A stretch of DNA of 64,000 bases from contig CACDIC010000005.1 in assembly GCA_902552805.1 (NCBI GenBank), forward strand, positions 42,230-106,229, written 5' to 3'. Source of the DNA: an uncultured Pelagibacteraceae bacterium. Lineage in GTDB: Bacteria > Pseudomonadota > Alphaproteobacteria > Pelagibacterales > Pelagibacteraceae. Within the stretch, counting starts at the first letter, position 1, and each line of letters opens with the position of its first letter. Position numbers and translations under genes: made by a program. The notes beneath the pieces are model-generated. The model worked only from the letters and a program-made list of their open reading frames with translations. It did no database searches and had not been told where the DNA came from. This document shows positions 1 through 64,000 of this stretch, in pieces.

Positions 1-97
1 CTTTTCTTAAAGTACTTTTTGATGCTAATTTATTTATTTCAAATTTTTTCATTGAAGGCTTTTTAGACAAAAAAAACGATAATGCAACCCCTAAAAG

Positions 98-138
98 AAA
101 AAGGACGTATATCCATTAGTAGATATATCGCCCTTTTA
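98..138 (-). terminator. Probable intrinsic terminator downstream of cspA
   Basis: Imperfect inverted repeat AAAAGGACGTATATC-cattagta-GATATATCGCCCTTTT just 3' of the cspA stop on the minus strand, with a U-rich tail. Confidence 0.5.
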
Positions 139-151
139 TAATTTTAGAAAA

Positions 152-373
152 TTAGTCTAATTTTTTTAAATTTACTGCTGAAGGGCCTTTGGGACCATCT
201 TCAAGAGTAAATTCTATTTTATCACCCTCATTAAGATATCTCATGCCCGCTGCTTTAACTGCGCTTGCATGTACAAACGCATCTTTTTCTTTATCGTCTC
301 TTTCTATAAAGCCGTAACCTTTTTTGCCGTTAAACCACTTTACTTTTCCTTGTATTGTACTCATCTTATTCAC
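152..373 (-). CDS. cspA: Cold-shock domain protein (CspA family)
   Basis: [19 protein letters not shown]...DAFVHASAV motif; real start probably [11 protein letters not shown]. Confidence 0.93.
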
Positions 374-438
374 TCGTCCTTTAGTTATTTATTTAATATT
401 AGGTTAGGTTCTTTTAAATTAATTTCAAGATGTTTTGA

Positions 439-513
439 TGGTGCCTCGGGAAGGATTCGCACCTCCGACACAAGCCTTTTCAGGGCTCTGCTCTACTCCT
501 GAGCTACCGAGGC
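439..513 (-). tRNA. tRNA-Phe(GAA), CCA encoded
   Basis: Cloverleaf on the reverse strand: acceptor GCCTCGG/CCGAGGC, anticodon loop CTGAAAA, 3' ACCA. Confidence 0.93.
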
Positions 514-519
514 AATAGG

Positions 520-735
520 TCAACCCCTAAAGATTATTCTGCCTTTTGTGAGGTCATATGGAGTCATTTCGACTGTCACATTATCTCCTTGTAATACTCT
601 AATTCTGTTTTTTCTTAATTTGCCTGCTGTATGAGCTGTTACAACATGACCATTTTCAAGCTGAACTCTAAACATAGCATTTGGAAGTAAATCAGTTACC
701 TTGCCTTTGAATTCAAGTAAGTCTTGTTTTGACAA
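520..735 (-). CDS. infA: Translation initiation factor IF-1
   Basis: 71 aa; [46 protein letters not shown]. Confidence 0.96.
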
Positions 736-737
736 AT

Positions 738-2021
738 TTATTTTCTCCTTATTCTTTTTTTTACAGATTGAGCATGTCCTGCTAACCCTTCGTAATTTGC
801 AAGAGTTATAACTGATGGCCCAAGACTTTCAATACCCTTTTTTGATAAGTTTATGTAAGAAATTCTTTTATAAAATTCATTGACGCTTATACCACTAGAA
901 TATTTTGCTGACCCATTAGTTGGCAATATATGATTTGATCCAATGTTATAATCTGTCATTGCCATGACTGCATATTTTCCTAAGCATATTGAACCAGAAT
1001 TCTTAATTTTGGGTATGAAAGATTTGTAGTTTTTTACGTTCAATTCCAAGTGTTCAGGTGCAATTTTATTTACGATATTAATTATTTTACTATCGTTTGC
1101 TACATACATTAAAATTCCATTTCTCTTTAAACTTTTTTTTGCCACAGATTCTCTTGGAATACTTTTTAATTGTTTCAAAATTTCCATCTGGACTTTACTA
1201 ATTAGTTTTTTGTCTTTTGAAATTAATATACATTGTGCTTGAGGATCATGTTCTGCTTGTCCGATTAAATCACTTGCAGCCCATTCAGGATTTGAGAATT
1301 TGTCACAGACAATAGTTATTTCAGAAGGACCTGCGGTCATGCCTTCGATACCTACATCCCCAAAAACTTCTTTTTTTGCCGCTGCTACATATGAATTCCC
1401 GGGTCCAACTATTTTATCAACTCTTTTAATTTTTTTAGTTCCATAAGAGGCAGCTGCTATAGCAGATGGACCACCAATAGAGTAAATTTCTTTAATTTTA
1501 CATTTTCTTGCTGCGTATAAAACAGCCGGATTTTGATTTCCCTTGAGACCTGGGTTAATCATTACAATTCTTTTAACTCCCGCAACAATTGCTGGTATAG
1601 CATTCATAAGCACACTTGATGGATAAGATACAAGTGAACCTGGAACATAAATTGCAACAGACTCTAAAGGTAAATATTTATATTCAAGTTTATTTTTGAA
1701 TTTATCTGTATACGAAATATTCTTAAATTTTTGTAAGGAATGGAATTTATAAATTCGATTATAGGCTGTGTCGATTGCTTTCTTAACTTTAGGATTTAAA
1801 GACTTTATTAATTTATTAATTTTTGTAGCACTAGGAATAATTGTAGTATTTCGATTAAATTTCCTTTCATATTTAATTAATGCTTTATCACCATTCTTTT
1901 TTACGTCATTAATAATATTAGTTACAGAAACTTTGTCAGATTTTATACCTTTTCTCCTTTTAAAAAGTAAATAATCCAAATTTTTATCAAAATTCTTAGT
2001 TTTACTATTTAATATTTTCAT
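738..2021 (-). CDS. hisD: Histidinol dehydrogenase
   Basis: [48 protein letters not shown]. Confidence 0.96.
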
Positions 2022-2023
2022 AA

Positions 2024-2416
2024 TTATTTAATTTCGTTTTGATCCTCAAGCCTCGCTTCGATAGTTTCTGTCGTCAAAGCAATGTGGGCATTATTATTAA
2101 AAATAAGATTTATTTCATAATCATCATTATTTTTCAAATAATCAATTCCAATTAATTCTAAAACTAAATCTTTGTTTGATTGATTAATATTTTTTGATCT
2201 TACTTTATCAACAAAATCAAATCGACAAATACTATTGATTTTCTTGCCCTCTTGATCGGTTTCAATTTTTGTTCTTTCAATTGATAATAAAAAAACCTTA
2301 TTAGATGCCAGATACTTTATATCTGTAACTTTAACTTTTGCGCCAGAACTACAAGCAGAAATCATTTGTAGCCCCTCTTGATCGCTCGCAATTATTTTTG
2401 CTAAATATTTACTCAT
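2024..2416 (-). CDS. DUF2948-like protein
   Basis: 130 aa ORF between murA and hisD; family assigned from sequence impression and the alphaproteobacterial gene order. Confidence 0.7.
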   Translation of the reverse strand: MSKYLAKIIASDQEGLQMISACSSGAKVKVTDIKYLASNKVFLLSIERTKIETDQEGKKINSICRFDFVDKVRSKNINQSNKDLVLELIGIDYLKNNDDYEINLIFNNNAHIALTTETIEARLEDQNEIK

Positions 2417-3675
2417 TATTTCAATCTTTTAATTTTAACACCAATTTTTTGTAATTTATTTTCAATATTTTCATATCCTCTTTCCAAGTGATAGACTCTT
2501 CCAACAATACTTTTACCATTCGCCACTATTGCGGCTAATACTAAAGCAACACTGGCTCTTAAGTCACTAGACATTAATTCAGCACCAATAAATTTGGTAT
2601 TACCCTCAATCAATGCTTTATTATTTTGAATATTTATTTTTGCACCTAGTCTTTGCAACTCAGCAACATGCATAAATCTATTCTCAAATATACTTTCAGT
2701 TATAGAACTTTTCCCAACGCTCTTGCACATTAATACCATTAATTGAGCTTGAAGATCTGTTGGAATACCTGGAAATTCTTTAGTTTTTATATTTTGAATA
2801 GGTTTGATTTTGTCAGGTCCTTTTATAAAAATTTTGTTATCCGAAGTTTTAATCTTTGCCCCGACTTTTTTTAGGAGTTCTATTTCAGTATTAATTATTT
2901 TTGGGTCTAAATTTTTAATTTGTAGATTGCCTTTAGCAAGCGTTGCCGCTACACAAAAAGTTCCCGCCTCTATTCTATCAGCCATAACTGTGTGACTTGT
3001 TTGATTGAGAGAATTAACTCCTATAATGGTGCAGGTTCTTCCAGACCATTTTATATTTGCACCTGCTTGACTTAAGAATTTTGTTAAATCTTTAATTTCA
3101 GGTTCCACGGCACAATTTTTTAAAATTGTTTTGCCTCTAGCTAAACATGCAGCTATTATAGAATTTTCTGTAGCACCTACACTAATTTTAGGAAACTTTA
3201 TTTTTTTGCCTTTAAGTCTTCCATTTGATTTAGCTAAAATATAACCATCTCGTATTTTATATTCCATTCCCAACTTTTTTAAAGCACTAAGGTGATAATT
3301 TACAGGTCTTGCACCTATAAGACATCCCCCAGGCAAAGATGTTTTAGATTTATGAAATTTAGAAATCAATGGACCTAACACTAATATTGAACCTCTCATT
3401 GTTTTTACAAGTGAATAACTTGCAAAAGTTTTCATATTTTTTTTATTAAAAATTTTTGCAGTTTTTCTGTCTTTAGATAGAATTATTTTTGATCCAAGAG
3501 ATTTTAATAAATTAAGCATAGTATCTATATCTCTTACTCTTGGTAAATTTTTAATAATTACTGGTTCGTCAAACAATAAAGTTGCTGCAAGAATTGGTAG
3601 AGATGCATTCTTAGAACCTGAAATCGAGACTTTACCCTTGATTTTACAAGGACCATTTATCAGAAATTTATCCAT
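2416..3675 (-). CDS. murA: UDP-N-acetylglucosamine 1-carboxyvinyltransferase
   Basis: SGSKNASLPILAATLL; PGGCLIGARPVNYHL; FPGIPTDLQAQLM. Confidence 0.96.
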   Translation of the reverse strand: MDKFLINGPCKIKGKVSISGSKNASLPILAATLLFDEPVIIKNLPRVRDIDTMLNLLKSLGSKIILSKDRKTAKIFNKKNMKTFASYSLVKTMRGSILVLGPLISKFHKSKTSLPGGCLIGARPVNYHLSALKKLGMEYKIRDGYILAKSNGRLKGKKIKFPKISVGATENSIIAACLARGKTILKNCAVEPEIKDLTKFLSQAGANIKWSGRTCTIIGVNSLNQTSHTVMADRIEAGTFCVAATLAKGNLQIKNLDPKIINTEIELLKKVGAKIKTSDNKIFIKGPDKIKPIQNIKTKEFPGIPTDLQAQLMVLMCKSVGKSSITESIFENRFMHVAELQRLGAKINIQNNKALIEGNTKFIGAELMSSDLRASVALVLAAIVANGKSIVGRVYHLERGYENIENKLQKIGVKIKRLK

Positions 3676-3678
3676 AAA

Positions 3679-4239
3679 TTACTTTTTTATTTTAGCAACC
3701 TGTATGGTGGTTTGTCCCTGATATTTACCGTTTTTTGATTTATATGTTGTTTCTGGCTGGGTATCTGATTTAAAAAATAAAAATTGAGCAATACCCTCGT
3801 TTGAATAAATCTTTGCAGGATTAGGAGTTGTATTACTTAATTCGATAACAATATTACCTTCAAATTCATTTTCAATTGGCGTTACATTACATATAATTCC
3901 TGTTCTCGCGTAAGTACTTTTTCCAACACAAATACAAAGAACATCTTTTGGAATTCTAAAATATTCAATGGTCTTAGCCAATACAAATGAATTTGGTGGA
4001 ATTATACAATAAGGCCCCTTTCGCTCTATAAAGTTTTCATCAGAAAAGTTTTTTGGATCCACTAGCGAACTATTGACATTTGTAAAAATTCTATACTCAT
4101 CGGAAATTCTGACATCGTAACCCATGCTACTTAGCCCATATGATATTTTCCCCTCAGAGACTTGGTGATCCAAAAATGGTTCGATCATCTTATGCTCTTT
4201 ACACATTTTTTTTATCCAAGAGTCTGGCTGAATGGACAT
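3679..4239 (-). CDS. dcd: dCTP deaminase
   Basis: [53 protein letters not shown]. Confidence 0.95.
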
Positions 4240-4336
4240 TATTTTGTTTTCTTTTTATTTTTTTTTTGAAAAATTTTTCTCTTTTTTAAATTTTTCCTAA
4301 GCGCAATGCTTAGGCGCTCATTTTTATTTTTAGTAA

Positions 4337-4537
4337 TCATTCTTTATTTGGATTGGTAAGGAAATCTAAAGTTATTGGTTTAGATGTATCTAAAGTTTTA
4401 TCCTTATTATCATCTTTTTTAGGGCCTTCTTTTGCTAATCTTTTTGCTTTTTTTTCAGCAAGTTTTTTCTCTCTTTTCGCTTGCTTTTCCATAAGCTTGG
4501 CACTTTTGGTTGATTTATAATCGTAATGAATACCCAT
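4337..4537 (-). CDS. Small Lys-rich hypothetical protein
   Basis: 66 aa intact ORF, charged and low complexity; no antisense conflict. Confidence 0.6.
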   Translation of the reverse strand: MGIHYDYKSTKSAKLMEKQAKREKKLAEKKAKRLAKEGPKKDDNKDKTLDTSKPITLDFLTNPNKE

Positions 4538-4637
4538 AAAATTTCCTTGGTAAGATATAAATCATATTAATCAAAAAATTAAGGCAATAATTTGGAAAAA
4601 ATGCTCTATTATCAATAAAAATAGAATTGATCCAAAT

Positions 4638-4711
4638 GCTCCTATAGTTAAATGGCATAACGTGTCCATGGTAAGGATAAATTCCAAGTTCGATTCTTGG
4701 TGGGAGCACCA
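4638..4711 (+). tRNA. tRNA-Thr(GGT), CCA encoded
   Basis: Acceptor GCTCCTA/TGGGAGC, anticodon stem TGTCC/GGATA with loop ATGGTAA, T-arm CCAAG-TTCGATT-CTTGG. Confidence 0.9.
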
Positions 4712-5437
4712 CTAATTTTTATAAAAAGACTTTCTAAGAAAAATTGTAATCAAGACTAAACTAAAAAAGGCTAAAATTGGAATATATATTTCAGGTGAAA
4801 AAATTATATCTGTAATTTTGGGAACTTGTGAATTTTGTTCTATTACTTTTTCCAAACCACTACCTAGCGAAACAGCTAAAAAAATTTGAGGTATAATTCC
4901 TATTAATGATGCGAAAAAAAAATTTTTTACCCTAACATCAAAAATTGTGGGCAAAATGCAACTAAGTTGCCAAGGTATTCCGCCAATAAATCTATATATT
5001 AAAAGATAATAAAATTCAGATTTTTTAAATTTTCTCTCTAGATTTTGATACCTATTTAAAAATTTATCTCTAATTAAATCTTTTAAAAAATAGTTTCCAA
5101 AAATATAAAGAAATGTTGCACCAACACTCATACCTATGACCACAATTATAGTACCCAACCATTTGCCAAAAATAAATCCTCCTAATAGTGCAATTGGAGA
5201 ACCAAAACCTAAAAATGGAAAAACCCATAATATTGTGAAAATTAAAAAAATTATTGATATTAAAAATAAATTAGAATTTTTTAATTTTAAAAAATACAAT
5301 CTGTTTTCTTTAATGAAGTCATAAGAAGTTATTTCTTGGATACTAAATTTTGAAAAAAACAATAGTATAAATATAGTAAGTAAAACTAAGTATGATAAAC
5401 CTATTATTATTTTAGTTTTCTTAGCTTTTTCCATCAT
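4712..5437 (-). CDS. TVP38/TMEM64 (SNARE-associated/DedA-like) membrane protein
   Basis: Multi-TM; GFGSPIALLGGFIFGKWLGTIIVVIGMSVGATFLYIFGNYFLKD ... RFIGGIPWQLSCILP. Confidence 0.85.
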   Translation of the reverse strand: MMEKAKKTKIIIGLSYLVLLTIFILLFFSKFSIQEITSYDFIKENRLYFLKLKNSNLFLISIIFLIFTILWVFPFLGFGSPIALLGGFIFGKWLGTIIVVIGMSVGATFLYIFGNYFLKDLIRDKFLNRYQNLERKFKKSEFYYLLIYRFIGGIPWQLSCILPTIFDVRVKNFFFASLIGIIPQIFLAVSLGSGLEKVIEQNSQVPKITDIIFSPEIYIPILAFFSLVLITIFLRKSFYKN

Positions 5438-5525
5438 GGTTCATGGTATTTATAAATCTTCTATTTGCTATTTATATATTTAATTATTATAAAGGGCGAA
5501 ATTTTATATAAATTTAACCACTTTT

Positions 5526-5687
5526 ATGAAAAGAACATATCAACCATCTAGGAAAAAAAGAAGCCGAACCCATGGTTTTAGATCAAAAATGAAAACCAAG
5601 GGAGGTAGAAAACTTTTAAAACGAAGAAGAGCTAGAGGAAGAAAAAATTTAACAGTATCCTCCACTGTTAAAAGAAGAAGAAAATAA
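5526..5687 (+). CDS. rpmH: 50S ribosomal protein L34 (absent from supplied ORF track, below its length cut-off)
   Basis: Translated by hand: [53 protein letters not shown], 53 aa, directly upstream of rnpA. Confidence 0.96.
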
Positions 5688-5697
5688 AGCCAGCTCA

Positions 5698-6039
5698 ATG
5701 AAAAGCAAAATTGTTGCTCTTTCAAAGAATGAAGACTTTAAAACTTTGCTCAAAAAGAAAAAAGTGTCAAACAGATATGTAACAATTTTTTTTGGTAATA
5801 TTGATAAAAAAGATAATCAAAAACTTAATATTTCTTTTGTAACTAAGAAGAAGATAGGAAATGCTGTAAAGAGAAACAAAATAAAGAGAAGACTAAGGAA
5901 TATTATGAATGACGCTGTAAAAGAAATATCTCTAAAATATCACTATTCATATCTTGTTATTGCTAAGTCAACTATGCTAAATAATGAATTTAGAATTATA
6001 AAAGAAACCTTATTTCAGGATTTTAGAAAAATTAAATAA
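5698..6039 (+). CDS. rnpA: Ribonuclease P protein component
   Basis: KKKIGNAVKRNKIKRRLRNI RNR motif; between rpmH and yidD. Confidence 0.92.
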   Translation: MKSKIVALSKNEDFKTLLKKKKVSNRYVTIFFGNIDKKDNQKLNISFVTKKKIGNAVKRNKIKRRLRNIMNDAVKEISLKYHYSYLVIAKSTMLNNEFRIIKETLFQDFRKIK

Positions 6040-6278
6040 TGAACATTTTTACAATTATATTTATAAAATTAATTCAAGGTTACAAATACATAATGAGTCC
6101 ATTACTTGGTAACTCTTGTAGATACTTTCCATCTTGTTCTGATTATAGCATTGAAGCATTAAAAACTTATGGTTTTTTTAGGGGTGGATATTTAAGTTTA
6201 AAAAGAATTCTTTCATGCCACCCTTTTAAAGAAGGTGGAATTGATCCTGTAAAAAAGGAAATAAAAGTTAAAAAATAA
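6039..6278 (+). CDS. yidD: Membrane protein insertion efficiency factor YidD
   Basis: LIQGYKYIMSPLLGNSCRYFPSCSDYSIEALKTYGFFRGGYLSLKRILSCHPF. Confidence 0.96.
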   Translation: MNIFTIIFIKLIQGYKYIMSPLLGNSCRYFPSCSDYSIEALKTYGFFRGGYLSLKRILSCHPFKEGGIDPVKKEIKVKK

Positions 6279-7957
6279 TGGACTCTAAAAATACAATAGC
6301 AGCTATAGCTTTATCATCTGCTGTAATTGTTTTATGGGCATTATTCTTTGTACCAGAAAAATCAACAATGGATCAAAAAATTGTTGAAAAAGAAAAAATT
6401 GAACAAAGCGGTGATGCACCAAGTTTAGAGCAAAAGGAAACTCAAATTACAATTTCAAGAGATGATGCATTAAAACAAAGTGAAAGAATTCAATTTGAAA
6501 ATGATAATATTATTGGTTCAATATCATTAAAAGGTGCGTCAATAGATGATTTAACTTTCAAAAATTATAAAATGACTCTTGATAATGAACAAAGAGTAAC
6601 TTTACTAGGACCTCGAAATATTAAGGAAGGATATCTAATAGATAGTGGTTTTGTTACTTCTGATAAAAATGTTGATGTTCCTAACTCAGATACAATTTGG
6701 TCAATAGAAGGTAATAACAAACTCACAGACAAGTCTCCAATAAAACTATCGTGGTACAACGAACAGGGGCTAAAATTTGAAAAAACAATATCATTAGATG
6801 ATAAATACCTTTTTACTGTTAAACAAAAGATAATTAATGAGAGTAATAATAAATATGATTTTTACTCATATGGACAAATAATAAGAAATGAAATTCCAGA
6901 AATAATTGATTTTTTAATTCTTCATGAAGGACTCATTGCAACTTTAGATGATGAGTTAATAGAAGAGGATTATGATGATATTCAAGAAAAGAAGTTTACT
7001 AAAGTAGCAAATAAAGGGTGGTTAGGGATAAGTGATAAATATTGGATTACTTCTTTAATACCACCAAAAGATAAAGAGTTTAAAACAACATTCGACTATA
7101 AAAATAAATTTAGAGCAAATTTTATTTCTACAGATCCTTTGGCATTAAATGAAAAAGGTTCAATTGAAGAGGAATTACAAATTATCGTTGCTGCAAAAAG
7201 AGTGGATGTGATAGACGGATATGCTGAAAAACTCAACATAGATAAATTTGATTTAGTTATTGATTGGGGATTTTTATACTTCATAACCAAGCCTCTATTT
7301 TATGGAATTGATTATTTTTTTAAACTACTTGGAAACTATGGTTTGGCAATTATAGCTATCACTATTTGTATTCGTTTAGTTTTTTTCCCATTAGCTAACT
7401 TTTCATTTAAGAGCATGGCAAAAATGAAAGTTCTTCAACCAGAAATGGTTCGTCTAAAAGAGTTGCATAAAAATGATAAAATGAAACTCCAACAAGAAAT
7501 GATGGCTCTTTACAAAAAGGAAAAAGTAAACCCAATGTCAGGTTGTTTGCCAATTCTTGTTCAAATACCTGTATTTTTTGCATTATATAAAGTTTTGTTT
7601 GTCACTATTGAAATGAGACAAATGCCTTTCTATGGATGGATTCATGATTTAAGTGAGAGAGATCCTACAAGTATATTTAATATTTTTGGTTTATTGCCCT
7701 ACGACGTTCCAAGTTTCTTGGTTATCGGAGCTTGGCCAGTAGCAATGGGAGTTTCAATGTGGGTGCAACAAAAATTAAATCCCGCACCAACTGATCCAAT
7801 GCAGGCTAAAATTTTTGCTTTCTTCCCGATTTTCTTAACTGTAATACTTGCACCATTCCCAAGTGGGTTAGTTATTTACTGGACTGTTAATAATATTTTA
7901 ACAATGGCTCAGCAAGTATTTATTATGAGAAGAACAACAGTCAAAACGACAACCTAA
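6278..7957 (+). CDS. yidC: Membrane protein insertase YidC
   Basis: MDSKNTIAAIALSSAVIVLW N-terminus; large periplasmic domain; NPMSGCLPILVQIPVFFALYKVL; FPSGLVIYWTVNNILTMAQQ. Confidence 0.97.
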   Translation: MDSKNTIAAIALSSAVIVLWALFFVPEKSTMDQKIVEKEKIEQSGDAPSLEQKETQITISRDDALKQSERIQFENDNIIGSISLKGASIDDLTFKNYKMTLDNEQRVTLLGPRNIKEGYLIDSGFVTSDKNVDVPNSDTIWSIEGNNKLTDKSPIKLSWYNEQGLKFEKTISLDDKYLFTVKQKIINESNNKYDFYSYGQIIRNEIPEIIDFLILHEGLIATLDDELIEEDYDDIQEKKFTKVANKGWLGISDKYWITSLIPPKDKEFKTTFDYKNKFRANFISTDPLALNEKGSIEEELQIIVAAKRVDVIDGYAEKLNIDKFDLVIDWGFLYFITKPLFYGIDYFFKLLGNYGLAIIAITICIRLVFFPLANFSFKSMAKMKVLQPEMVRLKELHKNDKMKLQQEMMALYKKEKVNPMSGCLPILVQIPVFFALYKVLFVTIEMRQMPFYGWIHDLSERDPTSIFNIFGLLPYDVPSFLVIGAWPVAMGVSMWVQQKLNPAPTDPMQAKIFAFFPIFLTVILAPFPSGLVIYWTVNNILTMAQQVFIMRRTTVKTTT

Positions 7958-7978
7958 ATTTTAATTTAAAATAAATTA

Positions 7979-8827
7979 ATGGACTTAAAAAAAATTCTTC
8001 CCGAAAACGGACCCCCAATAAACGAGGTTAATAAATACATAGAAAAATATAAAAATGACTTAATAGTCATTAAATATGGAGGAAATGTTTTAATTGATAG
8101 AAATATCTTTGATAATTTTATTACTGATTTAAGTATTTTAAATAAATTAGGTCTTTCAGTTATTGTAGTTCATGGTGGAGGTCCGAGAATCAAGAGAGAA
8201 TTAGATAAATCTAATATTCAATCAAAATTTATAAGAGGGCTAAGAGTCACTGATAAAAAAATTATAAACATTGTTGAATCAGTCTTAATAGATTTTAACA
8301 ATGATATTGTAAGCTCTTTGAACAAAAAAAATACAGAAGCAGTCTCGATCCACACTAAAAAAGATAATATTATTGAGGTCGTACCAGAGGCAAAAGAACT
8401 GGGTTTTGTTGGTCTACCAAATAAGATTAATAACGATATTTTATTGGATATAATTCAACAAAATAAAATACCAATTGTTTCACCATTAGGTTTAGATAAA
8501 AACAATCAAACACATAATATTAATGGTGATACTGCGGCAATGGCTGTAGCTAAATCTGTCAAATCAAGGAGATTACTATTGATGACAAATGTTGATGGTG
8601 TTTTAAATAAAGAAAAAAAACTTATAGATGAAATATCCTCATCCGAAATATTAGAGATGGTAAAAAATGAGACAATTACTGAGGGAATGATACCCAAAAT
8701 AAATGCTTGTCTAGATGCTGTTAAAAATGGAGTTACAGCAGCAGGTATAATTAATGGTACAAAACAGCATTCTTGTTTGTGGGAAATTTTCTCAGACAAG
8801 GGATCAGGTACATTAATAAGAAAATGA
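7979..8827 (+). CDS. argB: Acetylglutamate kinase
   Basis: VIKYGGNVL, VVHGGGPRI, LLLMTNVDGVL, EGMIPKINACLDAV. Confidence 0.95.
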   Translation: MDLKKILPENGPPINEVNKYIEKYKNDLIVIKYGGNVLIDRNIFDNFITDLSILNKLGLSVIVVHGGGPRIKRELDKSNIQSKFIRGLRVTDKKIINIVESVLIDFNNDIVSSLNKKNTEAVSIHTKKDNIIEVVPEAKELGFVGLPNKINNDILLDIIQQNKIPIVSPLGLDKNNQTHNINGDTAAMAVAKSVKSRRLLLMTNVDGVLNKEKKLIDEISSSEILEMVKNETITEGMIPKINACLDAVKNGVTAAGIINGTKQHSCLWEIFSDKGSGTLIRK

Positions 8828-9513
8828 ATTTAAAAGAAAAAAAATATCTGCTACTTGATCTTGATGGTGTTTGTTATGGAAAGCACAATAACTATTCTTT
8901 AGAGCGTGTGTTTGGTCAAGTTTCAAAGAGGATGACTCAATTTATATCTGAAAAACTTAAAATTAATAAGGATAAAGCTAAAGAATTACAAACAAATTAT
9001 TTTTATAAATATAATACATCACTAAGAGGATTAATGGTCCATAATGGAATATCACCAGATGAATTTTTATCTTACGTCCATGAAATTGATTTATCATTTA
9101 TGAAAGAAGATAAAATTATGAGAAATGAACTTAAACAATTAGATATGGAAAAATTTATCTTCACCAATGGTAGTGCTGAACATGCTGCTAATATTTTAAC
9201 TCACTTGGGTGTGTATGATTTATTTGGAAGAGATAAGGTTTTTGATATTAAAGACGCTGGTTATGTACCTAAACCAGAAGCGGAAACCTTCGACTTAATG
9301 GTAAAAAAATTTGGCATAAATCCAAAAGAGACTATTTACATTGAAGATATAGCTAAAAATTTAAGTATAGGTCACGAACGAGGTTGTACAACCGTTTGGT
9401 TAATTAATGACGAGCATTTTGGAAAAATGGATGCAGACAAAGATTTTATTTCACACAAAATTGAAAATCTGTCTTTATTTCTAAAAGAAATAAGGCTATT
9501 AAAAAGTAATTAA
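8824..9513 (+). CDS. HAD-family pyrimidine 5'-nucleotidase-like hydrolase
   Basis: [47 protein letters not shown]; start moved to ATG 8824, which overlaps the argB stop (ATGA). Confidence 0.85.
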
Positions 9514-9515
9514 TT

Positions 9516-10343
9516 ATGTCTTTAGAAAAAATAATCAATGATGCTTGGGAAAATAAAGATCAGGTAAACCAAAATTCTGATCAAAATTTAAAAGATGCTA
9601 TTAACCAAGTTATTGCTGATTTAGATAGTGGTAAATCAAGAGTTGCTGAGAAAATAAATGGAGAATGGGTAACTCATCAGCACCTTAAGAAAGCTATAAT
9701 GTTAAGTTTTAGAATTTACCCAATGGAAAATTTAAATGGTCCTTATAGTAGTTGGTATGATAAATCACATTTACTAAAAGGTAAAACTGCAGGATGGACC
9801 AAAGCTGATCATGAAAAAGCAGGTTTTAGAATGGTTCCGAACTCACCGGTAAGAAAAGGTTCATTTGTAGGAAAAAATGCTGTTCTTATGCCATGTTATG
9901 TAAACATTGGAGCATATATTGACGAAGGAACAATGATAGATACTTTTGCAAGAGCTGGTAGTTGTTGTCAGATAGGTAAGAATTGCCATATTTCTGCAGG
10001 TTCAGGTGTTGGTGGAGTTCTAGAGCCCGCTCAAGCTTTACCAACAATCATAGAGGATAATGTATTTCTTGGAGCGATGTCTGAGGTAGTTGAAGGAGTA
10101 ATTGTTGGAGAAGGTTCAGTTTTAAGTATGGGTATGTATATTGGTCAATCAACTAAAATAGTTGAGAGAAAAACTGGAAAAATTACTTATGGTAAAATAC
10201 CACCTTATTCAGTTGTAGTTCCAGGCTCGTTGCCTGATAAAAATAATTCTTCTGCACCCTCCTTGTATTGTGCGGTAATAATTAAACAAGTTGATGAAAA
10301 AACAAGATCTAAAACTTCTATTAACGACCTCTTAAGAGACTAA
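9516..10343 (+). CDS. dapD: Tetrahydrodipicolinate N-succinyltransferase
   Basis: Hexapeptide-repeat enzyme; [43 protein letters not shown]. Confidence 0.96.
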
Positions 10344-10345
10344 AA

Positions 10346-11503
10346 ATGAAAACTTTAAATGAGTTAAAATTAGCTAAAGAGCTAATCAGATTTCCTTCCA
10401 TCACCCCAGTTGATGCTGGAGTAATGAAATTTTTAGAAAAAAAATTAAAAAAATTAGGTTTCAAAACAAAAATATTGGAATTTAAAGAAAGAGGATTTCA
10501 GCCTGTAAAAAACTTGTATGCAAGATTAGGATCTAAGAAACCGAATTTTATGTTTGCAGGACATGTTGATATTGTCCCTCCAGGAAACATTAAGGATTGG
10601 ACAGTAAATCCATTTAAACCGTCTATCAAAAAAGGCTATTTAATTGGGAGAGGTGCAAATGATATGAAAAGCTCTGTTGCAGCTTTTGTGTCTGCAGTAA
10701 GCACTTTTTTATCAAAAAAGAGAAAATTCAACGGTTCAATAAGTTTACTTATTACCGGTGATGAAGAAGGTGATGCAGTAAATGGCACCAAAAAAGTTGT
10801 AGATTATTTAAAAAAAAGGAAAGAGAAAATTAATTTTTGTCTTGTTGGTGAACCAACAAATCCAAATAAATTAGGTGAAATGATAAAGATTGGACGAAGG
10901 GGTAGTTTAACTGGTAAATTAAATATTTTTGGTCAGCAAGGCCATGTTGCATATCCTCATAGAGCTAATAATCCCTCAACTATAATTGTAAAAATTTTAA
11001 AAGAATTAAAAGATATAAAATTTGATAGAGGATCAAAAAACTTCCAACCTACAAACTTAGAGGTTACAAAAATAAATATTAATAATAACGCTGATAATGT
11101 TATCCCGGCTATGGCTGAGGCAACATTTAATATAAGGTTTAATAATAAACATTCGTCAAATTCTATTAAAAATAGACTTAATAAAATTTTTAAAAAAATA
11201 ACCAAGAAAAATAAATCAAAATTTAAAATTGATTATAGAGTTTCAGGTGAGGCATTTCTAACACAGCCAAATGAAACAACGCACATGATACAAAATATCA
11301 TAAAAAAAGTTACCAAAATTAAACCAAAGTTATCTACTACAGGTGGAACCTCTGATTTAAGATTTATAAGAAAAATATCACCTGGTCTTGAATTTGGTTT
11401 AGTGGGAAAAACAATGCATAAAGTTGATGAAGCTGTATCTTTAAAAGATCTAAAAAATCTTAAGAAAATTTATGAAAATATTTTACTAAATTATTTTAAA
11501 TGA
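10346..11503 (+). CDS. dapE: Succinyl-diaminopimelate desuccinylase
   Basis: M20 peptidase: FAGHVDIVPPGN, GRGANDMKSSVAAFV, TGDEEGDAVNGT, STTGGTSDLRFI. Confidence 0.94.
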   Translation: MKTLNELKLAKELIRFPSITPVDAGVMKFLEKKLKKLGFKTKILEFKERGFQPVKNLYARLGSKKPNFMFAGHVDIVPPGNIKDWTVNPFKPSIKKGYLIGRGANDMKSSVAAFVSAVSTFLSKKRKFNGSISLLITGDEEGDAVNGTKKVVDYLKKRKEKINFCLVGEPTNPNKLGEMIKIGRRGSLTGKLNIFGQQGHVAYPHRANNPSTIIVKILKELKDIKFDRGSKNFQPTNLEVTKININNNADNVIPAMAEATFNIRFNNKHSSNSIKNRLNKIFKKITKKNKSKFKIDYRVSGEAFLTQPNETTHMIQNIIKKVTKIKPKLSTTGGTSDLRFIRKISPGLEFGLVGKTMHKVDEAVSLKDLKNLKKIYENILLNYFK

Positions 11504-12423
11504 AAACAGCGATCATAAATTCTGAATCCTATGAAAAACATAATACTGGTGATGGTCATCCTGAGCAGCCCAAAAGAGTAATTGCTATAAAAGAAAAATT
11601 AAAAAAAAGAAAAGACCTTATCTGGTATAAGCCAGATAGTGTTCCTGAAGATATATTATCTATGACACATTCTAAGGACTATATAATTAATTTAAAAAAT
11701 TCTTTTCCTCAAAAAGGTCTTAAGTTTTTAGATGGCGATACAGTTGTATCACCTGAAAGTAAAAAAGCAGTTTTTGATGCTGCTGGTTCAACAATAAGAG
11801 CAATAGATGGAATTGAGAACAATCAATATAAAAATGCATTCTGTTTGGCTAGACCACCTGGACACCATGCTGAAAAAAATAAGGCCATGGGATTTTGTTG
11901 TATATCAAATGCGGGGGTAGCAACGAACTATTTAGTGAAAAAATATAAATACAAAAGAATTGCCTGTGTAGATTTTGATGTGCACTGGGGTAACGGAAAT
12001 TATGATGTTATGCGTGATAATAAAAATTCATTATATATTTCTACACATCAATATCCTTTTTATCCTGGAGGTGGAACGGATAAAGATAAAGGAGACTTTA
12101 ACAATTCATTGAATATCCCTTTGCCCGCTGGCACAAACTCAGAAGAATACTTTAATGCATTTGATAGAGTGTTAGAAAGACTAGTACAATATAAACCAGA
12201 TTTTCTAATATTTTCAGCAGGTTTTGATGCACATAAAGATGATCCATTAGCTCAATTCCAGCTAAGCTCAAAAGATTTTTATGAAATTACTAAAAGAACA
12301 TTAAGAGCTACTAATAAGTTTACTGCAGGTAAAGTTGTTTCTATACTTGAGGGTGGGTATGATTTAAATGCCTTAGCAGAAAGCGCTAATGAACATGTAA
12401 ATGCCTTGGTAGAATTCAACTGA
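11500..12423 (+). CDS. Histone deacetylase-family (acetylpolyamine amidohydrolase-like) protein
   Basis: RPPGHHAEKNKAMGFCCISNAGVA, CVDFDVHWGNGNYDVM, FSAGFDAHKDDPLAQ, LEGGYDL; ATGA overlap with dapE. Confidence 0.93.
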   Translation: MKTAIINSESYEKHNTGDGHPEQPKRVIAIKEKLKKRKDLIWYKPDSVPEDILSMTHSKDYIINLKNSFPQKGLKFLDGDTVVSPESKKAVFDAAGSTIRAIDGIENNQYKNAFCLARPPGHHAEKNKAMGFCCISNAGVATNYLVKKYKYKRIACVDFDVHWGNGNYDVMRDNKNSLYISTHQYPFYPGGGTDKDKGDFNNSLNIPLPAGTNSEEYFNAFDRVLERLVQYKPDFLIFSAGFDAHKDDPLAQFQLSSKDFYEITKRTLRATNKFTAGKVVSILEGGYDLNALAESANEHVNALVEFN

Positions 12424-12453
12424 TAAATATTTAGCTCATCATAAATCATCTTC

Positions 12454-12948
12454 ATGAAATTGTACAAAATTAGAAAATCAAAAATTGATAATAAAGGTCG
12501 TGGGCTTTATGCTACTAAAGATATCGCTGAAGGCACAAAAATTGTTAATTACTTGGGAAAAATAATTACAAATAAAGAAGTTGAAGAGTCAGACAAATAT
12601 GACAATAAAAAACCTATTTACTTATTTACTCTAAATAAAAAATATACCCTTGATGGTGATTTCTCATTTAATATTGCTGGATTAGTAAATCATAGTTGTG
12701 ATGCGAACGCACGTTATGATGGTAAGGGTTTAAAAATTTGGATAACAGCTGATAGAGATATTAAGAGAGGTGAAGAGATAACTTGTGATTATGGATTTAG
12801 TTTTGATAAAGAAGATTACAAACAATTTCCCTGTAAATGTAAATCAAAGAATTGTTGTGGTTTTATAATTCGTGAGGAAAGTCGTTGGAGGATTCATCGT
12901 AAATTTGCGATGAGTAATAAAAAAAAATTAATAAATAACTCTCGTTAA
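12454..12948 (+). CDS. SET-domain protein (putative protein lysine methyltransferase) with post-SET-like Cys cluster
   Basis: KGRGLYATKDIAEGTKIVNYLGK; LVNHSCDANARYDG; DIKRGEEITCDYGFSFD; CKCKSKNCCGFI. Confidence 0.9.
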   Translation: MKLYKIRKSKIDNKGRGLYATKDIAEGTKIVNYLGKIITNKEVEESDKYDNKKPIYLFTLNKKYTLDGDFSFNIAGLVNHSCDANARYDGKGLKIWITADRDIKRGEEITCDYGFSFDKEDYKQFPCKCKSKNCCGFIIREESRWRIHRKFAMSNKKKLINNSR

Positions 12949-13668
12949 ATAGAGACCTTGTGATGGTGCAGGTGGTGCACATAATTCTCTTTTTTTAGAC
13001 TCCATTACATTTATAAATTTTTTTAATGTCCATTTTTTTTCCCCAACATATTTTAAACAACCAACCATGGACCGGACTTGCTGTTGTAAAAAAGATTGGG
13101 ATCTAAATTCTATTTCTATTTTATCTTTTGTAGATTTGATTTTTACTAATTTCATGGTTTTTATTGGACTTTTAGCCCTGCAACTTGATTTTCTAAAAGT
13201 ACTAAAATCTATAGTTCCTATTAATTTTTTTGCACTTTTCCTCATTAATTTTAAATCAAGATCTTTCATAATGTGTCAGCCTCTATTTTCATCTAAAACT
13301 GGTCCACTGATCCGATTTATAATCACGTAATTATAAACTCTCATTTTAGCTGAAAATCTGGCATGAAAATTTTTACTTCTTTTTTTAATCTTAAGTATTG
13401 CTATTCCATCTTTATTCAAAAAGTGATTGATTGATTTTAGGAACCTATCGATTTTGATAATCTTATTTTTACAATCAAAATGTGCTGACTGTTCTTTAGC
13501 ATGAACCCCTACGTCCAACCTTCCAGCTCCATATATTGTAATATTTTCTTTTAATAGTTTTGAAATTTTATTTTGTAATAATCCCTGAACAGTTTTTCCC
13601 TTTTTCTGAATTTGCCACCCTCTAAAATTAGTGCCCACATATTCAATTAAGATCTGATATCTAAACAT
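12928..13668 (-). pseudogene. truA: tRNA pseudouridine(38-40) synthase TruA interrupted by an in-frame TGA at 13276-13278
   Basis: The two track ORFs (13276-13668 and 12928-13269) are in the same frame; joined they read ...VLDENRG*HIMKDLDLKLMRKSAKKLIGTIDFSTFR..., a full-length TruA. Confidence 0.85.
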
Positions 13669-14593
13669 TTAATAACTTTGAACCCTTTTTAATTTGGGAG
13701 CCCAACATGAATTCACTAATTTTTTGTGCTCTTTTTCCTTGCCTTTGAATTTCAAGAATCTTGATTGATTGATTGTTCTTACATGCTACTTCCAGCTGAT
13801 TTGAAATTATTTCTCCAACTTGACCTTTGCCATTACCAATTTCGGCTTTCAAAATTTTATATCTTTCGCCATTAAAACTAAAAGAAGCACCTGGGGAGGG
13901 AAATAATCCATTTATTTTTCCAATTATTTTAAATGCATCCTCGTCCCAATCAATCTGTGACTCCTCCTTATCAATTTTTTTTGCATAAGTAGCTTTTGAA
14001 TGATCCTGATCAATAAACTTCGCCTTATCTTCAAGTATATCGTCCACATTATCTAAAATTTTTTCAGCAGCTAAAGCAGATAGTTTTTCTGAAATTTCTT
14101 GAGCATTTTGGTTTTGATCTATTTTGATTTTATAAATATTACTAACTGGTCCACTATCCAATTCTTTTTTGATCTTCATGATACTTATGCCAGTTTCAGG
14201 ATCTAAATTCATAATTGATCTCTGAATTGGTGCTGCGCCTCGCCAACTAGGAAGAATTGAGGCGTGAACATTTACAAAACCTTTTTTGGTTAAGTTTAAA
14301 AAATTTTCAGGAATAATTTGTCCATATGCACACACTATTGCAAGATCAGCATTTAACTTTTTTAAAAATTCATACTCCTCTTGATTACCCTTCAGTGTCT
14401 TGGGTGTTCTATAATCTATATTTAAAGTTTCAGAGATACCCTGAATTGGACTCTTGTTGATTTTTTGTCCTCTATGAGATTTTTGTGGTGGTTGAGTAAA
14501 AACCACAGAAATATTATAACCATTTTGATATAGAGATTTTAAGATAGGAACACAAAATATTGGTGTACCCATAAAGATAATCTTATTTGCCAT
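13661..14593 (-). CDS. fmt: Methionyl-tRNA formyltransferase
   Basis: IIFMGTPIFCVPIL; NVHASILPSWRGAAPIQRSIMNLDPETGISIMKI. Confidence 0.95.
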   Translation of the reverse strand: MANKIIFMGTPIFCVPILKSLYQNGYNISVVFTQPPQKSHRGQKINKSPIQGISETLNIDYRTPKTLKGNQEEYEFLKKLNADLAIVCAYGQIIPENFLNLTKKGFVNVHASILPSWRGAAPIQRSIMNLDPETGISIMKIKKELDSGPVSNIYKIKIDQNQNAQEISEKLSALAAEKILDNVDDILEDKAKFIDQDHSKATYAKKIDKEESQIDWDEDAFKIIGKINGLFPSPGASFSFNGERYKILKAEIGNGKGQVGEIISNQLEVACKNNQSIKILEIQRQGKRAQKISEFMLGSQIKKGSKLLNV

Positions 14594-14595
14594 CT

Positions 14596-15117
14596 TTAAA
14601 CTACTATTCTGTCTGGATTTTTTTTAATTTTTGAAATTTTTTTTATAATAAAATTTTTTTTTAATTTTGATAAATGATCAATAATTAATTTTCCATCTAA
14701 ATGATTTATTTCATGTTGAATACAAGTAGATAGAAGTCCATCACATTTAAGATTTTTCTTCTCTCCCTTTTCATCAATATATTCCACCTCACAAATTTTT
14801 GGTCTCTCAATTTCAATAAAAGTTTCAGGTATTGATAGACAACCCTCTTCGTACACCGATGTTTCTTCACTTAAGTTTTTTATTACAGGATTGATTAAAG
14901 CAATTGGTTGATTTTTTTCATCCTTATTCGAAACATCAACAACTAAAACCCTTTTAAGTATACCTACTTGAACTGCTGCAAGGCCAATTCCCTTTGAGTG
15001 ATACATTGTTTCAAATAAATCATCTATTAACTTTTTTTCATTAATTCCAATTTTTTCAATTGGATCGGAAACTTTTTTTAATATTTCATCTGGAACAATA
15101 ACAATTTCTTTAAGCAT
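14596..15117 (-). CDS. def: Peptide deformylase
   Basis: GIGLAAVQVGILKRVLVVD; EEGCLSIPE; QHEINHLDGKL. Confidence 0.96.
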   Translation of the reverse strand: MLKEIVIVPDEILKKVSDPIEKIGINEKKLIDDLFETMYHSKGIGLAAVQVGILKRVLVVDVSNKDEKNQPIALINPVIKNLSEETSVYEEGCLSIPETFIEIERPKICEVEYIDEKGEKKNLKCDGLLSTCIQHEINHLDGKLIIDHLSKLKKNFIIKKISKIKKNPDRIVV

Positions 15118-15140
15118 AAAGTTAATAAATAAACTAATTT

Positions 15141-16916
15141 TTAAACTTTTAAAGGAAGAACTTTAAGTAATATCTTATTTCTCATCCAATCAATATTAAG
15201 CTTATTGAGAGCTGTGACTATAAAATAAATTGTATCTTCATCTATTCTCTCAATTTCATCTTGTCCAATCAATTCGGCTATTCTTAAAAGTGCTAAACCA
15301 GTTTCTTTATTATTAATCATAATTTGTATGTCTGTAGGGATTTCGTTTTCATCTATTTGATACAAATCATCATATTTTTCTGAAATTTCAATTCCATCAT
15401 ATCTCAATGACTCTAAAAATATAATGTCTTTTTTAGAAAGAAAATATTTTTTGTTTTTCTTAATTTTTTTTAAAAAATGATTTGTATCTTTAGAAATTTT
15501 AGAACTTGCATAATCACCATTGAAATAATTAATAAGTTTTGATTGATGCATAATTTCATTATTAAATTTAATTTTTTTATCTTCATCTTTTTCAATTTGA
15601 ATATTTGTATAATAAAAACTGGTTAAATTATCTGGTATATCTAAAGGATTTATCTTCTCGAGAAAAATTTTTAGTTCTCGATCAAACGCATTATCTAAAC
15701 CATCATCGTTAAATGAATTTTTTAATATTTTTAATAACTTTAATTTTTCTACCATTTCTGACTCAAGTAAAATTTTTTGATAAATAAGGGCTCTTCCCTC
15801 AATTTTAGTAAGTTTTTTATATTCTTTTTGAGCATTGAAAAGTTGATTAAAATCAAATTGAAATCTTTTATATAAATCAAATAACTCTTGTTCTGGATAA
15901 TTCTTATCATGAACAGCCTTTTCTATAGTTGCTATTTTTCCAATTTCTGAAACATCAATTTGCCTAAATGAGCCTAATAAGTTTGCAGATGAAAGGTATT
16001 TCCAAATTATTTTTTTCGTTTTATCATCTGGTTCGAAATTAAAATTGGGATTAGTTTGATGGGCTAGATAGAAATCAAATATTGATTCTTCAGAGACTGA
16101 TAGATCTATTTTTTTTGTATATTTTAGTAAATAATTTATTTTTTTTTCGAAATATTCATCCTTAAAACCTGACTCTTTTTTTAAATCCAAAATTAATTGA
16201 GCTTCCTCTCTTTTATTATCTTTAATCAAACAATAAATATTAAATTTAGATAAATACTCATCTGTAATTAATTGATTATTTTTTGAAAATACGCCACAAG
16301 CTTTATCAATATCTGAATTAGAAAGATATTCATCCACAAGGTATTTTGTAAGTTCAGAGAATAAATTAATTATTTGATTTTGGATTAAATATTCTTCGAT
16401 TAAATCTAGGTTTGAATTTTTTATTAACCAATCAGACTTTAATCCCAGAAATTCATCATCTGATATATTTTTTTTTGGATTATGAGCATTAATTAAGAGT
16501 AAAGTATTAATGATTTCAATTGCATCATTAGATAAATCCATCTTATTTAATTTTGTGAACAAATTTTTTAATTGGTCACCATCTGAGTGAGACCACATAT
16601 CTACATTAAGATCATAATCCTCTGGGTCATATAATCCGATTATCTTAATTTCTTTCGTATCAAACTTTTCATCAAGATTAATAATTGATTTTTGATTTTG
16701 ATTTTGTGTACCAAAAACACTTGGCTCAATACTCTCTTCAACTATATTTTCTTTATTTAAAATTTCTGAATTATTTATTAATTTATTTTCCTCAATTTCT
16801 TTTTTATCTATGTTCCAAATATCAACTGGTTTTTCCTCTGTATTGGCAATAGAAACAAAAAATAAAAAAAATAAAAAAAAAATTTTTTTTTTATTTAACA
16901 ATTTTAAAATTTTCAT
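15141..16916 (-). CDS. Hypothetical exported protein
   Basis: 591 aa intact ORF with hydrophobic signal-like N-terminus (KKKIFFLFFLFFVSIANTEE); no recognised domain. Confidence 0.75.
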   Translation of the reverse strand: MKILKLLNKKKIFFLFFLFFVSIANTEEKPVDIWNIDKKEIEENKLINNSEILNKENIVEESIEPSVFGTQNQNQKSIINLDEKFDTKEIKIIGLYDPEDYDLNVDMWSHSDGDQLKNLFTKLNKMDLSNDAIEIINTLLLINAHNPKKNISDDEFLGLKSDWLIKNSNLDLIEEYLIQNQIINLFSELTKYLVDEYLSNSDIDKACGVFSKNNQLITDEYLSKFNIYCLIKDNKREEAQLILDLKKESGFKDEYFEKKINYLLKYTKKIDLSVSEESIFDFYLAHQTNPNFNFEPDDKTKKIIWKYLSSANLLGSFRQIDVSEIGKIATIEKAVHDKNYPEQELFDLYKRFQFDFNQLFNAQKEYKKLTKIEGRALIYQKILLESEMVEKLKLLKILKNSFNDDGLDNAFDRELKIFLEKINPLDIPDNLTSFYYTNIQIEKDEDKKIKFNNEIMHQSKLINYFNGDYASSKISKDTNHFLKKIKKNKKYFLSKKDIIFLESLRYDGIEISEKYDDLYQIDENEIPTDIQIMINNKETGLALLRIAELIGQDEIERIDEDTIYFIVTALNKLNIDWMRNKILLKVLPLKV

Positions 16917-17070
16917 TTGGAATGATTTTATCTATATTTTTTTTAGGAGCTGGAAAATCAATTTTATTAAGTAAAAAAATAATTAAAAAAAAGACAAACA
17001 ATAATAAAACTAATTTAGTTACAATACCCATAATACTTCGGCTTGAACTTGTTTTTTTTATAAATTGCAT
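16891..17070 (-). CDS. Small single-TM hypothetical protein (absent from ORF track)
   Basis: Translated by hand: MQFIKKTSSSRSIMGIVTKLVLLLFVFFLIIFLLNKIDFPAPKKNIDKIIPNENFKIVK*; 59 aa, overlaps the next gene start by 26 nt. Confidence 0.6.
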   Translation of the reverse strand: MQFIKKTSSSRSIMGIVTKLVLLLFVFFLIIFLLNKIDFPAPKKNIDKIIPNENFKIVK

Positions 17071-17127
17071 ATACTTTTAAGTAATTTCAAATTAAGACAT
17101 ATTTGTGGTTTTTCAATAAAGAAAATT

Positions 17128-17631
17128 ATGAAATCTGATAGAAATATTGTTTTTTTAGGCATGATGGGATCTGGTAAAACATCTATTGGATTTTTAGTTT
17201 CAAAAAAACTGAAATTAGATTTTTATGATGTGGACCATTACATAGAAAATAAGCTCGAAATGAAAATTTCAAATATATTCAAAAACAAAGGTGAAAAATT
17301 TTTCAGAGAATACGAGGAAAAAATTACTTTAGAACTTATGAAAATTAAGGGAATAGTAGTTTCTTTGGGTGGTGGAGCTTTTTTAAATAAAAATATAAGA
17401 AACGAGGTTTTGAAGAACCACATTTCTTTTTGGCTTAAAACTAAGGATGATATTTTAATCGAAAGAATAAAAAAAAGCGCTAAAAGGCCATTAGCCTATA
17501 ATGTTTCTAATAGTGATTTACAAAATATGATAAAAAATCGTAATAAATATTATGCAAAAGCGCAAAATAAAATTGATTGTGACAATAAAACGAAAAAAGA
17601 AATTGTAGATAAAATCTTAGATATTATATGA
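17128..17631 (+). CDS. aroK: Shikimate kinase
   Basis: IVFLGMMGSGKTSIG P-loop, FFREYEEKIT, VVSLGGGAFL; track start 17065 trimmed to ATG 17128. Confidence 0.93.
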   Translation: MKSDRNIVFLGMMGSGKTSIGFLVSKKLKLDFYDVDHYIENKLEMKISNIFKNKGEKFFREYEEKITLELMKIKGIVVSLGGGAFLNKNIRNEVLKNHISFWLKTKDDILIERIKKSAKRPLAYNVSNSDLQNMIKNRNKYYAKAQNKIDCDNKTKKEIVDKILDII

Positions 17632-18734
17632 AAACAATTAAATTGATAATTAAGACTAATTCTGAAAAATATCCAATTTTTATTGGAAAGAATCTTATTA
17701 CAAAAATATCAAGTCTGATGGTCAATAATTCCATTAAATCAAAAAAATGTTTATTGGTAGTTGACAGAAATGTTCCTAAAAAATTTATTTCTGAAATAAA
17801 AAAAAAACTACGAAATAAAAAAGTATTTTTATTTAGTTTTAATGCCAATGAAAAAAATAAGAATCAAACTATTGTAAATTCAATCTTAGAAATTTTACTT
17901 AATAAAAATTTTTCTAGAGAAGATAGTTTATTAGCAATAGGGGGAGGTATAACTGGAGACGTTGGTGGTTTTGCTGCAAGTTTATTTAAAAGGGGATTGC
18001 ATTTTGTAAATATCCCCACCACCCTTTTAGCTCAAGTAGACTCATCGATTGGTGGCAAAACAGGAGTAAATTCTAAGCATGGAAAAAATCTCATTGGTAG
18101 CTTCTATCAACCAAAATTAGTCATAAGCGATATAGATACTTTAAAAACACTCAATAGAAGAGAAATTGTTTGTGGGTATGGTGAGATTTTAAAACACTCT
18201 ATAATCTCTAAAAAGAAATTCTTTAAATATTTGGATAACAATTTTGATAACATTATTAAACTTAAATCTCCTTATATAGAAAAGGCAATATTTGAGAGTT
18301 GTAAAATTAAAAAAGATGTAGTCGAAAAGGATGAAAAAGAGAGCAATTTAAGAAAAAAATTAAATTTTGGTCACACTTTTGGTCATTCATTTGAAGCTTC
18401 ACTAGGATATTCTAAAAGATTAAATCATGGTGAAGCTGTTATTTTAGGAATGATGGTGGCATTAAAATTTAGCAATAAGTATAAATTCCTAAATTCTAAT
18501 GATTATAAATTAATTTCTGCTCATTATAAAAATTCAAAATTACCTTCAGATATTAAAAAATATTTTAAAAATAAAGATCTTAATAAAATTATCAAATTTA
18601 TGAAAACTGATAAAAAAAACAATTCTGATAAAATAAAGTTGGTTTTATTGAAAAAAATAGGCCATACAATTTTAAATCAAGAATACTCAATAAAAAATTT
18701 AAATCGTTTCTTAAAAAATCAATTAATTGATTAA
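17628..18734 (+). CDS. aroB: 3-dehydroquinate synthase
   Basis: GGGITGDVGGFAASLFKRGLHFVNIPTTLLAQVDSSIGGKTGVNSKHGKNLIGSFYQP. Confidence 0.96.
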   Translation: MKTIKLIIKTNSEKYPIFIGKNLITKISSLMVNNSIKSKKCLLVVDRNVPKKFISEIKKKLRNKKVFLFSFNANEKNKNQTIVNSILEILLNKNFSREDSLLAIGGGITGDVGGFAASLFKRGLHFVNIPTTLLAQVDSSIGGKTGVNSKHGKNLIGSFYQPKLVISDIDTLKTLNRREIVCGYGEILKHSIISKKKFFKYLDNNFDNIIKLKSPYIEKAIFESCKIKKDVVEKDEKESNLRKKLNFGHTFGHSFEASLGYSKRLNHGEAVILGMMVALKFSNKYKFLNSNDYKLISAHYKNSKLPSDIKKYFKNKDLNKIIKFMKTDKKNNSDKIKLVLLKKIGHTILNQEYSIKNLNRFLKNQLID

Positions 18735-18983
18735 AATTTGAATAGAGTGAATATATTTATTTAATTCCTCATTCAAAATTTTGTAAATTTTTTTATCACT
18801 ATCAATTCTTTTCATTTGCTTAAGTTCCTTTGACACTAAAGAAATTTTAAGATGAAATTTACCTGCTTGATTTCCAGTATGATTTTTATGGAGAAAAGAT
18901 TTATCTTCAATTAATATACTTTCTAGAGCAATTTGATTTTGTAATTTATTTTTTACGATTGCAATTAAATCATTTATATTCAT
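18723..18983 (-). CDS. BolA family protein
   Basis: 86 aa; HKNHTGNQAGKFHLKISLVSKEL. Confidence 0.8.
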   Translation of the reverse strand: MNINDLIAIVKNKLQNQIALESILIEDKSFLHKNHTGNQAGKFHLKISLVSKELKQMKRIDSDKKIYKILNEELNKYIHSIQILIN

Positions 18984-19001
18984 AAGTATAGTTATATTAT
19001 C

Positions 19002-19535
19002 ATGAAAAATATTTGCGACTGGAATAATTGTAAAGAAATTGGTGAATATAAAGCGCCTATTGAAAAGGATAATAGTAAAAAATATAGAATGTTATGTTTA
19101 GAACACGTAAAAGAATTTAATAAAAATTGGAATTATTTTTCCGGTATGAATGATAATCAGGTAATTAATTTTCTAAAATCAGATATGATATGGCATAAAC
19201 CCACTCAAAGTTTTAGTTCATCTGATAATTTTTTTAAAGTTTTATGGAATAACACCTTAAAAGATGAAATGGATAATGATAAATTTAAAAGTGAATTCAA
19301 TCATATGCGTCAATTTAAATTTGATCATAAAGATATTAAAGCCTTTAGTATATTGGGTGTTTCAGTAGGTTTAAAATGGCAAAAAGTTCAGGAAAAATTC
19401 AAAACACTTGTCAAAAAATTTCACCCTGATATGAATGCCGGAAATAAAAAATATGAAGAAAAACTAAAGTTAATTACTTTAGCTTATACACAATTAAAAA
19501 ATACATATAGGAACAAAATTGACACCCAATCTTAA
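19002..19535 (+). CDS. J-domain (DnaJ-like) protein with N-terminal Cys-containing segment
   Basis: C-terminal [53 protein letters not shown]. Confidence 0.88.
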
Positions 19536-20493
19536 CATTCAACCCGATATTAAAATTTCATTAAAACAATCATTTGGTATTGATTCTGAGATGGAAGTAG
19601 ACGCATTCTCTAAAAAAAGCGAATATGTTCCAGAAATAGATAAAAATTATAAATTTGATAGAGATACAACATTAGCAATTGTCTCTGGATTTGCACACAA
19701 TAAAAGAGTTCTGGTGCAAGGTTATCATGGCACAGGAAAATCTACACATATAGAACAAATTGCTGCTAGATTAAATTGGCCCTGTATAAGAGTTAACTTA
19801 GATAGCCACATCAGCAGAATAGATCTGATTGGTAAAGATGCAATCGTCCTGAAAGAAGGAAAACAAGTTACACAATTTAATGAAGGTATTTTACCATGGT
19901 CAATTCAAAATCCAGTAGCTTTAGTTTTTGATGAGTATGACGCTGGAAGACCTGATGTAATGTTTGTCATTCAAAGAGTTCTTGAAGCTGAAGGTAACTT
20001 TACCCTCTTAGACAAAAATAAGGTCATAAAGCAAAATAAATTTTTTAGATTATTTGCTACATCAAATACAGTCGGTTTAGGAGATACCACTGGACTTTAT
20101 CATGGAACACAACAAATCAATCAAGGTCAAATGGATAGATGGAATATTGTAACAACACTTAATTACCTTAGTCTAGATAAAGAAATGGATATTATATTAG
20201 CGAAAAACAAATCTTTAAATAATCCCAAAGGAAAAGAAAAAGTTTCAAATATGATAAAAGTTGCATCCTTAACTCGAAAAGGATTTATAGCCGGCGACAT
20301 AAGTACTGTAATGAGTCCAAGAACTGTATTGCATTGGGCTGAAAATGCAGAAATTTTTAAAGATGTAGGTTACGCATTTAGAGTCACTTTTCTAAATAAA
20401 TGTGATGAAATTGAAAAAAATACAATTGCTGAATACTATCAAAGATGTTTTGGAGAAGAACTACCAGAGTCACTCGCAAATATTCAAATTTAA
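19519..20493 (+). CDS. cobS: CobS-like AAA+ ATPase (cobaltochelatase small-subunit family)
   Basis: [68 protein letters not shown]. Confidence 0.92.
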
Positions 20494-22293
20494 ATGAAAA
20501 ATAACAAGGCTGAAAACTTAAGAGAAAAACTTAAGCAAGCTTTAACTTCAACAGCTAGAGTGATTTCTGATGATATTCATCTAAAAACTATTGATGAAAA
20601 AAACAAAAAAGATTTGAATTTTGTTGATATTGAAAATCTCAACTCAAAAGGAGATTTCATTAAAGCCAGAGCAGAGTCTGACTCATCTGCTTTAAAAAAA
20701 AAATTTTCAAATGATGAGATTTATAAAAAGAATTTACCTTTAAATTCTTCATATAAGTCTCTTTATTCTATCGCAGAAAAAGTAAGATATGAATGCCTTG
20801 GCTCAGAAATGTTGAAAGGTATAGCAAAAAATCTTAAGGAAAATTATGATCAAATAATCCAATTAAAAAGAAAAGACCAATTAAATTCAAAAGAAGATGT
20901 TCCGGTAGTGGAAGCTTTTGAATTGTACATGTTAAAAAAATTTTTAAACGTTAAATTAAATACATTAACAAGTAATATGTTAAATTTTTGGGAAAAAGAC
21001 TTCGATAAAGTAATGAATAAACACATTGAATTTTTAAAAGAAAACTTAGAATATCAAAATGAATATTCCTCAAAGTTTTCAGAAATATTACAAGAAATGG
21101 ATATTTTTAAAAATGAGGATAATGAAGAAACCAGGGAAGAAAACCAAGATGATGGTCAAAATAATCCTTCTAATGATGACCAAGACAACAATTCAGATGA
21201 TACTAGAGATGAAAATAACAATGAAGAGACTGAAGCGAGCTTAGACTCTGAATATGACATAGATGAATATAAACTTGATGAGCAACTTATTGATAGTGAA
21301 TCTGATCAAAAAAATAATGAACAAGTTATCCAAAAAAAATCAATTAATGATTTAAATACAGACTATAAAATCTTCACAACACAGTTTGATGAAACAACAA
21401 AAGCAGAAAATTTAGAAAACTCTGATGAAGCTTCAAAATTAAGAAAAACTTTAGATCAACAATTAATAGGTTTTCAAGATGTCATTACCAAACTTGCAAA
21501 CAAGCTTCAAAGACAATTGTTAGCAAAACAAAATAGGGCTTGGGAGTTTGATTTAGAGGAAGGGTTATTGGATAGTTCAAAACTACCAAGAATAATTATG
21601 GACCCTTATAATTCATTATCATTTAAAAAAGAGAAGGATTTAGATTTTAAAGACACTGTCGTTACTCTTTTAATAGATAATTCTGGATCCATGAGAGGCC
21701 GACCAATTACAATTGCTGCGATCTGCGCTGATATTTTATCAAGAACCTTGGAAAGATGTTCTGTCAAAGTTGAAATATTAGGTTTCACAACAAAAAATTG
21801 GAAAGGTGGAAAAAGTAGAGAATTTTGGAATAAAGAGGGTAAACCAAAAACACCAGGTAGATTAAATGATTTAAGACACATAATTTATAAAGGCGCTGAC
21901 ACACATTGGCGGCAATGTAAAAATAATCTTAGTTTAATGTTAAAAGAAGGATTGTTAAAAGAAAATATTGATGGAGAAGCAATTTATTGGGCATTTAATC
22001 GATTAAAAAAAAGAAAAGAAGAAAGAAAAATATTAATGGTAATTTCTGATGGTGCACCAGTTGATGACTCAACTCTGTCAGTCAATTCAGGGGATTTTCT
22101 TGAAAAACATTTAAAGAAAATTGTGAAATTTATCGAAGAAAAAACCGAAACTGAAATTTTAGCGATTGGAATAGGCCATGATGTATCAAGATACTACAAT
22201 CGAGCGATAAAGATTACAGATGTCAATGAATTAGGAGATGTCATGATTTCTCAATTGAGTGAACTTTTTAAAAGTAAAAAAAATTTACATTAA
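20494..22293 (+). CDS. cobT: CobT-like VWA/MIDAS protein
   Basis: Acidic linker ([38 protein letters not shown]), [26 protein letters not shown] motif. Confidence 0.92.
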
Positions 22294-23558
22294 AGATTGA
22301 ACAAATCTTTATTTTTCCACTTTATTGTTACTTCAGCTCCACTTCTTGTTTGAGAATTCCAACAATTAACAGTGGCAAAATTTTTTTCTAGTAAAGTCTT
22401 TCCTATAAATAATCCTAAACCTAATCCACTATTTTTATCAGTTGATTTGAGATAAGGTTCTCCAATTTTGGATAAAATATCGCTTGGATATCCATTACCA
22501 TCATCTTCAATGGTAATTTCTGTAAAATCATTATCACTTTTCAAATTTATAAAAACTTTGCTTTTACAAAACTTATTTGCATTACCTATAAAATTTCTTA
22601 ATCCATAAACTATTTCAATCGATCTATAAATTTTCTTTGAATTTAGATCTTGTTCTAGATTTAAACTAAATTCTTTTTTACTTGTTTCCTTAAATGATGA
22701 AATAATTTGTCTTAAATATTCTCTCATTGATAAGTCCTCATCAATAAATTCGTCTTCCTGATCAGGATTTAAGGATAATCTTTTTAATATTTCATTACAC
22801 CTTTCAACTTGACTTAACAACAATTTAATATCTTGTGAAACATCTTTTTGATCTTTTAGTTGTTTTGATAATTCCTGAGTAATTATCTTTATTGTTGATA
22901 AGGGTGTCCCTAATGAATGTGCAGCTGCTGCAGCTTGTCCACCTAAAGATAACATCTCATGTTCTTTAGCCATAATTTCTTCCATTTTATTTAAAGCATC
23001 TTTTCTTAACTTGCTTTCAGCACCGAATATAATTGCAAAATAATTTAAAAAAAGAAGAGCAATTATTAAAGATAAAGGGATAGCATAGATATAATAATTA
23101 CTCACATGAAAGTGATCACTTAAGGGTCCGGGTAAGTCTTTTGAAAAAAAGGTTAAGCCTACAATAGATAAAGTAGTTAATAATACTAATAATGAATTAG
23201 TTTTAAAACTTAAATTTGATGAAGCAAAGACACTTGGTATTATTAAAAAAATGATAAATGGATTCTTCACACCCCCTGTAAGATAAATCAATCCACATAA
23301 TTGTATTATATCAACGAGTAAATGAATAAATGCTGATCTATCTGTTAACTGCGTTTTTTTGTAGATAAAAATTAAGTAAAGATTACTAATCACTCCAATA
23401 GAAATAAATAAATTTGCAAAAATAAAGTTGAAATCAAAATTTAGATAAAAATATACTAGATATACCGATATTAATTGACCAATAATACCAATCCACCTTA
23501 AATTTATATAAATTGATTTTTTTAAAGAATATTGTTTTGAAGTTTCAAAAAACTTCAT
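22290..23558 (-). CDS. RegB/PrrB-like membrane sensor histidine kinase
   Basis: Multi-TM N-terminus, H-box [49 protein letters not shown]. Confidence 0.87.
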
Positions 23559-23560
23559 TT

Positions 23561-25624
<2,064 letters not shown>

Positions 25625-25735
25625 TTATTTTACGGAAAAATTAATTATATCATTTTTTGTACTAAATTGCTCTTTTTATAATTTTACCAATTTGTAAAAA
25701 ATGTCAAATTGAGCGCATAAAATAAAGATTATTTG

Positions 25736-25825
25736 TGGCGGAGAGAATGGGATTCGAACCCATGAAAGAGTTGCCCCTTTACACGCTTTCCAAGCGTGCG
25801 CCTTCAACCACTCGGCCACCTCTCC
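25736..25825 (-). tRNA. tRNA-Ser(GGA), CCA encoded
   Basis: 90 nt reverse-strand class II tRNA; acceptor GGAGAGG/TCTCTCC, anticodon stem-loop CACGC-TTGGAAA-GCGTG, long variable arm. Confidence 0.93.
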
Positions 25826-25834
25826 ACTTATATT

Positions 25835-26527
25835 TCATTTTTTTCTAACAACTAAATTATTTTGAAAATACTCAATTTTCAAATAATCAGAATATAGAGA
25901 CAAAAATTTATCAATACCTACGTATGATTGTAAAATTCTATTATCATCGTGTTGTAAAAAATCATCAAAAAACATAAGTCCATTAACTTTTAAAATTTTA
26001 AATGCTTCAATTGCATCAGACAGAATATCTTCCCCATTATGAGATCCATCAATATAAATAAAGTCAAAATGAACATTGTCTTTTAACAATTTTCTCATTG
26101 AAATAACTGAGTCATTTTTTATTTTCTTAAAATTAAATCCTGAGAGATTCTGATCAAAAGCTTTTTCTATTAAATCAAAATTAGGCGAAAGTGTTTTACT
26201 ATTCGGATTAGGCATATCCCATATATCTAAAAAAAAGGCATTAACAAATTTGTATTCAGATACAACGTAAAAAGAAGATAACCCCTCATAACAACCTACC
26301 TCCAAATAATCAAATTTTGAGCTCTTATCTTTTGGCAAAAAAAAAGTAAAAATTTCAAAATTGTTTAAAAACCATTTTTGTGAGAAATTTTTGTGATCTA
26401 ATTTTTCTTCAAATATTTTTTTTTGAGAAGCATAGTCCTTTTTACATCTTTTTTTTAATGCTTTAGATTTATAATAGTGTAAAAAATATTTTAATTTTAA
26501 AAAAAACATATTAATCAATATATTCAA
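25835..26527 (-). CDS. Class I SAM-dependent methyltransferase-like protein
   Basis: [55 protein letters not shown]. Confidence 0.82.
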
Positions 26528-26544
26528 AAATATTAAAAAATAAA

Positions 26545-27489
26545 ATGATACTTGTAACAGGATGTACTGGATATATAGGCTTTCACATTTGTGAATTTTT
26601 AGAATTAAAAAGATTGCCTTATTTTGGAATTGATAACTTTTCTAGATCTCATTCGAAAAATATTATTAATAAAAAAAAGTTTTTAAAAACTGATATAAAC
26701 TCAAAAATCATTTCATCTTTAGTCTCCTCAAAAAAAATTCATACTGTAATACATGCTGCAGCTTTGAGCTTTCCACCAGAGTCAGAAAAAAATCGAAAAA
26801 TTTATTTTGAGAATAATATTGAAAAAACAAAAAATTTTATTGACGTATGTGTTAAAAATAATATTAAGAAATTCATTTTTTTATCGAGTTCTAATGTATA
26901 CAATTTTAATCCAAATAATATAAAGGCAGCATCTGAAAGTCAAAAAAATAAGCCATCAAATTATTATGGTAAGACGAAATCTATAATTGAGAAATATTTG
27001 AAAAATAAATTTGAAATCTGCTACATACTAAGATTATTTAATATAGCTGGTTATATAAATAAAAAAGAATTTTTCGAATTCAAAAATAAATTTAGAAGAA
27101 TTATGCCTGTAATAACCGAAGCCTCTAGAAAAAAATTGCTATTTAAAATAAATCTTGTGAAAAATAAAAGAAAGTTAATTTATCCAGGAAGAGACTTTGT
27201 TCATGTAAAAGACTTTTTAAGTATTATTTTTAAAATTTTAAAAAGAAACAACATTGGTTCATATATTATGAATGTAGGGAGCGGAGAACTTATATATTTG
27301 GATAAAATAATCAAAATCTTTGAAAAAAAGATGAATAAAAAAATTTCTTACAAAAAAAAATTTTATGAGTTGGGTAACTATAACTATACTTTGAGTAACA
27401 ATTATAAATTAAGAAAAATATTAAATTTTGATTTTAAATTTAATATTAATGAAATTGTTAAAAGCTGTATTAAAAAAAAAGTTATATAA
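26545..27489 (+). CDS. NAD-dependent epimerase/dehydratase (GalE-like SDR)
   Basis: MILVTGCTGYIGFHICEFL Rossmann motif; FLSSSNVYNF; NYYGKTKSIIEKYL (YxxxK); VHVKDF. Confidence 0.88.
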   Translation: MILVTGCTGYIGFHICEFLELKRLPYFGIDNFSRSHSKNIINKKKFLKTDINSKIISSLVSSKKIHTVIHAAALSFPPESEKNRKIYFENNIEKTKNFIDVCVKNNIKKFIFLSSSNVYNFNPNNIKAASESQKNKPSNYYGKTKSIIEKYLKNKFEICYILRLFNIAGYINKKEFFEFKNKFRRIMPVITEASRKKLLFKINLVKNKRKLIYPGRDFVHVKDFLSIIFKILKRNNIGSYIMNVGSGELIYLDKIIKIFEKKMNKKISYKKKFYELGNYNYTLSNNYKLRKILNFDFKFNINEIVKSCIKKKVI

Positions 27490-28288
27490 TCCAATTTCTA
27501 TAAAAACCTTGGTTTTTTATCAAATATTGTGGAAAAAATTGTTCACTGAACTCTAATTTAGAAAATTTGATATCTCTTCCAAATAAATCTTTATTTTCTT
27601 TTACTCTTTTTTTTATTGTCTCTAAATCACTATTTTCAAGAGTATCTAATTCAGAATGCGTCCATGCTTTAATCTTTTTCTGAATATCTTCCTCAGACAT
27701 TAAATATGAAAAATGCCAACCAGCTTTATTTAACACTTTTATTTTCTTAAATTTATCAAATCTAAAAAAACTATATTTCAAATTTTTTTTAGCGATAAGT
27801 CTTAACCAACTAAATGATTTCAAATTTTTAAATTTTGAAACACGACTACCTTCCCAAACATCTTTATATTGTTCTGACAACAAGTTTAATTTGTAATAAA
27901 AACAATATTGTTCACAAATTACTATATTATTACCAATACTCGTTAAATTACTTACGACTTCAGGATTTATAATTTCATCAGCATCTGAATATATTATTAA
28001 ATCATCTGGTTGAGTATTTTTTAATCCATTCATAAGAAAATTTCTTTGATAATCTTGTCTTTCCCAAATTCCTAGACTTTCTGGAAAGTTATCAATTTTT
28101 AAATAAATAATTTTGTGACTAAAATTTTTGAATTTTTTATGATCAAAAAGATATCCTTTAATTTTACCTCTATGATCATAATAAGACTCACAAATTACAA
28201 AGTAGTCTACATACTTATCTAATATGTTAAATCTTATTTCAGTCAATAAATTTTCATTAAAAAATATGAAACAATCGTAAATTTTCAT
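27482..28288 (-). CDS. Glycosyltransferase family 17-like protein
   Basis: [63 protein letters not shown]. Confidence 0.85.
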
Positions 28289-30093
28289 TTAGCACCTTTA
28301 ATCTTTAAAACTCCTATAAATGCTTCTTGAGGGATCTCAACTCTTCCAAATTGTTTGGACCTTGCTTTTCCCTTTTTTTGTTTTTCTAAAAGTTTTCTTT
28401 TTCTATCTGTTGCTCCTCCACCATGTATCTTTGTCAAAACATCTTTCTTAAAACCTTTAATTGTTTCTCTTGCGATAATTTTGCCACCAATCGCAGCTTG
28501 TACGGGGATCATAAAATTATGTCGAGGTATCAAATCTTTTAATTTTTCACAAACTTCTCTTCCAGTTTTTTGAGCAAAATCTTTATGTATCATCATGGCA
28601 AGTGCATCAACTGGTTCACTATTAACTAAAATACCAAGTTTTACTAAATCTCCCTCTCTATGCTCTAAAATTTCATAATCAAAACTTGCATAACCACTTG
28701 TCATAGATTTAATTCTGTCATTAAAATCAAAAACTACTTCATTTAATGGTAGTTCATAATTTAATACAGCTCTATTGCCTGAATATGAAAGATTAGTTTG
28801 GACTCCTCTTTTATCCTGACATAATTTTATTATTGAACCCAGGAATTCATCTGGAGTTATTATGGTAGCTTTAATCCAAGGCTCCTCAATTGAATTGATA
28901 ATTGTTGGATCAGGAAGAGTTGATGGATTTTGTAAGTCCATAATTTTACCATTATTTAATTTAACTTTATAAACTACTCCAGGTGTAGTTGTTAATAAGT
29001 TAACATCAAACTCTCTTTCTAATCTTTCTGTGATGATTTCAAGATGTAAAAGACCTAAAAATCCGCATCTAAATCCTAATCCTAGAGCTGATGATGACTC
29101 TGCTTCAAATGAAAAACTTGCATCATTTAATTGTAATTTAGCTAGCCCATCTTTTAATTTTTGATACTCAGAGCTATCAACAGGAAACAACCCACAAAAA
29201 ACTACAGGTTTACTTGGTTTAAAACCAGGCAATGCATTCACAAGTGGTTTTGATGCATCACAGATAGTGTCACCAACTTTTGTTTCTGAAAGAACTTTAA
29301 TTCCTGTTGTGATAAAACCTATTTCACCAGTATTTAATTCATCTATATCTTTTGCTTTTGGTGTAAAAACCCCAACTTTTTCAACTATATAATCTTGATT
29401 AGTAGAAAGCATTTTAATTTTCATATTTTTTGTAAGTTTACCATTAATTACTCTAACTAAAATCACGACACCTAAATAAGTGTCATACCAACTATCAACT
29501 AATAGACATTTTAAATCTTTATCAGTGTCACCTTTTGGACTCGGTAATTGATTAATAATTTGTTCCAGAATATCATTTATACCTTCTCCGGTTTTTCCTG
29601 AACAAGGAATCGCATTTTCAGTATCAATTCCAATAACATCTTCGATTTGTTTCTTTGTTCTATCTAGATCAGAAGCGGGCAAATCTATTTTGTTTAAAAC
29701 AGGAATGATTTCATGATTAATATCTAGAGCTTGATAGACATTAGCCAGTGTTTGAGCTTCGACACCCTGGGTACTATCTACAATTAATATTGATCCTTCA
29801 CAGGCATACAAAGATCTGCTTACCTCATAACTAAAATCTACATGACCAGGGGTGTCTATAATATTTAAAATATAATTTTTTCCGTTTTTAGCTTTATAAT
29901 TCAACTTTACAGTCTGTGCTTTTATTGTGATACCTCTTTCTCTTTCTATATCCATAGAGTCAAGTACTTGTGATTTCATTTCTCTCTCTGTCAAACCACC
30001 ACATTGATGGATTATTCTATCAGCTATTGTAGATTTCCCATGATCAATATGAGCAATGATTGCAAAATTTCTTATATTATTGATTGTACTCAT
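28285..30093 (-). CDS. lepA: Elongation factor 4
   Basis: [83 protein letters not shown]. Confidence 0.97.
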
Positions 30094-30100
30094 TTTAATT

Positions 30101-32506
30101 TTAAGATCGAATTTTAGCGCCAGTTTTATTTTCTACTGCTTCTATGATTGAATTATTTATTTTCTCTAAATCCTTATCGTTTAAAGTTTTTTCTGATGAC
30201 TGAATTGTTATGCTGATAGCTATAGACTTTTGATTATCTGGGATATTTTCGCCTTCATAAACATCAAAAACTTTTATATTGCTAATAAGATTTGGACTCA
30301 CATTAGAAATTACACTTATTAACTCTTGTGCCTCTACATCTTTATTAACTACAAATGCAAAATCTCGCTCTGACTTTTGAAAATCCGATACTGAAAACTT
30401 CAATTTTTGATCTTTCAATGGTTTTCTTGAAAGTTTTAAATTTTCTAAAAAGATTTCAAAACCTATTAAATTTTCAGTTTTAATATCAATTTTTTTTAAA
30501 ATATTAGGATGAATTTCACCAAAATAAGCTGCAACTTTATCTTTTTTATGATCTAAGAAAATTCTCCCAGACTTCCCTGGATGATAATAATTGGGTGTGT
30601 TGCTATCAATGAAAAATTGATCGGAATTATAACCTGCCTCATTCAAAGTTTGCACTACATCTCTTTTTGCATCAAATAAATCTATATTTCTCTCTTTATC
30701 TATCCAAGAAAGCCTTGATTTTTTACCGGCTGACAAACCACAAACTATTGTCTTTTGCTCACCTGGGTTTGAACCAGTAAAAACAGGACCTATCTCAAAA
30801 ATAGATAAATCTTTAAAACCTCTATCCAAATTTTTGCTCATATACATGATTAAATTTGAAAATATAGAATTTCTTAAAACTCCCAATTCAGAACTTATAG
30901 GGTTTACAATTTTTACCTCTTTATTGGTTTCTCTAAAGTGTTCGTTATAACTTTGATCTGTGAATGACCATGTTATTGTCTCTAAATAACCCTTTGAAGC
31001 AATTGCTCTTTGCAATAAATGGAATAATCTTTGAGTTTGAGTTAAAGTAGATTTAGATCTATCTTTAATTGGTTCTATTGTTTTTATTTTATCATAACCA
31101 CTTATTCTCACCAACTCTTCAATAATATCTATTTGCTGTAAAATATCTGGTCTCCAAGAGGGAACTGTCAATTTTAAAAATTTTTTTTCTTTTTTGATTA
31201 CAAAACCAAGATCATTCAAAATTTTTTGGATTTCCTTTTCAGAAATTTTAAATCCAACTATATTTTCAAAAGAATTTACATCAAAGTTAATAGTTTTAAT
31301 TTTATAAGACTCAATTTTTTGTATATCGATTTTACTAACTTCGCCACCACAAATTTCTTGAATTAGTAATGCTGCTTTCTTTAAACCAGTTTCGATGGAT
31401 AATGGATCGATTCCTCTTTCAAATCTAAATTTTGCATCTGTGTCTAAATTCAATTTTTTTGCAGTATTTCTAATTGATCTTGGATCGAAATAAGCAGACT
31501 CTAATAATATATTTTTTGTATCAAATTCTGTGCCTGATCTTGTGCCACCAATAATTCCACCTAATCCTAAAACTCCTTTTTTGTCACTAATAACACACAT
31601 ACCTTTTTCTAACTTATAAATTTTATTGTCCAGTGCTTTAAATTCTTCTCCAGATTTTGAGTTTCTAACAATTATCCCTTTTTCAATTTTGTCGGCATCA
31701 TATGCGTGTAATGGTCGATTAATATCAAGCATTACATAATTTGTTATGTCAACAATAGCTGAAATGGGTTTTTGACCAACTGAAATTAATTTGTCTTTGA
31801 GCCATTGAGGACTTTCGGTATTTTTTACATTTTTAATCAAACAACTACCAAAAGCACTACACCCTTGACCTTTCTCCTTATTAATTTTAACTTTTAAAGT
31901 TTGTTTTGTTTTTAATTTAATCTGTTTCTCTTTAGATACTATCAATTTTCCAAAACCTGAGGCTGCAAGATCTCTAGCTATTCCCTTCACGCCAAGACAA
32001 TCTGGTCGATTAGGTGTAATAGATAAATCAATAAGATTAGATTTTAATTTTGAAAAATAACTTTTACCAACATTTTTTTCATATTTTTTAGATAATTCGG
32101 TAATACCATCACTCTCATCAGATAAATTTAACTCAGACTCAGAGCAAAGCATTCCGTAAGAGGTTACACCTCTAATTTTTGCTATTTCTAACTTTGTGTT
32201 AGTCTTTGGGATAATTGCACCTGGAGGTGCATATATGGTAATAAGTCCCTCGCTCGCGTTGGTAGCACCACAAACAACTTTTTTAAGTTCTTTCTCACCG
32301 ACGTTAACATCACAAACTTTAAGTCGATCTGCATTTGGATGTTTTTCTGTCTTGATAATTTTTGCGACTTTAAATAATTGATTATCAGGTGAAAGACTTT
32401 CTACACTTTCTACCTCTAATCCTATATTGGTAAGTTGTTCTAAAAGATTTTTTTCTTTCAGATTAGTTTTTAAATGATCTTTTAACCAATCAAATGTGAT
32501 TTTCAT
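30101..32506 (-). CDS. pheT: Phenylalanine-tRNA ligase beta subunit
   Basis: N-terminal tRNA-binding domain ([15 protein letters not shown]), [22 protein letters not shown]-terminal anticodon-binding domain. Confidence 0.97.
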
Positions 32507-33570
32507 CTACTTAGGCCTCTATAGTTCGTAGGTACGTCTAGAGGATCAAATCCAAAATGATTTAACCATCTATAATCACAATCAAAGAAAGCTCTAAGAT
32601 CATTAATTCCATATTTTAACATCGCCAATCTATCAATTCCTATTCCAAACGCATAACCTTGAAACTTAGTAGGATCGACCTTAACATTTTTTAAAACATT
32701 TGGATGAACCATCCCACAACCTAATATTTCTAGCCACTGATCACCTTCCCCTATAATAATTTTTCCATCTTTCATTTCGTATCCAATATCAACTTCGGCA
32801 GATGGTTCTGTGAAAGGAAAATGACTTGGCCTAAATCTCATTTTTATTTTTTTTACTTCAAAAAATTCTTTGATAAAATAATTCAAACAACCTTTTAAAT
32901 GACCCATATTTATATTTTTATCTATATGAAGACCTTCAACTTGATGAAACATTGGTGAATGTGTCTGATCACTATCTGATCTGTATGTTCTGCCAGGCGC
33001 GATTATTTTAAAAGGTGGTTTATCTTTTAACATTGTTCTAATTTGAACGGGAGACGTGTGAGTACGTAACAATCTTTCTTTTTTATCATCAAGATAAAAT
33101 GTATCATGCATATCTCTTGCTGGATGATTGTCTGGAGTATTTAAAGCAGTAAAATTGTTATATTCATTTTCAACATCTGGTCCTTCCTCTACACTAAAGC
33201 CTATTTCAGAAAATATAGAAGATATTTCATCAATTGTTTGTGATACAGGATGAATTTTACCCCGTACAAATGATCGCTCCGGTAAAGTAACATCAATTTT
33301 TTCTTTTTCCAATTTTTCATTAATATTTGCTTTTTCTATTTCGTTTATTTTTAAATTTATAAGATCTTGAAGTTCATCCTTAATTATATTCAAATCAGAT
33401 GCGAATTTTTTTCTTTCTGAGACATCAATAGTACCTATTTTTTTAAATTGAGATGAGACCAACCCATTTTTACCGAATAGATCAGATTTAATTTGATTAA
33501 GTTCTGCTGGATCTAATTTACCTTTTAATTTAAATGTGAATTCGTCTCTTATTTTTTTTAGATCGGACAT
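32503..33570 (-). CDS. pheS: Phenylalanine-tRNA ligase alpha subunit
   Basis: [53 protein letters not shown]-like [15 protein letters not shown]. Confidence 0.97.
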
Positions 33571-33613
33571 TTTTACAGATTATTTCTTCAGCGAAATAAA
33601 ACAATAGTGAAGA

Positions 33614-33970
33614 TTAATTTAAAGCAGATTGTGCTTTTTGAACAATAGTTTTAAAGGCTTCTGGGCTATCATAGGCTATCTCAGCTAAAATTTTTCTATC
33701 AATTTTAATTCCACATTTGTTTAAACCATAAATAAACTTGGAATATGTCAAACCTTCAGCTCTTACACCCGCGTTGATTCTTTGAATCCACAATGATTTG
33801 AAATCTCTTTTCTTATTTCTTCGATCTCTATATGCATATTGCATAGCTTTTTCCATAGCTTGCTTTGCTACTCTAATAGTATTTTTTCTTCTTCCCCACT
33901 GACCTTTTACAGCTTTTAAAACTTTTTTGTGTTTAGATCTACTTGTTACACCTCTTTTTACTCTTGCCAT
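33614..33970 (-). CDS. rplT: 50S ribosomal protein L20
   Basis: [68 protein letters not shown]. Confidence 0.98.
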
Positions 33971-33971
33971 T

Positions 33972-34178
33972 TTAACCTCTTAAGCTGTAAGGCATATACG
34001 ATTTAACAATCTTACCATCTTGTTTTGACATCGCAGTAGTGCCCCTAAGTTTTCTAATCTGAGAATTAGTTCTTTTTATCATGCCGTGTCTCTTTCCAGC
34101 TTGAGCCATCATAACTCTCCCTCTAGCTGAAATTTTAAATCTTTTTTTTGCTGAGCTTTTTGTTTTTAATTTTGGCAT
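33972..34178 (-). CDS. rpmI: 50S ribosomal protein L35
   Basis: [22 protein letters not shown]; 68 aa; adjacent to rplT. Confidence 0.97.
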
Positions 34179-34231
34179 AATTGGACGAGGTTATACAAAG
34201 AATGTTGAAAATTTACAACCTATATTAAAGC

Positions 34232-34777
34232 CTATAAAGGTTGAATTACCATAATCATTTGCTTTCCATCAAACTTGGGGTGCAATTCAACTTTACCAAT
34301 ATCTTTCATATCCTCTTTAATTTTAGCCATCAATTCATTACCTAAATGAGAGTGTTGAAGTTCACGTCCTTTAAACCTAATGGTAAACTTTACCTTGTCA
34401 CCTTTAGCAATAAATTTTTTAGCATTTTTTACTTTAAATTCATAATCATGCGTTTCAGTTACTGGTCTCATTTTAATTTCTTTTAAAGCAATTATTTTTT
34501 GTTTCTTTTTTGCAAGATTTGCTTTTTTTTGTGCATCATATTTATATTTTCCCATGTCCATAATTTTACAAACTGGGGGATTAGCATTTGGGGCAATTTC
34601 GATTAAATCTAAACCTTGATTTTTTGCCATTGAGATTGCCTCATTGGTATTTAAAACACCTAAATTTTCTCCATCGCTTGCTATAACTTGAACCTCGGGT
34701 GAGGAAATTCTGTTATTTGATCGAGGTCCACGATCCTTAGTTCTTCTTTGAAAATAGTTTTGCTTAAAATCTGCCAC
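34232..34777 (-). CDS. infC: Translation initiation factor IF-3 (apparent GTG start)
   Basis: ICKIMDMGKYKYDAQKKANLAKKKQKIIALKEIKMRPVTETHDYEFKVKNAKKFI. Confidence 0.96.
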   Translation of the reverse strand: MADFKQNYFQRRTKDRGPRSNNRISSPEVQVIASDGENLGVLNTNEAISMAKNQGLDLIEIAPNANPPVCKIMDMGKYKYDAQKKANLAKKKQKIIALKEIKMRPVTETHDYEFKVKNAKKFIAKGDKVKFTIRFKGRELQHSHLGNELMAKIKEDMKDIGKVELHPKFDGKQMIMVIQPL

Positions 34778-36700
34778 TTAAATATTTGAAGGTGCTTTAT
34801 TTAAAGCAGAAAATTTTTTTAGAAATGAGTTTAGATCCATATTTTCTTGTTTATTTGAATCCAATCTTCTAATGGTTACTGAGTTACTGTCAACTTCTTT
34901 TTTACCACAAATTATTAAAAGAGGTATTTTTGCTAATGAATGATCTCTTATTTTATAATTTAAATTATGATTTTTTAAATCAACCATTGATGTAATTCCA
35001 GCTTCTCTTATCTTATTAGAAACTTTTTTTGCATATTCTTCGAAGTCTTCGGAAATAGGTATAACAACTGTTTGTAACGGAGATATCCAAAATGGAAATT
35101 TTCCAGCATAGTTTTCAATCAGTATTCCTATAAATCTCTCAAGTGATCCAAATAATGCACGATGTAACATAACAGGAACTTTCTTAGTACCATCTTTATC
35201 TACGTATGATGCATCTAGTCTACCTGGTAAATTTAAATCAACTTGGACTGTTCCACATTGCCAATCTCTTCCTATTGCATCTCTTAAAACAAATTCTATT
35301 TTTGGACCGTAAAATGCTCCCTCACCTTTATTAATACTATACTCAAGTTTAGACGCTTTGACTGCCTTTAACAAAGATGCTTCAGCCTTGTCCCAAATCT
35401 CATCCTCACCAACTCTTACCTCTGGCCTATCAGCATATTTAAGAATTACATTTTCAAAACCTAAATCTTTATAAATTTCTAATATTAAATTAGTAACTTT
35501 TAAACATTCACTTGTGATTTGATCTTCGGAGCAAAAAATATGAGCATCATCTTGAGTGAATGCTCTTACTCTTAATAATCCATGTAAAGCACCAGATGGT
35601 TCATATCTATGAACTTTTCCAAACTCAGTAATTCTTAGAGGTAAATCTCGATAACTTTTTAGACCTTGATTAAAGACTTGTATGTGTCCAGGGCAATTCA
35701 TTGGTTTAATTGCAAAAACTTTTTCATCAGGAGTTTCTGAGGTATACATATTTTCCCCATATTTTTCCCAATGACCCGATTTTTCCCACAATAATCTATC
35801 TAATACCTCTGGTGTGTTCACCTCTTTGTATCCGGCTAGGTCCTGTTTAGCTCTCATGTAATTAATTAATTTTTGAAATAACGTCCAACCTTTCTCATGC
35901 CAAAAAACAGATCCCGGACTTTCTTCTCTAAAATGAAACAAATCCATTTCTTTGCCCAATTTACGATGATCTCTTTTTTCTGCTTCTTCAATTCTTTTTA
36001 AATAATCGTCTAAATCTTTCTGGGAGGCCCAACTTGTTCCGTAGATCCTTTGAAGCATTTCATTTTTTGAGTCACCTCGCCAATATGCGCCTGAAACTTT
36101 TGTAAGTTTAAAGGCTTTGCCAATTTTACTAGATGATACTAAATGAGGTCCTCTGCATAAATCATACCAAGTATCACCATGATGATAGACTGAAAGTTCT
36201 TCAGTTTCCGGAATACTCTCAATGATTTCTGCCTTATATTTTTCTCCAATTTTTTTAAAATGCTTAATTGCTCTATCTCTTTCCCATACTTCTCTTCTTG
36301 TTTTTAAATCTTTGTCAATTATTTTTGACATCCTTTCCTCAATTTTTTTGAGATCGTCATCTGTAAAGGGCTCCTTTCTGGCGAAGTCATAATAAAATCC
36401 ATTTTCTATAACTGGTCCAATTGTAACTTGAGTGCCTGGATATAATTCTTGAACTGCCATAGCCATGATGTGTGCAGCGTCATGTCTAATAACTTCTAAA
36501 CCCTCTGGGTCTTTTGCTGTAAAAATTTTAACGGAACAATCTTTATCAATCGAAAAATATAAATCCTTTAATTCTCCATTCACACTCATTATCAAGGCTT
36601 GTTTTGCTAATGATTTGCTAATTTTTTCAGCAATCTCTAGGCCTGTCACTTTTTTAGGAAAATCTAGATTGTTTCCGTCTGGTAAAGTAATTATGGGCAT
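34778..36700 (-). CDS. thrS: Threonine-tRNA ligase
   Basis: TGS domain; HDAAHIMAMAVQELYPGTQVTIGPVIENGFYYDF; MNCPGHIQVF; FTQDDAHIFC. Confidence 0.97.
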   Translation of the reverse strand: MPIITLPDGNNLDFPKKVTGLEIAEKISKSLAKQALIMSVNGELKDLYFSIDKDCSVKIFTAKDPEGLEVIRHDAAHIMAMAVQELYPGTQVTIGPVIENGFYYDFARKEPFTDDDLKKIEERMSKIIDKDLKTRREVWERDRAIKHFKKIGEKYKAEIIESIPETEELSVYHHGDTWYDLCRGPHLVSSSKIGKAFKLTKVSGAYWRGDSKNEMLQRIYGTSWASQKDLDDYLKRIEEAEKRDHRKLGKEMDLFHFREESPGSVFWHEKGWTLFQKLINYMRAKQDLAGYKEVNTPEVLDRLLWEKSGHWEKYGENMYTSETPDEKVFAIKPMNCPGHIQVFNQGLKSYRDLPLRITEFGKVHRYEPSGALHGLLRVRAFTQDDAHIFCSEDQITSECLKVTNLILEIYKDLGFENVILKYADRPEVRVGEDEIWDKAEASLLKAVKASKLEYSINKGEGAFYGPKIEFVLRDAIGRDWQCGTVQVDLNLPGRLDASYVDKDGTKKVPVMLHRALFGSLERFIGILIENYAGKFPFWISPLQTVVIPISEDFEEYAKKVSNKIREAGITSMVDLKNHNLNYKIRDHSLAKIPLLIICGKKEVDSNSVTIRRLDSNKQENMDLNSFLKKFSALNKAPSNI

Positions 36701-37855
36701 TTAATTTAGTAATCTCTTATACTCTGAATAAGTAGAAAAACACATTTTTTCAACATTAAATTTTTTTATAATGTTTTTTCTTCCCTCCTTACCCATTAAT
36801 TTTAAGGAAGTTTCATCCATTGTCATTGCTTGAATGATTTTGTTACTCAAAGAACCTGCATCACCAGATTCAAATAACAACCCAGTTTTTTCGTTTAAAA
36901 TTGTCTCATTTGATCCTCCAATATTACTAGCAATGATTATTTTTTCCATAGATTGTGCCTCTACCGCAACTCTTCCAAAAGCTTCAGGTTCAATTGATGC
37001 TGAAACTATAATATCAGAAACTTTATAAGCTAAAGCCATATCCTTACAATGGTCTATGAATTTTATTTGATTGGTCAGATTATATTTTTCAGTTAATTTG
37101 ATAAGTTTTTCTTTATAAGAATTTCTTCCCTGATCACTGCCTAATATTACAACATGAAATGCTTCGTATCCTAATTCAATTTTAACTAAATTTATTGCCT
37201 CAATAAATAATTCTTGACCCTTCCATGAAGTAAGTCGACCTGGCATAAGAATTATTTTTTTTTCATCAGTAATATACCACTCATTTAAAAGTTTTTTTTC
37301 ATCGGTTTCAATTTTGGTTGTTGGATCAAAATAATCTACATTTATGCCTCTAAAAATTACTAAAAATTTTTTATTAGAGTTTAAGAATTCCTGATAATTC
37401 TCTTGAATATGTGAAAAGATAAAGTTTGACCCTGCTATTACCAAATCTGACCTTACCATTACTGAATTATAAAATTTTTTTAATCTACCTCTAAAATTAT
37501 AAGTCCCATGAAATGTAGTGACAAACTTTCTTCTAGTTAATTTTGTTGCAAATAAACACGACCAAGCTGGTGCTCGACTTCTTGCGTGAACAATTGAAAT
37601 GTTAAAAATCAAAATTATTGCTATTAAAATAATTGAGTTTATCAAAATCAATAATGGATTTTTACTATGGACAGGGAGCCTTATTAATTTAACTTTTTTT
37701 TTATCAATAAACTTAATTAACTCTCCACCACTTGTAACAATGTAAGATTTACAATTATTTTCAGGCAAAAAATGTGCAATATCATAGCAACCAGTTTCTG
37801 CACCGCCGTAACCTAATTTTGGGATAACTTGTAAAACATTTAAATTAGATGACAT
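36701..37855 (-). CDS. Glycosyltransferase family 4-like (GT-B) protein
   Basis: LQVIPKLGYGGAETGCYDIA; ILMPGRLTSWKGQELFIEAI; EPEAFGRVAVEAQSM. Confidence 0.9.
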   Translation of the reverse strand: MSSNLNVLQVIPKLGYGGAETGCYDIAHFLPENNCKSYIVTSGGELIKFIDKKKVKLIRLPVHSKNPLLILINSIILIAIILIFNISIVHARSRAPAWSCLFATKLTRRKFVTTFHGTYNFRGRLKKFYNSVMVRSDLVIAGSNFIFSHIQENYQEFLNSNKKFLVIFRGINVDYFDPTTKIETDEKKLLNEWYITDEKKIILMPGRLTSWKGQELFIEAINLVKIELGYEAFHVVILGSDQGRNSYKEKLIKLTEKYNLTNQIKFIDHCKDMALAYKVSDIIVSASIEPEAFGRVAVEAQSMEKIIIASNIGGSNETILNEKTGLLFESGDAGSLSNKIIQAMTMDETSLKLMGKEGRKNIIKKFNVEKMCFSTYSEYKRLLN

Positions 37856-37897
37856 TTAAAATAATTATATAATAATAGACAAAACTAATAAACTTAT

Positions 37898-38644
37898 ATG
37901 ACAAATTTTAATTACTTAAAAATTTCCACCACCAGAAAAATAAGATATTTGAAACACCATCAAAAAAATGCCACTTATATTGTTTTTTTGCATGGTTTTA
38001 TGTCAGATTTGGAGGGTAAAAAACCTCAAGCATTTTTAAAATTTGCAAAAAAAAATAAATTAGGTTTTCTTGCTTTAGAATATTCAGGTCATGGTAAATC
38101 ATCAGGAAAATTTATTAATGGTAATATTTCAAAATGGACTAAGGATACCACTTTAGTAATTCAAAAAGTTGTCAAAAAAAACGATATTATATTTATCGGA
38201 TCAAGTATGGGTGCTTGGATTGCTTTAAACCAGTTTAGTCTTATCAAAAACAAAATTAAAGGTTTTTTAGGAATAGGTTCAGCGCCAGAATTTCTTGATA
38301 AACTAATGTGGAATAAATTTTCTAATAAAATGAGGATTGAAACCAAAAAAAAAGGTGTCATAAATTTAAAACATGGTGATTATGAATACCCAATCACTTA
38401 CCAATTAATCAAAGATGGAAGAAAAAATAAAATTTTAAATAAAAGAATAAGTCAAAATATAAATGTAACGATGGTTCACGGGAGTAAAGATAAATCTGTA
38501 CCTGTAATTTACTCAAAAAAAGTTTTAAAAATATTTCAATCTAAGAAAAAGAAATTAGTAGTTATAAAAAACGGTGATCATAGTTTATCTTTCCCAAAAT
38601 GGCTCAAGATATTGAAAAAAGAGTTAAAATTAATAATTAACTAA
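37898..38644 (+). CDS. Alpha/beta hydrolase
   Basis: VFLHGFMSDLEGKKPQAF, FIGSSMGAWIALNQ (GxSxG), NGDHSLSFP. Confidence 0.88.
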   Translation: MTNFNYLKISTTRKIRYLKHHQKNATYIVFLHGFMSDLEGKKPQAFLKFAKKNKLGFLALEYSGHGKSSGKFINGNISKWTKDTTLVIQKVVKKNDIIFIGSSMGAWIALNQFSLIKNKIKGFLGIGSAPEFLDKLMWNKFSNKMRIETKKKGVINLKHGDYEYPITYQLIKDGRKNKILNKRISQNINVTMVHGSKDKSVPVIYSKKVLKIFQSKKKKLVVIKNGDHSLSFPKWLKILKKELKLIIN

Positions 38645-41600
38645 CTTTTTGTATTTTTGTTTTTGTAGAGATTGGATTTTTAAGCTTATCTAACATTTCT
38701 TTTGGACAAACCTGTACAAAATTCTTTAACTCGCTTTCAAAGCCATCAATTATTTTTTTTGATAAACTGGATCCTGTTTCATTACTATGTTCGAGTACCA
38801 ATTCTTTTAAAAATTTTGACCAATACTCAGTTTCAACATTTTGCCATACAACTGAGTCCGGATTAACTTTTTTTTCAAATTCTTTTGATTTATCGTAAAT
38901 AAAAGCCATTCCTCCTGTCATGCCAGCTGCAAAATTATCTCCAACATCTCCAAGAATTACTGCTGTACCACCTGTCATATATTCACAACCATTTGAATCA
39001 CAGCCTTCGATAACAGTTGTGGCACCAGAATTTCTTACCGCAAATCTATCTCCAGCTTGACCAGCTGCAAAAAGTTTACCTGACGTTGCACCATAAAGAA
39101 CTGTGTTGCCAATAATAGTATTCTCATTAGAAATTAAATTGCTTTCATCAGGTAGTTTTATTGAAATGGTTGCTCCTGACAAACCTTTCCCAACATAATC
39201 ATTTGCATCGCCTTTTAAATTAAGTTTAAGTCCTTTTGCTGCAAATGAACCAAACGATTGTCCAGCTGAACCTTTAAAATCTAGAGTTAAAAAATTTTCC
39301 TCTAATTTTTCATAACCATATTTTTTATATAGGTGATGTGAAATTCTAGTGCCTACAGCTCTATTAGTATTTTTAATTAAAAACTCGTTATTTATTTTTT
39401 CTGAGTTATCTAAAGCCTTTTCTATTTGAGGCCAAATTTCTTGATCCAGTGTATTAGGAACTTGATTTATTTCTGATACCTCACAATACCTCTTATTATT
39501 GCCAGGGTCTGCTTGGACAAATAATGGATTAAGATCTAAGTCATCTAGATTAGGCGAGGCTTTACTTACCTGCATTAATAAATCAGTTCGACCGATAACC
39601 TCATTTAAAGATCTAAAACCAAGTGAAGCTAAAATTTCTCTCACCTCTGTAGCAATAAATGTAAATAAATTTACAACTTTATCAGGAGTTCCAGTAAATT
39701 TTTCTCTTAATTTTTCATCCTGTGTACATACTCCTACAGGACAAGTATTAGAGTGACATTGCCTTACCATAATACAACCCATCGCTACTAAAGCGGTAGT
39801 TGCTACACCATACTCCTCTGCACCCATCATAGCTGCAATAACAACATCTCTTCCAGTTTTAATACCCCCATCAGTTCTTAAAGTAACTTTATGTCTTAGA
39901 TTATTTAATGTTAAAACTTGATTGGCCTCCGTCAGTCCCATCTCCCAAGGTATACCTACGTATTTTACACTTGTTTGAGGTGTAGCCCCGGTTCCTCCAT
40001 TATGTCCTGAAATTAAAATTATATCAGCTTTTGCTTTTGCAACACCAGCTGCAATAGTACCAACGCCAGAAGATGCAACTAATTTAACTCCAATTCTTGC
40101 CTTAGGATTGATTTGTTTTAAATCATAAATAAGCTGAGCTAAATCCTCAATTGAATAAATATCATGATGCGGAGGTGGGGAGATTAACGTTACACCTGGC
40201 GTTGAATGTCTTAGCTTGGCAATCTCATCTGTTACTTTAAATCCTGGTAATTGGCCACCTTCGCCGGGTTTTGCACCTTGAGCAATTTTAATCTCAATTT
40301 CATTACAATTGTTTAAATAATTGACTGTTACACCAAATCTTGCTGACGCAATTTGTTTTACTCTCGAATTTGCACTATCACCAGAGTCCATAATCTTAAA
40401 TCTATTTGCATCTTCACCACCTTCTCCACTACAGGATGCACCTTTAATCCTATTCATCCCAATAGCTAATGTTTCATGTGCCTCCTTAGACAATGCTCCG
40501 TGGGACATACTTCCACTACCAAATCTTTTTAATATTTTTTCTATTGGTTCAACCTCAGAAATTTGAATAGATGGTCCTAATTTTTTTTTTCTAAAATCTA
40601 TTAAATCCCTTAAGTTAATTGGTGGCAAGTTATAGATTCCCTCAGCATATTTTTTATAAGCTGTATACGAGTTTGATCCTACAGCACTTTGTAATAAGTG
40701 GATTAATCTGCCCTGATATTGGTGTGTTTCTCCATTTTTTCTGTATCTATAAATCCCACCAATAGGTAAAACTGTATCGGTACTTTCAAATGCCTCTTTA
40801 TGTATTGCACGTATTTTTTTTTCGATTCCTGACAATCCAATACCAGAAATTTTTGAAGTCACTCCTGGAAAATAATCATCAACTATTGATCTGCTTAAAC
40901 CAACAGTTTCAAAATTACATCCGCCTCGATACGAACTTAAAACAGATATACCCATTTTTGACATGATCTTTAATAATCCTGCGTTCACTGATTTGATATA
41001 TCTTTCAACACATTCATCAAAACTATACTGGCCAAATAACTTTTTCTCATGCCTTTGGTATAAACTATCAAAAGCTATATATGGATTAACTGTTGTTGCG
41101 CCAACACCTATTAATGTTGCAAAAGAATGGGTGTCCAAAGCTTCGCCAGATTGAACGTTAATTGAAACATACCCTCTTAATTTTTTATCAATTAAAAAAG
41201 TATTAATCGCACCAACGCATAACAACATTGGCATAGGCATCCTTGTATCTGAAATAGCTTTGTCGCTTAAAACTAATTGTGTTACACCCTGTCTAACGGC
41301 AATTTCTGACTCTTTTTGGATCCTTTTAATAGAGTCAAATAAACTTTGATCATTTGAGAAAGTACAATCTATAGAGACAGAGTTTTTTCCAAAAAAATTT
41401 ATAAATTTGTTAAATTGTGAATTCGATAATATCGGACTATTTAAAACATAAATATTTTCTTTAGTTAAAGTATCAAAATCTAAAATATTCCCAAGATTAC
41501 CAAATCTAGTTTTCAAACTCATAACTTTATTTTCTCTTAAAGAGTCAATCGGTGGATTGGTCACTTGGCTAAAGTTTTGTCTAAAAAAATGATAAAGTGG

Positions 41601-43142
41601 TCTGTATTTGTCTGATAGAACTGCTAAAGGCGTATCATCACCCATGGAACCCGTCGCTTCTTTTGCATCTTCAGCCATTGGATGTAAAATTAGTTCTAAG
41701 TCCTCTAAACTTATTCCAAAAGTGTGTTGTCGTCTCCTTAGATCTTCACCATCAAAATTATGTTTTTCATTAGAAATAGATAATTTTTCATCTAAATCTA
41801 TTATCTGAGAATTGAAATGTTTATATTCTTTTGCCAAATAGTCTTTAATTTGATTATTCGTAAACACTTTGCCTTTTTCAATTCTAACACCAATTATCTC
41901 CCCTGGGCCAAGTCTTCCTTTTGATAAAATTCTTTTTTCATTTAATTCAATCATTCCAGTTTCAGATCCAGCAAAGAGAAACTTATCTTTTGTTATTGCG
42001 TATCTTAAAGGCCTTAAACCATTACGATCATTAGCTGCAATGACCCATTCATTATCTGTTGCAGCAATAGCGGCAGGACCATCCCAAGGTTCCATAGTAC
42101 TATTTAAAAAATTAAACAGTTGTTGATGGCTTTTTGGAAGAGTTTTATTTCTTTTTGACCAAGCATCAGGAATCATCATTAATTTTGCTAAAGGTGCGGG
42201 TTGGCCAGATTTATTTAATAACTCAAAAACATTATCTAGTGCCGCAGAGTCAGAAACTCCTTTTTGTATAACTGGCTTTAAATTTTCAACATTTTCAAAA
42301 AGAGGGCTACTCATCTCTTGTTCATGAACTCTCATCCAGTTTTTATTGCCTTTGTAAGTATTAATTTCACCATTATGGGCAACTGCTCTAAATGGTTGTG
42401 CCAAACTCCAGCTTGGAGCAGTATTAGTTGAAAATCTCTGATGGAAAATTGCAAATCTTGAAATAAATCTTTCGTCTTTTAAATCCAAGAAAAAATCTGA
42501 GATAGCCTCAGCTAAAAACATGCCCTTATAGATAATTGATTTAGAACTTATCGAGCAAATATAAAAATTATTTAATGATAAATTGAATGCTTTATTCTCA
42601 ATTTTTTTTCTTGTTTCATAAATTTTTCGCTCGAGATCTTTATCAAGCAAATTTTTATCATTCGATTTAAAAAGCACTTGAATTATCTCCGGCATAGTTT
42701 GAAAAGCTTTTTCTCCTAAAACTTTTGGATTAACAGGCACCTGTCTCCATCCATAGATACTAAAATCGTTTTTAGTTAACTCACTTTCTACAATCGTTTT
42801 ACAGCTTTCTTGTGAGGAGTAATCATTTCTTGGTAAAAAAATCATTCCAACACAAATATCAGAGCCATCATGTGTGTGACCTGTAACCTCTATTTTTTCA
42901 ACAAAGAAATCTTTGGGAATTTCTAAATGTATTCCTGCTCCATCACCTGTTTTTCCATCAGCATCAACAGCTCCTCGATGCCAAACAGCCTTTAAAGCTT
43001 CAATTCCATATTCTACAACCTCTCTTGATTTTTTTCCCTCTGTTGATGCAATTAACCCTACGCCACACGCGTCATGTTCCATTTCTTTGGAATAAACATT
43101 GTTTTTAATAAGTAATTCTAAATTTTTTTTATATATACTCAT
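38637..43142 (-). CDS. gltB: Glutamate synthase large subunit
   Basis: 1501 aa; EHDACGVGLIAS N-terminal Cys, SGEGGEDANRFK, ISGHNGGTGATPQTSVKYVGIPWE. Confidence 0.97.
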   Translation of the reverse strand: MSIYKKNLELLIKNNVYSKEMEHDACGVGLIASTEGKKSREVVEYGIEALKAVWHRGAVDADGKTGDGAGIHLEIPKDFFVEKIEVTGHTHDGSDICVGMIFLPRNDYSSQESCKTIVESELTKNDFSIYGWRQVPVNPKVLGEKAFQTMPEIIQVLFKSNDKNLLDKDLERKIYETRKKIENKAFNLSLNNFYICSISSKSIIYKGMFLAEAISDFFLDLKDERFISRFAIFHQRFSTNTAPSWSLAQPFRAVAHNGEINTYKGNKNWMRVHEQEMSSPLFENVENLKPVIQKGVSDSAALDNVFELLNKSGQPAPLAKLMMIPDAWSKRNKTLPKSHQQLFNFLNSTMEPWDGPAAIAATDNEWVIAANDRNGLRPLRYAITKDKFLFAGSETGMIELNEKRILSKGRLGPGEIIGVRIEKGKVFTNNQIKDYLAKEYKHFNSQIIDLDEKLSISNEKHNFDGEDLRRRQHTFGISLEDLELILHPMAEDAKEATGSMGDDTPLAVLSDKYRPLYHFFRQNFSQVTNPPIDSLRENKVMSLKTRFGNLGNILDFDTLTKENIYVLNSPILSNSQFNKFINFFGKNSVSIDCTFSNDQSLFDSIKRIQKESEIAVRQGVTQLVLSDKAISDTRMPMPMLLCVGAINTFLIDKKLRGYVSINVQSGEALDTHSFATLIGVGATTVNPYIAFDSLYQRHEKKLFGQYSFDECVERYIKSVNAGLLKIMSKMGISVLSSYRGGCNFETVGLSRSIVDDYFPGVTSKISGIGLSGIEKKIRAIHKEAFESTDTVLPIGGIYRYRKNGETHQYQGRLIHLLQSAVGSNSYTAYKKYAEGIYNLPPINLRDLIDFRKKKLGPSIQISEVEPIEKILKRFGSGSMSHGALSKEAHETLAIGMNRIKGASCSGEGGEDANRFKIMDSGDSANSRVKQIASARFGVTVNYLNNCNEIEIKIAQGAKPGEGGQLPGFKVTDEIAKLRHSTPGVTLISPPPHHDIYSIEDLAQLIYDLKQINPKARIGVKLVASSGVGTIAAGVAKAKADIILISGHNGGTGATPQTSVKYVGIPWEMGLTEANQVLTLNNLRHKVTLRTDGGIKTGRDVVIAAMMGAEEYGVATTALVAMGCIMVRQCHSNTCPVGVCTQDEKLREKFTGTPDKVVNLFTFIATEVREILASLGFRSLNEVIGRTDLLMQVSKASPNLDDLDLNPLFVQADPGNNKRYCEVSEINQVPNTLDQEIWPQIEKALDNSEKINNEFLIKNTNRAVGTRISHHLYKKYGYEKLEENFLTLDFKGSAGQSFGSFAAKGLKLNLKGDANDYVGKGLSGATISIKLPDESNLISNENTIIGNTVLYGATSGKLFAAGQAGDRFAVRNSGATTVIEGCDSNGCEYMTGGTAVILGDVGDNFAAGMTGGMAFIYDKSKEFEKKVNPDSVVWQNVETEYWSKFLKELVLEHSNETGSSLSKKIIDGFESELKNFVQVCPKEMLDKLKNPISTKTKIQKVS

Positions 43143-44581
43143 TATGCAACTTTAGATTTTTTTAATTCGATATTTTCAAGATAAGATTTGATTGATAAAG
43201 CAGCATCTCTACCATCTTTAATTGCCCAAACAACTAAAGATGCACCTCTTACAATATCCCCGGCAGCAAAAACGCCTTTAATATTAGTTTCCATAGTGTC
43301 AAAGTCTGCTTTAATTGTTCCCCATTTTGTAACTTGTAATTCTTGTGCCTCAAATAATAATGGTAAGTTTTCTGGATCAAATCCTAAAGCTTTTATTACC
43401 ATATCTGCTTTAATTTCAAATTCGGATCCTTGTTTAATTTCTGGTCTTCTTCTACCTGAGTCATCTGGATCTCCAAGTTGAATTTGATCTACAATTAATT
43501 TTTCAATTTTATTTTTTCCTCTAAATTCTTTTGGACTAGACAACCAAACAAATTCAACACCCTCTTCTTCTGCATTAGCTACTTCTCTTGCAGATCCAGG
43601 CATATTATCTTTATCTCTTCTATATAAACATTTAACTGAATTAGCTTTTTGTCTTACAGATGTTCGAACACAATCCATTGCGGTATCTCCACCTCCAATA
43701 ACAACTACATCTTTACCCTCAGCGTTTAATATACCTTTATCGAATAAATCAACTTTATCTCCCAACCCCTTTTTGTTTGATGCTGTTAAAAACTCCATAG
43801 CAGGAAAAATATTATCTAAATCATTACCTGGTAGATTAATTTCTCTTGGTTTATAAACTCCAGTAGCAATTAAAATTGCATCATGTTTTTTTCTCAATTG
43901 CTCTAAAGTTGCATCCTTACCAACCTCAAAATTTTGTTCAAATTTAATTCCACCATCTTTCAACAATTTTGTTCTCCTCTCGACCACATGTTTTTCTAAT
44001 TTAAAATTTGGAATTCCATAAATTAACAAACCGCCCGCTCTGTCATATCTGTCATAAACAGTAATTTGATATCCATTTTTCCTAAGTTGTTCAGCAGCTG
44101 CCAGTCCAGCGGGTCCAGCACCAATTATTCCAACACTTTGGTCTTTTTCGTGTTTGATTGATATAGGCTTTACCCATCCGTTCTCCCAAGCACTATCAGT
44201 AATATATTTTTCAACTGATCCAATTGTTACAGTGCCATGGCCTGATTGCTCAATAACACAATTACCCTCACATAGTCTGTCTTGAGGGCATATTCTGCCA
44301 CAAACCTCAGGCATATTATTTGTACTTTGAGATAATTCATAAGCTTCCTTCAATCTGCCTTCAGCAGTCAATTTAAGCCAATCAGGGATGTTGTTACTTA
44401 AAGGACAATGGACTTGGCAAAAAGGAACGCCACATTGAGAACATCTACTTGACTGCTCTTGTGCTTTTTGAGTGATAAATTCATCATAGATTTCATTAAA
44501 ATCATCTTTCCTATTATCAACTCCTCTTTTAGGTGGGGTTTGTTGACCTATTTTTACGAATTTTAGCATTTTATCAGTCAT
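43142..44581 (-). CDS. gltD: Glutamate synthase small subunit
   Basis: RCSQCGVPFCQVHCPLSNNIPDW, VGIIGAGPAGLAAAEQLRKNG, VVIGGGDTAMDCVRT. Confidence 0.96.
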   Translation of the reverse strand: MTDKMLKFVKIGQQTPPKRGVDNRKDDFNEIYDEFITQKAQEQSSRCSQCGVPFCQVHCPLSNNIPDWLKLTAEGRLKEAYELSQSTNNMPEVCGRICPQDRLCEGNCVIEQSGHGTVTIGSVEKYITDSAWENGWVKPISIKHEKDQSVGIIGAGPAGLAAAEQLRKNGYQITVYDRYDRAGGLLIYGIPNFKLEKHVVERRTKLLKDGGIKFEQNFEVGKDATLEQLRKKHDAILIATGVYKPREINLPGNDLDNIFPAMEFLTASNKKGLGDKVDLFDKGILNAEGKDVVVIGGGDTAMDCVRTSVRQKANSVKCLYRRDKDNMPGSAREVANAEEEGVEFVWLSSPKEFRGKNKIEKLIVDQIQLGDPDDSGRRRPEIKQGSEFEIKADMVIKALGFDPENLPLLFEAQELQVTKWGTIKADFDTMETNIKGVFAAGDIVRGASLVVWAIKDGRDAALSIKSYLENIELKKSKVA

Positions 44582-44765
44582 AAATTTTTATAAATTTATC
44601 GCAAAATATACATAGTTTTTATTAGTAAAAGAAATAAATAGGTCAGTTATTATTACCTAATTACATTAATATTTAGCTTAAATTCTACTTAATCTGATTT
44701 TTGCATACCTAATATGATTAAATCGAATTGTTTAAAATGAATATTTTTTAAGCTACGACACATGT

Positions 44766-45533
44766 ATGTTGCAAGATTTTATAGAAATTTTAATTCTTTC
44801 TGCTGTTCAAGGAATTTCTGAATTTTTACCCATAAGTTCGTCAGCTCATTTAATATTGGTATCAAATTTTTATGATTTAGAAACAAGTTCTTTATTAATA
44901 GACATAAGTCTACATTTAGGCTCATTAATTGCAGTAATTTTTTATTTTAGAAAAGAGCTATTTGATCTAAGAAATAATAATAGGTTATTAAGTTTAATAA
45001 TTATTGGCTCCTTGCCTTTAATATTTTTTGGATATATTTTATATTCCACCGAATTTATTCATCTTTTAAGAAACACAAAAGTAATTGCATCAACAACACT
45101 ATTTTTTGGATTCATACTTTTCTTTGCTGATCAAAGAAAAATTGATCGAAATATTTCTACAGATTTAAATATTAAATCAGTTTTATTAATTGGTTTATTT
45201 CAAATATTAGCGTTGATACCAGGAGTTAGTAGGGCTGGAATAACGATTACGGCAGCAAGATTTTTGAATTTCAATAGAACAGACGCTAGTAAAATTTCTT
45301 TTTTAATGTCTATACCTGCATTAGCAGGAGCAAGCTTCCTAGGTTTAAGAGAGGCTTTTGAACAATCAATAGAAATTAATTATTTATTATTAATTGCTAC
45401 TTTTTTATCATTTATGTTTTCATTTTTTACAATTAAGTATTTTCTTAAATTTATAAGTAAAATTTCTTTTAATGTATTTGTAATTTATCGGATAATTCTT
45501 GGCTTAATTTTATTTTATATAATATATATTTAA
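44766..45533 (+). CDS. uppP: Undecaprenyl-diphosphate phosphatase
   Basis: ILSAVQGISEFLPISSSAHLIL; ALIPGVSRAGITITAARFLNFNRTDASKISFLMSIPA. Confidence 0.95.
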   Translation: MLQDFIEILILSAVQGISEFLPISSSAHLILVSNFYDLETSSLLIDISLHLGSLIAVIFYFRKELFDLRNNNRLLSLIIIGSLPLIFFGYILYSTEFIHLLRNTKVIASTTLFFGFILFFADQRKIDRNISTDLNIKSVLLIGLFQILALIPGVSRAGITITAARFLNFNRTDASKISFLMSIPALAGASFLGLREAFEQSIEINYLLLIATFLSFMFSFFTIKYFLKFISKISFNVFVIYRIILGLILFYIIYI

Positions 45534-46420
45534 CTTGCTTTCCTTATTAATGGAACTAATTGAGATAATAAAACTCCACTTAGTATAAAAAAACAACCAA
45601 GTAAATTATAAATGCCTAATATTTGATTTAAAAGAAACCAGGCGGCAATTGTTGCAAACACACCCTCCAAAGAAAAAATTATTGCTGCTGGTGCTGGAGT
45701 TATATTTCTTTGAGCATAAATTTGTAAAACAAATGCAAAACCACCTGATAAAATACCAGCATATAAAATCGAGTCTATTTCATTTAATATATTAGCGATT
45801 ACGAATTCTTCAGAAAATAAACCTATTATAAATGAGAATAGAGCAACTAGCAGAGTTTGAATTGCACCAATAGTCAATGGTAGATTGTACTTTTTGACAA
45901 TCATACCAGTAAAAATAATATGTGTACTCCAAAATAAAGCTCCTAATACCACAAGGGTATCACCTAATCTTACAGTTGCATCTTGAAAATTTGTTAATAA
46001 ATATCCGCCGATTAAACATAAAATTACTGATGGCCATACACTCCAGTGTAAAAAATCTTTTTTAAAGATGAAAATAATTATTGGGACCATTGGCACATAA
46101 AAAATTGTAAAAAAAGCAGCATTTGCTACATCAGTGTAAAGCAACGCAACCTGTTGTAATGCTGAGCCCAAAAATAATGATAGTCCGATTAAAAAGGACA
46201 GGATAGCGAATGTTTTTGTATCAAACCTAAATTCTTTTTTTAGTTTTTTTGCTTCAAACATTAATGCTAAAGGAACAATTGCTAAAAAACCCACAAAAAA
46301 TCTTACTGAATTAAAAGTGAATGGGCCGATGTCGTCCATGCCTGTATCTTGTGCAATAAATGTAGTCCCCCAGATGAAAGTGCATAATAGTGCACTAAAT
46401 AATGAGAGAGTTTTTGACAT
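45530..46420 (-). CDS. EamA/DMT-family transporter
   Basis: Ten-TM-like; LLCTFIWGTTFIAQDTGMDDIGPFTFNSVRFFVG; FSLEGVFATIAAWFLLNQ. Confidence 0.9.
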   Translation of the reverse strand: MSKTLSLFSALLCTFIWGTTFIAQDTGMDDIGPFTFNSVRFFVGFLAIVPLALMFEAKKLKKEFRFDTKTFAILSFLIGLSLFLGSALQQVALLYTDVANAAFFTIFYVPMVPIIIFIFKKDFLHWSVWPSVILCLIGGYLLTNFQDATVRLGDTLVVLGALFWSTHIIFTGMIVKKYNLPLTIGAIQTLLVALFSFIIGLFSEEFVIANILNEIDSILYAGILSGGFAFVLQIYAQRNITPAPAAIIFSLEGVFATIAAWFLLNQILGIYNLLGCFFILSGVLLSQLVPLIRKAS

Positions 46421-46424
46421 ATTT

Positions 46425-47699
46425 TTACACAGCTAATTTGTAAGCAAAATTTTTTCCAAGATTGTCTTTCAAATCGTTGTTAAATCGAGCTGCTTCAGCT
46501 CCATCAATTATTCTGTGATCATATGATAAAGATAAAGGTAACATTGTTCGTGTAATAAATTTTCCATCAATAAAAATTTGTTTTTTTTGAGATTTGCCAA
46601 CTCCCAAAATTGCAACTTCAGGATAATTAATTATAGGTGTAAAAAAAGAACCGCCAATACCTCCTAGACTTGTTATTGTCATGGAACCACCAAATAATTC
46701 TTTTTTATCAATTTTAAGATTCCTGCACTGATCACTTAATTTTTTAAGTTCGTTGCCAATTAATGAAATATTCTTATTATCAGCATTTCTTAGTTTTGGC
46801 ACCATAAGTCCATGCTTCGTATCTACTGCTATTCCAATATGGTAATACTTTTTTAAGGTCATTTTTCCTTTATCAATTTCATCTATAGATGAATTAAAAT
46901 TTGGAAATTTTTTAAGTGATGCAGTTAATGCTTTGACGATAAAAGCTAAAGGAGTAATTTTTTTTTTTTCTCCAGTGTAAATATCTGTAAGAGATGTTCT
47001 AAACTCCTCTAATTCAGTTATATCTGCTTCATCATGATTGGTCACATGGGGAATATTGGTCCAAGAATTCATAAGATATTTAGACGAAAGTCTCTTCACT
47101 CTTGGAATATTCTTTATTTCTGTTTTTCCAAATTCAGAGTGAGGATATTCTAGTTCTATCGTTTCATCTTTTTTGAATTCTTCTTCAGAACTTCTTCTAG
47201 GTTTATTTGCGACAAATGACTTTACATCACTTTCAGTTACTCTTCCTACTCTTTCACTACCTTCAACTTTACTAATATCAACACCAAGTTCTCTTGCAAA
47301 TTTTCTGACTTTTGGTGAGGCTGCAGTTTTTTTAGAAAAATCTTTTACGATAACATTTTTTGATCCAACTTCTCTTCTAATTTCTATTTTTTTTTCCTTA
47401 GTATTTTCTTTTTTAATTGTTTTTATTTCTTCAGTTTTTAATTGAGTTTCTACTTGATTGTCTTTTAATTCAATTTCTAATATTTTATCACCCTCAGAAA
47501 CCTTATCCCCAACATTTAAATTTAATTCTGTAACTATTCCATTATGTAATGAGGGTATTTCAACACTCGATTTATCACTTTCAATTGTTATTAAAGGATC
47601 ATTTTTTTTAATCTCTTGACCCTTTTTGACTATAATTTCAATAACCTCTACATCTTTAAATTCACCAATATTTGGAACTTTTATATCTTTTTTGGGCAT
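46425..47699 (-). CDS. aceF: Dihydrolipoamide acetyltransferase (PDH E2): one lipoyl domain, PSBD, catalytic domain
   Basis: MPKKDIKVPNIGEFKDVEVIEI...ESDKSSVEIPS lipoyl; AASPKVRKFARELGVDISKVEGSERVGRVTESDV PSBD; LSYDHRIIDGAEAARF; start moved from 47777 to ATG 47699. Confidence 0.93.
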   Translation of the reverse strand: MPKKDIKVPNIGEFKDVEVIEIIVKKGQEIKKNDPLITIESDKSSVEIPSLHNGIVTELNLNVGDKVSEGDKILEIELKDNQVETQLKTEEIKTIKKENTKEKKIEIRREVGSKNVIVKDFSKKTAASPKVRKFARELGVDISKVEGSERVGRVTESDVKSFVANKPRRSSEEEFKKDETIELEYPHSEFGKTEIKNIPRVKRLSSKYLMNSWTNIPHVTNHDEADITELEEFRTSLTDIYTGEKKKITPLAFIVKALTASLKKFPNFNSSIDEIDKGKMTLKKYYHIGIAVDTKHGLMVPKLRNADNKNISLIGNELKKLSDQCRNLKIDKKELFGGSMTITSLGGIGGSFFTPIINYPEVAILGVGKSQKKQIFIDGKFITRTMLPLSLSYDHRIIDGAEAARFNNDLKDNLGKNFAYKLAV

Positions 47700-47700
47700 T

Positions 47701-50700
47701 CTATAATTTTGTTGGCATAGGTTTATCAATATCAATCTTATACTTTTTGATTGCTTCTTTTGCATATTTTGATGCAATAAGCTGTTCCTTAGCTAAAATA
47801 CTCAAACCATATGTTGTGATATGTTCCTTATCAACTTCAAAAAATTTTCTTAACTTCTTTCTTGTATCACTTCGACCAAATCCATCCGTTCCTAATGAAT
47901 AAAAACTTTTATTTACGTATGGTCTAATCTGGTCAGAATTCATTCTCATATAATCAGAAGCTGCTAAAATTGGTCCCTCAGTATTACCCAAACATTTTTC
48001 TACATAGCTTTTTTTAGGCTCTTTATCAGGATTTAGAAGATTGTATCTCTCTACCTCAAGGCCATCCCTTCTCAATTCATTAAAGCTGGTTACACTCCAA
48101 ATCTCACTATCGATTTGATACTCATTTTGTAATATTTCGGCACCAGCTATCATTTCTCTTAAGATTGTGCCAGATCCAAGAAATTGAATTTTAGTTTTTT
48201 TATACTTGTTAAACTCCTTTATTTTATACATTCCTTTTAAAATACCATCCTCACATGATTTATCTTTTGGCATTTCTGGATGAGGATAATTTTCATTCAT
48301 GGTCGTAATGTAATAGAAAATATTCTCTTTTTTCTCATGCATTCTTCTTAAACCTTCTCTAAAAATGACTGCAAGCTCGTAGTGAAATGTTGGATCGTAT
48401 GATCTGCAATTAGGAATAGTTGAAGCCATCAAATGACTATGACCATCTTGATGTTGTAGACCTTCCCCAGCAAGAGTTGTTCTTCCAGCGGTTGCTCCGA
48501 TCAAAAACCCTCTGGACTGGCTATCAGCACCCGCCCAAGCAAAATCACCAATTCTCTGAAAGCCAAACATTGAGTAAAAAAGATAAATTGGGATCATTTC
48601 TATATCATGGTTTGTATATGAAGTTCCTGCAGCGATCCAAGATGACATCGCTCCAGCCTCGTTAATTCCTTCCTCTAAAACTTGACCACTCTTTTCCTCT
48701 TTATACGAACTTAATTGAGCAGAATCTTCTGGCTCATATTTTTGACCTTCATGAGCATAAATTCCTATTTTTTGGAAAAAACCCTCCATTCCGAATGTTC
48801 TAGCCTCATCAGGTATGATTGGAACCAGTCTTGGTGCAACATTTTTATCTCTCAAAAGGTTTGTTAACATTCTGACCAATGCCATTGTGGTCGACATTTC
48901 TTTTTCACCTGTAGAAACTTTCATATTATCGAAAATATCTTTTGGTGGTGCTTTAACAGGTTTCGCGTAAGTTGTTCTTTCAGGAATAAAACCACCCAGT
49001 TGAATTCGTCTTTCATTTATGTATTTAATCTCTAGAGAATTTTGATCAGGCTTGTAGTATTCAATATTCTTAACTTGTTGATCTGTTAATGGAACATCAA
49101 ACCTATCTCTGTAATACATTAAGTCGTCGATATCTAACTTCTTAGTCTGGTGAGTTGTATTTACACTCTCACCACTTTTGCCCATTCCATAACCCTTAAT
49201 AGTTTTTGCAATTACAACTGTAGGACTTCCAACATTTTTAGATGCTTTGTCATAAGCTGCAAAAACTTTATGAGGGTCGTGACCACCCCTGTTTAATCGC
49301 CAAATATCTTTGTCTGAAAGACTGGAAACCAACTCTTTGGTCTCTAAATATTTTCCAAAAAATTTTTCTCTCACATACGCACCATCCCTTGCTTTCATTG
49401 CTTGATACTCGCCATCGACAGTCTCATTCATTGTTTTAACTAAATGACCTGTTTTATCATTGGCAAGCAATGGATCCCAATAAGAGCCCCAAATAACTTT
49501 TATAACATTCCATCCTGCACCTCTAAAAATTCCCTCTAATTCCTGAATTATTTTTCCGTTTCCTCGAACTGGTCCGTCTAGTCTTTGAAGATTACAATTT
49601 ACAACAAATATTAAGTTATCTAATTTTTCTCTTGCAGCTAAACCAATCGCGCCTAAAGATTCAGGTTCATCCATTTCTCCATCACCTAAAAATGCCCAAA
49701 CTTTTCTACCTTCATCTTTGATGAGACCTCTGTTGATTAAGTACTTCATGAATCTTGCTTGATAAATTGCAAGCATTGGACCTAATCCCATGGACACTGT
49801 TGGAAATTGCCAAAAATTCGGCATTAGCCAAGGATGAGGATATGAGGAAAGACCACCAGGGTTTACTTCTTGTCTAAAACTATCTAATTGTTTTTCGTTA
49901 AGTCTACCTTCTAGATAAGCTCTAGCGTACATACCTGGAGCGCTATGACCTTGAAAATAAATTAAATCTCCACCAAATTTATTATTTTTAGCTCTCCAAA
50001 AATGATTCATACCAACATCGTAAAGAGTTGCAGCAGATGCAAAAGTTCCAATATGCCCTCCAAGTTCTGGGAATTTTTTATTTGCTCTAACTACCATTGC
50101 GGCAGCATTCCATCTAATTAAAGATCTAATTCTTCTCTCTATGTTTTGATCTCCATTAGATTTTTTTTCCTCGTTAACTGGTATAGTGTTTATATAAGGA
50201 GTATTTTGCGTATAGGGTATATTGGCACCCTCCATATAAGCTTTGTTAATAAGTTCTTTAATTAAATAATGTGCTCTCTGATTTCCGTCTTTTTCTATTA
50301 CTGCTGACAAAGACTCTAGCCATTCACTTGTTTCTAGTGGATCGATATCTCCTTCTTTAACTACTTGGATTATTTTTGGTTTTTCGGTCTCAATTATTTT
50401 TTGTGGAATATTTTGGTCCTGATGTTTTCTTAAAGTACTCTCAGCTTCTTGAATTAAATTTTCAGTTTCTTTTGGAACACTTTCTTTTTGAGATAATGAT
50501 TGATTTGAAGAAATATTTATTAATAGATCTCCCTTTGAAACCTTATCTCCAACTTTAACATTTACAGACTCGACTTTGCCAGAAAATATTGATGGTATTT
50601 CAACACTCGATTTATCACTTTCAATAGTAACAACAGGATCATTTTTTTTAATATCTTGACCCTCTTTTACTAAAAGTTCTATAACTTCCACGTTCTCAAA

Positions 50701-50736
50701 ATCACCTATGTCAGGAACTAACAATTTTTCAGTCAT
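47701..50736 (-). CDS. aceE: Pyruvate dehydrogenase E1 (homodimeric AceE type) with N-terminal lipoyl domain
   Basis: 1011 aa; N-terminal DFENVEVIELLVKEGQDIKKNDPVVTIESDKSSVEIPS, then AceE core ERRIRSLIRWNAAAMVVRANKK, GHIGTFASAATLYDVGMNHFWRA, FLGDGEMDEPESLGAI. Confidence 0.95.
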   Translation of the reverse strand: MTEKLLVPDIGDFENVEVIELLVKEGQDIKKNDPVVTIESDKSSVEIPSIFSGKVESVNVKVGDKVSKGDLLINISSNQSLSQKESVPKETENLIQEAESTLRKHQDQNIPQKIIETEKPKIIQVVKEGDIDPLETSEWLESLSAVIEKDGNQRAHYLIKELINKAYMEGANIPYTQNTPYINTIPVNEEKKSNGDQNIERRIRSLIRWNAAAMVVRANKKFPELGGHIGTFASAATLYDVGMNHFWRAKNNKFGGDLIYFQGHSAPGMYARAYLEGRLNEKQLDSFRQEVNPGGLSSYPHPWLMPNFWQFPTVSMGLGPMLAIYQARFMKYLINRGLIKDEGRKVWAFLGDGEMDEPESLGAIGLAAREKLDNLIFVVNCNLQRLDGPVRGNGKIIQELEGIFRGAGWNVIKVIWGSYWDPLLANDKTGHLVKTMNETVDGEYQAMKARDGAYVREKFFGKYLETKELVSSLSDKDIWRLNRGGHDPHKVFAAYDKASKNVGSPTVVIAKTIKGYGMGKSGESVNTTHQTKKLDIDDLMYYRDRFDVPLTDQQVKNIEYYKPDQNSLEIKYINERRIQLGGFIPERTTYAKPVKAPPKDIFDNMKVSTGEKEMSTTMALVRMLTNLLRDKNVAPRLVPIIPDEARTFGMEGFFQKIGIYAHEGQKYEPEDSAQLSSYKEEKSGQVLEEGINEAGAMSSWIAAGTSYTNHDIEMIPIYLFYSMFGFQRIGDFAWAGADSQSRGFLIGATAGRTTLAGEGLQHQDGHSHLMASTIPNCRSYDPTFHYELAVIFREGLRRMHEKKENIFYYITTMNENYPHPEMPKDKSCEDGILKGMYKIKEFNKYKKTKIQFLGSGTILREMIAGAEILQNEYQIDSEIWSVTSFNELRRDGLEVERYNLLNPDKEPKKSYVEKCLGNTEGPILAASDYMRMNSDQIRPYVNKSFYSLGTDGFGRSDTRKKLRKFFEVDKEHITTYGLSILAKEQLIASKYAKEAIKKYKIDIDKPMPTKL

Positions 50737-50945
50737 TTTTAAAAGTTTTATACATAAAAAAAATTTACTTAATCTTCAATTTTAACACATTCTATCCAAT
50801 TTTTTGACACTCTTTATTGAAATACTCAAATAATGATTAAAAAGTTATTAAATATATTTATTCAACCAAAATTCAACACATATAAAGATGCTAATGTGTG
50901 GATCCAAAAAATCTTGTTAGAGGAAAAATACGGAAAAATTAATTC

Positions 50946-52121
50946 CTAAATTTTTTCTACACATAGCGCAATTCCCATACCGCCACCTATACAAAGTGCG
51001 GCACAACCTCTTTCTTTATTCTGTTTTTTCATTTCATGTATAAGTGTCACAAGTATTCTTGCTCCAGATGCACCTATTGGGTGACCTAAAGCAATAGCCC
51101 CACCATTTACATTAACTTTGTTTTCATCAATACCCAATTCACTGATAACTGCTATAGCTTGAGCAGCGAAAGCCTCATTAATTTCAAATAAATCGATTTC
51201 ATTTAAATTCCAATTTACTTTTTTTGATGCTTGGCGGATAGCTTCTATAGGACCAAGACCCATTAAAGACGGTTCCAAACCAACAGATGCCCAGGAAATA
51301 ATTTTGGCCAATGGTTTAAGTGAATTTTGTTGAGCTTCCTTAAATGTAGTTAATAATAAAGCAGCTGCTCCATCATTTATACCAGATGAGTTTCCGGGTG
51401 TCACAGTCCCACCATCTTTAAAAGCTGTTTTTAATTTTTCTAAATCAGATAATTTTAAATCTTTTCTTGGGTGTTCATCTTTTTTTAAAATAATACCTTT
51501 GTGATTTATCTGCACTATTTCATCATCAAATTTATTATTTTCAATTGCAATTTCTGTTTTTTTTTGGGATTTAAGAGCAAATTCATCTTGTTGTTTTCTA
51601 GAAATATTAAACTTTTTTGCAACATTTTCAGCTGTAACTCCCATGTGGTAATTTTTAAAAGCATCAGTTAAACCATCGTGAATCATAGTATTGATTAATT
51701 GATCTTTTGAAATTTCTTTTTTCTCTGAATTAAAATAAGAGTAAGGTGTCATCGACATATTCTCTTGACCCCCACAAATTACATTATTTGCATCTCCTAA
51801 TTTAATTTGTTGATAACCTGAAATAATGGCCCTTAGTCCTGATCCACAAACTTGGTTTACTAAATAAGCAGGTTTGGATACAGGGATCCCTGCATTTACT
51901 GCTGCTTGTCTCGCAGGGTTCTGTCCTCCAGCAGCAGTCAAAACCTGGCCCATTATTACTTCATCAATTTGATTATTAGATATTTTACTTCTTTTCAAAA
52001 CTTCATTTATCACGATAGTACCAAGTTCATCTCCTTTCAAATCTTTTAATGATCCCTTATAAGTGCCTATAGGAGTCCTAACTGCACTACAAATGACCAC
52101 GTCATCAGGTTTGTTGTTCAT
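50946..52121 (-). CDS. Acetyl-CoA C-acetyltransferase (thiolase)
   Basis: VICSAVRTPIGTYKGSLK, LVNQVCGSGLRAI, NGGAIALGHPIGASGARILVTL, CIGGGMGIAL; start trimmed from 52178 to ATG 52121. Confidence 0.94.
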   Translation of the reverse strand: MNNKPDDVVICSAVRTPIGTYKGSLKDLKGDELGTIVINEVLKRSKISNNQIDEVIMGQVLTAAGGQNPARQAAVNAGIPVSKPAYLVNQVCGSGLRAIISGYQQIKLGDANNVICGGQENMSMTPYSYFNSEKKEISKDQLINTMIHDGLTDAFKNYHMGVTAENVAKKFNISRKQQDEFALKSQKKTEIAIENNKFDDEIVQINHKGIILKKDEHPRKDLKLSDLEKLKTAFKDGGTVTPGNSSGINDGAAALLLTTFKEAQQNSLKPLAKIISWASVGLEPSLMGLGPIEAIRQASKKVNWNLNEIDLFEINEAFAAQAIAVISELGIDENKVNVNGGAIALGHPIGASGARILVTLIHEMKKQNKERGCAALCIGGGMGIALCVEKI

Positions 52122-52192
52122 AAATTTTAATTTTATCTTATCATTAAAATACACTAAATATTGATATACTATAAACAAATATATTTATAAAT

Positions 52193-52269
52193 GCGCCTGT
52201 AGCTCAATTGGATAGAGCGCTTGGCTACGGACCAGGAGGTTCTGGGTTCGACTCCTAGCAGGCGCACCA
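52193..52269 (+). tRNA. tRNA-Arg(ACG), CCA encoded
   Basis: GCGCCTG/CAGGCGC acceptor, anticodon stem-loop CTTGG-CTACGGA-CCAGG, T-arm CTGGG-TTCGACT-CCTAG. Confidence 0.95.
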
Positions 52270-52284
52270 TAAAAAAGGAAAATT

Positions 52285-52383
52285 ATGTTAAAATGGTTAG
52301 AAAAAATATCTCTTCAAATGTCAGTAATATATTTTTTTGTTTCTATTTTTGTAATTATATTAATCTTAACTTTTGTATTATAA
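52285..52383 (+). CDS. Possible 32-aa single-TM small protein
   Basis: ATG with upstream AAAAAGGAAA: MLKWLEKISLQMSVIYFFVSIFVIILILTFVL*; between tRNA-Arg and a thioesterase; below ORF-track cut-off. Confidence 0.4.
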   Translation: MLKWLEKISLQMSVIYFFVSIFVIILILTFVL

Positions 52384-52389
52384 AAAATT

Positions 52390-52800
52390 ATGTCTAATCA
52401 ATTTGAACAAATCAGTCTCAAACCAGGTTTTATGAAACATAACGGAGGCCTTTTATTTAGAAATATCTCTGAAAATGAATACGAATTTAAATCAACGATT
52501 AATAATAATCATTTAAATGCTGCAGGAATTACTCATGGGGGTTATTTGTCTGCACTGATAGATGCTGGTGCCGGCACAGCAGCACATAGATCAGCTGATA
52601 ATGCACCCTGCGTAACAATTTCTTTAGATATAAAGTTTATTGGATCATCAAAAGTTAATGATGAAATCTACGGGAAAGTTAAAATATTAAAAAAAACAAA
52701 AACTCTTGTATTTTTATTTTGTGAGTTAAATTGTAATGGCAAGATAATTACGTCAGCATCAGGAATTTGGAAAATTTTAAAAATCAAAACAACTGACTAA
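52390..52800 (+). CDS. PaaI-like hotdog-fold thioesterase
   Basis: HLNAAGITHGGYLSALIDAGAGTAAHRS; VTISLDIKFIGSSKVNDEIYGKVKILKKTKTLVF. Confidence 0.88.
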   Translation: MSNQFEQISLKPGFMKHNGGLLFRNISENEYEFKSTINNNHLNAAGITHGGYLSALIDAGAGTAAHRSADNAPCVTISLDIKFIGSSKVNDEIYGKVKILKKTKTLVFLFCELNCNGKIITSASGIWKILKIKTTD

Positions 52801-52969
52801 GCATTCAGCACATAATCTTTATAATTAATTTAATTATGTTAAGTTAAATTATTATTTAAAAAAAAATGAGAACTTTTTATCCATCGATTCGGTCATGTTT
52901 TAGTCTATTTTTGTTCTTTAACAACAACTACATCTGGTAGATAAAAATTAAGATATACCAAAGATAGAA

Positions 52970-55447
52970 ATGACAAAAAATAAAATTACAGCTGTCCTTG
53001 GCCCAACAAATACAGGTAAAACTCATCTTGCTATTGAGACTATGCTGTCGTTTGACACTGGAATGATAGGTTTTCCTTTGAGATTGTTAGCTAGAGAAGT
53101 TTACGACAAGGTAATTAAAAAGGTAAGTTTAGATAAAGTTGCATTAATTACTGGTGAAGAAAAAATAATTCCTACAAATGCAAAGTATTATCTGTGTACT
53201 GTTGAATCTATGCCTATTGATAAAGAATTAGATTTTGTAGGTGTGGATGAAATTCAAATGTGCGCAGACCATGAGCGAGGTCATATTTTTACAGACAGAT
53301 TATTGAACTTAAGAGGAATAAAATTAACAATGTTAATGGGATCAAATACTATAAGACCAATTATTTCTAATCTTGATGATGACATCGAATTTATAAATCG
53401 AACTAGACTTTCAAAACTTTCTTATGTTGGTCATAAAAAAATTTCAAGAATTCAAAGAAAAACTGCAATTATAGCATTTTCTGCAGAGGAAGTTTACGCC
53501 ATCGCTGAACTTATAAGAAGACAAAAAGGAGGTGCATCTATTGTTATGGGATCTCTAAGCCCAAAGACAAGGAATGCACAAGTAGAGCTGTATCAATCTG
53601 GAGATGTTGATTTTCTAGTCGCAACTGATGCTATTGGTATGGGAATTAATATGGATCTTGATCATGTTTATTTTTCCAATTTAAAAAAATTTGATGGAAA
53701 AAAATTAAGAAAGCTAAATTTAGCAGAAATTGGACAAATAGCTGGTAGAGCAGGAAGATATTTGAACAATGGAAACTTTGGTATAACAGGAGAATGCAAA
53801 GAAATAAACGCTGATGAAGTAGATTTATTGGAAAATCATAAATTTGAAGAAATCCAATCTTTATTTTGGAGAAATTCAAATTTAAACTTTGAGAGTCCTT
53901 TTAAATTATTAAAGTCTTTAGAGGAGAAGCCTAGTAAAAGATGGTTAAGAAAAATACATGAGTGCGAAGATGAAAAAGCCTTAAAATTTTTTTTAAGAGA
54001 TAAAAATTTAGAAAATATTAAATTTGATAAAGATAAATTAAGTCTTTTATGGGAATGTTGCCAAATACCAGATTTTGTTAAAAAAACCTATGGCAATCAC
54101 TATGAAGTGATTGAAAATGTTTTTAAATATTTAACAAGTAAAGAAGGTAAAATTACAGATGATTATATGCGACTTCAACTCGTCAAACTTGATAAATTAG
54201 ATGGAAATGTAGATTCTTTATCAAATAGAATTGCAAATGTAAGAACTTGGTCATATGTTTCAAATAAAAATAATTGGATAGAAAATCAAAACTATTGGAT
54301 AGAAAAAACAAAACACTTAGAGGATAAGTTATCAGATAGATTACATGAGGAGCTTACAAAAACTTTTATTGACAAAAGGGCAAGCGTCCTAGCAAGAGGC
54401 TTAAAGCAAGATATGGAATTTGATACTAAAATTTTAGAAAATAACGAAGTAATGATTGATGATCAATTTATTGGAAAGATAAGTGGACTTAAATTAGAAC
54501 TAGATTTAAAAAAGGGTGCTTTAGAAACAGATATCAAATCACTCAAAAAAGCAGCAAGACAGACAGTTGGTCCAGAACTTCAAAAAAGAATAGATACAAT
54601 AATCGAGACAGGTTTAATAGAACTAAACGAGGATTTTAAAATTTATTGGAGACTTTCTCCAATAGCAAAATTGCAACCAGGTAGAGATTATTTAAATCCA
54701 AATATTGTTCTTGTAGTTGATGATATTCTGGAAACAGATCAATTAAAAAAATTAAATAATTATTTAGTGAAATGGCTAAAAAATAAAATACAAAATGTTT
54801 TGAGCAGTTTAATTGATTTGAGAAATCTTAAGGAAAAAAATTCATCAATTAAAGCTCTTGCATATCAATTGTATGAGAACAATGGAGTCCTTCAAAGAAA
54901 TCAAGTTACAGATTATCTAAAAATATTAGGACAAAATGAGAGGAAATTTTTGAGAGATCAAGGAGTAAAATTTGGAAGATATCATGTATTTTTACACAAA
55001 TTAATCAAACCAGAGGCTGTGTCCTTAAGAACTTTACTTTGGAAAAATTATCATCAAAAATATTTTAATTTAAAACCTCCTGTGTTTGGTTTAAATTTTT
55101 TAGAAAACGACAAAATTAAAAACAGAAATTTTATGTTACTTTGTGGATTTGAGAAATTTGATAATTTTTACGTAAGGATTGATATTTTAGAAAGATTATT
55201 TGTTCAAATTATTAATTCAAACACAGAAAAGAATGAAATTAAGTTAATTCCTGAAATGTTGAATTTACTTGGATGTAATAAGGACAACTTTAAAAAGCTT
55301 TTAAAAAATATGGGTTATAAAGTTTTTGAAAAAAATAATGATATATTTTTTAAATACAATCCAAGAAAAAGCTCAAAAAAAGTAAGTAAAAAATTCATTA
55401 AAGAAAGTCCTTTTAAAGTGTTAAAAAATTTAAATTTAAACCGGTAA
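52970..55447 (+). CDS. SUV3-like superfamily 2 RNA helicase
   Basis: AVLGPTNTGKTHLAIETML, GFPLRLLAREVYDKV, DEIQMCADHERGHIFTDRLL, TDAIGMGINMDLDHVYFS, QIAGRAGRY. Confidence 0.92.
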   Translation: MTKNKITAVLGPTNTGKTHLAIETMLSFDTGMIGFPLRLLAREVYDKVIKKVSLDKVALITGEEKIIPTNAKYYLCTVESMPIDKELDFVGVDEIQMCADHERGHIFTDRLLNLRGIKLTMLMGSNTIRPIISNLDDDIEFINRTRLSKLSYVGHKKISRIQRKTAIIAFSAEEVYAIAELIRRQKGGASIVMGSLSPKTRNAQVELYQSGDVDFLVATDAIGMGINMDLDHVYFSNLKKFDGKKLRKLNLAEIGQIAGRAGRYLNNGNFGITGECKEINADEVDLLENHKFEEIQSLFWRNSNLNFESPFKLLKSLEEKPSKRWLRKIHECEDEKALKFFLRDKNLENIKFDKDKLSLLWECCQIPDFVKKTYGNHYEVIENVFKYLTSKEGKITDDYMRLQLVKLDKLDGNVDSLSNRIANVRTWSYVSNKNNWIENQNYWIEKTKHLEDKLSDRLHEELTKTFIDKRASVLARGLKQDMEFDTKILENNEVMIDDQFIGKISGLKLELDLKKGALETDIKSLKKAARQTVGPELQKRIDTIIETGLIELNEDFKIYWRLSPIAKLQPGRDYLNPNIVLVVDDILETDQLKKLNNYLVKWLKNKIQNVLSSLIDLRNLKEKNSSIKALAYQLYENNGVLQRNQVTDYLKILGQNERKFLRDQGVKFGRYHVFLHKLIKPEAVSLRTLLWKNYHQKYFNLKPPVFGLNFLENDKIKNRNFMLLCGFEKFDNFYVRIDILERLFVQIINSNTEKNEIKLIPEMLNLLGCNKDNFKKLLKNMGYKVFEKNNDIFFKYNPRKSSKKVSKKFIKESPFKVLKNLNLNR

Positions 55448-55450
55448 GTA

Positions 55451-55864
55451 ATGTTTTTTAAGGAAAAAAAAGGAGATACTAAAACTAGTGATTTAGCAAG
55501 AGTTGCAGCATTATTGATTCATGCTGCAAAAATTGATGAGAACTTCTCAAAAGAAGAAGAGGTTATAATAAGTAAGGCACTTTTGAAAATAGGTGCTGAC
55601 CAAGATAATTTAGAAAATATTTTAAAAGAAGGTAAAGAAATAGAAGAAAACTCTAACCAAATTTTGGATTTTACAAGGGAAGTTAAAAATATGGATGATA
55701 AAAAAAAAATTGAAATTATAGAAACCCTTTGGAGAATAATTTACTCAAATAAAGAAGCAGATATGTTTGAAACTAATTTGATGAGACGACTTGCAGGCTT
55801 ATTGTATATTGACAATAAGATCATGGGAGATATCAAAGAAAAAATTAAAAAAGAAAATCAATAA
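55451..55864 (+). CDS. TerB-like protein
   Basis: [32 protein letters not shown] ... [25 protein letters not shown]. Confidence 0.82.
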
Positions 55865-56190
55865 TGACATATATAGTTAATGACAAATGCATTAAATGTA
55901 AGTTAATGGACTGTGTTGAGGTTTGCCCTGTAGATTGTTTCTATGAGGGTAAAAATATGCTTGTAATTAAACCCGATGAGTGTATAGATTGTGGCGTTTG
56001 TGAGCCTGAGTGTCCTGTTGATGCAATAAAAGCTGATACAGAGCCAGGGTCTGAAAAATGGCTAGAAATCAATAAACAATATTCCGAAATCTGGCCAAAT
56101 ATAACAGTTAAGAAAGATCCTCCATCGGATCAAGAAAAATATAAAGATGAGCAAAATAAGTTTGAAAAGTATTTTAAAGAAAACCTTTAA
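55864..56190 (+). CDS. fdxA: Ferredoxin (7Fe FdxA-type)
   Basis: [47 protein letters not shown]. Confidence 0.95.
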
Positions 56191-57019
56191 AAAGAGTAAA
56201 GCTACTAAATCGAAAAAAAAGGCAAAAACCAAAAAGGTCGTTAAAATAAAAAAAGTAAAAAAGAAGATTAATAAATTACCAAAAAAATTAATTAAAACTA
56301 AAAAAGTTCTTTTAAAAAAATCTATAAAATCTGAAGTCAAAACTACAGAACAGAAAAGTGATGGTTTAAGAATTACAAAAAATAATGAGGCTAAACCAGA
56401 AATTAAAAAAGTAAAAAAACAAGAAACAGAAAAAAGAGAATATAAAATCAAAGATTACGTCGTATATCCAAAACATGGTGTTGGGCAAATTACTGAATTC
56501 AAAAAAATAAATATTGGAGGAATAGACGTTGAAACTTACGTTATAAAATTTGAAAAAGATAAAGCAAATGGAATGGTACCTGTTAATAAACAATTACACT
56601 TAAGACCATTAGCTACTATCAATCAGGTAAATAAATGCATCTCAATATTAAAAAGTAAGCCTAAAATAAAAAGATCTATGTGGAGTAGGAGAGCACAGGA
56701 ATATGAAGCAAAGATTTCATCAGGTAAGATTTATGAGTTAGCTGAAGTGGTAAGAGACCTTAATAAGGGGGATGATTTGATGGTTGACCAATCTTATAGT
56801 GAAAGACAATTATTTGAAAAAGCATATGAAAGAATCCTTTCAGAATTTCAAATAATTCTAAATCTGTCATTAGAGGATACTCAAAAAAAATTAGATAAAG
56901 CTTTAAAAAGAAACTTAAATACTCAACCTAAACCAGAGGCAGCACCATTAAAGCAAGCTTCATCAGATTTGCCTGAAGAAGAGGCTGTTTCAGAAAATGA
57001 AGAAGATATAGAGGAATAA
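56147..57019 (+). CDS. CarD-family transcriptional regulator with Lys-rich N-terminal extension
   Basis: CarD core [27 protein letters not shown]...[43 protein letters not shown]; 28 Lys in first 60 residues. Confidence 0.9.
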
Positions 57020-57024
57020 AAAAA

Positions 57025-57065
57025 AACGCCTCTCACACGTAAATCGTTATGAGAAGCGTTTTTAA
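57025..57065 (-). terminator. Bidirectional-looking terminator hairpin; pairs better as the minus-strand transcript
   Basis: Minus RNA AAAAACGCUUCUCA...UGAGAGGCGUUUUU pairs fully with one G-U; on the plus strand that pair is a C/A mismatch. Confidence 0.75.
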
Positions 57066-57082
57066 TAAAGAATACTAAGTAA

Positions 57083-57160
57083 TTATCTTCTTCTTCTTTT
57101 TTTAGCTTTTTTCTTAGCTTTTTTCTTAGCCTTCTTTGCTTTTTTTCTTCTCTTAGGCAT
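57083..57160 (-). CDS. Putative 25-aa hyperbasic micropeptide
   Basis: ATG...TAA = MPKRRKKAKKAKKKAKKKAKKRRRR*, preceded by GGGAG 6 nt upstream; own promoter and terminator; below ORF-track cut-off. Confidence 0.7.
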   Translation of the reverse strand: MPKRRKKAKKAKKKAKKKAKKRRRR

Positions 57161-57184
57161 CTTTAGCTCCCTTTTTAAGTTAAA

Positions 57185-57200
57185 CGAATCAATTGATTCG
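57185..57200. repeat. 16-bp perfect palindrome CGAATCAATTGATTCG upstream of the micropeptide
   Basis: Read directly from the sequence; lies between the putative -10 box and the RBS. Confidence 0.8.
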
Positions 57201-57211
57201 CTATTAATCTA

Positions 57212-57240
57212 TTTTTATTTTTTTATGTGCCTTATGTCAA
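57212..57240 (-). promoter_or_regulatory. Putative sigma70-type promoter for the micropeptide unit
   Basis: Minus strand TTGACA-17 nt-TAAAAA; consensus -35, 17-nt spacer, 4/6 match at -10. Confidence 0.55.
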
Positions 57241-57360
57241 ATCTTAAATTTTAAAGAAAATTTTAAAAATAAAATTAAAATAAAAATTTTTTTTAAAAAA
57301 AATTTAAATTGTAAAAAAGTTAGTGTTTATGCGCTTAATAATCAAATATTTTGTAAAAAA

Positions 57361-59058
57361 TTAATAAAGTTTTTCTAAATCTTCTTTATATTTTTCTAAA
57401 ATTTTTTTTCTTTTTAGTTTTAAAGTTGGTGTTAACATTCCATTTTCAATTGTAAATTCTTCATTAATTAATTTTATTTTTTTTACTCTTTCAACAAGAG
57501 ATAAGTTTTTATTTAGATCATCTATATATAATTGAATTTCTTTTTTATTTTTTTCATTGTCACTTACAATTAAAGCAACTAAATAAGTTTTTTTGTCTCC
57601 ATAAACAAAACTTTGTTTAATTTTGTCGTCAAGACACAATAAATTTTCAATTTTCGAGGGTGAAATGTTATCACCACCAGAATTTACAATAATTTCTTTT
57701 TTTCTGTCAGTAATTTTCAAATTTCCCTCTTTTGTAATTTCACCTATATCTCCTGTGTATAACCAACCATTTTTAAGTATATCGTCTGTTTCTTTTTTCA
57801 TGTTCCAGTAACCAAGCATTACATTTTCGCCTTTAACCAGAATTTCACCATCCTGTGCAATCTTCACCTCATTAGTTTTAAAAGGAGGTCCAACTGTATC
57901 AATCTTGATTTTTTCAGGTATATTGCAACTTACTACTGGGGATGCTTCTGTTAGGCCATAACCTTGTAAAGTTGGCAATCCAATAGAGTTCAAAAATTCA
58001 CCAATTTTTTGATCTAACGCGCCCCCTCCAGAAACAAAAGCCTTTAAATTTCCACCAAACTGATTTTTGATTTTTCGTCTTACTAATTTTTCACATAAAT
58101 AATTTAATATTTTTTCTCTATAACTCATATTCTCATTATTTAGTTTTTTTATTCCAAGCGAAATCGTCGAAGATATTAATTGTTTCTTGAGACCTGTTTG
58201 CTTTGAAAAATTCATCGAAATCTTGCTGTACAAATTTTGATAAAATCTAGGCACAGCAGTCATTATGGTTGGTTTAGCAACTGCCATATTAGATAATAAT
58301 TTTTCTAAACTTTCAGCATAATAAATTTTTGCTCCTAATGTGATTTGTACAAATTGAACAGCATGTTCATATGAATGAGATAAAGGAAGCCAAGTCAAAA
58401 AAACAGGCTCACTATCTTTAACAAGCGAATTCAAAATTTCTTGCGCACCCTCACAATTAGATAAAATACCCCCATGACTCAGCATTACACCTTTAGGGTT
58501 ACCAGTTGTTCCTGATGTGTAAATGATACAAGCTAGATCTTTTCTTTCAATATACTGATTAAAGTTGTAATGATCTAAAGTTTTGTCCTTAGAAAATCTT
58601 TCAAAAATATTTTCTATACTATCAATTTGTTTATCTATATTTTCTATTGATAAAACTTTTATATTATCTGAAATGAATTTATCTATTTTTTTTAATTGAG
58701 TATTATTTGAGACAATACAAATTTTTGGATTACAATCATTAATGATATATTCATAATCTTTTTCAGAGTAAGTTGTAAATAAAGGAACTGTTACCCCACC
58801 AGCGTTCATTATGGCTATATCAGAAATAAGCCATTCAGGTCGATTTTCAGATAATAAAATGCACCTATCTCCTTTAGATAAATTTTTTCTTAAATATTCA
58901 GATAAAATTTGAATATTTCTTTCAACTTGTTTCCAAGTAAGAAAATCTTTCTTATTATCCTTTAACCACTTTAAAAATGGTTTATTAGAAGTAGAGTTTA
59001 ACTCCTTATACTTCGTGAAAAAAAGTTCTACTAAACTGTTAATTTTACTTAATTCCAT
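57361..59058 (-). CDS. Long-chain acyl-CoA synthetase (AMP-binding)
   Basis: CIIYTSGTTGNPKGVMLSHGGI, GYGLTEASPVVSCN, GWLYTGDIGEI, DRKKEIIVNSGGDNISPSKIE. Confidence 0.93.
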   Translation of the reverse strand: MELSKINSLVELFFTKYKELNSTSNKPFLKWLKDNKKDFLTWKQVERNIQILSEYLRKNLSKGDRCILLSENRPEWLISDIAIMNAGGVTVPLFTTYSEKDYEYIINDCNPKICIVSNNTQLKKIDKFISDNIKVLSIENIDKQIDSIENIFERFSKDKTLDHYNFNQYIERKDLACIIYTSGTTGNPKGVMLSHGGILSNCEGAQEILNSLVKDSEPVFLTWLPLSHSYEHAVQFVQITLGAKIYYAESLEKLLSNMAVAKPTIMTAVPRFYQNLYSKISMNFSKQTGLKKQLISSTISLGIKKLNNENMSYREKILNYLCEKLVRRKIKNQFGGNLKAFVSGGGALDQKIGEFLNSIGLPTLQGYGLTEASPVVSCNIPEKIKIDTVGPPFKTNEVKIAQDGEILVKGENVMLGYWNMKKETDDILKNGWLYTGDIGEITKEGNLKITDRKKEIIVNSGGDNISPSKIENLLCLDDKIKQSFVYGDKKTYLVALIVSDNEKNKKEIQLYIDDLNKNLSLVERVKKIKLINEEFTIENGMLTPTLKLKRKKILEKYKEDLEKLY

Positions 59059-59062
59059 AATT

Positions 59063-59147
59063 TGGTGGGCGAAGAGAGAATCGAACTCTCACTTCTTGCG
59101 AAACACGATTTTGAGTCGTGCGCGTCTACCAGTTCCGCCATTCGCCC
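59063..59147 (-). tRNA. tRNA-Leu(CAA), CCA encoded
   Basis: Reverse-strand class II tRNA; GGGCGAA acceptor, anticodon stem-loop CACGA-CTCAAAA-TCGTG. Confidence 0.93.
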
Positions 59148-59205
59148 TAGTTATTTAATAATTTATTAAATAGTATAAGAACTAAAATTATATTAAAACC
59201 AAAAA

Positions 59206-59811
59206 ATGTTTAAAAGTCTTTACGAAAAATGTTTAGATTTAGCAGCTCACAAAAGTTCTAAATATTATTTGGCAATAGTCTCTTTTGTTGAAAGTTCATT
59301 TTTTCCTATTCCGCCAGATGTAATGGTTATTCCAATGGTAATATCAAAAAAAAATGATTTTATTAAAATCTTTCTTATAACTACAATTTTTTCAGTTTTA
59401 GGTGGTATGCTTGGTTACTTAATTGGTGCGTTCTTTTTTGAATTCGGAGCACACATTATGAGTTTTTATGGTTATGAGGGTAAGTTATCAAAAATTAAAG
59501 AAAACTTAGTTAATAGTGATGGTTTTTATGCTTGGTTAGGAGTACTTTTTTTAGCTGGTTTTACTCCTCTTCCATATAAAGTTTTTACAATTGCAAGCGG
59601 CCTAATAGGATTCAACTTTTTAATCTTTGTTTTGATAAGTTTAATTTCCCGAGGATTAAGATTTTTCATCGTATCATACCTTTCTTATAAGTTCGGTGAT
59701 TTATTTAATGAATATATGGATAAGCATGGGTCAAAATGGTTTACAATAATTGGAATATTAATTGTTATTATTGGTTTAATAATTTATCTGATTTTTAAAT
59801 CTCATGTTTAA
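59206..59811 (+). CDS. DedA/YqaA-family membrane protein
   Basis: VSFVESSFFPIPPDVMVIPMV; GGMLGYLIGAFFFEFG; FLAGFTPLPYKVFTIASGLIGFNFL. Confidence 0.9.
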   Translation: MFKSLYEKCLDLAAHKSSKYYLAIVSFVESSFFPIPPDVMVIPMVISKKNDFIKIFLITTIFSVLGGMLGYLIGAFFFEFGAHIMSFYGYEGKLSKIKENLVNSDGFYAWLGVLFLAGFTPLPYKVFTIASGLIGFNFLIFVLISLISRGLRFFIVSYLSYKFGDLFNEYMDKHGSKWFTIIGILIVIIGLIIYLIFKSHV

Positions 59812-60289
59812 TCTTAAAACTGAAATTTACTTGAGAATAATTTTTCTATTTAGTCTAATAGCTTTGATTTCTGCTTATTTTATAGAGCATGTTCTGGGCC
59901 ACCAACCATGTAATTTATGTTTGATAGAGAGAATTCCTTATGGGTTAAGTATAATTTTGATATCTCTAATGTTTATTATAAAGAAAAATGAAAATTTCTT
60001 TATTTTGCTTTTAATACTAACTTTTATTTTTTCTTTTTTTATTTCATTGTATCATTTCGGCATAGAACAAGGCATTTTTCAAGAATCAACTGTTTGTGGT
60101 GTAAAAAACTTTTCTGAAAATGTAATTAAAGAGGAATTACTAAATCAACTAAGTGAAAAGACTATAAGCTGTAAAGATGTGACATTTAGGATTTTAGGAT
60201 TATCACTAACTACTATTAATATTGTAATAAGTATATTATTTATTATAACTCTAGCAAAAATTTTTACTAAATATGAAAAAAACAAATAG
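59804..60289 (+). CDS. DsbB-like disulfide bond formation protein
   Basis: EHVLGHQPCNLCLIERIPYG CxxC motif; four-TM topology. Confidence 0.88.
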   Translation: MFNLKTEIYLRIIFLFSLIALISAYFIEHVLGHQPCNLCLIERIPYGLSIILISLMFIIKKNENFFILLLILTFIFSFFISLYHFGIEQGIFQESTVCGVKNFSENVIKEELLNQLSEKTISCKDVTFRILGLSLTTINIVISILFIITLAKIFTKYEKNK

Positions 60290-60803
60290 AAGAGTTGAAG
60301 AATTTATTAGAGTTGACCATGCAGGCGAGAGGGGTGCTGTCAAAATTTATGAAGGTCAGTTATTAGCTTTAAATACAATTGTTAAAAATGACAATTTAAA
60401 AAAAACAATTGAGGATATGAAAGAACATGAAGTTGAACATTGTCAATTTTTTGAAAATGAAATAAAAAAAAGAAATATTGAGCCAACAAAATTTTTGCCA
60501 TTGTGGGATCTGCTAGGTGTAGGTTTAGGTTTTGGGTCTACTATTCTTGGGAAAAAAGCAGCCATGCTATGTACTGCCTCCGTTGAAGAAGTAATAGATA
60601 AACATTACCAAGACCAAATAAATCAACTTGGTCCAGAAGAAAAAAATCTAAAAAAGAAAATTATAAAATTTAGAGAAGATGAGCTTCATCATAAGGATAT
60701 TGCTTATGAAAAAGGAGCTACCAAAAAAGGCATTTACTCAATTATGGATAAAATAATAAAAACAGGTTCAAAAATTGCAATTCGAATATCAGAAAAAGTA
60801 TAA
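60273..60803 (+). CDS. coq7: Demethoxyubiquinone hydroxylase (Coq7 family)
   Basis: IRVDHAGERGAVKIYEGQL; MKEHEVEHCQFFE; CTASVEEVIDKHYQDQ; FREDELHHKDIA diiron ligands. Confidence 0.95.
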   Translation: MKKTNRRVEEFIRVDHAGERGAVKIYEGQLLALNTIVKNDNLKKTIEDMKEHEVEHCQFFENEIKKRNIEPTKFLPLWDLLGVGLGFGSTILGKKAAMLCTASVEEVIDKHYQDQINQLGPEEKNLKKKIIKFREDELHHKDIAYEKGATKKGIYSIMDKIIKTGSKIAIRISEKV

Positions 60804-60806
60804 AAC

Positions 60807-61376
60807 TTAAGCTTCTAATTCAACATCCCAATATAAATAGTCCATCCAGCTTTTATGTAAATAATTTGGGGGAAAATTTTTTCCATTACGATGTAAGTCT
60901 TCTGTAGAGGGTTGAAAAGGATATTGTGTCAATTTCATGCCCGATAATTTTAATAGTTTGCCTCCTTTTTTAACATTACAAGCTGAACATGCCGTAACAA
61001 CGTTATCCCAATTAGTTTCTCCACCTTTTGATCTAGGCAATAAATGGTCAAAGGTTAATTCCTCGTTGCTGCCACAATACTGGCAGGAAAACTTATCTCT
61101 AAGAAAAACATTAAACCTTGTAAAACTTGGTTTAGATTGAGGAACAATATAATCTTTTAGAGCAATTACACTAGGCAATTGCATATTGAATGAAGGACTT
61201 CTTACAACACGGTCGTAATTACTGACTATAATTACACGATCTAGAAAAACTGATTTCACAGTATCTTGCCATGACCATAGCGATAGAGGATAGTAACTCA
61301 ATGGTCTATAATCAGCGTTTAAAACTAGTGCAGGACATTTTTCTAGTGAAACATCTTGATCAATAAAATTATTCAT
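60807..61376 (-). CDS. HNH endonuclease-family protein
   Basis: FSCQYCGSNEELTFDHLLPRSKGGETNWDNVVTACSACNVKKGG. Confidence 0.92.
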   Translation of the reverse strand: MNNFIDQDVSLEKCPALVLNADYRPLSYYPLSLWSWQDTVKSVFLDRVIIVSNYDRVVRSPSFNMQLPSVIALKDYIVPQSKPSFTRFNVFLRDKFSCQYCGSNEELTFDHLLPRSKGGETNWDNVVTACSACNVKKGGKLLKLSGMKLTQYPFQPSTEDLHRNGKNFPPNYLHKSWMDYLYWDVELEA

Positions 61377-61413
61377 ATCAAATTTTAACTTAAATAAAAA
61401 TTTTTTTCAATAT

Positions 61414-62073
61414 TTAGGAATTATTAAATTTTTTTAAGATATAATTCAATGCAATACTTGAGGCATTTATAGGAATATGGTGATCACAATTTTTTATGAG
61501 ATGCGTCTCAATGTCTATATTATTTCTCATAAAAAAATCTTTTGCCTCTAACATAAAATTTGGTGAGACAACTTGATCAGAATCACCATGAATTAGCAAA
61601 ATACTAGATGAGTTTTTTTTTCTTAATTTCAAATCCTTTTCGTCAATAATTTTTCCAGAAAAACCCACAACACAATTAAAAGGTTTTTCAGAAGTAAGTC
61701 CTAAGTTTATTGACATCATACAACCTTGACTAAAACCAGATAAACAAATTTGATTATTTTCAAAATTAAATTCTTTTTTAATTTCATCAATAAATTTTGA
61801 TAATTTTTTTTCAGCCTTTATAGATTGGTCCAAAATATACTCTGGATCATCCTTGCTTAAATCAAACCACTGATATCCATTTGGGTTTATACTGCATGGT
61901 TCATGACCATTGGGACAAATAAAAATAGTATTAGGTAAATGTCTTTTCCAGTTCAATGAGAGCATACTAATATCCTTACCATCACCACCATAACCATGAA
62001 GTAAGATAATAGCATTTTTAATCTTAGTATTAGCCTCTGGTTTAACCATTACTGTATCTAGGCAAAATGTCAT
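61414..62073 (-). CDS. Phospholipase/carboxylesterase family hydrolase
   Basis: AIILLHGYGGDGKDISML; ICLSGFSQGCMMSINLGL; ILLIHGDSDQVVSP; DHHIP. Confidence 0.9.
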   Translation of the reverse strand: MTFCLDTVMVKPEANTKIKNAIILLHGYGGDGKDISMLSLNWKRHLPNTIFICPNGHEPCSINPNGYQWFDLSKDDPEYILDQSIKAEKKLSKFIDEIKKEFNFENNQICLSGFSQGCMMSINLGLTSEKPFNCVVGFSGKIIDEKDLKLRKKNSSSILLIHGDSDQVVSPNFMLEAKDFFMRNNIDIETHLIKNCDHHIPINASSIALNYILKKFNNS

Positions 62074-62122
62074 AGTGTGTGAATTATGTTTTTTTATTTT
62101 TAAAACACCCTACAATACCTTC

Positions 62123-62326
62123 ATGATATCTGGAATAGTAGTTAAAATATTATCTATAGTTTTGTTAATGGCAGTTGGGATAGTTTTAATTCTTGGTATC
62201 GGAACTTTATTTAAAGGTGGTGAAACAAGCAAAAAATATTCTAATAAATTAATGCAGTTAAGAGTTTTGCTCCAATTTATTGCAATAATTGCTTTGGTTG
62301 GTTTTGCATATTTTTTCAAAAATTAG
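62123..62326 (+). CDS. HIG1-like twin-TM small membrane protein
   Basis: MISGIVVKILSIVLLMAVGIVLILGIGTLFKGGETSKKYSNKLMQLRVLLQFIAIIALVGFAYFFKN; start trimmed from 62075. Confidence 0.78.
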   Translation: MISGIVVKILSIVLLMAVGIVLILGIGTLFKGGETSKKYSNKLMQLRVLLQFIAIIALVGFAYFFKN

Positions 62327-62832
62327 TTGTAACTAGCCAACCATTCAACAAAATTTTTTTCCTTAAAATCGATTGATCCAACAATTCTTGCAAACTCATA
62401 TCCATCCTTGTTTATCAAAATTGTGGTGGGCACTCCTCTTAGTCCAAACTTTTTCGCTAAGGTAATTGGTGAGTCGAAATATATCTTAAGATTATCTATA
62501 CCTAAATCCTCAAAAAATTTGGAGGCTTTTTCTAGATTATCCTGACCAACATTAATCGGAAATATTTTTATATTGTTTAAATTTTTTTGAAATTGCAATT
62601 GATCAAGAGATGGCATTTCCTCTTTACATGGGGCGCACCAAGTTGCCCAAAAATTGAGTAAAACCAAATTGCCTTTAAATTGATCAAGTTGAATTTCATT
62701 ACTCTTATCATCTAAAAACGTTAATCCATCATATTTTTTAAGCTCTTTATTGATAACAAGATTTTTTATGTCTTTGATTTCGGCGGCTACACAATTAGAT
62801 ATTAAAAAAGCAAATATTATTAAAAATCTCAT
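62323..62832 (-). CDS. TlpA-like thiol:disulfide oxidoreductase
   Basis: Signal-like N-terminus; LLNFWATWCAPCKEEMPSLDQLQ; GLRGVPTTILINKDG. Confidence 0.92.
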   Translation of the reverse strand: MRFLIIFAFLISNCVAAEIKDIKNLVINKELKKYDGLTFLDDKSNEIQLDQFKGNLVLLNFWATWCAPCKEEMPSLDQLQFQKNLNNIKIFPINVGQDNLEKASKFFEDLGIDNLKIYFDSPITLAKKFGLRGVPTTILINKDGYEFARIVGSIDFKEKNFVEWLASYN

Positions 62833-62856
62833 GTTAAATAGGTATAATTAATTATC

Positions 62857-64000
62857 ATGTCGAAAAATAAAAACAACCAGGCAATATGGGGCAATAGAAT
62901 AAAAAAAAACACTTCATCAATTTTTCAAAAAGTGGGAAATTCTATTGATGTTGATAAGAGACTATATAAAGAGGATATAATTGGATCTATTGCACATGTC
63001 GAAATGTTATTTAAACAAAAAATTATTTCTTTTAAAATAAAGAATAAGATTGTTTATGGTCTAAACAAAATCAAAAAAGAAATAACAAACAAAAAATTTG
63101 AATTTAATAAAAAGTATGAGGATATTCATATAAATATTGAAAAAAGACTTTTTGAAATAATTGGCGAAGATGCGGGTTTTATTCACACGGCACGATCCAG
63201 AAATGATCAGGTGATTACAGACTTGAAAATTTGGATGAAATCATCAACCAAAGAAATTAATATTTTATTAGATGTTATAATTAAAAGTGTAATAAGAGCA
63301 GCAGAGAAAAATATATATACTCTTATGCCTGGATTTACTCATTTAAAAAATGCTCAGCCAGTTTCATTTGGCCACTATTTAATGGCTTATGTTGAAATGT
63401 TTAAAAGAGATCAAAAGAGATTCATAAATAATCTAGATAGTTTAAATGAAAATCCTTTGGGTGTTGCCGCTTTAACTGGAACATCTTTTAATATTGATAG
63501 AAATTACACTACAAAAAAACTTGGATTTACAAAACCAACTAATAACTCAATAGATACAATTTCTGACAGGGATTTTGTGCTAGATTTTCTTTACTCAATT
63601 TCAGTCTGTGCTATGCATATTTCTAGAATAGCTGAGGAACTTATCATATGGAACTCTGATGCTTTCAAGTTAATAAATTTATCAGATAAAGTTGTAACTG
63701 GTTCTTCGATAATGCCACAAAAAAAAAATCCAGATCTTTTGGAATTTTTACGAGGAAAGTCTGGAATTATTTATGGTAATTTATTTTCTATGCTTACAAT
63801 TTTAAAAAGTTTACCTTTATCTTACTACAAAGATCTTCAAGACGATAAGGAAATTGTTTTTAAATCCAATGATACATTGCAAAATTGTTTAAAAATACTT
63901 AATGAGATTCTTAAAAATTTTACGCCAAATAAAAAACAAATGATAGAATTAGCTAACACAGGATATTTGACTGCAACTGATCTTGCAGATTATCTCGTAA
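62857..64000 (+). CDS. argH: Argininosuccinate lyase, truncated by window end (not in ORF track)
   Basis: Translated by hand: MSKNKNNQAIWGNRIKKNTSSIFQKVGNSIDVDKRLYKEDIIGSIAHVEML...IHTARSRNDQVITDLKIW...GSSIMPQKKNPDLLEFLRGK. Confidence 0.95.
   Translation, partial: MSKNKNNQAIWGNRIKKNTSSIFQKVGNSIDVDKRLYKEDIIGSIAHVEMLFKQKIISFKIKNKIVYGLNKIKKEITNKKFEFNKKYEDIHINIEKRLFEIIGEDAGFIHTARSRNDQVITDLKIWMKSSTKEINILLDVIIKSVIRAAEKNIYTLMPGFTHLKNAQPVSFGHYLMAYVEMFKRDQKRFINNLDSLNENPLGVAALTGTSFNIDRNYTTKKLGFTKPTNNSIDTISDRDFVLDFLYSISVCAMHISRIAEELIIWNSDAFKLINLSDKVVTGSSIMPQKKNPDLLEFLRGKSGIIYGNLFSMLTILKSLPLSYYKDLQDDKEIVFKSNDTLQNCLKILNEILKNFTPNKKQMIELANTGYLTATDLADYLV

Follow-up and report, generated by a model that had tools for sequence, protein, structure and literature searches.

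A lysine- and arginine-rich micropeptide gene beside carD in SAR11 bacteria, and its possible role as a minimal H1-like nucleic-acid condenser

A micropeptide gene convergent with carD

A gene of only 25 codons, located on the minus strand and convergent with carD in a SAR11 (Pelagibacteraceae) chromosome, is real and probably strongly expressed. The ORF (57083..57160; ATG at 57160, TAA at 57085–57083) encodes the 25 aa peptide MPKRRKKAKKAKKKAKKKAKKRRRR, which contains 13 Lys, 6 Arg, 4 Ala and a single Pro, has a net charge of +19 and has orthologues in 106 loci. On balance, this product is probably an H1-like polycation consisting of the tail only, which would coat or condense nucleic acid, mainly DNA.

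The stretch of DNA analysed here (the window, 64 kb) comes from an assembly of 22 contigs totalling 1.07 Mb, and its CarD protein shares 95–98% identity with the CarD proteins from several named genomes of Pelagibacteraceae (SAR11). Read along the minus strand from 57240 to 57018, the unit consists of TTGACA, 17 nt, TAAAAA, about 6 nt leading to a predicted transcription start near 57205, the palindrome CGAATCAATTGATTCG, the sequence AGGGAGCTAAAG, the ATG, 25 codons, TAA, a hairpin and a T-run. A preliminary description of this DNA had already placed the promoter, palindrome, ribosome binding site, ORF and terminator; every one of these elements was located again at the same position, and the translation and the Lys, Arg and Ala counts given there were correct.

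Conservation and coding status

The carD loci used for comparison were taken from the whole genomes of relatives and from named genomes, giving 109 loci of Pelagibacteraceae. An ORF lies in the same convergent position in 106, which are all of the loci whose contig covers the slot; two of the remaining three begin within the peptide gene (L020, L029) and one ends inside carD (L063). Recurrence of the unit in 106 of 106 SAR11 loci is far beyond chance. Together, these loci encode 37 distinct peptides of 21–35 aa, composed of Lys, Arg and Ala with occasional Pro, Thr or Ser; beyond Met1, none contains a residue that is acidic, aromatic or both large and hydrophobic. A separate sample covered the genus of the window, where the AGGGAGNTAAANATG pattern was present in 104 of 117 genomes (counted from a table), and three of the 13 genomes without it have the exact start MAKRRKKA.

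The preliminary description had named loss of the frame in relatives and frame-disrupting indels as results that would speak against the gene, and had proposed a comparison of synonymous and nonsynonymous change. The frame is kept in every relative that reaches the slot, frame-disrupting indels occur in none of the 106 loci, and most of the change is synonymous, with a pN/pS of about 0.24 between peptides of the same length (uncorrected, and from pairs that are not independent). These comparisons show that the peptide is under purifying selection. The two most frequent peptides recur unchanged in 28 and 31 loci, and within these groups the codons differ at third positions only, as is necessary if the peptide is fixed. 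The distances from stem to ATG (25–31) and from stop to terminator (16–26) both vary in all phases, while each ORF retains its composition from a fixed ATG to the stop; indels within the ORF are therefore in frame. Codon choice shows a weak bias: AAG accounts for 5 of the 13 Lys codons compared to 15% across the window (P = 0.03), and the longest A-run in the ORF is 7 against a simulated mean of 9.3 (P = 0.05), which hints, weakly, at avoidance of long A-runs.

One earlier suggestion was a small regulatory RNA with an incidental reading frame. A short transcription unit with a 5′ hairpin and a terminator would suit such an RNA, as would a leader that is very highly conserved in nucleotide sequence, but an in-frame ORF of retained composition in 106 loci, the low pN/pS, the third-position-only variation within identical-peptide groups, the strong and conserved Shine-Dalgarno sequence and the longer coding versions found in other lineages all argue against it, and Rfam gave matches only at E values of 0.05–1, all far below its cut-offs. 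Conservation of the frame and its residues effectively excludes this option, and we rate it as very improbable.

Promoter and Shine-Dalgarno sequence

The −35 element (57235..57240, minus strand) is an exact consensus TTGACA and is found in all 103 scorable orthologous units. At a spacing of 17 nt it is followed by the −10 element TAAAAA (57212..57217, minus strand), which lacks a T at −7 and is present in 99 of the 103 units. The exact sequence TTGACA-N17-TAAAAA occurs once in the 64 kb window, as the promoter of the micropeptide gene. Absence of T at −7 is usual in Alphaproteobacteria and has been proposed as the cause of the CarD dependence of alphaproteobacterial promoters (PMC8407463); that CarD drives its own convergent neighbour, the micropeptide gene, would be a guess.

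The Shine-Dalgarno sequence AGGGAG (57167..57172, minus strand) lies inside the leader sequence AGGGAGCTAAAG, and both are invariant in 104 of 104 units. Its duplex, at −7.8 kcal/mol, is stronger than that at the first ATG of any of the 55 other ORFs of the window (median −0.2), and one of these ORFs equals or exceeds it when alternative starts are allowed.

Leader hairpin

The 16 bp palindrome CGAATCAATTGATTCG (57200–57185) occurs only once in the assembly, even when up to two mismatches are allowed, and begins about 3–5 nt downstream of the predicted transcription start. It forms the core of a putative 5′ mRNA hairpin (57183..57202, minus strand), the perfect CGAATC/GATTCG stem of which is found in 103 of 104 units, with a loop of 4–6 nt across the SAR11 units. 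Comparison with other genera of the family (g5 to g9) and with a sister family (f2) shows that the CGAATCA 5′ segment is constant in both families while its pairing partner, the 3′ arm, shifts register between genera. The stem is CGAATC/GATTCG in the genus of the window, AACGAATC/GATTTGTT in g8, ATCACATA/TATGTGAT in g5, TCACTTAAAA/TTTTAAGTGA in g7 and GAATCA/TGATTC in f2. G-U pairs are tolerated (GCGAATC...GATTCGT; GATTTG in g8 and g9). Because the loop varies in length and G-U pairs are tolerated, a 5′-terminal mRNA hairpin is a better reading of the palindrome than a DNA site, and its likely role is 5′-end protection or translational control. The alternative of a DNA operator for a dimeric repressor is disfavoured by loops of 4, 5 or 6 nt and by the G-U pairs, and also by the pairing of CGAATCA with a different 3′ arm in g5–g7 and f2.

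The leaders of g5, g7 and f2 contain a second potential hairpin upstream of the basic ORF (L165, L166, L168–L171, L032–L049), in which CTCC or CCC faces the Shine-Dalgarno sequence (CTCC...GGAG or similar). It looks like a means of translational control; comparison of leaders found no such hairpin in the genus of the window.

The pattern TTGACW-N(27-50)-AACGAATCA was present in five of nine genomes, every time at the micropeptide gene and at no other site in the nine; the exact AACGAATCA string fails on the GCGAATCA variant of the window itself. A genome-wide leader element is unsupported, as the pattern is confined to the micropeptide gene in these genomes.

Terminator and carD

The intrinsic terminator, a hairpin followed by a T-run (57018..57063, minus strand), has a fold of −21.5 kcal/mol and a shuffle z-score of −7.96, and a hairpin and T-run resembling a terminator are found in 104 of 104 units. 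The T-run extends to the stop codon of the convergent carD, so the hairpin appears able to serve both genes, on both strands. The carD gene (56147..57019, plus strand) encodes the CarD/CdnL RNA-polymerase-binding factor (Pfam CarD_TRCF_RID and CarD_C) and is conserved as convergent neighbour together with the micropeptide. At one locus on a ‘Ca. Pelagibacter ubique’ contig (L111, 3170–4094), some 850 bp separate the micropeptide from the carD match, compared to about 65 bp elsewhere, which suggests an insertion between the two.

The CarD proteins of SAR11 and several other alphaproteobacterial families carry a Lys/Ala/Pro-rich N-terminal extension of about 60–110 aa that resembles a histone H1 tail. 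It precedes the RNA-polymerase-binding domain and was seen in L189 (MATTRKVAAKPAAKNPARKKPTAKK...), L191, L193, L200, L201, L210 and L212; L188 and L190 have no tail. These extensions have the same kind of H1-like composition as the micropeptide, but are fused to the RNA-polymerase-binding domain, whereas the micropeptide has a gene of its own on the other strand.

Longer versions in related genera

Elsewhere in the family, the slot beside carD holds, depending on the genus, versions of 21–24 aa (g8, g9), 31 aa (g6), 36–38 aa (g5) and 34–58 aa (g7), and in the sister family f2 it holds proteins of 40–85 aa, such as MEELKVIFAKARKKAKKKAAPKKKRKAAKRKPAKKKAAPKKKK... All versions in both families have the TTGAC promoter and the CGAATCA leader in common. 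Those of g7 and f2 contain KPAA/AAPKK repeats, typical of histone-H1-tail-like sequences, and have the K/A/P-rich repeats and high charge by which such tails are recognised; the form in the window is K/R/A. The likeness to a histone H1 tail, which had been drawn from the 25 aa product, is strengthened by these longer forms in the same slot.

Genomes of f2 differ in the length of the basic protein, 40 aa in some and 85 aa in the rest (L048, L041 versus L032), a change brought about by loss or gain of AAPKK/KPAKK blocks while the N-terminus and the C-terminal basic run stay the same. Over the whole order, length varies four-fold (21–85 aa) via repeat gain and loss at constant charge density. Orthology of the 25 aa and 85 aa forms is suggested by position, leader and composition; sequence searches fail to link the short and long forms, and their low complexity precludes proof of homology.

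Composition and predicted structure

Peptides in the genus of the window have net charges of +17 to +24 and an Ala or Thr every 3–4 positions. Their spectral power at 95–100 degrees per residue is 0.56–0.61, compared to 0.19 ± 0.03 for shuffled sequences, a difference inflated by relatedness. For a 35 aa orthologue, AlphaFold predicts one helix spanning residues 3–34 (pLDDT 95), which is a weak test, being a single sequence of low complexity. The longer forms show other periods (60–80 degrees) and prolines, and helix periodicity was not seen in them. The property common to all forms is thus dense positive charge with alanine, and not one fold.

A net charge of +19 together with helix propensity could also indicate a secreted cationic antimicrobial peptide. 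There is, against this, no signal or leader peptide and, in the genus of the window, no hydrophobic residue after Met1; the immediate neighbours are carD and a gene for an AMP-binding enzyme, with no exporter or immunity gene, and the micropeptide is universal in the clade, not patchy. We find a role of this kind scarcely credible.

Searches for relatives

An 85 aa query against 289 alphaproteobacterial genomes returned nothing; the same query recovers all four f2 genomes tested and misses the short forms, and it says little about short relatives. The pattern MAK-x-RKKA matched in two SAR11-family and two other genomes (MAKQRKKA) among 385 genomes of the class. No comparable ORF was found in the 3′ neighbourhood of carD in 28 other alphaproteobacterial families, and a micropeptide gene in this position seems to be a trait of Pelagibacterales.

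Pfam and NCBIfam contain no family for the protein, and neither a curated H1-tail-like model nor an attached N-terminal domain was found with them; the 85 aa form gave only chance-level matches and no extra domain. PHROGs gave no match, and no viral copy with the exact leader and N-terminus pattern was found in IMG/VR. A profile search of PDB sequences was empty, a test limited by low complexity, and the 85 aa form gave a weak L29 match (E 0.52). Bacterial proteins resembling H1 tails are already known; what appears new is the clade-wide, stand-alone H1-tail-like peptide of 21–35 aa, of which the family libraries and papers searched gave no example. No report of the gene was found in the literature, and Table 1 of a survey of SAR11 intergenic RNAs does not name the carD-adjacent region (PMC2704228).

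Comparison with known proteins and predicted function

The C-terminal domain of eukaryotic histone H1 and the chlamydial Hc1/Hc2-type proteins are K/A/P-rich, of low complexity and highly basic. The micropeptide shares the low complexity and high basicity, but is far shorter, has no globular domain and matched no Pfam or NCBIfam family, theirs included. Another comparison is with AlgP of Pseudomonas aeruginosa, whose KPAA-repeat peptides bind DNA in vitro and which associates with polyphosphate granules (PMC9239181). AlgP has a Lys/Ala/Pro repeat tail, as do the g7 and f2 versions with their KPAA and AAPKK repeats; AlgP combines a 124 aa helical N-terminal domain with a long tail, whereas the Pelagibacterales protein would be the tail alone, at 21–85 aa.

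Since polycations bind all polyanions, the peptide could be a general RNA or polyanion binder (an RNA chaperone, a condensate component or an AlgP-like partner of polyphosphate) and not mainly a nucleoid protein. The polyphosphate association of AlgP is in keeping with this, as is a PPK1 match in the assembly of the window (G000 C1:13459–13989). Of 58 Pelagibacterales genomes, however, only 22 have PPK1, which is patchy also within the genus of the window, while the peptide is present in every covered locus. A dedicated polyphosphate role is unlikely for this reason, and the broader role as a polyanion binder seems rather improbable.

The serious competitor is a lineage-specific ribosomal protein or assembly peptide, a short helix threading rRNA, for which the 5′ hairpin would be an autoregulatory leader. 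Mycobacterial bL37, a clade-restricted protein of 24 aa, came to light only through cryo-EM density (PMC5876184), and for this reason the ribosomal explanation has to be taken seriously. The micropeptide resembles tiny ribosomal proteins such as bL37 and eL41 in its size (about 24–25 aa), strong positive charge, predicted helix, clade specificity and the ease with which annotation overlooks it, and the strong promoter and Shine-Dalgarno sequence, together with a structured, gene-specific leader that in g5, g7 and f2 has a potential hairpin over the SD, would fit as well. On the other hand, bL37 and eL41 are compact and of fixed length, while a range of 21–85 aa in one order through repeat gain and loss would be unusual for a protein fitted to rRNA. 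Constant length and position-specific residues were not found, the profile matched no ribosomal chain in the PDB, and the longest form had only the weak L29 match. We consider a ribosomal role unlikely, though less so than general polyanion binding.

Of the two peptide roles put forward in the preliminary description, compaction is favoured over ribosome association, although the sequence cannot separate them, and DNA and rRNA are indistinguishable as targets by composition alone. The coating of nucleic acid is favoured because of the four-fold variation in length and the repeat gain and loss; at constant charge density, such changes fit a polyelectrolyte. By analogy, the DNA binding of AlgP repeat peptides lends support to this reading, as do the Ala/Thr periodicity and the predicted helix in the genus of the window.

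For the H1-like polycation we envisage that the sigma-70 promoter produces a short monocistronic mRNA of about 185 nt, with the gene-specific 5′ hairpin (and, in some genera, the possible anti-SD hairpin) probably protecting the mRNA or tuning its translation. The peptide would bind DNA, and possibly RNA, through the phosphate backbone and irrespective of sequence and, in the genus of the window, would fold upon binding into one helix covered with lysine and arginine and bearing an alanine stripe. Neutralisation of charge would then condense or organise the nucleoid, and length and charge density would count for more than exact sequence. The fullest version of this proposal is possible but somewhat short of probable: that the K/R/A micropeptide of 21–35 aa is a universal SAR11 nucleoid condenser, a ‘minimal H1’ free of a globular domain, related to the 40–85 aa forms of f2, with a 5′ hairpin of its own on the mRNA and a terminator in common with carD.

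Significance

SAR11 bacteria are among the most abundant in the ocean, and few free-living cells have genomes as reduced as theirs. As the micropeptide gene has been kept in every covered locus of such reduced genomes, it is probably important. Gene-length cut-offs and trypsin-based proteomics can overlook micro-genes of this kind. If the peptide condenses DNA, few known nucleoid proteins would be as small, and nature would offer a test of whether a chromosome can be organised by nothing more than an H1-like tail; should it prove ribosomal, it would be a component so far missing from one of the commonest ribosomes of the ocean. On either reading, the micro-gene is a concrete one, equipped with a regulatory leader of its own and open to experiment.
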